Part shown: in pieces, positions 1-47,487 of the stretch
Layout: the number at the start of each line of letters is the position of its first letter
Position numbering within the stretch: position 1 is the stretch's first letter
Source of the DNA: Tissierellia bacterium
GTDB taxonomy: Bacteria; Bacillota; Clostridia; Tissierellales; Tepidimicrobiaceae
DNA length: 47,487 nt
Assembly (NCBI GenBank): GCA_012728595.1
Contig: JAAYEU010000006.1
Location: 1 to 47,487, forward strand
Direction of reading: 5' to 3'
Translations under genes and position numbers: made by a program
Notes under the pieces: generated by a model
Told to the model about the DNA's origin: nothing
What the model saw: only the letters and a program-made list of their open reading frames with translations
The model's database searches: none

Positions 1-2
1 AG

Positions 3-1907
3 AAGGACACAGGAAATGAATCTTTGGTCAATGAAATTTTTAGGGTAGCTCATACCTTAAAGGGTATGGCAGGTACAATGGGATTTACTAACATGGCTAA
101 TTTGACCCATGAAATGGAAAATGTACTAGACGGAATTAGAAATAAAGAGATAGTATTAACTGAAGATGTTATAGACATCATATTTGAATGTTTTGATGTG
201 TTGGATGAATCAGTGAATCAAATCGCCTCAAGCGGGGAAGAAAGTAAAGAGGATTTCACAGGCCTGGTTGAAAGGTTGAGAAGTATATCAAAAGGCAATG
301 GGAAAGAAGATGAGCTTCGAACTAGCACTAGTAAACTAGCTCCATATATTGACGAATATGTAATTAATATTATAAAGAAGGCAGAAGCAGAAGGACTGGA
401 TGCATACAATATCGAAATAAGATTAAGTCCAAACTGTATATTAAAATCGGCTAGGGCCTTTATCGTTGTCAACACATTAGAAACTATGGGGGAGATAATA
501 CATTCCAATCCTTCTATTGAGGATATAGAGGATGAAAAGTTTGATTTAACATTTTCACTAATCTTTATTTCTAAAGAGGAAGAAAAAAAGATAAAAGATA
601 GCTTAAATAGCATTTCTGAACTAGAAAATATCAATATTACGCCTATTAAGGAAACAGATGTTAATGATAAAGAAATAGGATTTTTAGAAGAAGATAATAG
701 GAGTAAGGATGCTAGCAATATAGTAGAAAAAAATGGGACAAGACATTTTGAAAGGCAAAATAAGGTTGGGAAAACGGTAAGGGTTGATATCGATAGATTG
801 GACAATCTTATGAATCTAGTCAGTGAACTTATAATAATAAAAACTAGAATGGATGAATTGAGCGATATTTCAAATAAGGAGAATATGACTGAGGCAATCG
901 AGTATCTGGAAAGGATTACAACTAGTCTACACGATGCCGTTATGAAAGTACGAATGGTACCTATAGAGAGGGTTTTCAACAGATTCCCACGCATGGTACG
1001 GGATTTATCAAAAGAGTTGAATAAGGAAATCAACTTACAAATGTATGGAGAAGAAACAGAAGTAGATAGAACTGTTATAGACGAAATAGGTGATCCATTA
1101 ATCCATATCATCAGAAATTCTATTGACCATGGAATAGAGACTCCAGAGGAGCGAGTAAAGTTAAATAAGCCTAAGGCAGGGAATGTGATCTTAAAAGCTT
1201 ACCCCGATGGAAACAATGTAGTTATAGAAGTAGTCGATGATGGTAGAGGTATAGATGCAGCCAAGGTAAGAAAAAAAGCAGTAGAGAAGGATTTGATTTC
1301 TTTGGAAGAATCCGAAACATTATCTGAAGACGATATAATCTCCTTATTGTTCCAACCTGGTTTTAGCACATCAGATGAAGTATCAGATGTCTCTGGTAGA
1401 GGAGTTGGGCTAGATGTAGTAAAAAGCAAAATTGAATCCATTAACGGATCCATAGAAATTGAAACCCAGCAAAACATAGGTACTAAATTTATAATTAGAA
1501 TACCGTTAACATTAGCAATCATACAAGCACTACTAATTAAACTAAAGGAAGAAATATATGCTATACCTTTAAGTTCCATAACTGAAATAATTAGCTTGCC
1601 AAAGGATAATATTAGAAATGTTCAAGGTCAGGATATTATCCTTTATAGAGGAAAAACCATACCCCTAATAAGATTACATCAAGTAATGGGATTGGACTTT
1701 GATGATAGTGGTGATGAGTATTTAGTTGTAGTAGTTAGAAAGGGAGAAAAACAAGCTGCTCTATTAGTAGAGGATTTAATAGGACAACAGGAGATTGTAA
1801 TTAAACCTTTAGGAAAATATTTATCCAATATCAGATATCTATCTGGAGCAACTATATTGGGTAATGGAAATGTATCTTTAATTTTAGATATTAATTCTTT
1901 GATATAG
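3..1907 (+). CDS. cheA: Chemotaxis histidine kinase CheA (5' truncated by window edge)
   Basis: Frame open to the left edge; HPt motif AHTLKGMAGTMGF, H-box region, HATPase motifs (IRNSIDHGIE, DDGRGID, GRGVGLDVV), CheW-like C-terminus. Confidence 0.97.
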   Translation, partial: KDTGNESLVNEIFRVAHTLKGMAGTMGFTNMANLTHEMENVLDGIRNKEIVLTEDVIDIIFECFDVLDESVNQIASSGEESKEDFTGLVERLRSISKGNGKEDELRTSTSKLAPYIDEYVINIIKKAEAEGLDAYNIEIRLSPNCILKSARAFIVVNTLETMGEIIHSNPSIEDIEDEKFDLTFSLIFISKEEEKKIKDSLNSISELENINITPIKETDVNDKEIGFLEEDNRSKDASNIVEKNGTRHFERQNKVGKTVRVDIDRLDNLMNLVSELIIIKTRMDELSDISNKENMTEAIEYLERITTSLHDAVMKVRMVPIERVFNRFPRMVRDLSKELNKEINLQMYGEETEVDRTVIDEIGDPLIHIIRNSIDHGIETPEERVKLNKPKAGNVILKAYPDGNNVVIEVVDDGRGIDAAKVRKKAVEKDLISLEESETLSEDDIISLLFQPGFSTSDEVSDVSGRGVGLDVVKSKIESINGSIEIETQQNIGTKFIIRIPLTLAIIQALLIKLKEEIYAIPLSSITEIISLPKDNIRNVQGQDIILYRGKTIPLIRLHQVMGLDFDDSGDEYLVVVVRKGEKQAALLVEDLIGQQEIVIKPLGKYLSNIRYLSGATILGNGNVSLILDINSLI

Positions 1908-1921
1908 AAAGAGGTGTTATT

Positions 1922-2353
1922 GTGTCTAGCGGGGGAGATAATAGATATGTTGTTTTTAAATTGAATCAGGAATACTATGGTTTACCAATAGAAAAGGTAA
2001 TATCTATAGAAAAGATAGGGGAAATTACTCGAATACCCAATGCACCCGATTATATTAAAGGAGTCATTAATTTAAGAGGCGAGGTTATCCCTGTTGTAAA
2101 CTTGAAGAGAAAATTGAATATAGGCGATAATGAATTAAACATGAATTCAAGAATAATAGTAGTCAATGAGGATGAAATGGTAGTTGGTCTTGTAGTCGAC
2201 TTTTCCTCTGAGGTATTAGAAATCGATAGGGAAGACATAGACAAGCCTCCTGAAACCAAAGACAATCAATTGATAGAATATATAAGCGGAATAGGCAAGA
2301 CTTCTGATAGATTGATTATAATATTGGATTTATTAAAAATATTGATGGATTAG
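1922..2353 (+). CDS. cheW: Chemotaxis adaptor CheW
   Basis: GTG start; KGVINLRGEVIPVVNL motif; follows cheA. Confidence 0.95.
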   Translation: MSSGGDNRYVVFKLNQEYYGLPIEKVISIEKIGEITRIPNAPDYIKGVINLRGEVIPVVNLKRKLNIGDNELNMNSRIIVVNEDEMVVGLVVDFSSEVLEIDREDIDKPPETKDNQLIEYISGIGKTSDRLIIILDLLKILMD

Positions 2354-2366
2354 GGGAGAGTTGGCT

Positions 2367-2969
2367 ATGGATGTAGAAAATTTAAATAGTATGATGATAG
2401 ATGTGCTAAAAGAAATTGGAAATATAGGCTCAGGTAATGCCGTAACAGCCTTATCAAATATGTTGGCAAAACGAATTGATATGATGGTACCAAAGGTTAG
2501 AATCTTAGAGTTTAATGATGTAGCAGAAATACTGGGTGGAGAAGAAGAAATTGTAGTTGGCATATATTTAGACTTAAATGCCGATATAAAAGGGAATATC
2601 ATGTTTATTTTGGATTTAGATTCAGCTCTGAACCTTACTAATATGCTATTAGATAAAGAAGACGATGAATTAGGTGATATTGCTATATCAGCTCTATCAG
2701 AGGTCGGTAATATACTAGCTTCTTCATATGTTAATTCATTGAGTAGCTTAACTGGGCTAAAGATTACAGTTTCAGTACCTTCATTAGCTATAGATATGGC
2801 AGGAGCAATTTTGTCAGTTCCCGCTATTCAGTTTGGGCTTATTGCAGATCAGGTATTATTCATAGAAACTGTCTTTAAAGAGGGGAAAAGTTCAGTATAT
2901 GGCAACCTTTTCCTATTACCAGATATGGCTTCTTTCGAAAAAATACTTTCTAAATTAGGGGTTTTGTAA
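2367..2969 (+). CDS. cheC: CheC-family CheY-P phosphatase (ORF track start 2361; ATG at 2367 preferred)
   Basis: EIGNIGSGNAVTALS and ALSEVGNILASSYVNSLS duplicated CheC motifs. Confidence 0.95.
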   Translation: MDVENLNSMMIDVLKEIGNIGSGNAVTALSNMLAKRIDMMVPKVRILEFNDVAEILGGEEEIVVGIYLDLNADIKGNIMFILDLDSALNLTNMLLDKEDDELGDIAISALSEVGNILASSYVNSLSSLTGLKITVSVPSLAIDMAGAILSVPAIQFGLIADQVLFIETVFKEGKSSVYGNLFLLPDMASFEKILSKLGVL

Positions 2970-2970
2970 A

Positions 2971-3453
2971 ATGAAAAAGATTAAAGTTGGCATGGCTGAT
3001 TATAACGTAGTAAAGGCTCCTGGCATATTGACAACCCTTGGTCTGGGTTCTTGTGTTGGTATAGCCCTTTATGATAAATTCAATAAGGTAGCAGGACTGG
3101 CCCATGTTATGTTACCGTCGAGCAAAGAGATTAAAAACAATGAGAATAAAGCAAAATTTGTAGATACAGGTATAGAGCTTCTTATAGAAAGTTTATTAAA
3201 GGAAGGAGCAGTAATGAAAAATATAACTGCAAAGATAGTTGGTGGTGCCCAGATGTTTTCTTTTAACAATAATAGTAGTATACTTAAAATAGGAGAAAGA
3301 AATGTTTTGGCGACTAGAGAGAAGCTTAAAGAATTAAATATTAAAATTTTAGCAGAAGATACTGGTGGAAATTATGGAAGAACTATTGAACTAGATGCAG
3401 AGGATGGTTCATTATTGGTTAAAACTATCGGGCATGGCACAAAAATAATTTGA
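2971..3453 (+). CDS. cheD: Chemoreceptor glutamine deamidase CheD
   Basis: LGSCVGIALYD, AGLAHVMLP and KIVGGAQMF motifs; TGA stop. Confidence 0.96.
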   Translation: MKKIKVGMADYNVVKAPGILTTLGLGSCVGIALYDKFNKVAGLAHVMLPSSKEIKNNENKAKFVDTGIELLIESLLKEGAVMKNITAKIVGGAQMFSFNNNSSILKIGERNVLATREKLKELNIKILAEDTGGNYGRTIELDAEDGSLLVKTIGHGTKII

Positions 3454-3478
3454 TATTCCATAGGGAGGTAAATCTACT

Positions 3479-4225
3479 ATGAAAACGGATGAACTATGGA
3501 AAAGATATGCAAAGAATAGGGATAGAACTACTAAGCAATTACTAATAGAAAAATATGTCGATCTAGTAAAGATTGTTGCTGGTAGAATGTATAATTTCTA
3601 TGGGAGTAAAGTAGAATATGAAGATTTAATAGGATATGGAGTAATAGGCTTAATTGATAGCATAGAACGATTCGATATAAATAAAAACATAAAATTTGAA
3701 ACTTATGCCCAAATTAGGATAAAAGGAACTATCATCGATAATATAAGAAAACTAGATTGGGTACCCCGAAGCTTAAGAAAGAAATCGAAAGACATCCAAA
3801 ATGGCATATCCTACTTAGAAAACAAACTGGGCAGAAGCCCTACAAATGAGGAATTATCAGAACATTTAGGTATTTCTCTGGAGGAACTAGAAAATTGCCT
3901 TGCGGATATTACAAATTTTAATGTCACTTCTTTAGAAGATTTGTTAATAAATAAAGGTGAATACCTTATCAAGGATGATAGAAGTTCCACTACACCGGAA
4001 TATTCTTTTGAAAAAAAGGAAATAATAGAAGTTCTAGGCAGAATAATTGATGACTTACAGGAAAATGAGAAAATGGTTATATCTTTATATTACTATGAAG
4101 AACTAACTTATAAGGAAATAGGACATATTATGAATTTATCGGAGTCGAGAATATCCCAAATACATAGCAAGGCAATATTTAATATTAAGAATAGATTGAA
4201 AAAGCTTGGTATATATGAGAATTAA
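3479..4225 (+). CDS. sigD: RNA polymerase sigma factor SigD/FliA/WhiG family
   Basis: Sigma-70 regions 2-4 (EDLIGYGVIGLIDSIERFD; YKEIGHIMNLSESRISQIHSKA); follows cheD. Confidence 0.95.
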   Translation: MKTDELWKRYAKNRDRTTKQLLIEKYVDLVKIVAGRMYNFYGSKVEYEDLIGYGVIGLIDSIERFDINKNIKFETYAQIRIKGTIIDNIRKLDWVPRSLRKKSKDIQNGISYLENKLGRSPTNEELSEHLGISLEELENCLADITNFNVTSLEDLLINKGEYLIKDDRSSTTPEYSFEKKEIIEVLGRIIDDLQENEKMVISLYYYEELTYKEIGHIMNLSESRISQIHSKAIFNIKNRLKKLGIYEN

Positions 4226-4240
4226 TTAGGAGGCAAGAGT

Positions 4241-5650
4241 ATGTATAAGATCTCTCCCAATGTTAGTATAGAAGTTACTAAAGATGGTTTAAAAGCTTAT
4301 ATTATAGTGTGGGATGAGCCTAAAGATTATAGTGTAAATACAGACAAATTTGAATTTGACCAGGGAACTATTGAAGAAATAATTGGAAAGGTAAAAGAGT
4401 TTTTAAAAGTAGGATTAAAGGAAGACAAGCTATGGAACATCTTCTCCGATGAGCTATTCAATGAAAAGATACTTATTGCAGAGGGAATTACGCCCATTGA
4501 TGGCAAGGACGGATACATAAAATACCATTTCGATTTAGAGAAAAAAATTTCACCAAAAGTATTAGAGGATGGCACCGTTGACTATAGGGAATTAGATATA
4601 ATTAGAAACGTAAAAAAAGGTGATATCTTAGCTGAATTAATACCAGCCAAGGAAGGAAAATCTGGATCCAAGGTTACTGGTGAACCCATACCATATAAAA
4701 AAGGCAGAACTCCATTACTGAAGTATGGTAAAAATGTAAGATTATTGGAAGATGGAGTTACCCTTGTAGCTGAAAAAGATGGTCATGTAGAAGTAAAGAA
4801 TGGAAAAGTTGTAGTTCTAGATGTCTTTGAAGTTGAAAATGTAGACAATAAGGTAGGAAATATCTATTTTAATGGAACGGTTGTAGTTAGAAAAAATGTT
4901 TATAATGGCTATCAAATTAAAGCAGATGGAGATGTAATAGTTAATGGAATAATCGAAGGGGCTTATGTGGAAAATGAAGGAGATGTGGTAGTTAAACGTG
5001 GAATTCAGGGGCATAATAAATTAACTATAAATTCAGCAGGTAATGTGACAACCAGATTTATTGAAAACGCCATCATAAACTCTAAAAAAAATATAAGAGC
5101 TGAAGCTATTATGCATAGTAACGTATTTTGTAATGGTGATATCATTCTTATTGGGAAAAGGGGTTTAATAGTCGGTGGAATATGTAGGGCAGGCGGTAAT
5201 ATTCATGCTAAAACCATTGGCTCTTCAATGGCCACTAAGACCGTTTTAGAGGTAGGAATAGACCCTGACCTAAAGAAAAGATATGAAGACCTTAGTGAAC
5301 AAATCAAAACGGCGGAAGACAATTTAGATAAAGTGGTAAAATCTCTTGAGATATTAAATAGATTAAAAACTGCTAATAGATTAGATGATAAAAACACTGA
5401 AATGCTATCAAAATTACTTAAGACAAGAGAGACCCTCGAGAGCCAGCTGATGGAACTAAAAGAAGAGTATCAATTTACTAAATCCAAAATAGACAACCTA
5501 TCAAATGGGAAAATCAAAGTATCGGATACAGTATATCCAGGGGTAAGAATTGTAATAGGAAATAGTTCTATGACTGTAAGGGATGAGTTAAAAAGATGTA
5601 CTTTTTATAGAGATGAGGGAGAAATCCGAATAGGGCCATATTGGGAGTGA
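4241..5650 (+). CDS. FapA/DUF342 family protein
   Basis: Repeated G-x-V beta-helix pattern (GDVIVNGIIEGAYVENEGDVVVKRGIQG) with C-terminal coiled coil; typical of che/sigD clusters in Firmicutes. Confidence 0.85.
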   Translation: MYKISPNVSIEVTKDGLKAYIIVWDEPKDYSVNTDKFEFDQGTIEEIIGKVKEFLKVGLKEDKLWNIFSDELFNEKILIAEGITPIDGKDGYIKYHFDLEKKISPKVLEDGTVDYRELDIIRNVKKGDILAELIPAKEGKSGSKVTGEPIPYKKGRTPLLKYGKNVRLLEDGVTLVAEKDGHVEVKNGKVVVLDVFEVENVDNKVGNIYFNGTVVVRKNVYNGYQIKADGDVIVNGIIEGAYVENEGDVVVKRGIQGHNKLTINSAGNVTTRFIENAIINSKKNIRAEAIMHSNVFCNGDIILIGKRGLIVGGICRAGGNIHAKTIGSSMATKTVLEVGIDPDLKKRYEDLSEQIKTAEDNLDKVVKSLEILNRLKTANRLDDKNTEMLSKLLKTRETLESQLMELKEEYQFTKSKIDNLSNGKIKVSDTVYPGVRIVIGNSSMTVRDELKRCTFYRDEGEIRIGPYWE

Positions 5651-5655
5651 TACAC

Positions 5656-5964
5656 ATGGCTATTAAGCCTGTAGATTATGTAAATATAGTTTCCAAGTCT
5701 CAAGAAATCGCAAAACTTCGACAGGTGGAACATGACAAGGTAAGAGTCCAAATGGAACAAGGCATTATTCAACAGGAAAAGCTAAGAGAAAATAAGCGTA
5801 AAAAGGTTATGGATACAAATAAAAGTGAAAATTTAATGGTTGAGCTAGACAAGAGGAATCAATCCGGGAATTATCATAGTAAGAAGAAGGACAAAAAAAA
5901 GGATAAGAAAAACAAAAAGGAAGATAAATGGCAAATAGGCAATAAAGTGGATATAAAAATTTAG
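5656..5964 (+). CDS. Small Lys-rich conserved hypothetical protein
   Basis: ATG at 5656; MAIKPVDYVNIVSKSQEIAKLRQVEHDK..., highly charged KKKDKKKDKKNKKEDK tail; in operon. Confidence 0.7.
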   Translation: MAIKPVDYVNIVSKSQEIAKLRQVEHDKVRVQMEQGIIQQEKLRENKRKKVMDTNKSENLMVELDKRNQSGNYHSKKKDKKKDKKNKKEDKWQIGNKVDIKI

Positions 5965-5970
5965 ATAGGG

Positions 5971-6453
5971 ATGATGGTCTTGACGGTTATATTAAATGTT
6001 GTTGGTGTAATTTTCATTTTGATAGCTTTGATATTAATAAATAAAATGTCCAATAATGAGAAGGAAATATATGAGTCAATAATAATGATGCATAAAGATA
6101 TAAAATATTACTCTGCAACTGTAGAAAATATTATGAACGATTTTGAAGAATTGATTGATACTAGTTTGGCTAAATTGAGCGTTTTAGAGAAGAAAGAGTT
6201 AAATAAAGCTGTAAGTATAACAGAGGTAGAAACTAACCTAAATAAAAGCGAGAACAAGGAAGCCATAATATCAGATCAAATTGGAAAAACTAAAAATGAT
6301 GAAATGAACTCTAACAATATTAGTAGAAGCATAATCCAATTGAAGAAGGAAGGACTATCTACTGAAGAAATCGCAAAAAAGTTAAATAAAAGTGTTAGAG
6401 AGATTGAGATAATATTAAAAATCTGGTCAAAAGTTTATAAAGGCGATATGTAA
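5971..6453 (+). CDS. SwrB/YlxL-like (DUF6115-type) membrane-anchored protein
   Basis: N-terminal TM helix, C-terminal helix-turn-helix-like LKKEGLSTEEIAKKLNKSVREIEIILKI; sits between sigD and rpsB as ylxL/swrB does in Bacillus. Confidence 0.65.
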   Translation: MMVLTVILNVVGVIFILIALILINKMSNNEKEIYESIIMMHKDIKYYSATVENIMNDFEELIDTSLAKLSVLEKKELNKAVSITEVETNLNKSENKEAIISDQIGKTKNDEMNSNNISRSIIQLKKEGLSTEEIAKKLNKSVREIEIILKIWSKVYKGDM

Positions 6454-6540
6454 AAAGAGTGAAACTAAAGCGATATTTGGATCATTTTATAAGTTTCATG
6501 AAATTTCCCCTTAATTTGAAAAAATATTAGTTCCAAAATA

Positions 6541-6569
6541 TTGATAAATAATTCCGTATATGTTATACT
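6541..6569 (+). promoter_or_regulatory. Sigma-A promoter for rpsB operon
   Basis: TTGATA (6541-6546), N17, TATACT (6564-6569). Confidence 0.75.
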
Positions 6570-6597
6570 ACTAAAGGTGATTACACACACTTTCTGA

Positions 6598-6631
6598 TAT
6601 TTAAAGTTGTGCCTATAGGGTCCTTTAAATA
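6598..6631 (+). promoter_or_regulatory. Candidate rpsB leader hairpin
   Basis: TATTTAAAG / CTTTAAATA perfect 9-bp arms with CCTATAGG in the loop, downstream of promoter and upstream of rpsB. Confidence 0.45.
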
Positions 6632-6673
6632 GATGAGGAAGGTGGAGGTTTAAAACATGGAGGTGAATTGAAT

Positions 6674-7381
6674 ATGTCAGTAATTACAATGAAAAGTTTG
6701 CTAGAAGCAGGAGTACATTTTGGTCATCAAACTAGAAGATGGAATCCTAAAATGGCAGAATATATCTTTACCGAAAGAAATGGAATTTACATCATCGACC
6801 TACAAAAAACAGTTAAGATGGTTGAGGTAGCATACAATTTTGTTAGAGAATTAGCTGCCGAGGGTGGAGAGATTCTTTTCGTTGGGACCAAAAAGCAAGC
6901 TCAGGAAGCTATTGAGACAGAAGCCAAGAGATGTGGCATGCATTATGTTAACCAAAGATGGTTAGGAGGAACGCTTACCAATTATAAGACTATCAGAAAG
7001 AGAATTGAAAGATTACATGAGCTAGGTAAAATGGAAGAAGAAGGATTATTTGAAGTTTTACCTAAAAAAGAAGTAATCAAATTAAATCATGAAAGGGAAA
7101 GACTTGAGAAGTTCTTAGGCGGAATTAAAAATATGAATAGAATTCCTGATGCTTTATATGTAGTTGATCCCAGAAAGGAAAAGATTGCAGTTAACGAAGC
7201 AAGAATTTTAGGTATTCCAGTAGTAGCAATAGTAGATACAAACTGTGATCCAGATGAAATTGACTATGTTATTCCTGGTAACGATGATGCCATAAGAGCG
7301 GTAAAACTACTAACTGAAACTATAGCAAATGCAGTATTGGAAGGCAAACAGGGAGAGCAGATAGTTGATGTAGAAGAATAG
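6674..7381 (+). CDS. rpsB: 30S ribosomal protein S2
   Basis: [30 protein letters not shown] 6674 preferred over track start 6668. Confidence 0.98.
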
Positions 7382-7386
7382 AAAAG

Positions 7387-7432
7387 GGTAAGGGTATAAA
7401 GGGGTATCTTCCTTTACACTCTTACCATTTTT
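7387..7432 (+). terminator. Terminator/attenuator between rpsB and tsf
   Basis: GGTAAGGGTATAAAGG ... CCTTTACACTCTTACC, about 16 paired positions with one mismatch, then ATTTTT. Confidence 0.75.
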
Positions 7433-7452
7433 AACAATAAAGGAGGGTTAGA

Positions 7453-8100
7453 ATGAGTATAAGCGCAGCACAAGTAAAAGAACTAAGGGAAAGAACTGGA
7501 GCTGGAATGCTTGACTGTAAAAAAGCTTTAGTTGAAACCAATGGTGATATAGAAAAAGCAATCGATTTATTAAGAGAGAAAGGCTTATCTCAGGCTGCAA
7601 AGAAATCTAGTAGAATTGCAGCAGAAGGATTGATTGATGCATATATTCACGGTGGAAGAATTGGGGTGTTGATAGAGGTTAATTCTGAAACCGATTTTGT
7701 TGCAAAGACTGATGAGTTTAAGCAATTTGTAAGGGATATGGCTATGCAAGTTGCAGCAGCTAATCCAAAATATATCAAGAAAGAAGATGTTCCTGAAGAG
7801 GAAGTAAATAAGGAAAAAGAAATACTTATGCAACAAGCTGTAAACGAAGGCAAACCAGAACATATAGCAGAAAAAATTGTAGAAGGTAGATTAGAAAAAT
7901 TCTTTGAGCAAATCTGCTTACTAGAGCAACCTTTTATCAAGGAGCCAAGTGTTAAAGTAAAAGATTTATTGAATGAAAAAATAGCCAAAATAGGGGAAAA
8001 TCTAGTAATCAGAAGATTTGTTAGATATGAAGTAGGAGAAGGAATTGAGAAAAAAGAAGAAAACTTTGCTGAAGAAGTAGCAAAGCAAATGAAAATGTAG
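7453..8100 (+). CDS. tsf: Elongation factor Ts
   Basis: [37 protein letters not shown]. Confidence 0.98.
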
Positions 8101-8133
8101 TTAAATGGAGAACACTGGTTGTTCTCCATTTAA
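8101..8133 (+). terminator. Hairpin between tsf and pyrH (terminator-like, weak T tract)
   Basis: TTAAATGGAGAAC-ACTGGTT-GTTCTCCATTTAA, perfect 13-bp arms. Confidence 0.55.
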
Positions 8134-8174
8134 ATAAGCATTTGTTTTTATTGACAAAATTTGGGAGGATATAT

Positions 8175-8891
8175 ATGGTAGAACCTGTTTATAAAAGAGT
8201 AGTATTAAAATTAAGTGGAGAAGCATTATCTGGCGGTAAAGGATATGGAATAGATACTGAAACCGTTAAGAGGATTGCAAATGAGATTAAAGAACTACAA
8301 AAACTCGGAGTAGAGGTCGCTATAGTAGTTGGTGGTGGTAACTTCTGGAGAGGTAGGTCAGCCCCAAATATAGATAGGGCAACTTCAGACTATATGGGAA
8401 TGTTAGGAACTGTTATAAATGCACTTGCACTTCAGGATGCATTGGAAAACATAGGGGTTATTACCAGGGTACAAACTGCTATAGAAATGAGACAAATTGC
8501 AGAACCATACATCAGAAGAAGAGCGATACGACATCTTGAAAAAGGAAGAGTTGTTATTTTTGCTGCAGGTTCTGGAAATCCATATTTTTCAACTGATACA
8601 ACTGCTGCATTAAGGGCTGCAGAAATAGAAGCTGAGGTTATATTGTTAGCCAAAAAAGGTGTAGATGGAGTTTACGATTCAGACCCATATGAAAATGCAG
8701 CTGCTAAAAAATTCGATGAGTTGAGATACATAGATATATTAAATATGGGTTTAGGAATTATGGATTCTACTGCAACTTCTTTATGTATGGACAACAATAT
8801 ACCAATTATTGTTTTTGGTATAGATGAACCTAACAATATAGTCGATGTTGTCTTGGGTAAAAAAATTGGCACTCATGTAAAGGAGGGGTAA
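8175..8891 (+). CDS. pyrH: UMP kinase
   Basis: [31 protein letters not shown] at 8175 after GGGAGG. Confidence 0.97.
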
Positions 8892-8892
8892 T

Positions 8893-9450
8893 ATGTATTT
8901 AGATGTTCATAAGGAAGCAGAACAAAAAATGAAAAAGTCTGTGGAGGTTTTTAAAGATGAGCTTAAAAGCATAAGGGCAGGAAGGGCAAATCCTGCATTA
9001 TTGGATCAGATTTCTATCGATTATTATGGGACTTTAACACCTTTAAAACAGGTGGCCAGTATTTCTGCTCCTGAACCCAGGTTATTGGTAGTTCAACCTT
9101 GGGATGCTAATTTAATTCCTGTTATCGAAAAAGAGATACTGAAATCGGATTTGGGTTTAAATCCATCTAACGATGGAAAGGTAATTAGATTACCCATACC
9201 ACTACTTACTGAAGAAAGAAGGAAAGAATTGGTTAGGCTTGTAAAAAAGAGTGCCGAAAATGCTAAGGTTTCAATTAGGAATATTAGAAGAGAAGCAAAC
9301 GATGCTATAAAAAAGATGGAAAAGGAAAAAACCTTAAGTGAAGATGATAGAAAACTAGCAGAAGCTGAAACACAAAAGTTGACAGATAAATATATTGAGC
9401 AAATCGATGAGCTTACAAGTAAAAAAGAAGAAGAGTTATTAGAGGTCTAA
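8893..9450 (+). CDS. frr: Ribosome recycling factor
   Basis: [23 protein letters not shown]. Confidence 0.98.
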
Positions 9451-9455
9451 GTATT

Positions 9456-9484
9456 CCCCTTCTTAAAATAGAAGGGGTTTTTGA
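9456..9484 (+). terminator. Rho-independent terminator after frr
   Basis: CCCCTTCT-TAAAAT-AGAAGGGG-TTTTT. Confidence 0.85.
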
Positions 9485-9501
9485 TGATGGGAGGAGTTTT
9501 T

Positions 9502-10245
9502 GTGGGTAATTGCAATTTATTAGAGCTGAGAAAGAAAATCGACATGGATAGATTGCCAAGACATATTGCAATTATAATGGATGGCAATGGCAGATGGGCT
9601 AAAAAAAGATTTTTACCCAGGACTGCGGGACATAGGGAAGGAATGAAAAGGGTAATAGAGATAGTAGAGGTAGCAGAAAAGTTAAATATTGAATACCTAT
9701 CCCTCTTTGCTTTTTCCACTGAAAATTGGAAAAGACCAAAAGAAGAGGTAGAGGGACTAATGAAATTATTAGTTGAATATATAAGGATTGAATTAGATAG
9801 AATCCATAAGAATAATATAAAGATTCAAACTATGGGCGATATAAGTAGGTTACCTGAATTCGCTAGAAAGGAAGTAGAGAGGGCAATAGATTTAACAAAA
9901 GATAACACCAAAATGGTTTTAAATATAGGTTTAAATTACGGTGGTAGGAGTGAAATCATTCGGGGTATAAAGAACTTGTTAGAAGATGTTAGAATGGGTA
10001 AAATAGATATAGAGGGAGTAGATGAAGATTCCTTTAAAAGATATCTTTATACTAGTGACCTTCCAGATCCTGACCTATTGATTAGGCCTAGTGGAGAGTT
10101 AAGAGTTAGTAATTTTATGTTATACCAAATAGCCTATACTGAATTTTGGTTTTCAGATATCTATTGGCCAGATTTTAAAGAAGAACATCTATATATGGCT
10201 ATTATTGATTATCAAAGAAGAAATAGAAGATTTGGAGGAATTTAG
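9502..10245 (+). CDS. uppS: Undecaprenyl diphosphate synthase
   Basis: LPRHIAIIMDGNGRWAKKR; GTG at 9502 after GGGAGGAG. Confidence 0.96.
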   Translation: MGNCNLLELRKKIDMDRLPRHIAIIMDGNGRWAKKRFLPRTAGHREGMKRVIEIVEVAEKLNIEYLSLFAFSTENWKRPKEEVEGLMKLLVEYIRIELDRIHKNNIKIQTMGDISRLPEFARKEVERAIDLTKDNTKMVLNIGLNYGGRSEIIRGIKNLLEDVRMGKIDIEGVDEDSFKRYLYTSDLPDPDLLIRPSGELRVSNFMLYQIAYTEFWFSDIYWPDFKEEHLYMAIIDYQRRNRRFGGI

Positions 10246-11025
10246 GTGAAAAATTTAATAATAAGAGCTCTAAGTGGTACAGTATTAGTTTTGTTGACCT
10301 TTTTTTTGCTTTTTAAGGGTGGCTTATTTACCTCCCTTTATATCTTCATCTTATCTATGATAGGAACAAGAGAGTTCTACGCTGCTTTAGAAAATATAGG
10401 TATAAGGTCTATAAAGGAGATTGGTTATATAAGTTGTATTGGTTTTCTTTTTTATTCATTAAATGTTGAAAGGTTATTCTTAAAACTGATGGTATTGATA
10501 ATTATTGTATTACTTATAGTATTATCTTTAATTAGAAAAGCAAATTTTAAAGATCTTTTTATAACTTTAGTTGGCATATTTTACATACCCTTTTTGTTTC
10601 AGCATATTATATACTTAGAAGGCAGTATTTATCTTTGGCTTGTTTTTATTATTGCATGGGGGACAGATACATTTGCTTATCTAACAGGAATGCTATTCGG
10701 AAAAACTAAATTATGTCCGAAGATAAGCCCTAAAAAGACTGTAGAAGGTTCTATAGGCGGAATATTAGGTACAGTTATATTAACCTTCTTCTATACTAAT
10801 TACTTTAATTTATTCCCCATGTGGAAATTCATACTAATATCCATGATGGGAGCTGTTTTAGCTCAAGTTGGAGATTTAACTGCCTCCAAAATAAAGAGGA
10901 TAACTGGCATAAAGGATTATGGCTTTATTATGCCTGGTCATGGAGGAGTATTGGATAGATTTGATAGCATACTATTTATTGCACCCTATGTTTATTATTC
11001 TACAAACCTCTTATTCAATTTATAA
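10246..11025 (+). CDS. cdsA: Phosphatidate cytidylyltransferase
   Basis: WGTDTFAYLTGMLFGKTKLCPKISPKKTVEGSIGG and GDLTASKIKRITGIKDYGFIMPGHGGVLDRFDS. Confidence 0.96.
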   Translation: MKNLIIRALSGTVLVLLTFFLLFKGGLFTSLYIFILSMIGTREFYAALENIGIRSIKEIGYISCIGFLFYSLNVERLFLKLMVLIIIVLLIVLSLIRKANFKDLFITLVGIFYIPFLFQHIIYLEGSIYLWLVFIIAWGTDTFAYLTGMLFGKTKLCPKISPKKTVEGSIGGILGTVILTFFYTNYFNLFPMWKFILISMMGAVLAQVGDLTASKIKRITGIKDYGFIMPGHGGVLDRFDSILFIAPYVYYSTNLLFNL

Positions 11026-11034
11026 TTGGTGGTG

Positions 11035-12054
11035 ATGGATTTGGTAACTTTAATAGCAGCAATTTTCGTTTTTTTAATGGTAATTCTTTTTCACGAATTC
11101 GGCCATTTCATAATCGCTAAATTAGTTGGCATTAAAGTAAATGAATTTTCAATAGGAATGGGTCCGAAAATTTTTCAAACGAAGAAGAATGAGACAAAGT
11201 ATAGCTTGAGATTATTGCCCATAGGTGGTTATGTTAGTATGGAAGGAGAAGATGAAAAATCTAACGATCCTAGGAGTTTTAATAATGTACCTGCTAAATA
11301 TAGGATAGCAGTGGTTGCAGCAGGAGCTATAATGAATTTTGCACTTGCAATTGTTGTTTTTTCCGTAGTTTCATTTAATATAGGTATGCAAACTACTACT
11401 GTGGCAGAAACATTACCAGGATCACCTGCAGAAATAGTGGGGATTGAAACTGGAGATAAGATAGTAAGGATAAATAATGTAGAAATTAAGAGCTGGAATT
11501 CCATTGTAAATGAAATAAGTAATTCTAATCCAGCAGAGGATATGACAATAGAAGTAGTGCGGAATGGAGAAAAGAAAAACTTTGTGCTAAAACCGGAAGT
11601 AAACGAAGAAAATAGAGTAATTATTGGTATAATGCCAACCTTGAAAAAAGGGTTTATACCAGCTATTAAAGGTGGTTTTCAAAAAACTATTTCAACCCTT
11701 ATGCTTATGTTTGAGTTTATAAAAATGGTCTTTAAAGGCCAGGTAACTACAAAAGACTTGTCAGGACCTGTTGGTGTAATATATACAATTGGAGAGGCCG
11801 CAAAATATGGTTTTACAGATTTACTATTTTTAACAGGCTTAATTAGTGTCAATTTAGGCTTTTTCAATCTACTGCCCATACCTGCTTTAGATGGAAGTAG
11901 GATTGTGATATTATTCCTTGAAATTATAAGAGGAAAAGCTATTGATCCAGAAAAGGAAGGTTTTATCCATTTTGTTGGATTTATAGCCTTGATTTTACTG
12001 ATGTTGACTATTACCTATTCTGATATTATGAGAATCAATATGTTTAGAAGGTGA
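11035..12054 (+). CDS. rseP: RIP metalloprotease RseP/RasP (site-2 protease)
   Basis: HEFGHF zinc motif, PDZ domain, NLLPIPALDGSRI. Confidence 0.96.
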   Translation: MDLVTLIAAIFVFLMVILFHEFGHFIIAKLVGIKVNEFSIGMGPKIFQTKKNETKYSLRLLPIGGYVSMEGEDEKSNDPRSFNNVPAKYRIAVVAAGAIMNFALAIVVFSVVSFNIGMQTTTVAETLPGSPAEIVGIETGDKIVRINNVEIKSWNSIVNEISNSNPAEDMTIEVVRNGEKKNFVLKPEVNEENRVIIGIMPTLKKGFIPAIKGGFQKTISTLMLMFEFIKMVFKGQVTTKDLSGPVGVIYTIGEAAKYGFTDLLFLTGLISVNLGFFNLLPIPALDGSRIVILFLEIIRGKAIDPEKEGFIHFVGFIALILLMLTITYSDIMRINMFRR

Positions 12055-12058
12055 TTTT

Positions 12059-13108
12059 GTGAAGAGAAGAACTACTAAGAAGATTATGGTTGGAAATGTT
12101 CCTGTTGGCGGAGGTAGTCCAATAACTGTTCAATCCATGACCAATACTATTACAAAAGATATAGGAGCCACGGTTAAACAGATTAAGGAATTGGAAGAGG
12201 CAGGTTGCCATATAATAAGGTCTGCCATAACTGACTTTGAAGATGCAAAAGCCATAAGTAAGATCAAGAAACATATTAATATTCCGTTAGTAGCAGATAT
12301 ACAATATGATTATAGACTAGCAATTGAATCTGTTAAAAATGGAGTAGATTGTCTAAGGATAAACCCTGGTAATATCGGTTCAGAAATCAGGGTAAGAGAG
12401 GTCATCAATATTTGTAAAGGGATGGGGGTACCCATTAGAATAGGAGTAAATTCTGGTTCCATTAAAAGGGAGTATTTGGAAAAATATAATGGAGTTAATG
12501 CTAATTCTATGGTGGAAAGTGCCCTTGAGCATGTAAGATTAGTGGAAAAGATGGGTTTTGATCAGATAAAGATATCACTAAAGGCCAGCGATGTTCTACT
12601 CACCATAGAATCTTATAAGAAAATGTCTGAAATAGTTGACTACCCCTTACACGTTGGAGTAACTGAGGCTGGGCCTATTTGGAATGGCACAATAAAATCT
12701 GCAGTAGGAATGGGAAGCCTTCTTTCCATGGGAATAGGGGATACCATAAGGGTATCTTTAACTGGAAATCCTGTAGAAGAGGTAAAAGTAGGGCGTGAGA
12801 TTTTAAGGACTCTAGGCCTGTTAAAAGAAGGGGTAGAAATAATTTCTTGTCCTACCTGCAGTAGAACAAAAATAGGCTTGATCGATTTAGTACAGGAAGC
12901 AGAGGCAAAGTTAAGGAGTATAAAGAAACCTTTGAAGGTGGCTATAATGGGATGTCCAGTCAACGGCCCGGGAGAAGCAAAAGAAGCAGATATAGGAATT
13001 GCAGGTGGTAAAGGAGAAGGGTTGATTTTCAAAAAAGGTAAGATTTATAAAAAGGTAAAAGAAGAACTTTTATTAGATGAGCTTGTGAAAGAAATAGAAA
13101 AACTTTAA
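12059..13108 (+). CDS. ispG: 4-hydroxy-3-methylbut-2-enyl diphosphate synthase (flavodoxin)
   Basis: VQSMTNTITKD, CPTCSRTKIGL, GCPVNGPGEAKEADIGIAGG. Confidence 0.97.
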   Translation: MKRRTTKKIMVGNVPVGGGSPITVQSMTNTITKDIGATVKQIKELEEAGCHIIRSAITDFEDAKAISKIKKHINIPLVADIQYDYRLAIESVKNGVDCLRINPGNIGSEIRVREVINICKGMGVPIRIGVNSGSIKREYLEKYNGVNANSMVESALEHVRLVEKMGFDQIKISLKASDVLLTIESYKKMSEIVDYPLHVGVTEAGPIWNGTIKSAVGMGSLLSMGIGDTIRVSLTGNPVEEVKVGREILRTLGLLKEGVEIISCPTCSRTKIGLIDLVQEAEAKLRSIKKPLKVAIMGCPVNGPGEAKEADIGIAGGKGEGLIFKKGKIYKKVKEELLLDELVKEIEKL

Positions 13109-13123
13109 TTAATCTGGGGTGTT

Positions 13124-13798
13124 GTGATGATGGACATTAAGCTGGTATTATTTCGAATGGTATTATCCATATTATTATCTGGCTTAATTGGAATAGATAG
13201 GGAGAGTACTAGAAAACCTGCTGGATTAAGAACTCATATTTTAGTCTCTTTAGGTTCCACCCTAATAATGCTATTATCCATATATATGAATACCTATTAC
13301 GGAGAAAATACAAATTATTACTCAGATAGGATTGCAGCTCAGGTAATAAGTGGAATTGGTTTTTTAGGCGCTGGAACCATTTTAAGAAAAGATACTGGTG
13401 CGGTTACAGGTTTGACCACTGCTGCAAGTCTTTGGGTGGTTGCTGCTATAGGCTTAACTGTTGGGGCAGGTTTTTACCTAGGAGCTATAGCAACCACTTT
13501 TTTAGTAATGATTACCCTTATGACTTTTCATAGATTGAGGACTAGAATACATAGAAGGGTTAATCCCTATATATCATTGAGCATTCTATCCATAGATAAA
13601 CCAGGCCAAATTGGGAAAATAGGAAGGATTTTAGGAGAATATGAATCAAATATAACTAACATAGACATTGAACACGGAGATGATGGACTGATAAGAATAA
13701 ATATAGAGGCAGATGTAAAGAGTTTTGAAATCAAATATGAAATATTCAATTCCCTTGCAAGCATAGATGGAATACTAGAAATATCTGAAGGCAGATAA
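13124..13798 (+). CDS. MgtC/SapB family membrane protein
   Basis: GLIGIDRESTRKPAGLRTHILVSLGS; GIGFLGAGTILR; C-terminal ACT-like domain. Confidence 0.92.
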   Translation: MMMDIKLVLFRMVLSILLSGLIGIDRESTRKPAGLRTHILVSLGSTLIMLLSIYMNTYYGENTNYYSDRIAAQVISGIGFLGAGTILRKDTGAVTGLTTAASLWVVAAIGLTVGAGFYLGAIATTFLVMITLMTFHRLRTRIHRRVNPYISLSILSIDKPGQIGKIGRILGEYESNITNIDIEHGDDGLIRINIEADVKSFEIKYEIFNSLASIDGILEISEGR

Positions 13799-13815
13799 AG
13801 GGGGAATAACATAGG

Positions 13816-16800
13816 ATGAACATGTGTGGAATACAATTAACTGAAGTCTTTAAAAGGAATGAAATGCCTGTTGAAGCAGATTTGGAATCTATATTTATAA
13901 ATAAGGTAAAAGTAAACAAAAAGTTAAACTCAATTGAAATATTATTGCTTTCAAAGCAAATAGTGGATGAAAGGATACTGGACAGAATTACTTTATTATT
14001 TCAAGAAAAATTTGATGGATTGAAGGTAGAAGTAAAAATCAAATATGAAGTTGGAGATGAATTTTCCAAAGTATTGGATAGATTTTGGAATAATATATTG
14101 TATTTAATTGAAAAGGATATTCCATCGAGTAGTTCATGGTTGGATCAATTAAAATATGAGATCAAGGATAATCAGATTATAATTTATCCCATAAATGAAA
14201 TTGTAAATTTTGCTTTGACAACTAATAGGTTGGATAATAAGATTAAGACTAAATTTAAGGAAGAGCTGGATTTGAATGTAGATGTAATTATTGATAATTC
14301 ACTAATTGAGAATAACGGCGATGAAATCATTGAAAAGACTATGGAAGAAGAGAAAATAATTTCTATAGAAACCTTGTATAGCGATAAAGAGAAAGATAAA
14401 GCTAGGAGCAAAAAAACCACATCCAACAAAGCATATTCCTTTGGCAAAAAAATAGAAGAAGAAGCTATGGAAATTAGAGATATTTCGCTTAACACCGGAA
14501 ATGCAACTATAAGTGGAGAGATATTCCAAATAGAATTTAAAGAGATAAAGGGGAATAGAGTACTTGCAACTTTTAATATAACAGATTTGACAAACTCAAT
14601 AACAGTAAAGGCTTTTTTAAACAAGAATCAATTAGAAGATTTTCAAGCCAACGTTAAAGATGGAGCATATGTAAAGGTAAACGGTGATGTAGTATATGAT
14701 AATTTTTCAAAATGTCTAGTGCTAATGCTTAAAGCTCTAAACATTTTAGAAAAGCAGGGTAGAATGGATTTATCAGAAGAAAAACGGGTAGAATTGCACT
14801 TACATACTCAAATGAGTGCTATGGATGGAGTAAGCAGTTTTAAAAAGATTGCTGAAAGAGCCCAAAAATGGGGGCACAAGGCTATAGCTATTACCGATCA
14901 TGGAGTAGTACAAGGCTTTCCAGAAGCTATGGAGGTAAGTAAAGAATTAGGCATTAAAGTCCTATATGGAGTAGAAGGATATTTAGTAAACGACAATACT
15001 CCAATTGTAAGTAATTATAAAAAAGATAAGGAATACGATACTTTTGTTGTGTTTGATATAGAGACTACAGGACTTTCCCCAAGGAATGATATGATAACTG
15101 AAATAGGGGCCGTAAAAATCAAAAATGGTCAAGTAATAGACCATTTTAGCCAGTTGATAAATCCAGAAAGACCCATCCCTAAAAAGATAGAAAATCTGAC
15201 TGGAATTACAGATGAAATGGTAAGGGACAAACCAACCATCCAAGAAGTGCTGCCTAGTTTTTATTCTTTTATAGAAGATTCTATTTTAGTAGCCCATAAT
15301 GCTTCTTTTGATATATCTTTCATTAGGGAGCAGTATAGTAGAATTAATAAAACCATTGACAATCCAGTTTTGGATACTTTGGAACTATCTAGAGCCTTAT
15401 TTCCTGAGCTTAAAAGCCATAAACTAAACTTAGTAGCTAAGCATTTAAATGTAAACTTAATAAATCATCACAGGGCTGTAGATGATGCTAGAGCGACTGC
15501 TGAGATTTTTCTAAGAGCTTTAGAGATTCTAAAAAATAATGGTATCCATGAATTGGATCAAATTAATAGGCTGGTAGAAGATAAGGATATTACTAAAAGT
15601 GAATCTTTTCATATAGTAATCCTTGTAAAGAACTTAACTGGGTTAAAAAATTTATATAAAATAATATCAGCTTCTCATTTGAATTATTTTTATAGAAGAC
15701 CGAGGATACCAAAATCTTTACTCAAAACACACAGGGAAGGATTGATTTTAGGAAGTGCCTGTGAAGCAGGGGAATTATATAAGGCTATACTAAAAAATAA
15801 GAATGATAGTGAACTAAGGAATATTGTAAATTTTTATGATTACTTGGAAATACAACCTATTGGCAACAATATGCATTTAGTAAGAAACGGTATGGTAAAA
15901 GGAGAAGAGGAATTAAGGAATATCAATAGAAAAATAGTAGAATTAGGAGATAAGTATAATAAACCTGTGGTGGCAACGGGAGACGTACACTTTTTAGATC
16001 CAGAGGATGAAGTATATAGAAGAATTTTAATGTTTGGTCAAGGATATAATGATGCAGATTTACAACCACCACTTTACTTCAAAACCACAGACGAAATGTT
16101 AAAGGAATTCGACTATTTGGGTAAAGAAAAGGCAGGGGAAGTGGTTGTAAAGAACACTAATTTAATAGCCGATATGATAGAAGACATAGAGCCAATTCCT
16201 AACGGTACCTTCCCCCCTGTTATAGAAGGTAGTGAAGAACAGCTTAGAAATATAACTTATAGTCGGGCTATAGAAATCTATGGCGACCCATTACCTAAAA
16301 TAGTTAAGGAGCGACTGGATAAGGAGTTGAATTCCATAATATCCAATGGCTACGCGGTTATGTATATTATAGCCCAAAAGCTAGTTTGGAAGTCCTTGGA
16401 GGATGGCTATTTAGTTGGTTCAAGAGGTTCAGTAGGTTCCTCTTTTGTGGCAACTATGAGTGGGATTACTGAGGTTAATCCATTAGTACCCCATTATGTT
16501 TGTCCAAAATGTAAGTATAGTGAATTCTTTGAAGATGGATCTGTTGGTTCAGGGGTGGATTTGCCTGATAAGGATTGCCCTAAATGCAGTGCCAAATTAT
16601 TAAAGGATGGACACGATATTCCTTTTGAAGTTTTCTTGGGATTTGAAGGTGATAAAGAACCAGACATAGATTTAAACTTTGCAAGTGAATATCAAGCTAC
16701 TGCTCATAAGTATACAGAAGAGCTTTTTGGGAAAGGCTATGTTTATAGAGCAGGAACTATTGGTACCATTGCCGAAAAAACTGCCTATGGGTTTGTGAAA

Positions 16801-18087
16801 AAATACCATGAAGAAAAGGGCTTGAATATTCATCCCGCAGAAATAAATAGATTGGTTCAGGGATGTACAGGTGTTAAGAGGACATCAGGACAGCATCCTG
16901 GGGGAGTGATGATAGTTCCGAAAGACAAGGAAATATATGATTTTACTCCTATTCAATATCCAGCTGACGATAAAAAATCTGGAGTAATAACAACCCATTT
17001 TGACTACAATTCTATTAGTGGAAGGATATTGAAATTAGACGTACTAGGCCATGATGTTCCTACTATTATTAGAATGTTGGAAGAAATCACTGGGGTAAAC
17101 CCTAGAGAAATTCCATTAGATGATAAGCTAACTATGGAGCTCTTTACCAGTTCAGGGCCTTTAAACATTAAAGACGAGGATATAAAATTAGAAGTAGGCA
17201 CTCTAGGAATACCAGAGTTTGGAACTAGATTTGTAAGGCAGATGTTAATGGATACCAAACCTACTACATTTGCTGAATTGGTTAGAATAAGTGGCCTATC
17301 TCACGGGACAGATGTTTGGCTAAACAATGCCCAGGATTTAGTCCGTAATGGGACTGCCACATTAAAAGAAGTAATTTCTACCAGAGATGACATAATGTTA
17401 TATCTAATTTATCGTGGACTTGATAAGAAAAGGGCTTTTAAAATAATGGAAAATGTTAGAAAAGGCAGGGGCTTGTCCCCAGATGATGAAGAATACATGA
17501 GAAGTTTTGATATACCAGAGTGGTATATTGAATCCTGTAACAAGATTAAGTATATGTTTCCTAAAGCCCACGCTGTAGCGTATGTAATGATGTCTTTTAG
17601 AATTGCATATTTTAAAGTCTATTATCCAGAGGCATTCTATGCTACCTATTTTACAACAAAAATTCAGGATTTTGATGGTCAACTGATATTAAAAGGCAAG
17701 GAAGCAGTAGATGAAAAAATAAAGGAATTAGAAAGCTTATCCAATCAAGCAACTGCTAAGGAGAAGAATCTACTCACCGTTTTAGAAGTAGTTCAGGAAA
17801 TGTACGCTAGGGGTTATACTTTTGAAAAGGTAGACCTATATAAATCCCATAGTGAACGTTTTCTGATAGGAGAAAATGGGATAATTCCCCCTTTTAGAAG
17901 TTTAGAAGGGATTGGAGATACAGCAGCTAGAAGCATTGTAAGGGAAAGGGAAATGGGAGAGTTTATGTCGGTAGAAGATTTAATCTCTAGAACTAGGGTG
18001 AGTAGAACCGTTGTAGAAACACTAAGGGAACATGGCTGTCTAGACAATTTGCCTGAAAGCAACCAAATTAGCCTTTTTAATATTTGA
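13816..18087 (+). CDS. polC: DNA polymerase III PolC-type alpha subunit
   Basis: PHP motif (VELHLHTQMSAMDG), DnaQ exonuclease (FDIETTGLSP), zinc CPKC pairs, polymerase domain; 1423 aa. Confidence 0.98.
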   Translation: MNMCGIQLTEVFKRNEMPVEADLESIFINKVKVNKKLNSIEILLLSKQIVDERILDRITLLFQEKFDGLKVEVKIKYEVGDEFSKVLDRFWNNILYLIEKDIPSSSSWLDQLKYEIKDNQIIIYPINEIVNFALTTNRLDNKIKTKFKEELDLNVDVIIDNSLIENNGDEIIEKTMEEEKIISIETLYSDKEKDKARSKKTTSNKAYSFGKKIEEEAMEIRDISLNTGNATISGEIFQIEFKEIKGNRVLATFNITDLTNSITVKAFLNKNQLEDFQANVKDGAYVKVNGDVVYDNFSKCLVLMLKALNILEKQGRMDLSEEKRVELHLHTQMSAMDGVSSFKKIAERAQKWGHKAIAITDHGVVQGFPEAMEVSKELGIKVLYGVEGYLVNDNTPIVSNYKKDKEYDTFVVFDIETTGLSPRNDMITEIGAVKIKNGQVIDHFSQLINPERPIPKKIENLTGITDEMVRDKPTIQEVLPSFYSFIEDSILVAHNASFDISFIREQYSRINKTIDNPVLDTLELSRALFPELKSHKLNLVAKHLNVNLINHHRAVDDARATAEIFLRALEILKNNGIHELDQINRLVEDKDITKSESFHIVILVKNLTGLKNLYKIISASHLNYFYRRPRIPKSLLKTHREGLILGSACEAGELYKAILKNKNDSELRNIVNFYDYLEIQPIGNNMHLVRNGMVKGEEELRNINRKIVELGDKYNKPVVATGDVHFLDPEDEVYRRILMFGQGYNDADLQPPLYFKTTDEMLKEFDYLGKEKAGEVVVKNTNLIADMIEDIEPIPNGTFPPVIEGSEEQLRNITYSRAIEIYGDPLPKIVKERLDKELNSIISNGYAVMYIIAQKLVWKSLEDGYLVGSRGSVGSSFVATMSGITEVNPLVPHYVCPKCKYSEFFEDGSVGSGVDLPDKDCPKCSAKLLKDGHDIPFEVFLGFEGDKEPDIDLNFASEYQATAHKYTEELFGKGYVYRAGTIGTIAEKTAYGFVKKYHEEKGLNIHPAEINRLVQGCTGVKRTSGQHPGGVMIVPKDKEIYDFTPIQYPADDKKSGVITTHFDYNSISGRILKLDVLGHDVPTIIRMLEEITGVNPREIPLDDKLTMELFTSSGPLNIKDEDIKLEVGTLGIPEFGTRFVRQMLMDTKPTTFAELVRISGLSHGTDVWLNNAQDLVRNGTATLKEVISTRDDIMLYLIYRGLDKKRAFKIMENVRKGRGLSPDDEEYMRSFDIPEWYIESCNKIKYMFPKAHAVAYVMMSFRIAYFKVYYPEAFYATYFTTKIQDFDGQLILKGKEAVDEKIKELESLSNQATAKEKNLLTVLEVVQEMYARGYTFEKVDLYKSHSERFLIGENGIIPPFRSLEGIGDTAARSIVREREMGEFMSVEDLISRTRVSRTVVETLREHGCLDNLPESNQISLFNI

Positions 18088-18111
18088 TTTTATTTGATAT
18101 TGTGATATAAT
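18084..18111 (+). promoter_or_regulatory. Sigma-A-like promoter ahead of rimP-nusA-infB operon
   Basis: TTGATT (18084-18089), N16, TATAAT (18106-18111); overlaps polC stop. Confidence 0.55.
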
Positions 18112-18152
18112 ATAACTGATCAATTTCTAAAGACAATAACTTTTTTCGCAAT

Positions 18153-18172
18153 AGAGTGGGCTTTCCCACTCT
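18153..18172 (+). terminator. Terminator-like hairpin between polC and rimP
   Basis: AGAGTGGG-CTTT-CCCACTCT then TAATTTGTTT. Confidence 0.65.
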
Positions 18173-18257
18173 TAATTTGTTTAATTTCTGATGGAGAATG
18201 ATAGTATATTTATTTTGGTATTACAAAAAATAGGTATGATTTTATGGAGGTGATGAT

Positions 18258-18722
18258 ATGAGTAGAAAATCTATCGTAAGCATAGTAAGGGAGCATTGTG
18301 AACCTATAGTAGAAGAGCTAGGATATGACTTGGTAGATCTGGAATATGTAAAAGAAAATGGTAACAACTTTTTGAGATTTTACATAGGAAAACCTGAAGG
18401 AATAAGCATCGATGATTGTCAGAAAGTAAGTGAGCTTGTTGGAGAAAAATTAGATGAAATCGATCCTATCAAAGAAAGTTACTATTTAGAAGTTTCATCC
18501 CCAGGGTTAGATAGGCCATTAAAAACGGATAAGGATTTAAAGCGGAATATTGGGAAAAATGTAGAAATTAGCCTTTATAGGAATATAGATGGTAAGAAGA
18601 AGTATTTTGGGAAATTATTAGGATATACTGAAAGCCATATAAGGATTGAAGAAGAAAGCGGAGTAGAAATGAACTTAGATAGGGAAGCTATTTCTAATAT
18701 AAAATTGACTGTTGAATTTTAA
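18258..18722 (+). CDS. rimP: Ribosome maturation factor RimP
   Basis: LGYDLVDLEYVKE; YYLEVSSPGLDRPLK. Confidence 0.96.
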   Translation: MSRKSIVSIVREHCEPIVEELGYDLVDLEYVKENGNNFLRFYIGKPEGISIDDCQKVSELVGEKLDEIDPIKESYYLEVSSPGLDRPLKTDKDLKRNIGKNVEISLYRNIDGKKKYFGKLLGYTESHIRIEEESGVEMNLDREAISNIKLTVEF

Positions 18723-18736
18723 GGGAGGTTTAATTA

Positions 18737-19813
18737 ATGAATGCAGAGTTTATTGATGCCCTTGTGGAAATAGAGAAGGAAAAAGGGATTTCTAAGGACA
18801 TCATATTTGATGCTTTAGAATCTGCACTTATATCTAGTTATAAGAAAAACTTTGGATCATCTCAAAATGTTGAAGTTGTAATTAATAGGGAAACAGGAGA
18901 AGTTAAAGTATTTGCAAAAAAAATAGTAGTTGAAGAAGTGGAAAATGAAACTTTGGAAATTAGTTTAGAGGAAGCAAAAGAAATTGATGATAAATATCAA
19001 GTTGATGATATAGTTACATTAGAGGTAACGCCGAGAAACTTTGGAAGAATAGCTGCACAAACTGCTAAACAAGTAGTAATTCAGAGGATAAAGGATGCAG
19101 AGAGGGAAGTCATATATGAGGAGTTTATAAATAGGGAAAATGAAATTATAACTGGGATGATTCAGAGGATTAGTAAGAACAATGTATATATCGATCTCGG
19201 TAAGACTGAAGGTATATTGCCTCCCACTGAACAGATCCAGGGAGAAGTATATAACCAAGGGGATAGAATAAAATTATTTATTCTAGAAGTTAAAAAGACC
19301 ACTAAAGGACCTCAGATTATTCTTTCCAGGTCTCATCCAGGTTTAGTTAAAAGGTTATTTGAGTTGGAGGTTCCAGAAATCCACGAAGGCATTGTGGACA
19401 TATATGCTATATCAAGGGAAGCAGGTTCAAGGAGCAAAATAGCCGTCCATTCAAAAGATCCTAATGTAGATCCAGTAGGTGCATGTGTTGGTTTTAAAGG
19501 TAGTAGAGTAAAAGCTATAGTAGAGGAATTAAATGGCGAAAAAATAGATATTATAGTTTGGAGCAATAATATTGAAGAATTTATTGCTAATAGCTTGAGT
19601 CCGTCTAAGGTATTAAAAGTAGAATTAAATGAAAAGGAAAAATCAGCTATGATAGTAGTTCCTGACCACCAATTATCTTTAGCTATTGGTAAGGAAGGTC
19701 AGAATGCCCGGTTGGCTGCCAAGCTAACCAATTGGAAAATAGATATTAAAAGTGAAAGTCAATATAATGAAGGACTAGAAGAAGATGAGGAACTAGAAGT
19801 TGATAATGAGTGA
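18737..19813 (+). CDS. nusA: Transcription termination/antitermination protein NusA
   Basis: DPVGACVGFKGSRVKAIVEELNGEKIDI; LAIGKEGQNARLAAKLT. Confidence 0.98.
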   Translation: MNAEFIDALVEIEKEKGISKDIIFDALESALISSYKKNFGSSQNVEVVINRETGEVKVFAKKIVVEEVENETLEISLEEAKEIDDKYQVDDIVTLEVTPRNFGRIAAQTAKQVVIQRIKDAEREVIYEEFINRENEIITGMIQRISKNNVYIDLGKTEGILPPTEQIQGEVYNQGDRIKLFILEVKKTTKGPQIILSRSHPGLVKRLFELEVPEIHEGIVDIYAISREAGSRSKIAVHSKDPNVDPVGACVGFKGSRVKAIVEELNGEKIDIIVWSNNIEEFIANSLSPSKVLKVELNEKEKSAMIVVPDHQLSLAIGKEGQNARLAAKLTNWKIDIKSESQYNEGLEEDEELEVDNE

Positions 19814-19822
19814 GGTGATAAT

Positions 19823-20092
19823 ATGAGAAAGAAAAAAGTGCCATTGAGAAAATGCGTTGCCTGCAATGAAAACAAACCCAAAAAGGAATTAATAAGAATT
19901 GTAAAAAATAAAGAAGGCCTTGTGGATGTGGATTTGACTGGGAAGATGAATGGTAGAGGTGCTTATATCTGCTATAATATTGATTGTTTTAATGAAGCTC
20001 AAAAAAGCAAAAAACTTGATAGAGTATTGGCGATACAAGTACCTGCCGAAGTTTATGATAAACTAATGGGTATATTAGATGCAGACGAATAA
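19823..20092 (+). CDS. ylxR: YlxR/RnpM family RNA-binding protein
   Basis: PLRKCVACNENKPKKELIRIV; GRGAYIC. Confidence 0.94.
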   Translation: MRKKKVPLRKCVACNENKPKKELIRIVKNKEGLVDVDLTGKMNGRGAYICYNIDCFNEAQKSKKLDRVLAIQVPAEVYDKLMGILDADE

Positions 20093-20122
20093 TGGTAATT
20101 ATATTATCACCTAATAATAAAG

Positions 20123-22168
20123 ATGGGGGTGCATAGATTGGTTAAAATTAGAATTTATGAGTTGGCAAAGGAACTAGGTATGACGAGTAAAGATTTATTG
20201 CACAAGCTAAAAGATTTAGATATAGAAGTAAGCAGCCATATGAGCTCTTTAGAAGACGAAGAAGCTGAGATGATTAAAGAACTTTTAAATGAAGAACAAG
20301 AGGCTAAAACAGCAGAAAAAAAAGTCAATAAGAAAGCTAGCAAAAAAAGTAATAGAGCGAAGAGTAAAAAGAATGATAATGTTGTAAAAGATTATAAGGG
20401 AGATAAAGAAGAAAAGGTTATAGAAGTTGATGAAACCATTATAGTAAAAGATTTGGCAGATTTGATGGGACTAAGTGTAACTCAAGTAATTACCAAATTA
20501 ATAGGCTTAGGTGTTATGGCAAATCAAAATCAGTCTATAGATTTCGATACTGCTAGTATATTAGGCGATGAATTTGGCTTTACTGTTGTAAAAAAAGGTG
20601 GAGGTGAAGATGCTGATACTGAGGAAGAGTTTATCTTTGATTTTGAAGATAAGCCGGAAGATTTGAAACCTAGGCCACCTGTAGTAACTGTTATGGGTCA
20701 TGTTGACCATGGTAAGACTTCTCTACTAGATGCCATTAGAAAGACTTCAGTTACTGCTCAAGAAGCTGGAGGAATAACTCAACACATAGGAGCGTCAACG
20801 GTAAAAGTAAATGGAAAGAAAATTGTATTTTTAGATACACCAGGTCATGAGGCCTTCACATCCATGAGGGCTAGAGGAGCACAAGTTACAGATATAGCTG
20901 TTTTAGTTGTGGCTGCCGATGACGGAGTAATGCCTCAAACCATAGAAGCCATCAATCACGCAAAAGCTGCAGATGTCCCCATAATTGTAGCAATTAATAA
21001 AATTGATAAGCCAACAGCTAATGTAGAAAGGATTAAACAGGAATTAGTGGAACATGGTTTAGTTCCAGAAGAATGGGGTGGAGATACTATAAGTGTACCT
21101 GTTTCAGCTTTGAAAAAAGAGGGTATAGATGAACTATTGGAAATGATTCTTTTAGTAGCAGAATTGCAAGAATTAAAAGCAAATCCTGATAGAAATGCTG
21201 TTGGGACTGTAATAGAAGCTCAGCTAGATAAAGGAAGGGGTCCTGTGGCAACTATATTAGTCCAGAAAGGGACCTTAAAAGTAGGAGACTATGTAGTATC
21301 AGGAACTGCACATGGAAGAGTAAGAGCCATGTTTGATGATAAAGGGAAGAAGGTTAAAAAGGCAGGTCCATCTATGCCTGTTGCTATATTGGGTTTATCT
21401 GAAGTCCCACTATCTGGAGACCTATTATATGAAGTAGACGATGAGAAAATAGCTAAGGCCTATGCAGAAAGAAATAAAGAACTTGAACGAGAAGAGCAAC
21501 TTAAAGCTTCTCAAAAAGTATCATTAGATGACCTGTTTGAAAAAATCCAGTTAGGAGAAATTAAAGATTTAAATATAATTATAAAAACCGATGTAAGAGG
21601 CACTATAGATGCAATAAGACAATCCTTAGAAAAATTGGAAAATGAAGAGGTAAGAATAAACATCATCCATGGCGGTGTTGGTGGAATTACCGAAAGTGAT
21701 GTAATGCTAGCTTCAGCATCAAATGCAATTATTATAGGCTTTAATGTAAGGCCAACCTTAAATGCTTTAGATATAGCAAAAAGAGAAAAGGTCGATGTGA
21801 GAACGTATAGGGTTATATATGATGCAATTGAAGATATTAAATCCGCTATAAAAGGAATGCTAGAACCTGAATATGTAGAGGAGGTTATAGGTAGGGCTCA
21901 AGTTAGGGCAGTTTTCAAAGTTCCAAATGTAGGCAATATAGCAGGAATTTATGTACAACAAGGGAAAATCACAAGAAATTGCAATATCAGGCTATTGAGG
22001 AACGATGTAGTAATCTATGAAGGTAAGGTTGCTACCTTAAAGAGATTTAAGGATGACGTTAGAGAGATAGCTTCAGGATATGAAGGTGGATTAGGGTTAG
22101 AAAATTACAATGATATAAAAGAAGATGATATCTTAGAAGCATATATAATGAAAGAAGTGAAAAGATAA
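20123..22168 (+). CDS. infB: Translation initiation factor IF-2 (TTG 20138 is a plausible alternative start)
   Basis: [41 protein letters not shown]. Confidence 0.98.
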
Positions 22169-22180
22169 GGGGTGGGCCTT

Positions 22181-22558
22181 ATGAAATCTAAAAGACTAAA
22201 TAGAATTTCAGAAGAGATAAAAAAAATTGTGTCAGATCTAATAGCAAGAGAACTTAAAGACCCAAGGATTAATCCTTTGACTAGTATAACTAGTGTTCAA
22301 GTTACCAATGATTTAAGCTATGCCAATATCTATATTAGTGTCCTAGGAGATAAAGAGTCAAAGGAGGAGACCCTAGTAGGACTTAATAGTGCAAAAGGCT
22401 TTATAAGGAAGGAAATGGGTAGAAGAATAGATTTAAGGCATGTACCAGAAGTAATCTTCCATCTAGATGAATCAATAGAACGGGGCCTTTATATTTCTAA
22501 ATTAATCGATGATGTAAATAGACAAGAGGAAGATGAGCGGGGAGATGAGGATGAATAA
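22181..22558 (+). CDS. rbfA: Ribosome-binding factor A
   Basis: MKSKRLNRISEEIKKIVSDLIARELKDPRI; ATG 22181 preferred. Confidence 0.95.
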   Translation: MKSKRLNRISEEIKKIVSDLIARELKDPRINPLTSITSVQVTNDLSYANIYISVLGDKESKEETLVGLNSAKGFIRKEMGRRIDLRHVPEVIFHLDESIERGLYISKLIDDVNRQEEDERGDEDE

Positions 22559-23525
22559 TTCGATTAATCAATCTATTAAAGAAGCAATCGAATTAATAAA
22601 GGATTCCGATAATATATATATAGTTTCCCATGTACAACCAGACGGGGATAACATTGGCTCAACATTAGCTTTAGGTTTAGCTATTAAGAAGTTAAAAGGT
22701 AAAGTAAATATAGTAAAAGTTGATGATATCCCCTCATATTTAATGTTTTTGCCCGGGGTGGACATGATAAAAGAACAAGATATAACTGCCCCTATAGATC
22801 TACTAATATCTTTAGATAGCAGTGATTTGGATAGATTGGGCATAGGTAAAGAATTTGCTTTAAAAGCAAAAAAAATTATAAATATAGATCATCATATAAC
22901 TAATGAAAATTTTGGGCATATAAACATCGTTTCGCCTACATCTGCAGCTACAGCAGAAATAGTCTATGACTTTATTAGGGAGCTGGGAATTAGTATTGAT
23001 AAGGATATTGCAACTTGTATATATACCGGTATAAGCACCGATACGGGAAGTTTTGTCTACAGCAATACTAGTTCCAGAACCCATCTTATAGCTGCAGAAT
23101 TATTAAAAATCGGAATCGATGCAGAGTTAATAAATATAAATTTATATCAGAGCAAAAGTATGCCTAGTGCTAAATTGTTTATCAACTCCCTAAGTCATTT
23201 AGAAACATATTTAGATGATAAAGTAGGATTAGTTAGTATAACCCGGGAGATGTTAATGGAAAACAATGCAAAAATGGAAGACACAGAAGGGATAATATCC
23301 TTCATAAGGGGCATCGATACTATTGAGGTTGCATGTATTTTAAAGGAAATGGATGAAGAGGAGATAAAAGTTAGCTTGAGGAGTAAAAAACATATAGATG
23401 TTTCTAAGATCTGTAGAAAATTTAATGGCGGTGGGCATATCAGAGCTGCGGGGTGTACTATCTATGAAGAAATATCTAAAGCTAAGCAATTAATATTAGA
23501 TGAAATCATATCGACTTTTAGGTGA
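22548..23525 (+). CDS. nrnA: Bifunctional oligoribonuclease/PAP phosphatase NrnA-like (DHH/DHHA1)
   Basis: SHVQPDGDNIGS, INIDHHITNENFG, FNGGGHIRAAGC. Confidence 0.94.
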   Translation, partial: RMNNSINQSIKEAIELIKDSDNIYIVSHVQPDGDNIGSTLALGLAIKKLKGKVNIVKVDDIPSYLMFLPGVDMIKEQDITAPIDLLISLDSSDLDRLGIGKEFALKAKKIINIDHHITNENFGHINIVSPTSAATAEIVYDFIRELGISIDKDIATCIYTGISTDTGSFVYSNTSSRTHLIAAELLKIGIDAELININLYQSKSMPSAKLFINSLSHLETYLDDKVGLVSITREMLMENNAKMEDTEGIISFIRGIDTIEVACILKEMDEEEIKVSLRSKKHIDVSKICRKFNGGGHIRAAGCTIYEEISKAKQLILDEIISTFR

Positions 23526-23529
23526 TGAA

Positions 23530-24420
23530 ATGGATGGAGTAATCAATATTTTTAAACCAAAAGGTGTTACTTCCCATGATATTGTTAAAAGGGTAAGAAA
23601 AATTTTAGGCATAAAAAAGGTAGGCCATGCAGGAACTTTGGATCCCTATGCTACTGGAGTTCTGCCTGTCTGCGTTGGTAAGGGAACAAGGATTAGCGAA
23701 TATTTACTAGATTTAGATAAGGAATATGTTGGTGAATTAACCCTTGGTATTGCAACTGATACTCAGGATATGGAAGGGGAGGTTATTAGTGCCTCCAGTA
23801 GAAGGGTTACTAAATCTGAAATCTTTGCTGTTTTTGACCGGTTTAAAGGCGAAATATATCAGACTCCTCCCATGTATTCCGCTATTAAATATAAGGGTAG
23901 AAAGTTATATGAATTAGCAAGGGAAGGTAAGACAGTAGAAAGGCCTGCTAGAAAAGCTAAAATATATGATTTAAAGATATATGACATCATAGATGATGAA
24001 AAGGTAATTTTCTATGTTAAATGTTCAAAAGGTACCTATATAAGAACTCTATGTCACGATATAGGTGAGCTTTTGGGTACATATGGCCATATGTCCTACT
24101 TAATTAGAACAGGTGTAGGGAAATTTAGCATAAGTGACAGTTATAGTCTGGATTATATAGAGAAATTAGATAAAGGCGACTTAAAAAAAGTTATTATTCC
24201 TTTAGATGACAGTTTAACCCATCTGGATTATATAGAGATTGATAAGAGGTTCTATAACAATTTAATTAATGGCAATATTATTCCAATTAAATTAGATGAA
24301 AAGCATTATAAATTTGAAAAGCCTTTAAGGGTATACTGTAAGGGTAAATTCTTAGGAATAGGTAGAATAACAAAAAGAAATGATATAATTAACATAAAAA
24401 TGGATAAAGTCCTTGCATAG
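23530..24420 (+). CDS. truB: tRNA pseudouridine(55) synthase
   Basis: GVINIFKPKGVTSHDIV; GHAGTLDPYATGVLPVCVGKGTR. Confidence 0.97.
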   Translation: MDGVINIFKPKGVTSHDIVKRVRKILGIKKVGHAGTLDPYATGVLPVCVGKGTRISEYLLDLDKEYVGELTLGIATDTQDMEGEVISASSRRVTKSEIFAVFDRFKGEIYQTPPMYSAIKYKGRKLYELAREGKTVERPARKAKIYDLKIYDIIDDEKVIFYVKCSKGTYIRTLCHDIGELLGTYGHMSYLIRTGVGKFSISDSYSLDYIEKLDKGDLKKVIIPLDDSLTHLDYIEIDKRFYNNLINGNIIPIKLDEKHYKFEKPLRVYCKGKFLGIGRITKRNDIINIKMDKVLA

Positions 24421-24430
24421 GGTGGTCAAT

Positions 24431-25357
24431 ATGGAAATCATAGATTTAAATGGATATGAAGAAAAAAGATTTGAAACTGCTGTAGCTTTAGGGAACTTTG
24501 ACGGAGTTCATGTTGGACATGAACATTTGATTAGAGATAATATAAAAAAGGCAAAAGAGATGAATTTGAAATCATCAGTCCTCTTGTTTAAAAACCATAC
24601 CAGAACTACTTTAACAAATGAAGGAAAACCGAAACTGAAAATAATCACTCCATATGAAAAGAAAGTAAACATAATAGAAAAGCTAGGGATTGATTTAATA
24701 TTTAGCATAGACTTTGATAAAAATATAATGTCATTATCACCGGAAGATTTTGTTGAGAAATTTTTGATTAAAAAATTGAACTCTAAGTTAGTAACCGTTG
24801 GGTTTGATTATAGATTTTGATATAAAGCAAAAGGCGATAGTAGATTATTAAAAAAGCTAGGGAATGATTTAGGCTTTAAAGTCAATATAATAGAACCAAT
24901 CTATATAGAGGGTGAGCTTATAAGTAGTACTAGGATTCGCCAATTAATAAAATCAGGTCTAATTAGTAAAGCCAATAAATTTCTCGGTAAAAAGTACTCT
25001 ATTTCTGGACGAGTCATAAAAGGTGATAGCAGGGGAGCTGGCATGGGTTTTCCAACGGCTAATTTAAAATTAACTGATGATTACGTAGTTCCGAAGATTG
25101 GAGTATATGAAACAATTACGCTTCTAGAGGGTGGCGAAAGATATAGAAGCTTAACCAATATTGGATACAACCCAACTTTTGATGGAAAAGAGTTAAAAAT
25201 TGAGACACATATTTTAAATTTTGAAGGCAACTTGTATGATAAGGATATTGAAATAAGTTTTATTGATTATATCAGGGATGATATTAAGTTTGATACAGTT
25301 GAAGAACTTATCAAACAAATTCAACTAGACATAGAATATATTAAGAAAAAACAATAA
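24431..25357 (+). pseudogene. ribF: Bifunctional riboflavin kinase/FAD synthetase with in-frame TGA (codon 24818-24820)
   Basis: N part ALGNFDGVHVGHEHLI...VGFDYRF; stop; same frame continues YKAKGDSRLLKKLG...RVIKGDSRGAGMGFPTANL to 25357. Could be a sequencing error instead of a true pseudogene. Confidence 0.9.
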
Positions 25358-25409
25358 TGTTTACATTTAGAAAAATATATGATAATATTGATTTGATAAG
25401 ATAAAAACC

Positions 25410-25453
25410 ATATGCAAAGTTTGTCGTACCTCGGCGATTTACTTAGCTTATGG
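25410..25453 (+). promoter_or_regulatory. Candidate S15 (rpsO) autoregulatory leader RNA
   Basis: CCATATGCAAAGT pairs with ACTTAGCTTATGG (11 of 13 positions), with inner GTCG-TACCT-CGGC hairpin, just upstream of rpsO RBS. Confidence 0.45.
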
Positions 25454-25486
25454 AGTAATAATAAATTAAGAGGAGGTTTTATAGAA

Positions 25487-25756
25487 ATGTCAATGACCAA
25501 GGAAGAAAAAAACAAAATAATAGAAGAGTATAGGCTACATGAAGGAGATACTGGTTCACCAGAAGTTCAAATTGCAATTCTAACCCATAGAATCAACTCC
25601 TTAACGGAGCATCTTAAAGTCCACAAAAAGGATCATCACTCAAGAAGAGGATTATTTAAGATGATTGGTCAAAGAAGAGGATTACTGAGATACTTGGAGA
25701 AGAAGGACATAGAAAGATATAGAGCATTAATTGAAAAACTAGGCATTAGAGGATAA
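25487..25756 (+). CDS. rpsO: 30S ribosomal protein S15
   Basis: [39 protein letters not shown] 25487 after AGGAGG; track start 25412 is in the leader. Confidence 0.97.
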
Positions 25757-25758
25757 TA

Positions 25759-25790
25759 AGAGCGGGGGACTTTTCCCGCTCTATTGATTT
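25759..25790 (+). terminator. Terminator after rpsO
   Basis: AGAGCGGG...CCCGCTCT followed by ATTGATTT. Confidence 0.75.
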
Positions 25791-25812
25791 ATTAATTATA
25801 GGAAGTTGAAAT

Positions 25813-25840
25813 TTGATAAGCTTTATAATTATAATACAAT
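25813..25840 (+). promoter_or_regulatory. Possible sigma-A promoter for pnp
   Basis: TTGATA, N16, TACAAT (25835-25840). Confidence 0.4.
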
Positions 25841-25906
25841 TATAGTGTGGTTTTTAATCAATAAAAGGTTATAATATAATAATGAAAAATAAAAAGGAGG
25901 TAGAGC

Positions 25907-28003
25907 ATGGAAAAACAGTTTAACTATTCTCTGGCTGGAAGAGATTTAACAGTGACAGTTGGAAAAGTAGCTGAACAAGCTAATGGTGCATGTTTAGTTC
26001 AATATGGAGATACAGTTATACTAGTAACAGCTACAGCTTCCAAGGAGCCAAGAGAAGGAATTGATTTTTTCCCATTAAGTGTTGATTTTGAGGAAAGGCT
26101 ATATTCGGTAGGAAAAATCCCTGGTGGATTTATCAAAAGAGAGGGTAAGCCAAGTGATAAGGCAATACTTACAGCAAGGTTAATCGACAGACCCATACGG
26201 CCACTTTTTCCTGAAGGATACAGAAATGATGTACAAGTTATAGCGACAGCCTTATCAGTTGATCAGGATTGTCCCCCGGATATAGTTGGAATGTTAGGCT
26301 CTTCCATAGCCTTATCTATATCAGATATTCCCTTCAATGGACCTACAGGTTCTGTATTAATAGGATTAGTAGATGGAAAGCTTGTTCTAAATCCAACTGC
26401 TGAGGAGAGGGAAAAATCCAAGCTTCACTTGGTTGTATCAGGCACAAAAGATGCCATTATGATGGTTGAAGCTGGAGCTCATGAAGTAGATGAGGAGACA
26501 ATTTTAGAAGCTATTTTATTTGCCCACGAAGAGATTAAAAAGTTATGTGAATTTATTGAAGAAATCCAAAAAGAAGTTGGTAAAGAAAAACAGGATTTCG
26601 TTATATTCAAACCTGATGAGCAGATAGAAAAGGAAGTAAAAGAGTATGCCTCGGAAAAGCTCATCAATGCTATTCAAACAGTAGATAAACAAGAGAGAGA
26701 AAACGCCATCGAGGAAGTTTTTGAGGAAACAATTGAGAAATTTATTGAAATATATCCTGAGAATGAAAAGGATATACTGGATGTGCTAGATAGCATATTG
26801 AAGGCTGAAGTTCGAAGGCTTATTTTAGAAGAAGGGATTAGACCAGATAATAGGAAAATCGATGAGATACGTCCTATTAGCTGTGAAGTAGGAATACTTC
26901 CAAGAACCCATGGGTCAGGTTTATTTAAAAGGGGTCAAACCCAGGTATTAACTGTAGCAACTTTAGGTGCATCGAGTGACGTTCAGGTAATCGACGGATT
27001 AAGCGATGAGGAATCCAAAAGGTATATGCACCATTATAACTTCCCACCTTATTCAGTTGGTGAAACTAGAGTACTAAGGGGCCCCGGTAGAAGGGAAATA
27101 GGCCATGGAGCTTTAGCAGAAAAAGCTTTAGAACCTGTAATTCCTGATGTAGATGAATTCCCTTATACTATCAGATTAGTATCCGAGGTATTGAGTTCTA
27201 ATGGATCCAGTTCTCAAGCCAGTGTTTGTGGTAGTACTTTAGCTTTATTAGATGCTGGAGTGCCTATAAAAGCGCCTGTTGCAGGAATTGCTATGGGGTT
27301 AATAAAATCGGAAGATAAGGTTGTAATTTTATCAGATATTCAGGGTATAGAAGATCATTTAGGAGATATGGACTTTAAAGTGGCAGGAACAGAAAAAGGG
27401 GTAACGGCAATCCAAATGGACATTAAAATATCTGGCATAGATAGAGCGATTTTACAAGAAGCTTTAAATAGGGCCAAAGAAGGTAGATTATTCATATTGG
27501 AAAAGATGAAAGAAGTTATTTCAGCTCCTAGAAAAGAACTTTCACCCTATGCTCCAAGGATACTCACAATGCAAGTGGATCCAGATAAGATTAGAGATAT
27601 TATTGGTCCTGGAGGAAAGATGATCAATAAAATCATAGATGAGACTGGCGTGAAAATTGATATAGAAGATGATGGTAGAGTTTCAATTGCATCAGATAAT
27701 ATGGATAATGGAGAAAGGGCTGTAGAATTAATAAGTAAAATTATAAAAGATGTGGAAGTTGGAGAAATTTATATGGGCAAAGTTATAAAAATAGTTCCAT
27801 TTGGTGCTTTCGTTGAAATTGCCAATGGTAAAGAAGGATTACTCCACATATCCAATATTGCAAATGAGAGGATAAACAGAGTAGAAGACGTATTATCTAT
27901 TGGAGATGAAGTATTAGTAAAGGTAGTGGAAATTGATAACCAAGGCAGAATAAACCTTTCTAGGAAAGCAGTATTACCTAAGCCAGAGAAGGAAAAAAAA
28001 TAA
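25907..28003 (+). CDS. pnp: Polyribonucleotide nucleotidyltransferase (PNPase)
   Basis: RNase PH duplicates, KH motif [13 protein letters not shown]1 domain. Confidence 0.98.
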
Positions 28004-28021
28004 AATACTAAACACTAAATG

Positions 28022-28050
28022 CATGAACCCAAATTAGGTTCATGTTTTTA
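28022..28050 (+). terminator. Rho-independent terminator after pnp
   Basis: CATGAACC-CAAATTA-GGTTCATG-TTTTT. Confidence 0.9.
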
Positions 28051-28144
28051 ATTTATATTTTTTTGTAGATCAGGTATATATTTAAAATAATTCAATATCC
28101 CTCTGAATATAAATAGTGGTAGAAAGAATATTGGAGGGATAGAG

Positions 28145-28852
28145 TTGAAAATTTTAATAATAAATAAAAGGATGATGACTTATATTTTAATGGCTATTTT
28201 AGTTATCATAGTTGTGGGAACCCTTTATTACTTTTATAATAGGGTTGATGAAACTTTTAATATGGATATTTATTATAAAGGGAATGTAGAGGATAAGATA
28301 GTATCATTTGCCTGCAATGTTGACTGGGGAAATGAATACATAGAGCCTATGTTAGAAATCTTTGAACGAGCAAATATCAGAATAACTTTTTTTGTTACTG
28401 GGACTTGGGCTGAAAAATATCCTGAGCTTCTAAAAACCATTTATAATGCTGGACATGAAATTGGAAATCATGGGTATAGACATATTGACTATGATAAGTT
28501 GAGCTATGACAACAATAGGGAGGAAATCTTAAAGGCCCATAATGTTATTTACAATATAATAGGTGAAGAACCTAATTTTTTTGCTCCACCTTCTGGTGCG
28601 TATAATGATAATACAATTAAGGCAGCAAAGGATTTAAATTATGATATAATTATGTGGAGTATAGATACAATAGATTGGAGAGATGACAGTACTAGGGATA
28701 AAATCATTAATAGAGTAACTAGTAAAATACATAAATCAGCTATTGTGTTGATGCATCCAACAAAAGAAACAGTAAGTGCCCTACCCGAGATAATAGAATA
28801 TTTGATTAATAAAGGATATAAGATAGGAAGGATTAGCGATGTAGTAAAATAA
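28145..28852 (+). CDS. Polysaccharide deacetylase family protein (YlxY-like by position)
   Basis: NodB-like VSFACNVDWGNEY, GHEIGNHGYRHIDY, FFAPPSGAYND; N-terminal TM helix. Confidence 0.9.
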   Translation: MKILIINKRMMTYILMAILVIIVVGTLYYFYNRVDETFNMDIYYKGNVEDKIVSFACNVDWGNEYIEPMLEIFERANIRITFFVTGTWAEKYPELLKTIYNAGHEIGNHGYRHIDYDKLSYDNNREEILKAHNVIYNIIGEEPNFFAPPSGAYNDNTIKAAKDLNYDIIMWSIDTIDWRDDSTRDKIINRVTSKIHKSAIVLMHPTKETVSALPEIIEYLINKGYKIGRISDVVK

Positions 28853-28873
28853 ATAACAATTAGGAGGACAGAG

Positions 28874-30145
28874 ATGTGTTTTGAAGATAGGCTAGATAAT
28901 GGAATAAAAGTAGTTATGGAGAAAATCCCTATTGCTAAATCAGTTTCAATTGGCGTTTTTGTTAACGCCGGTATTATTAAAGAGGACAAGCAGATAAACG
29001 GTATATCCCACTTTATAGAACATATGTTATTTAAGGGGACAAAAAATAGATCAGCTATAGAAATTGCTCAAGCAATAGATAGTATAGGTGGTCAGATAAA
29101 TGCTTATACCAGCACCGAATACACTTGTTATTATATAAAGGTGTTAGATAAGCATTTACCGCTAGCTATTGAACTACTATCAGACATGATTACCAATTCC
29201 TTATTTGATGAAGAGGAAATAAATAAGGAGAAAGGGGTAGTTAAAGAGGAGATTAAGATGTATTTAGATTCACCAGAAGATGTAACATATGATCTATTAA
29301 GTGAGATGATGTTTGAAGGCACTCCATTGTCGTTACCAATATTGGGTAGTTATGATACTGTAGACAATCTAAATAGGGAAACTATATTGGAGTTTTATAA
29401 TAAAAACTACCTAGCTAATGATATGGTTATTTCAATAGCAGGAAATTTTGACTATAATGGTACCTTTAAATTGTTAAATGATTCTTTTAGAAGTGTTCCT
29501 GCTAAAAACAAGGTGGAAGACTTAAGTATAAATCCGAATTTTAAGCAAAAAGTAGATGGTTGCTATAAGGATATAGAACAGCTTAATTTCTGCATAGGAA
29601 TGAAAGGAATTAAACGAGATTCAGATGATATATATCCATTATTAATTATGAATAATATTTTTGGTGGAAGCATGAGTTCTAGGTTGTTTCAAAGGATTAG
29701 AGAGGAAAGGGGACTGGTCTACTCCATATACTCTCATATAGCTTCCTTTAAGGATACGGGCATATTTACCATATATGCAGGACTAGGAAGAGAACAATTA
29801 ATAGAAGTGGTACAGCTAATAAGAAAAAATATAGAAGATATGAAAAAGAATTTAATTACTAAGGATGAGCTAGAAAGATCTAAGGAACAGTTGAAGGGAA
29901 ATTACATTCTAGGCTTGGAAGGCACCTTTAGCCGTATGTTAGATTTAGGAAAATCTAAACTGCTATTAAATAGGATTGTAACATTAGATGAAGTATTGGA
30001 GAAAATTGATAGAGTAGAGATGGACGATATTGAAAGGGTGGTTCATAAAGTATTTAATAAAGATAAATATAATATTGCTTACGTTGGAAATGTTAATAAT
30101 AAAGAAAAAATTAACAATCAGCTAAAAGAAATACTACTTAATTGA
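28874..30145 (+). CDS. M16 family processing peptidase (YmxG/MlpA-like)
   Basis: GISHFIEHMLFKGT (HxxEH) plus downstream glutamate; SMSSRLFQRIREERGLVYS. Confidence 0.95.
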   Translation: MCFEDRLDNGIKVVMEKIPIAKSVSIGVFVNAGIIKEDKQINGISHFIEHMLFKGTKNRSAIEIAQAIDSIGGQINAYTSTEYTCYYIKVLDKHLPLAIELLSDMITNSLFDEEEINKEKGVVKEEIKMYLDSPEDVTYDLLSEMMFEGTPLSLPILGSYDTVDNLNRETILEFYNKNYLANDMVISIAGNFDYNGTFKLLNDSFRSVPAKNKVEDLSINPNFKQKVDGCYKDIEQLNFCIGMKGIKRDSDDIYPLLIMNNIFGGSMSSRLFQRIREERGLVYSIYSHIASFKDTGIFTIYAGLGREQLIEVVQLIRKNIEDMKKNLITKDELERSKEQLKGNYILGLEGTFSRMLDLGKSKLLLNRIVTLDEVLEKIDRVEMDDIERVVHKVFNKDKYNIAYVGNVNNKEKINNQLKEILLN

Positions 30146-30154
30146 GGTGATGTT

Positions 30155-30586
30155 ATGAAGATAAAAGTGGTAAACAAAAGCGATTTACCCCTTCCCAGCT
30201 ATAAGACGAAGGGATCTTCTGGTATGGATTTGTATGCAAATATCGATAAGCCCATTACAATCAAGCCCATGGAAAGGGTATTAATACCCACTGGATTATA
30301 TATATCCATCCCTGTTGGTTACGAAGCTCAAGTAAGGGCTAGAAGTGGACTTGCTATAAAACATGGTATAACTCTAGCTAATGGCATTGGCACAATTGAT
30401 AGTGACTACAGAGGGGAGATTGGGGTTATATTAATTAATTTAGGACAAGAAGCCTATACTATAAATAGGGGAGATAGAATTGCTCAGTTGGTAATAGTTA
30501 AATATGAAAGGGTAGAGTTTGAACTGGTTTCAGATTTAGATTCTACTGAGAGGGGTGAAGGGGGATTTGGCCATACGGGATATTAA
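30155..30586 (+). CDS. dut: dUTP diphosphatase
   Basis: GSSGMDLYAN, RSGLAIKHGI, GTIDSDYRGE, RGDRIAQLV, RGEGGFGHTG. Confidence 0.97.
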   Translation: MKIKVVNKSDLPLPSYKTKGSSGMDLYANIDKPITIKPMERVLIPTGLYISIPVGYEAQVRARSGLAIKHGITLANGIGTIDSDYRGEIGVILINLGQEAYTINRGDRIAQLVIVKYERVEFELVSDLDSTERGEGGFGHTGY

Positions 30587-30691
30587 TTCCCGGCCTTTAT
30601 ATATCATAACCAATGTTATCATAATTGATAATGACATATATCCATAAAAAAAGAATATATATAAAATATAAATAATTAAGAGGTGAGAAAT

Positions 30692-30931
30692 ATGACAATT
30701 CTACTCAGCGAATTAGGAGGAAAGGAAATAATAAATTTAAATAATGGCCAACGTTTAGGCATAATTGCTGATTCAGATATTGTAGTAGATGAAAAAACTG
30801 GAAAAATATTAACTCTATTAGTTCCTGAAAACAAATTTCAGATAAAGCTATTCTCTGATAGTTCAACTATAGAAATTCCTTGGCATACAATAAGGAAAAT
30901 TGGTAATGATATGATAATAGTAGAATTATAG
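30692..30931 (+). CDS. YlmC/YmxH family PRC-barrel sporulation protein
   Basis: LSELGGKEIINLNNGQRLGIIADSDIVVDEKTGKI. Confidence 0.88.
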   Translation: MTILLSELGGKEIINLNNGQRLGIIADSDIVVDEKTGKILTLLVPENKFQIKLFSDSSTIEIPWHTIRKIGNDMIIVEL

Positions 30932-31001
30932 GCAGTTTGAGCATATAAAAAATTGATATGCGAAAACTATTAATAAATAATACATTTATGGAGGTTTAAA
31001 A

Positions 31002-31682
31002 GTGGGAAAAGATGCAGGGCAAGAAAATAAAGATATAATTGAAAAGGTGAAGGAATTAGGTACACCAAACACATCAACTTTCCAAAACAATATACAGTTT
31101 ATCTCTATAATTGGAGAGATAGAAGGTCACAATATTTCGCCAAGTGATAAAAAAACAACTAAGTATGAGCATATTATACCTATGTTAATTGCAGCCACTC
31201 AAGATTCTAAGATTGAAGGGATATTTGTTATTTTGAACACGATAGGAGGAGATGTTGAAGCGGGATTAGCTCTGGCTGAGATGATTAATTCCATAGAGAA
31301 GCCAAAAATTTCTTTGGTATTAGGGGGTGGTCATAGTATAGGAGTTCCCTTAGCAACAGCATCAGATTACTCCTTTATAGTTCCTTCTGCAGCTATGACT
31401 ATTCATCCAATTAGAACTACAGGCTTGGTTATTGGAGTTCCTCAGACCTTTAGATATTTTGAAAAGATGCAGAAGAGAATTATAAACTTTATATTAAGGA
31501 CATCTAAAATTGAAAAAGACGTATTGATAGATTTAATGTATTCTACGGATGAAATTGCTAATGATGTAGGTACAATATTAATTGGCAAGGAGGCTGTTGA
31601 TGTTGGATTAATTGATGAAGTGGGTGGATTTAATCAAGCCTTGAAGAAGTTAAATAGCCTGATTGAAGCCAAAAAGCAATAG
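31002..31682 (+). CDS. ClpP-like SDH family protein, TepA/YmfB-like
   Basis: IFVILNTIGGDVEAGLALAEMI; GGGHSIGVPLATASDYSF; GTG start. Confidence 0.88.
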   Translation: MGKDAGQENKDIIEKVKELGTPNTSTFQNNIQFISIIGEIEGHNISPSDKKTTKYEHIIPMLIAATQDSKIEGIFVILNTIGGDVEAGLALAEMINSIEKPKISLVLGGGHSIGVPLATASDYSFIVPSAAMTIHPIRTTGLVIGVPQTFRYFEKMQKRIINFILRTSKIEKDVLIDLMYSTDEIANDVGTILIGKEAVDVGLIDEVGGFNQALKKLNSLIEAKKQ

Positions 31683-31848
31683 TATAACTACCATATTTAT
31701 GCTATAATAACATGAGAAAAGAATTTTAAAAGGGGGTCAGTTTTTACTTTTGTCTTAATTTAAGATTAAGGTCGGTTATTATGATATAATTAAGTTTAGA
31801 TATAACTATCTAAAGATAAGACAAGCTATCCTACAGGTGGTGATTTAA

Positions 31849-34002
31849 TTGTCAAGGAAGAAAAGTAAAAAGAATAAAGAAATGGCTAGAGAGGTCATGG
31901 GTATTATAATTATATTTTTTGGGATACTTGCATCTATCAGCTTAATTAGCCATAAAACTGGCATAGTAGGAATTTTTTTGAGAAATATATTTTTTACTTT
32001 GATGGGTTTTGGAGGTTACATATTTCCCTTAATAATAATTGCAGTAGGTATATTATTGATAATAAACAAGCTGGATATAGACAATGATATAAAATCTGTT
32101 TACTTACTAATTTTATTTTTTTGCTTTTTAACTTTATTAGACATAAATTCAGAAACTGGTACAAGTTTTTCCGATAAACTTACCAATTCAATGGAATTAA
32201 GTAGCAGAGGACTAGGCGGTGGGGCTATTGGAGCTATTTTCGGATTTGCTTTTTTAAAACTGTTTGGTTCCATAGGCTCATACACTATCATTGCATTTAT
32301 TATTTTAATAACTATATTGCTCTTTACTGAGATACGTCTCATAGATTTTGTCAAAAGAATTAAATTTAAAAATAGGCTTAAGAAAAAGGGAACCAAAGTT
32401 AAAACTAGGGAGAAAACTGAGGAGAAAAAGTTAGTAGAGGAAAATAATGAAAAAGTTCATTGCAGTAAAGAAATAGTGATTCATGACCATACAAAAAATG
32501 AGGAATATGAATTTGAAGGTCCAAAGACTATACATACTGAAATGAAAATTAATAACAATTCTAATTCTATAGAGAATTACACATTGCCCCCTCTAGATTT
32601 ATTAGAAGATGTAGATAATCATACAGATTCATTTAGTAAAAAGGAAGTCCTTAACAATGCGGTTAAAATTGAGGAAACTTTAAGAAATTTTGGCATTGAA
32701 GCAAGTGTAGTCCAAATTAATAAGGGACCTACTATAACTTGTTATGAAGTTCAACCAGCCCCAGGAGTGAAAGTGAGTAGAATTGTAAACTTATCAGACG
32801 ATCTTGCTTTAAGTTTAGCCACTTCTGATATAAGAGTTGAAGCTCCAATTCCTGGAAAGTCAGCAGTAGGTATCGAGGTGCCGAACAGAATTAAGGACAA
32901 TGTTGGATTAAAAGAGCTATTACAATCTGACGAATACATATCCTTAAATAGCAATGTACCCTTATTATTGGGTAAAGACATTAGCGGAAAGCCAATTGTC
33001 TCTAGTATTGATAAAATGCCCCACCTTCTAATCGCAGGAGCAACAGGCTCTGGTAAAAGTGTATGTATAAATACAATTATTATGAGCATATTATATAAAG
33101 CTCATCCAGACGAGGTAAAATTATTGCTTATAGATCCAAAGGTAGTGGAGTTAAGTATCTATAATGGTATTCCACACCTATTAATACCGGTAGTTACAGA
33201 ACCAAAAAAGGCTGCTGCAGCCCTTAATTGGGCTGTAGATGAGATGGAAAGAAGATATAAACTGTTTGCCAAAAATAATGTAAGGGATATTATAGCCTAT
33301 AATGAAAAGTTTAAAGATTCTAAAGATGAGAAACTACCGAATATAGTTATTATAATAGATGAATTAGCAGACTTAATGTTGGTGGCTGCAAATGAGATAG
33401 AAGATTTTATATGTAGATTAGCTCAAATGGCAAGAGCAGCAGGAATATACCTAATTGTTGCCACCCAAAGGCCATCAGTAGATGTTATAACTGGTACTAT
33501 AAAGGCTAATATACCTTCTAGGATATCCTTCGCTGTATCTTCACAAGCAGATTCAAGGACTATATTGGATATGGCTGGTGCTGAAAAATTGTTGGGCAAA
33601 GGAGACATGCTCTTTTATCCATCAAATTTACCTAAACCAATAAGAGTACAGGGAGCTTTTATTAGCGATAAAGAAGTTGAAAGAGTAGTAGACTACTTGA
33701 AAGCTCAGAGCATGGCTGAATACGACGATGAGATAATAGAGACTATAGAAAGTGAAGTGGAATTGGATGGTCTTTTAGAAAATTATGACTCACTGTTGCC
33801 TGATGCTGCATATTTAGTTGTAGAAGAGGGACAGGCTTCTATATCCTTATTACAGCGAAAGCTAAAGATTGGCTATGCTAGAGCTGCCAGAATAGTGGAT
33901 GAAATGGAAAATATGGGCATTGTAGGCGGACATGAAGGAAGTAAACCAAGAAAAGTCCTTGTTTCAAAAGAAGAAATTAATTCTATATTTGGGGAGAGAT
34001 AA
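31849..34002 (+). CDS. DNA translocase FtsK/SpoIIIE
   Basis: N-terminal TM helices, Walker [18 protein letters not shown]-terminal gamma winged helix. Confidence 0.96.
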
Positions 34003-34005
34003 TTT

Positions 34006-35334
34006 ATGGATAAATTAAAAGTTTTTTTAATTACATTGGGATGCTCTAAAAATGAAATCGATTCAGAATTGATGATTGGCCTTTTGAAAAGGAGCAACTA
34101 TATACTATCGAGTTCTTTGGAGGATGCAGATATTATAATAGTCAACACCTGTGGCTTTATAAAAGCAGCAAAAGAAGAATCTATTGAAACTATTTGGGAA
34201 ATAACCGAATATAAAAATATAGGAAAGTGTAAATATATAATATTAGCAGGCTGTCTTGCAGAAAGGTATTCAGAAGAATTGCTAGACGAGATAGATGAGA
34301 TCGATGGCATTATTGGTACTGGCAATATAGGAGAAATAGATAAACTCATAAAAAGGTTGGAAAAAGGAGAAAGAAAGATTAAAATAACGGAAAATATTAA
34401 CGAGAGTTATTTAGAAAACGTTGAAAGACAGAGCTTTAGAACGACAGAATACGTTAAGATATCCGAAGGGTGTGACAATCACTGTAGCTATTGTATAATA
34501 CCAAAGCTAAGAGGTAAACATAGGAGCCGAAAAATAGAAGATATAATGGATGAAGTTAAATATTTAGTCGATAATGGTGTTAAGGAAGTAATTTTAATCG
34601 GACAAAATATTACCGATTATGGAATAGATTTATATGGAGAATATCGACTGTATGAGCTATTAGATAATTTAAATAATATTGAGGGTCTAAAATGGATAAG
34701 ATTACATTATCTATATCCAGATAATATATCTTCGCGACTAATTCATTCCATAAAAAATAACGAAAAGGTTGTGAAATATTTAGATATACCCTTACAACAT
34801 ATAAATAATGAAATTTTGAAAAAAATGAACAGGAGGACAACTAAAGAGGAGATAGAGAATTTAATATACAGGTTAAGAAAGGAGATACCAGAAATTATAT
34901 TAAGGACTACTTTTATAGTAGGCTTTCCTGGCGAAGATGATGCTAAATTCGAGGAACTATATCAATTTGTAGAGAAGATTAAGTTTGATAGGTTAGGGGT
35001 TTTCACCTATTCTAGAGAGGAAGGTACTCCTGCATACAATTTTCCTAACCAGTTAGATGAAAAAATTAAGGAAGATAGAAGAAATGCTATTATGGAATTG
35101 CAGCAAAAGATTTCATACCACTTAAACAAGAAAAAGGTTGGAAATATATACGAGGTTTTAATTGAAGAAGAAAATGGAGATGGAATATATATAGGTAGAA
35201 GCTATATGGACAGTCCAGAGATAGATGGTATTATATATATAAGGTCTGATAAGGCTTTACAGACAGGTGACTTTATAAAAGTTTTAATTACCGATTGTTT
35301 AGAATATGATTTGATTGGGGAGATGGTAGAATGA
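34006..35334 (+). CDS. rimO: Ribosomal protein S12 methylthiotransferase RimO
   Basis: FLITLGCSKNEIDSELM; SEGCDNHCSYCIIPKLRGKHRSR. Confidence 0.95.
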   Translation: MDKLKVFLITLGCSKNEIDSELMIGLLKRSNYILSSSLEDADIIIVNTCGFIKAAKEESIETIWEITEYKNIGKCKYIILAGCLAERYSEELLDEIDEIDGIIGTGNIGEIDKLIKRLEKGERKIKITENINESYLENVERQSFRTTEYVKISEGCDNHCSYCIIPKLRGKHRSRKIEDIMDEVKYLVDNGVKEVILIGQNITDYGIDLYGEYRLYELLDNLNNIEGLKWIRLHYLYPDNISSRLIHSIKNNEKVVKYLDIPLQHINNEILKKMNRRTTKEEIENLIYRLRKEIPEIILRTTFIVGFPGEDDAKFEELYQFVEKIKFDRLGVFTYSREEGTPAYNFPNQLDEKIKEDRRNAIMELQQKISYHLNKKKVGNIYEVLIEEENGDGIYIGRSYMDSPEIDGIIYIRSDKALQTGDFIKVLITDCLEYDLIGEMVE

Positions 35335-35876
35335 ATTTAGCAAATAAGATCACTTTGCTCCGAGTCTTTATGATACCTGTTTTCCTTATAGTTTTATTTT
35401 CTGACTTTAAAAATAATCATTATCTAGCGGGTTTGATATTTGCTGTAGCATCGGGAACTGACGGCTTAGATGGCTATATTGCTAGGCATAGAGGGCAGGT
35501 AACTACCTTTGGAAAATTCATAGACCCTCTAGCTGACAAAATATTAGTGTCGGCAGCTTTAATATCTTTAGTCCAATTAGGACAGGTGCCAGCTTGGATT
35601 GTAATAATAATAATTGCTAGGGAGTTCACAATTACTGGTTTTAGAATTATAGCTGCTTCTGAAGGAATTACTATAGCTGCTAGTTCTTTAGGCAAGATTA
35701 AAACAATTACCCAAATAATTGCTATTATAAGCCTCTTAATAAAGAATTTCCCCTTTAGTTTGATAAATCTTCCGTTTGATTATATTATGTTGTATATCTC
35801 ACTGTTTTTCACAGTATTATCTGGTGCAGACTATCTATATAAAAACAGGCATGTATTACTGGTAAGCAAAAAATAG
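35331..35876 (+). CDS. pgsA: CDP-diacylglycerol-glycerol-3-phosphate 3-phosphatidyltransferase
   Basis: GTDGLDGYIARHRGQVTTFGKFIDPLADK CDP-alcohol transferase motif. Confidence 0.96.
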   Translation: MNLANKITLLRVFMIPVFLIVLFSDFKNNHYLAGLIFAVASGTDGLDGYIARHRGQVTTFGKFIDPLADKILVSAALISLVQLGQVPAWIVIIIIAREFTITGFRIIAASEGITIAASSLGKIKTITQIIAIISLLIKNFPFSLINLPFDYIMLYISLFFTVLSGADYLYKNRHVLLVSKK

Positions 35877-35889
35877 TAGAGGTGTTATC

Positions 35890-37107
35890 ATGAAAGCAGA
35901 GATTATATCAGTAGGAACGGAGCTAATATTAGGTAACATATTAAATACCAATACTTATTACCTATCCAAAAGACTATGGGAAATCGGCATTGAGGTTTTA
36001 TACCATACTTCCATAAAAGATGAACCTAAGTTTTTAGAAGAGGCGCTAAATATTGCTTTAGGAAGGGCAGATCTTTTAATTTTTACTGGTGGATTAGGGC
36101 CTACATCCGATGATATGACTAAAGAAGTTATTTGTAAAACTTTAGGAATAGATATGGAACTAAATAAAGAGGCAGAAAAAGATATAAAGGATTACTTTTA
36201 CAGCCTTAATAGGCCAATGTCAGGTAATAATATAAAGCAAGCTTATTTACCAAAAGGTGCCCAATACTTAATCAATGAAATTGGCACTGCCCCTGGTGTC
36301 TATATAGAAAATAGTGGTAAGAAGATAATAATGCTGCCCGGTCCTCCTAAAGAAATGAAGCTAATGTTTAACAAATATGTAATTCCGTTAATTAAGCAGG
36401 ACTATATTATAAAAGTCCAAACTATCAACACCATTGGCATAGGCGAATCCTCTTTAGAAACCATATTGATGGATCTAACCAGCTCTAAAAACCCAACAAT
36501 AGCAACCTATCCCAAAGAAGGCCAAGTAGATATAAAATTGGTAGCAAAAGGATATGATGAAGATAAGGTTGACTGTTTGTTAAAAGAAATGAAAGAAAGG
36601 ATAAGCGGCAGAATATCCGAGTACATTTATAGTTATAAGGATGAAAAGATTGAAGAGGTAATAGTAAACAAGTTAAAAAGAAAGAAGCTAAAAATAGCAA
36701 TATGTGAATCTTGTACGGGAGGCCTTATAACTTCAAAATTAACTAAGATTCCGGGAGTATCGGAAGTTCTTGAAAGAGGAATTGTTACTTATTCTAACAA
36801 GTCTAAAGTAGAAGAAGTCAATGTAAATAAAACTACTTTAGACAAATATGGCGCAGTAAGTGAAGAAGTTGCATTAGAGATGGCACAAGGGATACTTGAA
36901 AAAGCAGGCGTAGATATAGCTGTATCCACCACTGGTATAGCTGGACCTACCGGTGGCTCTAATAAGAAACCTATAGGCCTTGTTTACATAGGTATTGCTA
37001 CTAGAAATAGTTCCTATGCAATTAAATCCATATTTAAAGGGGATAGAGAATCTATACAAAAGAGGGCAGCCTTAAAAGTTTTTGACGAATTGAGGAAAAT
37101 ATTATAA
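35890..37107 (+). CDS. cinA: CinA-family competence/damage-inducible protein
   Basis: MKAEIISVGTELILGNI; CESCTGGLITSKLTKIPG; STTGIAGPTGG. Confidence 0.96.
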   Translation: MKAEIISVGTELILGNILNTNTYYLSKRLWEIGIEVLYHTSIKDEPKFLEEALNIALGRADLLIFTGGLGPTSDDMTKEVICKTLGIDMELNKEAEKDIKDYFYSLNRPMSGNNIKQAYLPKGAQYLINEIGTAPGVYIENSGKKIIMLPGPPKEMKLMFNKYVIPLIKQDYIIKVQTINTIGIGESSLETILMDLTSSKNPTIATYPKEGQVDIKLVAKGYDEDKVDCLLKEMKERISGRISEYIYSYKDEKIEEVIVNKLKRKKLKIAICESCTGGLITSKLTKIPGVSEVLERGIVTYSNKSKVEEVNVNKTTLDKYGAVSEEVALEMAQGILEKAGVDIAVSTTGIAGPTGGSNKKPIGLVYIGIATRNSSYAIKSIFKGDRESIQKRAALKVFDELRKIL

Positions 37108-37125
37108 TTTAATTACTATTATCAA

Positions 37126-37154
37126 TTGACTAAAATAGAAAAATATAGTACAAT
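37126..37154 (+). promoter_or_regulatory. Sigma-A promoter of recA
   Basis: TTGACT (37126-37131), N17, TACAAT (37149-37154). Confidence 0.8.
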
Positions 37155-37160
37155 TTATAC

Positions 37161-37174
37161 AGAACTAATGTTCC
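37161..37174 (+). promoter_or_regulatory. LexA/DinR box (SOS operator)
   Basis: GAAC-TAAT-GTTC (37162-37173), matching Gram-positive GAACnnnnGTTC, just downstream of the recA -10. Confidence 0.85.
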
Positions 37175-37215
37175 AATTCAATAAAAGGTGGTGAATCCAG
37201 TTAATCTGGGAAAAC

Positions 37216-38259
37216 ATGGTTAATAAAAGCGAGAAAAGTAAAGCATTAGATGTGGCTATTAGCCAAATTGAAAAACAGTTTGGTAAAGGCTCAATAATGA
37301 GATTAGGTGACACAAAGATTGAAAAGATGGAAGTAATTCCAACCGGCTCTTTAGAACTGGATATTGCTTTAGGTATTGGAGGTCTACCAAGAGGTAGAAT
37401 CGTTGAAATCTTTGGGCCAGAGTCTTCAGGTAAGACTACTGTAGCTTTACATGCCGTAGCAGAAGCACAAAGAATTGGTGGTATAGCAGCCTTTATAGAT
37501 GCCGAACATGCATTAGATCCAAACTATGCAAAAAAACTAGGTGTAGATGTGGAAAATCTTGTAGTATCTCAACCAGATACTGGGGAACAAGCTTTGGAGA
37601 TTGCAGAGGCTTTAGTAAGGAGCGGAGCAGTAGATATTATAGTGGTAGATTCAGTTGCTGCTTTAGTACCTAAAGCGGAAATAGAAGGAGAAATGGGTGA
37701 TAGCCATGTAGGATTACAAGCAAGACTTATGTCCCAAGCTTTAAGAAAATTAACTGGCGCCATTAATAAATCTAATTCCATAGTGATATTCATAAATCAG
37801 CTTAGGGAAAAGGTAGGAGTAATGTTTGGTAATCCTGAAACCACTACTGGTGGAAGGGCTCTTAAGTTTTATTCTAGCATCCGATTAGATGTCAGAAGAG
37901 TGGATTCAATAAAACAAGGTGATAATGTTATTGGCAATAGAACAAGGGTAAGAGTTGTAAAAAACAAACTAGCCCCACCTTTCAAACAGGCTGAATTTGA
38001 CATAATGTATGGTGTTGGTATTTCTAAAGAAGGAAATATCTTAGACACCGGTGTGACGGCTGAAGTAATAAATAAATCTGGATCTTGGTATAGTTATGGA
38101 GAACATAGATTAGGCCAGGGTAGAGAAAATGCTAAAGAATTTTTAAAGGATAATCCTGATATTGCCTTAGAAATTGAAAATAAAATTCGAGAAAAATTTG
38201 GCCTGGTAGGTGTAGAGGAGAAGAAAAAGGAAGAAGACAAAGGAAGAAGACAAAGTTAA
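37216..38259 (+). CDS. recA: Recombinase RecA
   Basis: [19 protein letters not shown]; continuous, no intein. Confidence 0.98.
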
Positions 38260-38270
38260 TAATGAAAAAA

Positions 38271-38298
38271 AATAAACCTCCTTTTAGGAGGTTTATTT
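38271..38298 (+). terminator. Terminator-like hairpin after recA
   Basis: AATAAACCTCC-TTTT-AGGAGGTTTATT; imperfect T tract. Confidence 0.75.
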
Positions 38299-38305
38299 CT
38301 AAGGG

Positions 38306-39301
38306 GTGTCAATTTTGAAACTACTTTTTTTAACAGATACTCATATTAGAGGAACAACGCCAAAGAATAGGAAAGACAATCTTGTAGAAACGCTAGAAAA
38401 AAAACTTATGGAAATTATAAACATAATCCAAGAATATGATATTGACTATGTCTTACATGGTGGAGACCTATTCGATAGACCTGATATTTCCGTTTCTATA
38501 GTAAGCAATTTTGCAGCCATACTAAATAAATTTAATGTTCCTATTTATATAGTTTCTGGTAATCATGACATTTATGGTCATAATCCTGATACCATTAATA
38601 GGACTATGTTGGGTCTATTAGATGCTTTAAATGTTGTTACAATTGTTAATCGGGATGAGCCCATCTACTTAAGCAAAAACGGTATAAAAGTGCAATTAAC
38701 TGGTCAATCTTATACGTATAATATAGATGATAGAGCAAATTTAGATAATTATATGGTAAGTAATATTCCTAAAGATGTAGATTATGCAATTCATATGGTT
38801 CACGGGATGTTATTAAATAAACCATTTATTAAAGGCATCCCCTATACTTTAATTGATGATATAAAAGAGACTAAAGCCCATATTACATTAGCTGGCCATT
38901 ATCATTCGGGATTTGGAGTAGTAGAAATAGATGGAAGATATTTTGTAAACCCAGGCAGCTTAGTAAGGATTACTAATAGTTTATAAGAAATAGAAAGAAC
39001 TCCTAAGGTAGCTCTTATTAATCTAGATGATACTATTGAAATTAAGCTCCTAGAGTTGAAAATAGCAGAAAAAGGAAACAAAATATTAGACAGACAGGAA
39101 ATCGAAAACCATGTTTTTAAAAGTGAAAGGCTGTTTGAATTTAAACAGTCAATAGATTCGGTAATAGACTTTGAAAAGTTGGAGATAAATGAAATATTGC
39201 TAGAAGTCTCCAATGCTGAAGGGGTATCAGAGGAAGTAAAGGAAGAAGCTTTAAGGAGGATTGCCCATTCTCAGATGAAGAATTTAGGAGATGAAGTGTA
39301 A
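38306..39301 (+). pseudogene. SbcD/Mre11-like metallophosphoesterase with in-frame TAA at 38984-38986 (TTG 38315 alternative start)
   Basis: Phosphoesterase motifs LFLTDTHIRG, HGGDLFDRP, SGNHDIYG, HMVHGM, AGHYHSGFG; NPGSLVRITNSL* then same frame EIERTPKVALINLDDT... to 39301. Confidence 0.85.
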
Positions 39302-39302
39302 T

Positions 39303-40745
39303 ATGAAGTATATTAAAAAAATAATTTTAGAGAACTTCCAATCTCATAAGTACACGGAGATTGAGTTGGATCCCTATCTAAATGTAATAGTAGGTCCATC
39401 AGATCATGGGAAAACAGCTATTATTAGGGGTTTAAGATGGGCCTTGTTTAATGAACCTTCTGGAGATTTTTTTATAAGAGAAGGGGAAAGGGAATGTAGC
39501 GTAACGGTGGTATTTAGTGATAATACGAAGGTCAAAAGATATAGGAGTAAAAGCAAGAACACCTATTATCTTTATAATGCTGAGGGTGAAGAAAAAGTAT
39601 TTGAAGGATTCGGTACCAGGGTGCCTGAGGAAATTATCGAACAAACATCTATGAGGAAAATTACATTGGATGGCAGTCAGTCCAATCTAATCAATATTTC
39701 AGAACAATTAGAAGGACCCTTCTTACTTTCAGAAAAAAATTCGATTAAAGCTAATGCAATAGGTAGATTGGTTGGCGTGCATATTTTAGATGATGCCATA
39801 AAAGGTACTTTAAAGGATATTAGAAACTTAAATCTTAAGAGAAAAAACCATGAAGAAACGAAAGACAGTTTGGAAAAAGAATTAGCGGAATATGATTACT
39901 TAGACTTTTTAGTTTTAACCAAAGATAAATTAAAAAGCATTAGGGAGAAAATTAAAAACACTCAAGAAAAACTTAATAGATTAATCCGGCTATCAAAGGA
40001 ATTAAGGGAGATAGAATATGAAATAGCCTTGTTAGATGAATATTTGAAAAAGTTAGGTAGTATTGATGAAGTAGCAAATATCGAGAGAAGACTAGCAAAA
40101 AACATTAATAGATACAAGCATATCTTTAATAGATTTAATAGATTAGAAGCTATTAAAAAGGATGTGAATCTCGATCAGTCTATAATATATGGCTTAAAGG
40201 ATATAAATAGATGTCAAGATATTGCTCAAATAATAAGAGAAAAATTGATTACAATGACTAAGCTTGAAAGCCTTTATAAGTCGATTAATAAGACTGATGA
40301 AGGAATATTAAATAGCAGAAAAGTCTTAGATGAGCTTAAGGAAATTGAAAGTATTAATAAAAATATTATAGACGCTGAAAACAAATATATTAAGATAGAT
40401 AAATTAATTAAAATTCAAAACAAATTAGATTCCATTAACAAAAGTATTGTTATAGGAAGAGAATATGTAGAAAAATTAATCCATGTAGAAAGCTTAGAAA
40501 CAACTGAGAATTTATTAGTGTCTAAATATAAAGAATTAAGAACATTACTAGACTATAATGAAAGATATAAGCAAATCAGCAGGAGTAAATTAGAGATTGA
40601 AAAAACATTAGTGGAATTGAATGGTAAAATCCATCAATTATTGATGCGTTATAAAGTTTTATTAACGGAATTAAAGGTATGCCCTTTATGCTTTAGCAGT
40701 ATAGATAAATATAAAATAGAAGAAATAATTAAAAACTTCCAATAG
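39303..40745 (+). CDS. Rad50/SbcC-like ATPase N-terminal half: Walker A, long coiled coil, terminal CPLC zinc-hook-like motif
   Basis: IKKIILENFQSHKYTEIEL; GPSDHGKTAIIRGLRWALF; coiled coil; ends LKVCPLCFSSIDKYKIEEIIKNFQ; no Walker B or signature. Confidence 0.88.
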   Translation: MKYIKKIILENFQSHKYTEIELDPYLNVIVGPSDHGKTAIIRGLRWALFNEPSGDFFIREGERECSVTVVFSDNTKVKRYRSKSKNTYYLYNAEGEEKVFEGFGTRVPEEIIEQTSMRKITLDGSQSNLINISEQLEGPFLLSEKNSIKANAIGRLVGVHILDDAIKGTLKDIRNLNLKRKNHEETKDSLEKELAEYDYLDFLVLTKDKLKSIREKIKNTQEKLNRLIRLSKELREIEYEIALLDEYLKKLGSIDEVANIERRLAKNINRYKHIFNRFNRLEAIKKDVNLDQSIIYGLKDINRCQDIAQIIREKLITMTKLESLYKSINKTDEGILNSRKVLDELKEIESINKNIIDAENKYIKIDKLIKIQNKLDSINKSIVIGREYVEKLIHVESLETTENLLVSKYKELRTLLDYNERYKQISRSKLEIEKTLVELNGKIHQLLMRYKVLLTELKVCPLCFSSIDKYKIEEIIKNFQ

Positions 40746-40756
40746 GAGGGGAAAAT

Positions 40757-41005
40757 ATGGATTATGAAAAGGAACTTAGTGATTTAAGAAATAATCTTGA
40801 ACGAGCAAAGAGCTTAAAATATAGAGCAGAGGCAAGACTGGAGCAACTCAACAACCAAAGAGAAGAGTTGATTAAAGAATTACGTGAATTGGGTGTAGAG
40901 CCAGAAGACTTGGAGGATGAAATAAAAAAGTTAACCAGGGAAATTGATGAATTGTTTAAGGAAGCAAATCGATTATTACCTAAAGATATTTTAGAAAAGA
41001 AGTGA
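40757..41005 (+). CDS. Small (82 aa) coiled-coil protein in Rad50-like cassette
   Basis: Good RBS (AGGAGGGG); heptad-rich, fully charged; tightly packed between the two ATPase halves. Confidence 0.8.
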   Translation: MDYEKELSDLRNNLERAKSLKYRAEARLEQLNNQREELIKELRELGVEPEDLEDEIKKLTREIDELFKEANRLLPKDILEKK

Positions 41006-41009
41006 TAAT

Positions 41010-41666
41010 ATGATAAATACTTACGAGGATCTAGACAAATATATCTCTTATATGGAGTCTTTTATAGCTAAAGAAATGGGTAAAAAGGAAAAAATACTTG
41101 AGCAGTTAGAAGAAAAAAAAATAGCAATAGAGGAGATTAATGCCCAAATAGATTTGATTGAAAAAGCCAGTATATTATTACAGAAAACTTCAGAGTTTGC
41201 AAGAAATCAAGCTAAAATTCAAGTAGAATCCTTGGTAACCAATTGCTTACAGTATATTTTCGAGAATAACTTAGAATTTGAAATTGAGATTGAGGAATTA
41301 TATGGTAAACCAAATGCCGAGTTTTATGTAACAACTAAATATGACGATACTTTGATTAAAACAAAGCCTGAATTATCTAGGGGTGGTGGAGTAGTAGATA
41401 TAATTTCATTAGCCCTACGTATAGCCTTTTTGCAAATCCATAAACCTAGGATAGAAGGGCCCTTAATTTTAGATGAGCCAGCTAAACATGTCAGTGAAGA
41501 ATATATATTTAATGTTGCTGACTTTCTAAAACAAACCTCTGAATTGTTTAATAGGCAGATTATAATGGTGACACATAATAACCATCTGGCCTCAATTGGC
41601 ACAAGCGCATATAGGGTCGGAATGAAAGGCACAGAAAGCGTCGTAGAGAAGTTAACATCCGATTAA
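41010..41666 (+). CDS. Rad50/SbcC-like ATPase C-terminal half: signature, Walker B, H-loop
   Basis: Short coiled coil; ELSRGGGVVDIISLALRIAFL; GPLILDEPAKHVS; IIMVTHNNHLA; no Walker A. Confidence 0.88.
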   Translation: MINTYEDLDKYISYMESFIAKEMGKKEKILEQLEEKKIAIEEINAQIDLIEKASILLQKTSEFARNQAKIQVESLVTNCLQYIFENNLEFEIEIEELYGKPNAEFYVTTKYDDTLIKTKPELSRGGGVVDIISLALRIAFLQIHKPRIEGPLILDEPAKHVSEEYIFNVADFLKQTSELFNRQIIMVTHNNHLASIGTSAYRVGMKGTESVVEKLTSD

Positions 41667-41671
41667 TACAC

Positions 41672-41700
41672 TTGACATATTTAATTAAAAGTAATAAAAT
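41672..41700 (+). promoter_or_regulatory. Strong sigma-A promoter upstream of rny
   Basis: TTGACA (41672-41677), N17, TAAAAT (41695-41700). Confidence 0.75.
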
Positions 41701-41739
41701 GAAATCGTACCTAAATATACAAAATTGTATATGAATTTG

Positions 41740-41779
41740 ATATAAGCCGAGGATTTTACTCAGTCGGTTTATATTTTTA
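41740..41779 (+). terminator. Intrinsic terminator/attenuator in rny 5' region
   Basis: ATATAAGCCGA...TCGGTTTATAT (11 bp, one G-U) followed by TTTTA. Confidence 0.7.
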
Positions 41780-41861
41780 CCTAATGATTATGTTTATAGT
41801 CATTCTGAAAGAATATGTGGTATGAAACTTGAAAACTAAATAGAATAGGAGGTGCATCGTT

Positions 41862-43394
41862 ATTGGTGCTCTAATAATTAACATCATAATTGCTATTATA
41901 GGGATCATAATTGGTTTTCTAATAAGAAAATCTATTGGTGAAAGAAAAATAGGAAATGCTGAAGAACTGGCTAAAAGAATTATCGAAGATGCTAACAGAG
42001 ATGCAGAAACACGTAAAAAGGAGCTTCTGTTAGAAGCCAAGGAAGAAATTCATAAAATGAGAATAGATTATGATCGCGAAAATAGGGAAAGAAGAGCTGA
42101 AATTCAAAAACAAGAAAGGCGTTTACTCCAAAAAGAAGAATCGCTTGATAGAAAGATGGAGTCTTTGGAAAGAAAGGAAGAAATGCTGGAAAAGAAGGTT
42201 AAGGAATTAAACGAAAAGGAAGTCCTAGTAGAGGAATTGTATACTAAACAAGTTGAGGAATTAGAAAGGCTATCAGGACTTACTTCTGATGAAGCAAAAG
42301 AAATTCTATTTAATGACATTAAGAAGGAAATAGCTCATGAATCTGCCGTTTATATAAAAGAAATGGAAAATAAGGCTAAAGAAGAAGCTGAAAAAAAGGC
42401 AAGGGAAATTATATCATGCGCTATTCAGAGATGTGCTGTTGATCATGTAACCGAGTCTACCGTAACGGTGGTAACTTTACCAAACGACGAAATGAAAGGA
42501 AGGATTATTGGTAGAGAGGGTAGAAATATTAGAACTTTGGAAAATTTAACAGGCATCGATTTGATCATAGACGATACCCCAGAAGCGGTGGTATTATCAG
42601 GTTTTGATCCCATCAGAAGAGAAATAGCAAGAATTGCTTTAGAAAAACTGATAGCAGACGGGAGGATCCATCCAGCAAGAATTGAGGAAATGGTTGAAAG
42701 AGCTAAGAAGGAAGTTGAGAACATTATCAGAGAAGAAGGAGAAAAGGCAGCTTTTGACACCGGCAATCATGGTATACATTCCGAATTGATTAAATTGCTA
42801 GGAAGGTTAAAATTTAGAACGAGTTATGGACAAAATGTATTAAAGCATTCTATCGAGGTATCTCACCTAGCTGGAGTAATGGCTGCAGAATTAGGTGCCA
42901 ATGTAAGAATTGCTAAAAGGGCAGGTTTGCTGCATGATATAGGCAAGGCTGTAGACCATGAAATAGAAGGACCTCATGTTGACATAGGTGTGGACTTAGC
43001 TAGGAAATATAAGGAATCTAAAGAAGTATTACACTGCATTGCTGCACATCATGGCGATATAGAACCAATGACAGTGGAAGCTGTGCTAGTACAAGCTGCA
43101 GATGCTATGTCTGCTGCCAGACCAGGTGCTCGAAGGGAAACACTAGAGGCCTATATAAAGCGATTAGAAAAACTAGAAGAAATAGCAAATTCCTTTGAGG
43201 GAATTGAGAAATCTTATGCAATTCAAGCAGGTCGTGAATTAAGAATAATGGTGAAACCAGAAGATATAGGTGATGATGAAATAAGCTTAACAGCTCGAGA
43301 TATAGTCAAAAAGATTGAATCTGAATTGGATTATCCTGGTCAAATTAAAGTAAACGTTATTAGAGAGACGAGAGCTATAGAATATGCAAAATAA
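41862..43394 (+). CDS. rny: Ribonuclease Y, apparent ATT start (track ORF starts at internal Met 42057)
   Basis: In-frame upstream extension [65 protein letters not shown] is the RNase Y TM and coil; AGGAGG at 41847-41852; KH ([15 protein letters not shown]) and HD ([12 protein letters not shown]) domains. Confidence 0.93.
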
Positions 43395-43453
43395 ACTAAC
43401 AAAGCCATTAAATTATCTTTTAGCTTAATTTTTACAAAAAATTTTAAAATAAA

Positions 43454-43480
43454 AGAGGATTTTAACTTTATCTGTAGAAT
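43454..43480 (+). promoter_or_regulatory. Sigma-H-like promoter of spoVS
   Basis: AGAGGATTT, N13, AGAAT, close to the Bacillus sigma-H consensus. Confidence 0.65.
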
Positions 43481-43534
43481 AATTAATATAGACTCATAAT
43501 ATATTAATAATATTATATAGAGGGGGATGTTTTA

Positions 43535-43795
43535 ATGGATGTATTAAAAGTATCAGCAAAATCAAGTCCAAATTCTGTAGCAGGAGCTCTTGCTGGAGTT
43601 TTAAGGGAAAAAGGAAATGCTGAAATTCAAGCTATTGGCGCAGGTGCACTTAATCAGGCTGTTAAAGCTGTAGCAATTGCAAGAGGATTTGTTGCACCTA
43701 GTGGAATTGACCTAATCTGTATACCCGCTTTTACAGATATTGAAATTGACGGAGAAGAAAGAACTGCGATTAAATTAATTGTTGAACCCAGATAA
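43535..43795 (+). CDS. spoVS: Stage V sporulation protein S
   Basis: MDVLKVSAKSSPNSVAGALAGVLREKGNAEIQAIGAGALNQAVKAVAIARGFVAPSGIDL. Confidence 0.98.
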   Translation: MDVLKVSAKSSPNSVAGALAGVLREKGNAEIQAIGAGALNQAVKAVAIARGFVAPSGIDLICIPAFTDIEIDGEERTAIKLIVEPR

Positions 43796-43813
43796 AGGTA
43801 AAGAGAACTAAAT

Positions 43814-43847
43814 AAAAAAACCTACTAATTTTTAGTAGGTTTTTTAT
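43814..43847 (+). terminator. Rho-independent terminator after spoVS
   Basis: AACCTACTA-ATTTT-TAGTAGGTT-TTTT. Confidence 0.9.
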
Positions 43848-43882
43848 TTTTATCTTTCACTCCAAAATATGGTTGAATATTC

Positions 43883-43912
43883 TTGATAGATAGACAATTA
43901 TTCGTATATAAT
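43883..43912 (+). promoter_or_regulatory. Sigma-A-like promoter for PHP gene
   Basis: TTGATA, N18, TATAAT. Confidence 0.55.
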
Positions 43913-43940
43913 ATAGTTAATAAATTAGAGGAGAATGGCT

Positions 43941-44756
43941 ATGATATTTGACTTACATGTACATACCTATCATTCAGACGGTCTACTTTCACCTGAAAAA
44001 GTAGTGGAAATGGCTATTAGAAAAGGGGTAAATGGTATAGCAATAACCGACCATGATACAGTATTAGGGATTGAAGCTGCGATTAAACATAGTAAGAAGC
44101 TTGGTAACTTAGTAGTGGTGCCAGGTATTGAATTGGGATGCATCTATAATCATGAAGAAGTGCATATCTTAGGATATTTTATCGATTACAAATCAAAGGA
44201 AATAATCGATATTACTGAAGATTTAAGAAGAAACAGGGTATTAAGAGGCATTAAAATGATTGAGAGAATAAATGACTTAGGTATGGAGTTAACTTTAGAA
44301 GAAGTTCAACAACTTTCTAGAGAGGATTATATAGGTAGACCACATATAGCTGAAGCATTGGTAAAGCGCAACTATGTAACAAGTATAGAAGAGGCTTTCG
44401 AAAAATTATTAAATAGGGGTAAACCAGCTTATATAGAGAGGAAGACTCTATCTATAAATGAAAGTATTCATTTAATCCATAGCTTAAATGGAGTAGCTGT
44501 ATTAGCTCATCCAGGCCTTTTAAACAATCAGGAAACCATATATGACTGCATAAAAAAAGGTATTGATGGCTTGGAAGTAATCCACTCCAAACATTCCAAA
44601 AAAGATGTAGATCAGCTGTTGAAAATAGCAGAAGAATACAAATTGATAGTAACTGGAGGATCCGACTGTCACGGGCGTATAGTTGATGGAGATTATCTTT
44701 TAGGAAAATACTATGTAAATATAAACCATATTCCTATTATGAAAGGGAGGATTTAA
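43941..44756 (+). CDS. PHP-domain phosphoesterase (YciV/TrpH-like)
   Basis: FDLHVHTYHSDGLLSPEKVV; AITDHDT; GGSDCHG. Confidence 0.92.
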   Translation: MIFDLHVHTYHSDGLLSPEKVVEMAIRKGVNGIAITDHDTVLGIEAAIKHSKKLGNLVVVPGIELGCIYNHEEVHILGYFIDYKSKEIIDITEDLRRNRVLRGIKMIERINDLGMELTLEEVQQLSREDYIGRPHIAEALVKRNYVTSIEEAFEKLLNRGKPAYIERKTLSINESIHLIHSLNGVAVLAHPGLLNNQETIYDCIKKGIDGLEVIHSKHSKKDVDQLLKIAEEYKLIVTGGSDCHGRIVDGDYLLGKYYVNINHIPIMKGRI

Positions 44757-45140
44757 TTGACACATTATAAAAAGGAAAGAAATAGGCAATTTCCTTCAAT
44801 TATAAGCACCACATCATTTGTAAAATTGTATATATTGCATCTGTTGAAAGAAAGAAGCTATTATGGCAATGAAATTATAGAGGAAATAAAGAATAGGTTA
44901 GACGCCAAATGGATACCAAGTCCAGGGATGGTCTACCCCCTCTTAAGGGACTTGGAGAAGAAGGGATATGTAACTGGTTGGTGGGAAGAACCAGACAAAA
45001 GATCTATAAGAAGATATCGTTTGACCGATGCAGGATATGAACATTATAAGGTCATCTTACTCCAATATAAAGCTGGCTTTGAAGATTCTTTACACATTTT
45101 AAAATGTGTATTGAAGGATATATATGGATTGGACAAATAG
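44757..45140 (+). CDS. PadR family transcriptional regulator
   Basis: LYILHLLKERSYYGNEIIEEI; PSPGMVYPLLRDLEKKGYVTGWWEE; RRYRLTDAG; TTG start. Confidence 0.9.
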   Translation: MTHYKKERNRQFPSIISTTSFVKLYILHLLKERSYYGNEIIEEIKNRLDAKWIPSPGMVYPLLRDLEKKGYVTGWWEEPDKRSIRRYRLTDAGYEHYKVILLQYKAGFEDSLHILKCVLKDIYGLDK

Positions 45141-45185
45141 TCTATAAACAAAATAATTTATAACCTTAAAAATAGGAGGGATACA

Positions 45186-46379
45186 ATGGGTTTAAACTTA
45201 TCAAAAAAAGCTTTAGCTATTTCACCATCAGTCACCCTTGAAATTACAGCAAAGGCCAAAGCTATGAAGGCCGAAGGGATAGATGTAATTGGTTTTGGTG
45301 CAGGTGAACCAGATTTTGATACGCCAGATAATATTAAAGAAGCTGGCATTAAAGCCATTAATGAAGGACTAACTAGATATACTGCTGCTTCGGGTATAGT
45401 TGAATTAAAGGAAGCAATTTGCAAAAAATTGAGAGTAGACAATAATCTTGAATACTCACCAGACAACATTGTGATTTCCAGTGGTGCAAAACATTCAATA
45501 TTTAATGCATTGATGGCTGTAATAAATCCAGGGGATGAAGTAATTGTTGGCATTCCATATTGGGTAAGCTATCCTGAAATGATAAGACTAGCTGGAGGCG
45601 TACCCGTGTACATAGAAACAAAGGAGGAAAAAGATTTTAAATTTACTACTGAGGATTTAGAGAGGGTTCGAACGGATAAGACCAAGGCGTTAATCTTAAA
45701 TAGTCCAAGTAATCCAACAGGGGCAATTTATGAGAAAGGGGAATTAATCGAAATTGCTAATTGGGCCGTTAAAAATGGTATAATAGTTATTTCTGATGAA
45801 ATATACGAAAAACTAGTTTATGATGGAGAGCATATTAGTATTGCGTCATTAAATTCAGAGATTAAGGACCTAACTATTGTAATAAACGGAATGTCAAAAG
45901 CCTATGCTATGACTGGATGGAGAATAGGCTATGCAGCTGCCAACAATGAAATTGCAAAAGTTATGAGCAATGTACAAAGCCATACTACCTCTAATCCATG
46001 CTCTATTTCCCAATATGCTAGTGTAGAAGGGATACTGGGAGACCAAGATGATGTTCATAAAATGAGGGAGGAATTTAAAAAAAGAAGAGATTTTATGGTA
46101 GATAAAGTTAATTCTATTAAAGGATTAAGCTGTAGAAAACCAAAGGGTGCTTTTTATATCATGGTAAACATTACTGAGATGAAGGGAAAAACCATAGATG
46201 GTATTACAATTAACGACTCCTTGGATATGGCTAAGCTTTTACTAGATAAAGCAAAAGTAGCGGTAATTCCAGGTATTGGCTTTGGTGCTGACGACTATAT
46301 AAGATTGTCTTACGCTACCTCTATGGAAAATATAGAAGAAGGTTTAAATAGAATACAGGAAGTTGTAGAAAATAGCTAA
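45186..46379 (+). CDS. Class I/II pyridoxal phosphate aminotransferase (aspartate aminotransferase-like)
   Basis: GFGAGEPDFDTP, SNPTGAIY, SKAYAMTGWRIGY. Confidence 0.95.
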   Translation: MGLNLSKKALAISPSVTLEITAKAKAMKAEGIDVIGFGAGEPDFDTPDNIKEAGIKAINEGLTRYTAASGIVELKEAICKKLRVDNNLEYSPDNIVISSGAKHSIFNALMAVINPGDEVIVGIPYWVSYPEMIRLAGGVPVYIETKEEKDFKFTTEDLERVRTDKTKALILNSPSNPTGAIYEKGELIEIANWAVKNGIIVISDEIYEKLVYDGEHISIASLNSEIKDLTIVINGMSKAYAMTGWRIGYAAANNEIAKVMSNVQSHTTSNPCSISQYASVEGILGDQDDVHKMREEFKKRRDFMVDKVNSIKGLSCRKPKGAFYIMVNITEMKGKTIDGITINDSLDMAKLLLDKAKVAVIPGIGFGADDYIRLSYATSMENIEEGLNRIQEVVENS

Positions 46380-46413
46380 TACAAAATTTTATTTTTCTTT
46401 TATCAGGATCCGA

Positions 46414-46454
46414 TAGAAAAGGTTTACATAATAACATTATGTAAACCTTTTCTA
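46414..46454 (+). terminator. Long perfect hairpin after aminotransferase (terminator-like)
   Basis: TAGAAAAGGTTTACATAAT-AAC-ATTATGTAAACCTTTTCTA, 19-bp perfect arms with 3-nt loop. Confidence 0.75.
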
Positions 46455-46492
46455 TTAATACTATAATTGATTCTAAAATTGGAGATGATAAC

Positions 46493-47176
46493 GTGAAAAG
46501 GTATTTAAGAAATATGGAAGCCATAACAGCAGAAGAGATGGAGTTATTAAAAAAAAGTAGGGTTTGTGTTGTAGGTTGTGGGGGCCTTGGAGGCTATATT
46601 ATCGAAATGTTAGCTAGGGTTGGAGTCGGTTACATTAAGGCTATCGATGGAGATGTGTTTGATGAAACAAATTTAAATAGGCAATTGGTAAGCCATAGTC
46701 AAAATATTGGTAAAAGTAAAGTTGTAGAAACTAAAAGGAGAATAGAACTTGTAAACCCTTATATATGTATCGAAGCTATTGATACTATGCTCGATAAATC
46801 CAATGTCTTATCACTCCTTAAAGATCATGACGTAATAGTTGATGCCCTTGATAATTTTAAAACTAGAAAAATCATTCAGGATAGTTCAAAAAAATTAAAC
46901 ATACCAATGATCCACGGCGCCATAGGAGGATTTTACGGGCAGGTAACAACAATATTTCCTAATGACAATACTTTAGACTTCCTTTATCCTGAAGGGAATA
47001 AAGTAGACAAGGGCATAGAAAAAGAATTAGGTAATCCATCTTTTACTCCACCATTAATAGCAGCAATACAGGTGGCCGAAGTAATTAAAGTTTTAATTAA
47101 AAGAGGAGAGCTATTAAGGAAAAAAGTCTTGTTGATAGATTTATTAAATAATAGTTACGATATCATTGAACTCTAA
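46493..47176 (+). CDS. ThiF/MoeB/HesA family adenylyltransferase
   Basis: VCVVGCGGLGGYIIEMLARVGVGYIKAIDGDVFDETNLNRQ; VDALDNFKTRKI; GTG start. Confidence 0.92.
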   Translation: MKRYLRNMEAITAEEMELLKKSRVCVVGCGGLGGYIIEMLARVGVGYIKAIDGDVFDETNLNRQLVSHSQNIGKSKVVETKRRIELVNPYICIEAIDTMLDKSNVLSLLKDHDVIVDALDNFKTRKIIQDSSKKLNIPMIHGAIGGFYGQVTTIFPNDNTLDFLYPEGNKVDKGIEKELGNPSFTPPLIAAIQVAEVIKVLIKRGELLRKKVLLIDLLNNSYDIIEL

Positions 47177-47487
47177 TTGCCATTATTTTTATAAATTCTT
47201 TTAAACCAAATTACAACAATAACTTAAGTAAGCTCAACAATGGTCGACATAATTTAATTATGTAAACATCGATTCTTAATTAACTATAAAATAATGAAAT
47301 TTTATCTTTTTATTAGAGATTCAATACAATTAATCTAGCCACCAATACGTTTTAGGTCTAAATCGGGCTATGGAGTCGCTATTGAGTCTTAACCATACAA
47401 TTAGTCAGAAATTTGTTCTTAATCGCTTATAAGGCAATTATGGAGGTTGATTTTTATGAAGTTATAGAATTTTTCATATATGCTCAA

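Follow-up and report, generated by a model that had tools for sequence, protein, structure and literature searches.

Four genes lying between recA and rny in the chromosome of a Tissierellia bacterium, here called MPE, A, cc and B, are best explained as encoding a DNA-end-processing complex of the Mre11-Rad50 (SbcCD) type whose Rad50 consists of two polypeptides and is joined by a small helical subunit. We give this reading a probability of about 0.85. The data show homologies, motifs, gene order, the joint occurrence of A and B, the exclusion of SbcCD, the repeats in the arm and the occurrence in phages; assembly of the complex, its nuclease and ATPase activities, its control by the SOS response and its role in repair are inferred. 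The window, meaning the whole stretch of DNA that was analysed, is 47,487 nucleotides long. A first-pass annotation of it had proposed a multi-subunit Mre11-Rad50-type machine with a divided Rad50, and this proposal gains support from profile comparisons, from gene order and from the lack of SbcCD in the genome. In the proposed machine, A would contribute the arm and the hook together with the lobe that binds nucleotide, and the ATP site would be completed by the lobe of B. A and B together would form one Rad50-like head, two heads would clamp ATP and DNA, and MPE, at the base, would cut DNA ends, hairpins or blocked ends.

Table 1. Features of the recA-rny region, in positions of the window
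Feature	Position	Strand	Description
recA promoter-like site	37126-37154	+	TTGACT-17-TACAAT
LexA-type SOS box GAACTAATGTTC	37162-37173	+	Perfect; just downstream of the -10 element TACAAT
recA	37216-38259	+	Presumed to open the transcription unit; adjoins MPE in relatives wherever the contig reaches
Inverted repeat AAATAAACCTCC-TTTT-AGGAGGTTTATTT	38270-38298	+	recA-MPE gap; similar CCTCC/GGAGG hairpin in most relatives
MPE	38315-39301	+	Mre11/SbcD-like metallophosphoesterase, 328 codons, in-frame TAA at codon 224 (38984-38986)
A	39303-40745	+	480 aa, Rad50 N-half: N-lobe, Walker A and Q-loop, ~300-residue helix, zinc hook CPLC
cc	40757-41005	+	82 aa, helical
B	41010-41666	+	218 aa, Rad50 C-half: 80-residue helix, SRGGG, Walker B LILDEP, H-loop His
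Promoter-like site TTGACA-17-TAAAAT	41672-41700	+	Directly after B; 11/12 matches, consensus only

Locus layout and the interrupted phosphoesterase gene

The four tightly packed, co-oriented genes are present between recA and rny as first described, with coordinates and motifs that were mostly right (Table 1). For MPE, a TTG start at 38315 is likelier than the GTG at 38306 originally chosen, as judged from the ribosome-binding site and from relatives; for A, homology places the start at ATG 39303, the listed open reading frame beginning at 39291. Loci from 29 relatives share the order cinA-recA-MPE-A-cc-B-rny(-spoVS) as far as their contigs extend. Failure of the four-gene order to recur in relatives would have told against the proposal and was not seen; the cassette, at first called inserted, is better described as a fixed chromosomal operon, apparently of single origin, than as a local insertion. 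Chance open reading frames are ruled out by the gene order in these 29 relatives, and insertion in a single strain by the fixation of the module in much of the order. A Rad50 gene freshly frameshifted between A, cc and B is ruled out by gene borders that are identical in all relatives and phages, and is further contradicted by the conservation of cc in itself.

Of 88 loci, among which some genomes are represented twice, 62 have a perfect GAACN4GTTC upstream of recA, as compared with 0.017 expected per 280 bp; an operator role for this box is inferred from the Bacillus subtilis LexA consensus. The only promoter-like match near the recA-MPE gap is weak (9/12, at the end of recA). The inverted repeat within the gap is possibly an attenuator or a partial terminator, a function that is again inferred, and the promoter-like site that follows B presumably serves rny, to go by its sequence. 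We infer that the cassette is cotranscribed with recA and SOS-induced, perhaps with damping by the hairpin; transcription together with recA behind the SOS box is probable and would render it inducible by damage.

The assignment of the phosphoesterase as SbcD/Mre11-like was borne out. Its metal ligands D8, H10, D51, H84, D85, H163, H195 and H197 are invariant in 22 sequences and N83 (of GNHD) is nearly so, and the solved structures that match best in profile searches are those of Mre11 and SbcD, headed by Mre11 1ii7 (E 3.2e-8). Against the NCBIfam SbcD model it scores 39.6 bits, below the curated cut-off of 77.65. Its length had been taken as 226 aa, a figure that does not hold: a stop codon was missed, the frame reopens past the TAA up to 39301, and the complete genes of relatives encode unbroken proteins of 322-343 aa with a variable sense codon at the position of the window's TAA.

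An in-frame stop at a position where relatives carry sense codons could mean that the complex has been inactivated in this organism, with MPE truncated at residue 223 and deprived of the C-terminal region to which Rad50 binds in other Mre11 proteins. If the stop is real, the conserved metal ligands stay and the C-terminal third is lost; in Mre11 this third holds the Rad50-binding part (Yoshida 2011, PMC3175470). The dN of MPE relative to a congener is, however, 0.090 before the stop and 0.091 after it, which indicates that constraint has been equal on the downstream part. A second in-frame stop on this contig interrupts ribF after GFDYRF (24818-24820), as sequence errors in a draft assembly would produce; ribF is normally essential. 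The stop in ribF and the equal dN values make a sequence error the likelier source of the TAA in MPE, and on this comparative evidence a division of MPE that has long existed is less likely than an error or a very recent mutation. Inactivation consequently remains a doubtful reading for this organism. It would not conflict with our explanation for the family as a whole.

Homology and motifs of A, cc and B

Alignment of the two ATPase fragments to unrelated families would have refuted the proposed machine. Both align best to Rad50, by profile and in Foldseek, where Rad50 ranks first for A and for B. A profile of A built from 75 homologues finds Rad50 N-lobes first (5f3w, 2e-15), with RecF and SMC heads matching more weakly; for its last 83 positions alone, the best profile match is the Rad50 zinc hook 1l8d (3.1e-5). 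The Walker A part assigned to the first ATPase gene is confirmed as GPSDxGK(S/T) and is accompanied by a Q-loop, G36-K37 and Gln135 being invariant in the 75 sequences. A also carries the zinc hook, a CPxC motif (460-463) that is kept in 117 of 118 sequences and lies 17 residues before the C-terminus.

The B profile finds the Rad50 C-lobe first (3qkr_B, 6.9e-13), as does a comparison by fold (5.4e-9). Among the motifs initially read in B, the Walker B Asp-Glu (LILDEP) and the H-loop residue His189 stand and are invariant. The signature does not: it is degenerate, with (S/D)RGGG(V/I)xD in place of the LSGGE of Rad50, and its Ser is not kept. The D-loop is non-canonical as well. These departures in the signature and D-loop count against the proposed machine, in that ATP-driven engagement may differ. 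The small protein cc has a conserved LGVxPExL turn and a long helix of about 45 residues, and its sequence makes a helical hairpin probable.

Neither A nor B matches an SbcC family in NCBIfam, and none of the NCBIfam models is matched above its cut-off. Their PHROG matches are strong: 16465 for A (1.6e-65) and 15167 for B (2.7e-61), with 18563 for cc (7.6e-9). Judged by homology and motif content, A is one half and B the other of a Rad50 divided just after the hook.

Distribution in chromosomes, phages and plasmids

A search of the window's genome for a separate canonical sbcCD found neither SbcC nor an SbcD over the cut-off, as the idea of a split machine predicts. The genome has an AddA-like protein and, on contig C112, a YhaNO-like pair (366 and 827 aa); this pair was rejected as the identity of the cassette because it occupies a separate locus. 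Across 393 genomes of the class, 33 have B, 180 have canonical SbcD and two (G230 and G402) have both, so that canonical SbcD is present in 2/33 cassette genomes versus 178/360 others (Fisher 4.7e-7). Within the order the corresponding counts are 1/38 and 11/15 (p 2e-7), and among the families of the nearest relatives SbcD is found in 0/9 with the cassette versus 8/10 without it (one of the eight, G026, being borderline). These p-values are overstated, as families are clustered and phylogeny is uncorrected. Second-rank SbcD matches of YhaO-like size occur in cassette-positive and cassette-negative genomes alike. Since genomes without the cassette and without SbcCD exist, the pattern is one of replacement and not of need. 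The cassette probably stands in for the canonical SbcCD that these genomes appear to lack. The two genomes that break the exclusion count against our explanation, as do the absence of biochemical data, the low pTM of the model of A and the stop in MPE.

A scan of GTDB genomes gave 243 relatives of B, of which the best 80 were retained; the genera include Tissierella, Anaerosalibacter, Schnuerera, Soehngenia, Peptoniphilus, Anaerosphaera, Tepidanaerobacter, Thermosediminibacter, Acetivibrio, Pseudobacteroides and others. In Acetivibrio-type genomes B stands alone between folD and rny and MPE-A-cc forms a second cluster, which in one genome (G227) lies about 1.1 Mb from B. When 37 genomes were tested, A accompanied B in 21 of 22 B genomes and was found in none of the 15 without B, one residual 36-bit match being left out; the exception is G402, in which B is weak and A is missing. 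A and B are inherited together even where they are unlinked, and no other evidence from sequence speaks as strongly for their working together.

Relatives of B are encoded by 118 contigs in IMG/VR, 80 of which were kept. A, cc, B and MPE occur together in nearly all 80, arranged as A-cc-B-MPE, as A-MPE-cc-B or with an MPE-A fusion, and a single-chain A-B Rad50 of the split-Rad50 family was found in none of them. MPE and A form a single protein in four loci (L220, L238, L252 and L264) and on a Geobacillus plasmid, and these five fusions add MPE to the A/B partnership. The module is also carried by Bacillus phage vB_BboS-125 (gp32, gp34 and gp35, with its MPE unannotated), by Bacillus velezensis plasmid p3 and, in the same order as in the window, by Alkaliphilus plasmid pB6464. 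In a tree of 111 B proteins the chromosomal copies all fall on one side of a single branch (96/80, 97% of bootstrap trees), and the mobile copies are far more diverse. This would fit one transfer from mobile elements to the chromosome; the root is unknown and the chromosomal sample is the best 80 of 243.

The greater diversity of the viral copies, with the chromosomal ones as one group beside them, would also suit a Rad50-like module whose purpose belongs to mobile elements (phage replication, recombination or counter-defence) and whose chromosomal copy is domesticated or defence-like and not a stand-in for SbcCD. Helicase, Holliday junction resolvase and primase genes lie near the phage and plasmid copies, and PADLOC returns weak matches to LmuB, GajA, PtuA, mad3 and similar models. 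The PADLOC matches, however, cover only generic ATPase regions, on which ground a known anti-phage system was rejected. Defence genes are usually variable in position and presence, whereas the chromosomal copies are fixed beside recA in an order conserved across many families, are under purifying selection and exclude SbcCD. We therefore regard a mobile-element purpose as improbable. Another reading makes A, cc and B a structural ATPase of the RecF/RecN/SMC kind, serving to load RecA or to bridge DNA, with the phosphoesterase an unrelated neighbour. It is suggested by the position in the recA operon and by the weaker RecF and SMC matches of A and is scarcely tenable, given that the best matches are to Rad50, zinc hook included, that nearly all viral contigs have MPE alongside A, cc and B, and that five loci have it fused to A.

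Arm architecture and comparison with known systems

An AF2 model of B consists of an 80-residue helix and the lobe (pLDDT 92). The model of A (pLDDT 80) shows the N-lobe and a helix that runs almost unbroken over residues 159-457 up to the hook; its pTM is low (0.33) and residues 122-145 are poorly modelled. In an ordinary Rad50 the two arms are equally long. With one copy of each protein, the returning arm could here comprise at most the 80 residues of B and the 82 of cc, compared with ~300 in A. Because the helix of B is only 80 residues long, the arm of A cannot be a normal hairpin. The misfit of A (~300) with B plus cc (~160) in a two-helix arm at equal numbers is a further point against the Mre11-Rad50 reading.

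The arm of A contains a 47-residue repeat: lags of 47, 94 and 141 are prominent in the chromosomal set and again in the viral one, and the signal is not approached when columns are shuffled. No such repeat was found in the arms of 16 canonical SbcC proteins from the same class (z -0.7 at 47). In viral A proteins the number of residues to the hook falls in levels of about 355, 410, 457 and 504, and this stepping (R 0.65 at a period of ~55) was not equalled in any of 2000 smoothed resamples. The period is not exactly 47, and one repeat per step is only suggestive. The length of cc (77-103 aa) and the stretch of B before the signature are near constant and do not scale with the viral A arm, which makes a strut in one-to-one ratio an improbable role for cc; that each arm binds several cc, with one on every repeat, is a guess. 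A tentative extension of these observations, which we hold to be possible and no more, is a new Rad50 architecture in which a single ~300-residue helix of 47-residue repeats, differing in number between phages, is packed by several cc, one per repeat, in place of the descending arm. Phages would have spread this split clamp, whose length could be adjusted, and it would have been domesticated a single time, beside recA in Clostridia.

To our knowledge Mre11-Rad50 is nearly universal, and a continuous Rad50 chain that folds back at the hook has been treated as a fixed feature. A chain that is cut after the hook and has lost most of the returning arm would make it testable whether tethering and signalling need a closed two-helix arm. 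Such a complex would also explain the apparent absence of SbcCD from many anaerobes (Tissierella, Peptoniphilus, Tepidanaerobacter and Acetivibrio).

As compared with SbcCD (TIGR00618/TIGR00619) and with archaeal and eukaryotic Mre11-Rad50, the cassette has the same MPE fold and catalytic motifs, and the Rad50 N-lobe, zinc hook and C-lobe are all present. It differs in that Rad50 is two chains split after the hook, with an 82-aa subunit in addition. Unlike those of canonical SbcC, its arms are unequal (~300 residues in A, 80 in B); the arm of A has the 47-residue repeat, which SbcC lacks, and the signature has lost its Ser; in SbcC of the same class the hook is in mid-chain, whereas in A it is 17 residues from the end. 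T4 gp46/gp47 is a phage-borne compact MR complex in which gp46 is a single chain. YhaO/YhaN is also an Mre11-like/Rad50-like pair, but with a single-chain ATPase and at a separate locus.

A family already documented as a split complex would have undercut the first-pass proposal. No published description of a split Rad50 was found in the literature searched, a search that missed most subscription papers, and PHROGs holds only separate parts. Cassette A, cc and B are direct members of PHROGs 16465 ('exonuclease'), 18563 (unknown) and 15167 ('ATPase'), which are listed as three separate families with neither the split nor a link to Mre11 stated; likely functions for these vaguely named phage proteins follow from our reading. 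There are matches to PHROGs 77 (SbcC-like) and 100 (SbcD-like) as well, that to 77 being much weaker than those to 16465 and 15167.

One phage contig of 218,948 bp (L252), in which MPE is fused to A and cc and B are separate genes, is probably Bacillus phage 0305phi8-36, an identity that is not proven. An SbcDC fusion has been described from that phage, with one SbcC P-loop segment 'not observed', and the accessible portion of the report does not mention the missing half (Yoshida 2011, PMC3175470); in the cassette this half is the separate gene B. The split thus offers an answer to a puzzle from 2011, that of a phage SbcDC fusion without half of its ATPase. The four-gene make-up, the place beside recA in genomes without the ordinary version and the relatives in many phages suggest that a variant of this very old machine has gone unrecognised.

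Putative regulatory signals and assembly quality

The perfect SOS box downstream of the recA -10 box was found again in relatives, and the inverted repeat between recA and MPE, the Mre11-like gene, is conserved and present in most of them; this repeat is perhaps an attenuator. The nonsense codon in ribF is the second within a conserved gene of the contig, which suggests that the draft assembly contains sequence errors.

Features located in the window and in phage vB_BboS-125
Feature	Source	Position	Remark
ribF	window	24413-25357	single in-frame stop, directly after GFDYRF
SOS box GAACTAATGTTC	window	37162-37173	perfect; immediately 3' of recA -10 box
Inverted repeat	window	38270-38298	CCTCC/GGAGG stem; between recA and MPE
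Mre11-like gene	Bacillus phage vB_BboS-125 (L009)	9872-10852	unannotated; between gp36 and gp37

Chromosomal copies of B

At L126, L135 and other Acetivibrio-type loci, a solitary B (Rad50 C-half) is flanked by folD and rny, and MPE, A (Rad50 N-half) and the helical cc gene lie together at another genome site; the operon is divided, with linkage to rny retained by B only. In one Peptoniphilaceae genome (G353), the matched stretch of B (L178, G353:C2:89060-89689) is reported to contain four TGA and two TAA codons, and this copy is perhaps frameshifted or decayed, although A in the same genome scores well.

Phage copies

In vB_BboS-125, an AP2-domain gene, gp33, separates A from cc. Microbacterium phage Magritte (L300, L301) carries an A-like gp155 and, ~93 kb from it, a B-like gp2 annotated as 'exonuclease'; the presence of separate A-like and B-like genes in this actinobacterial phage indicates that the split extends beyond Bacillota.
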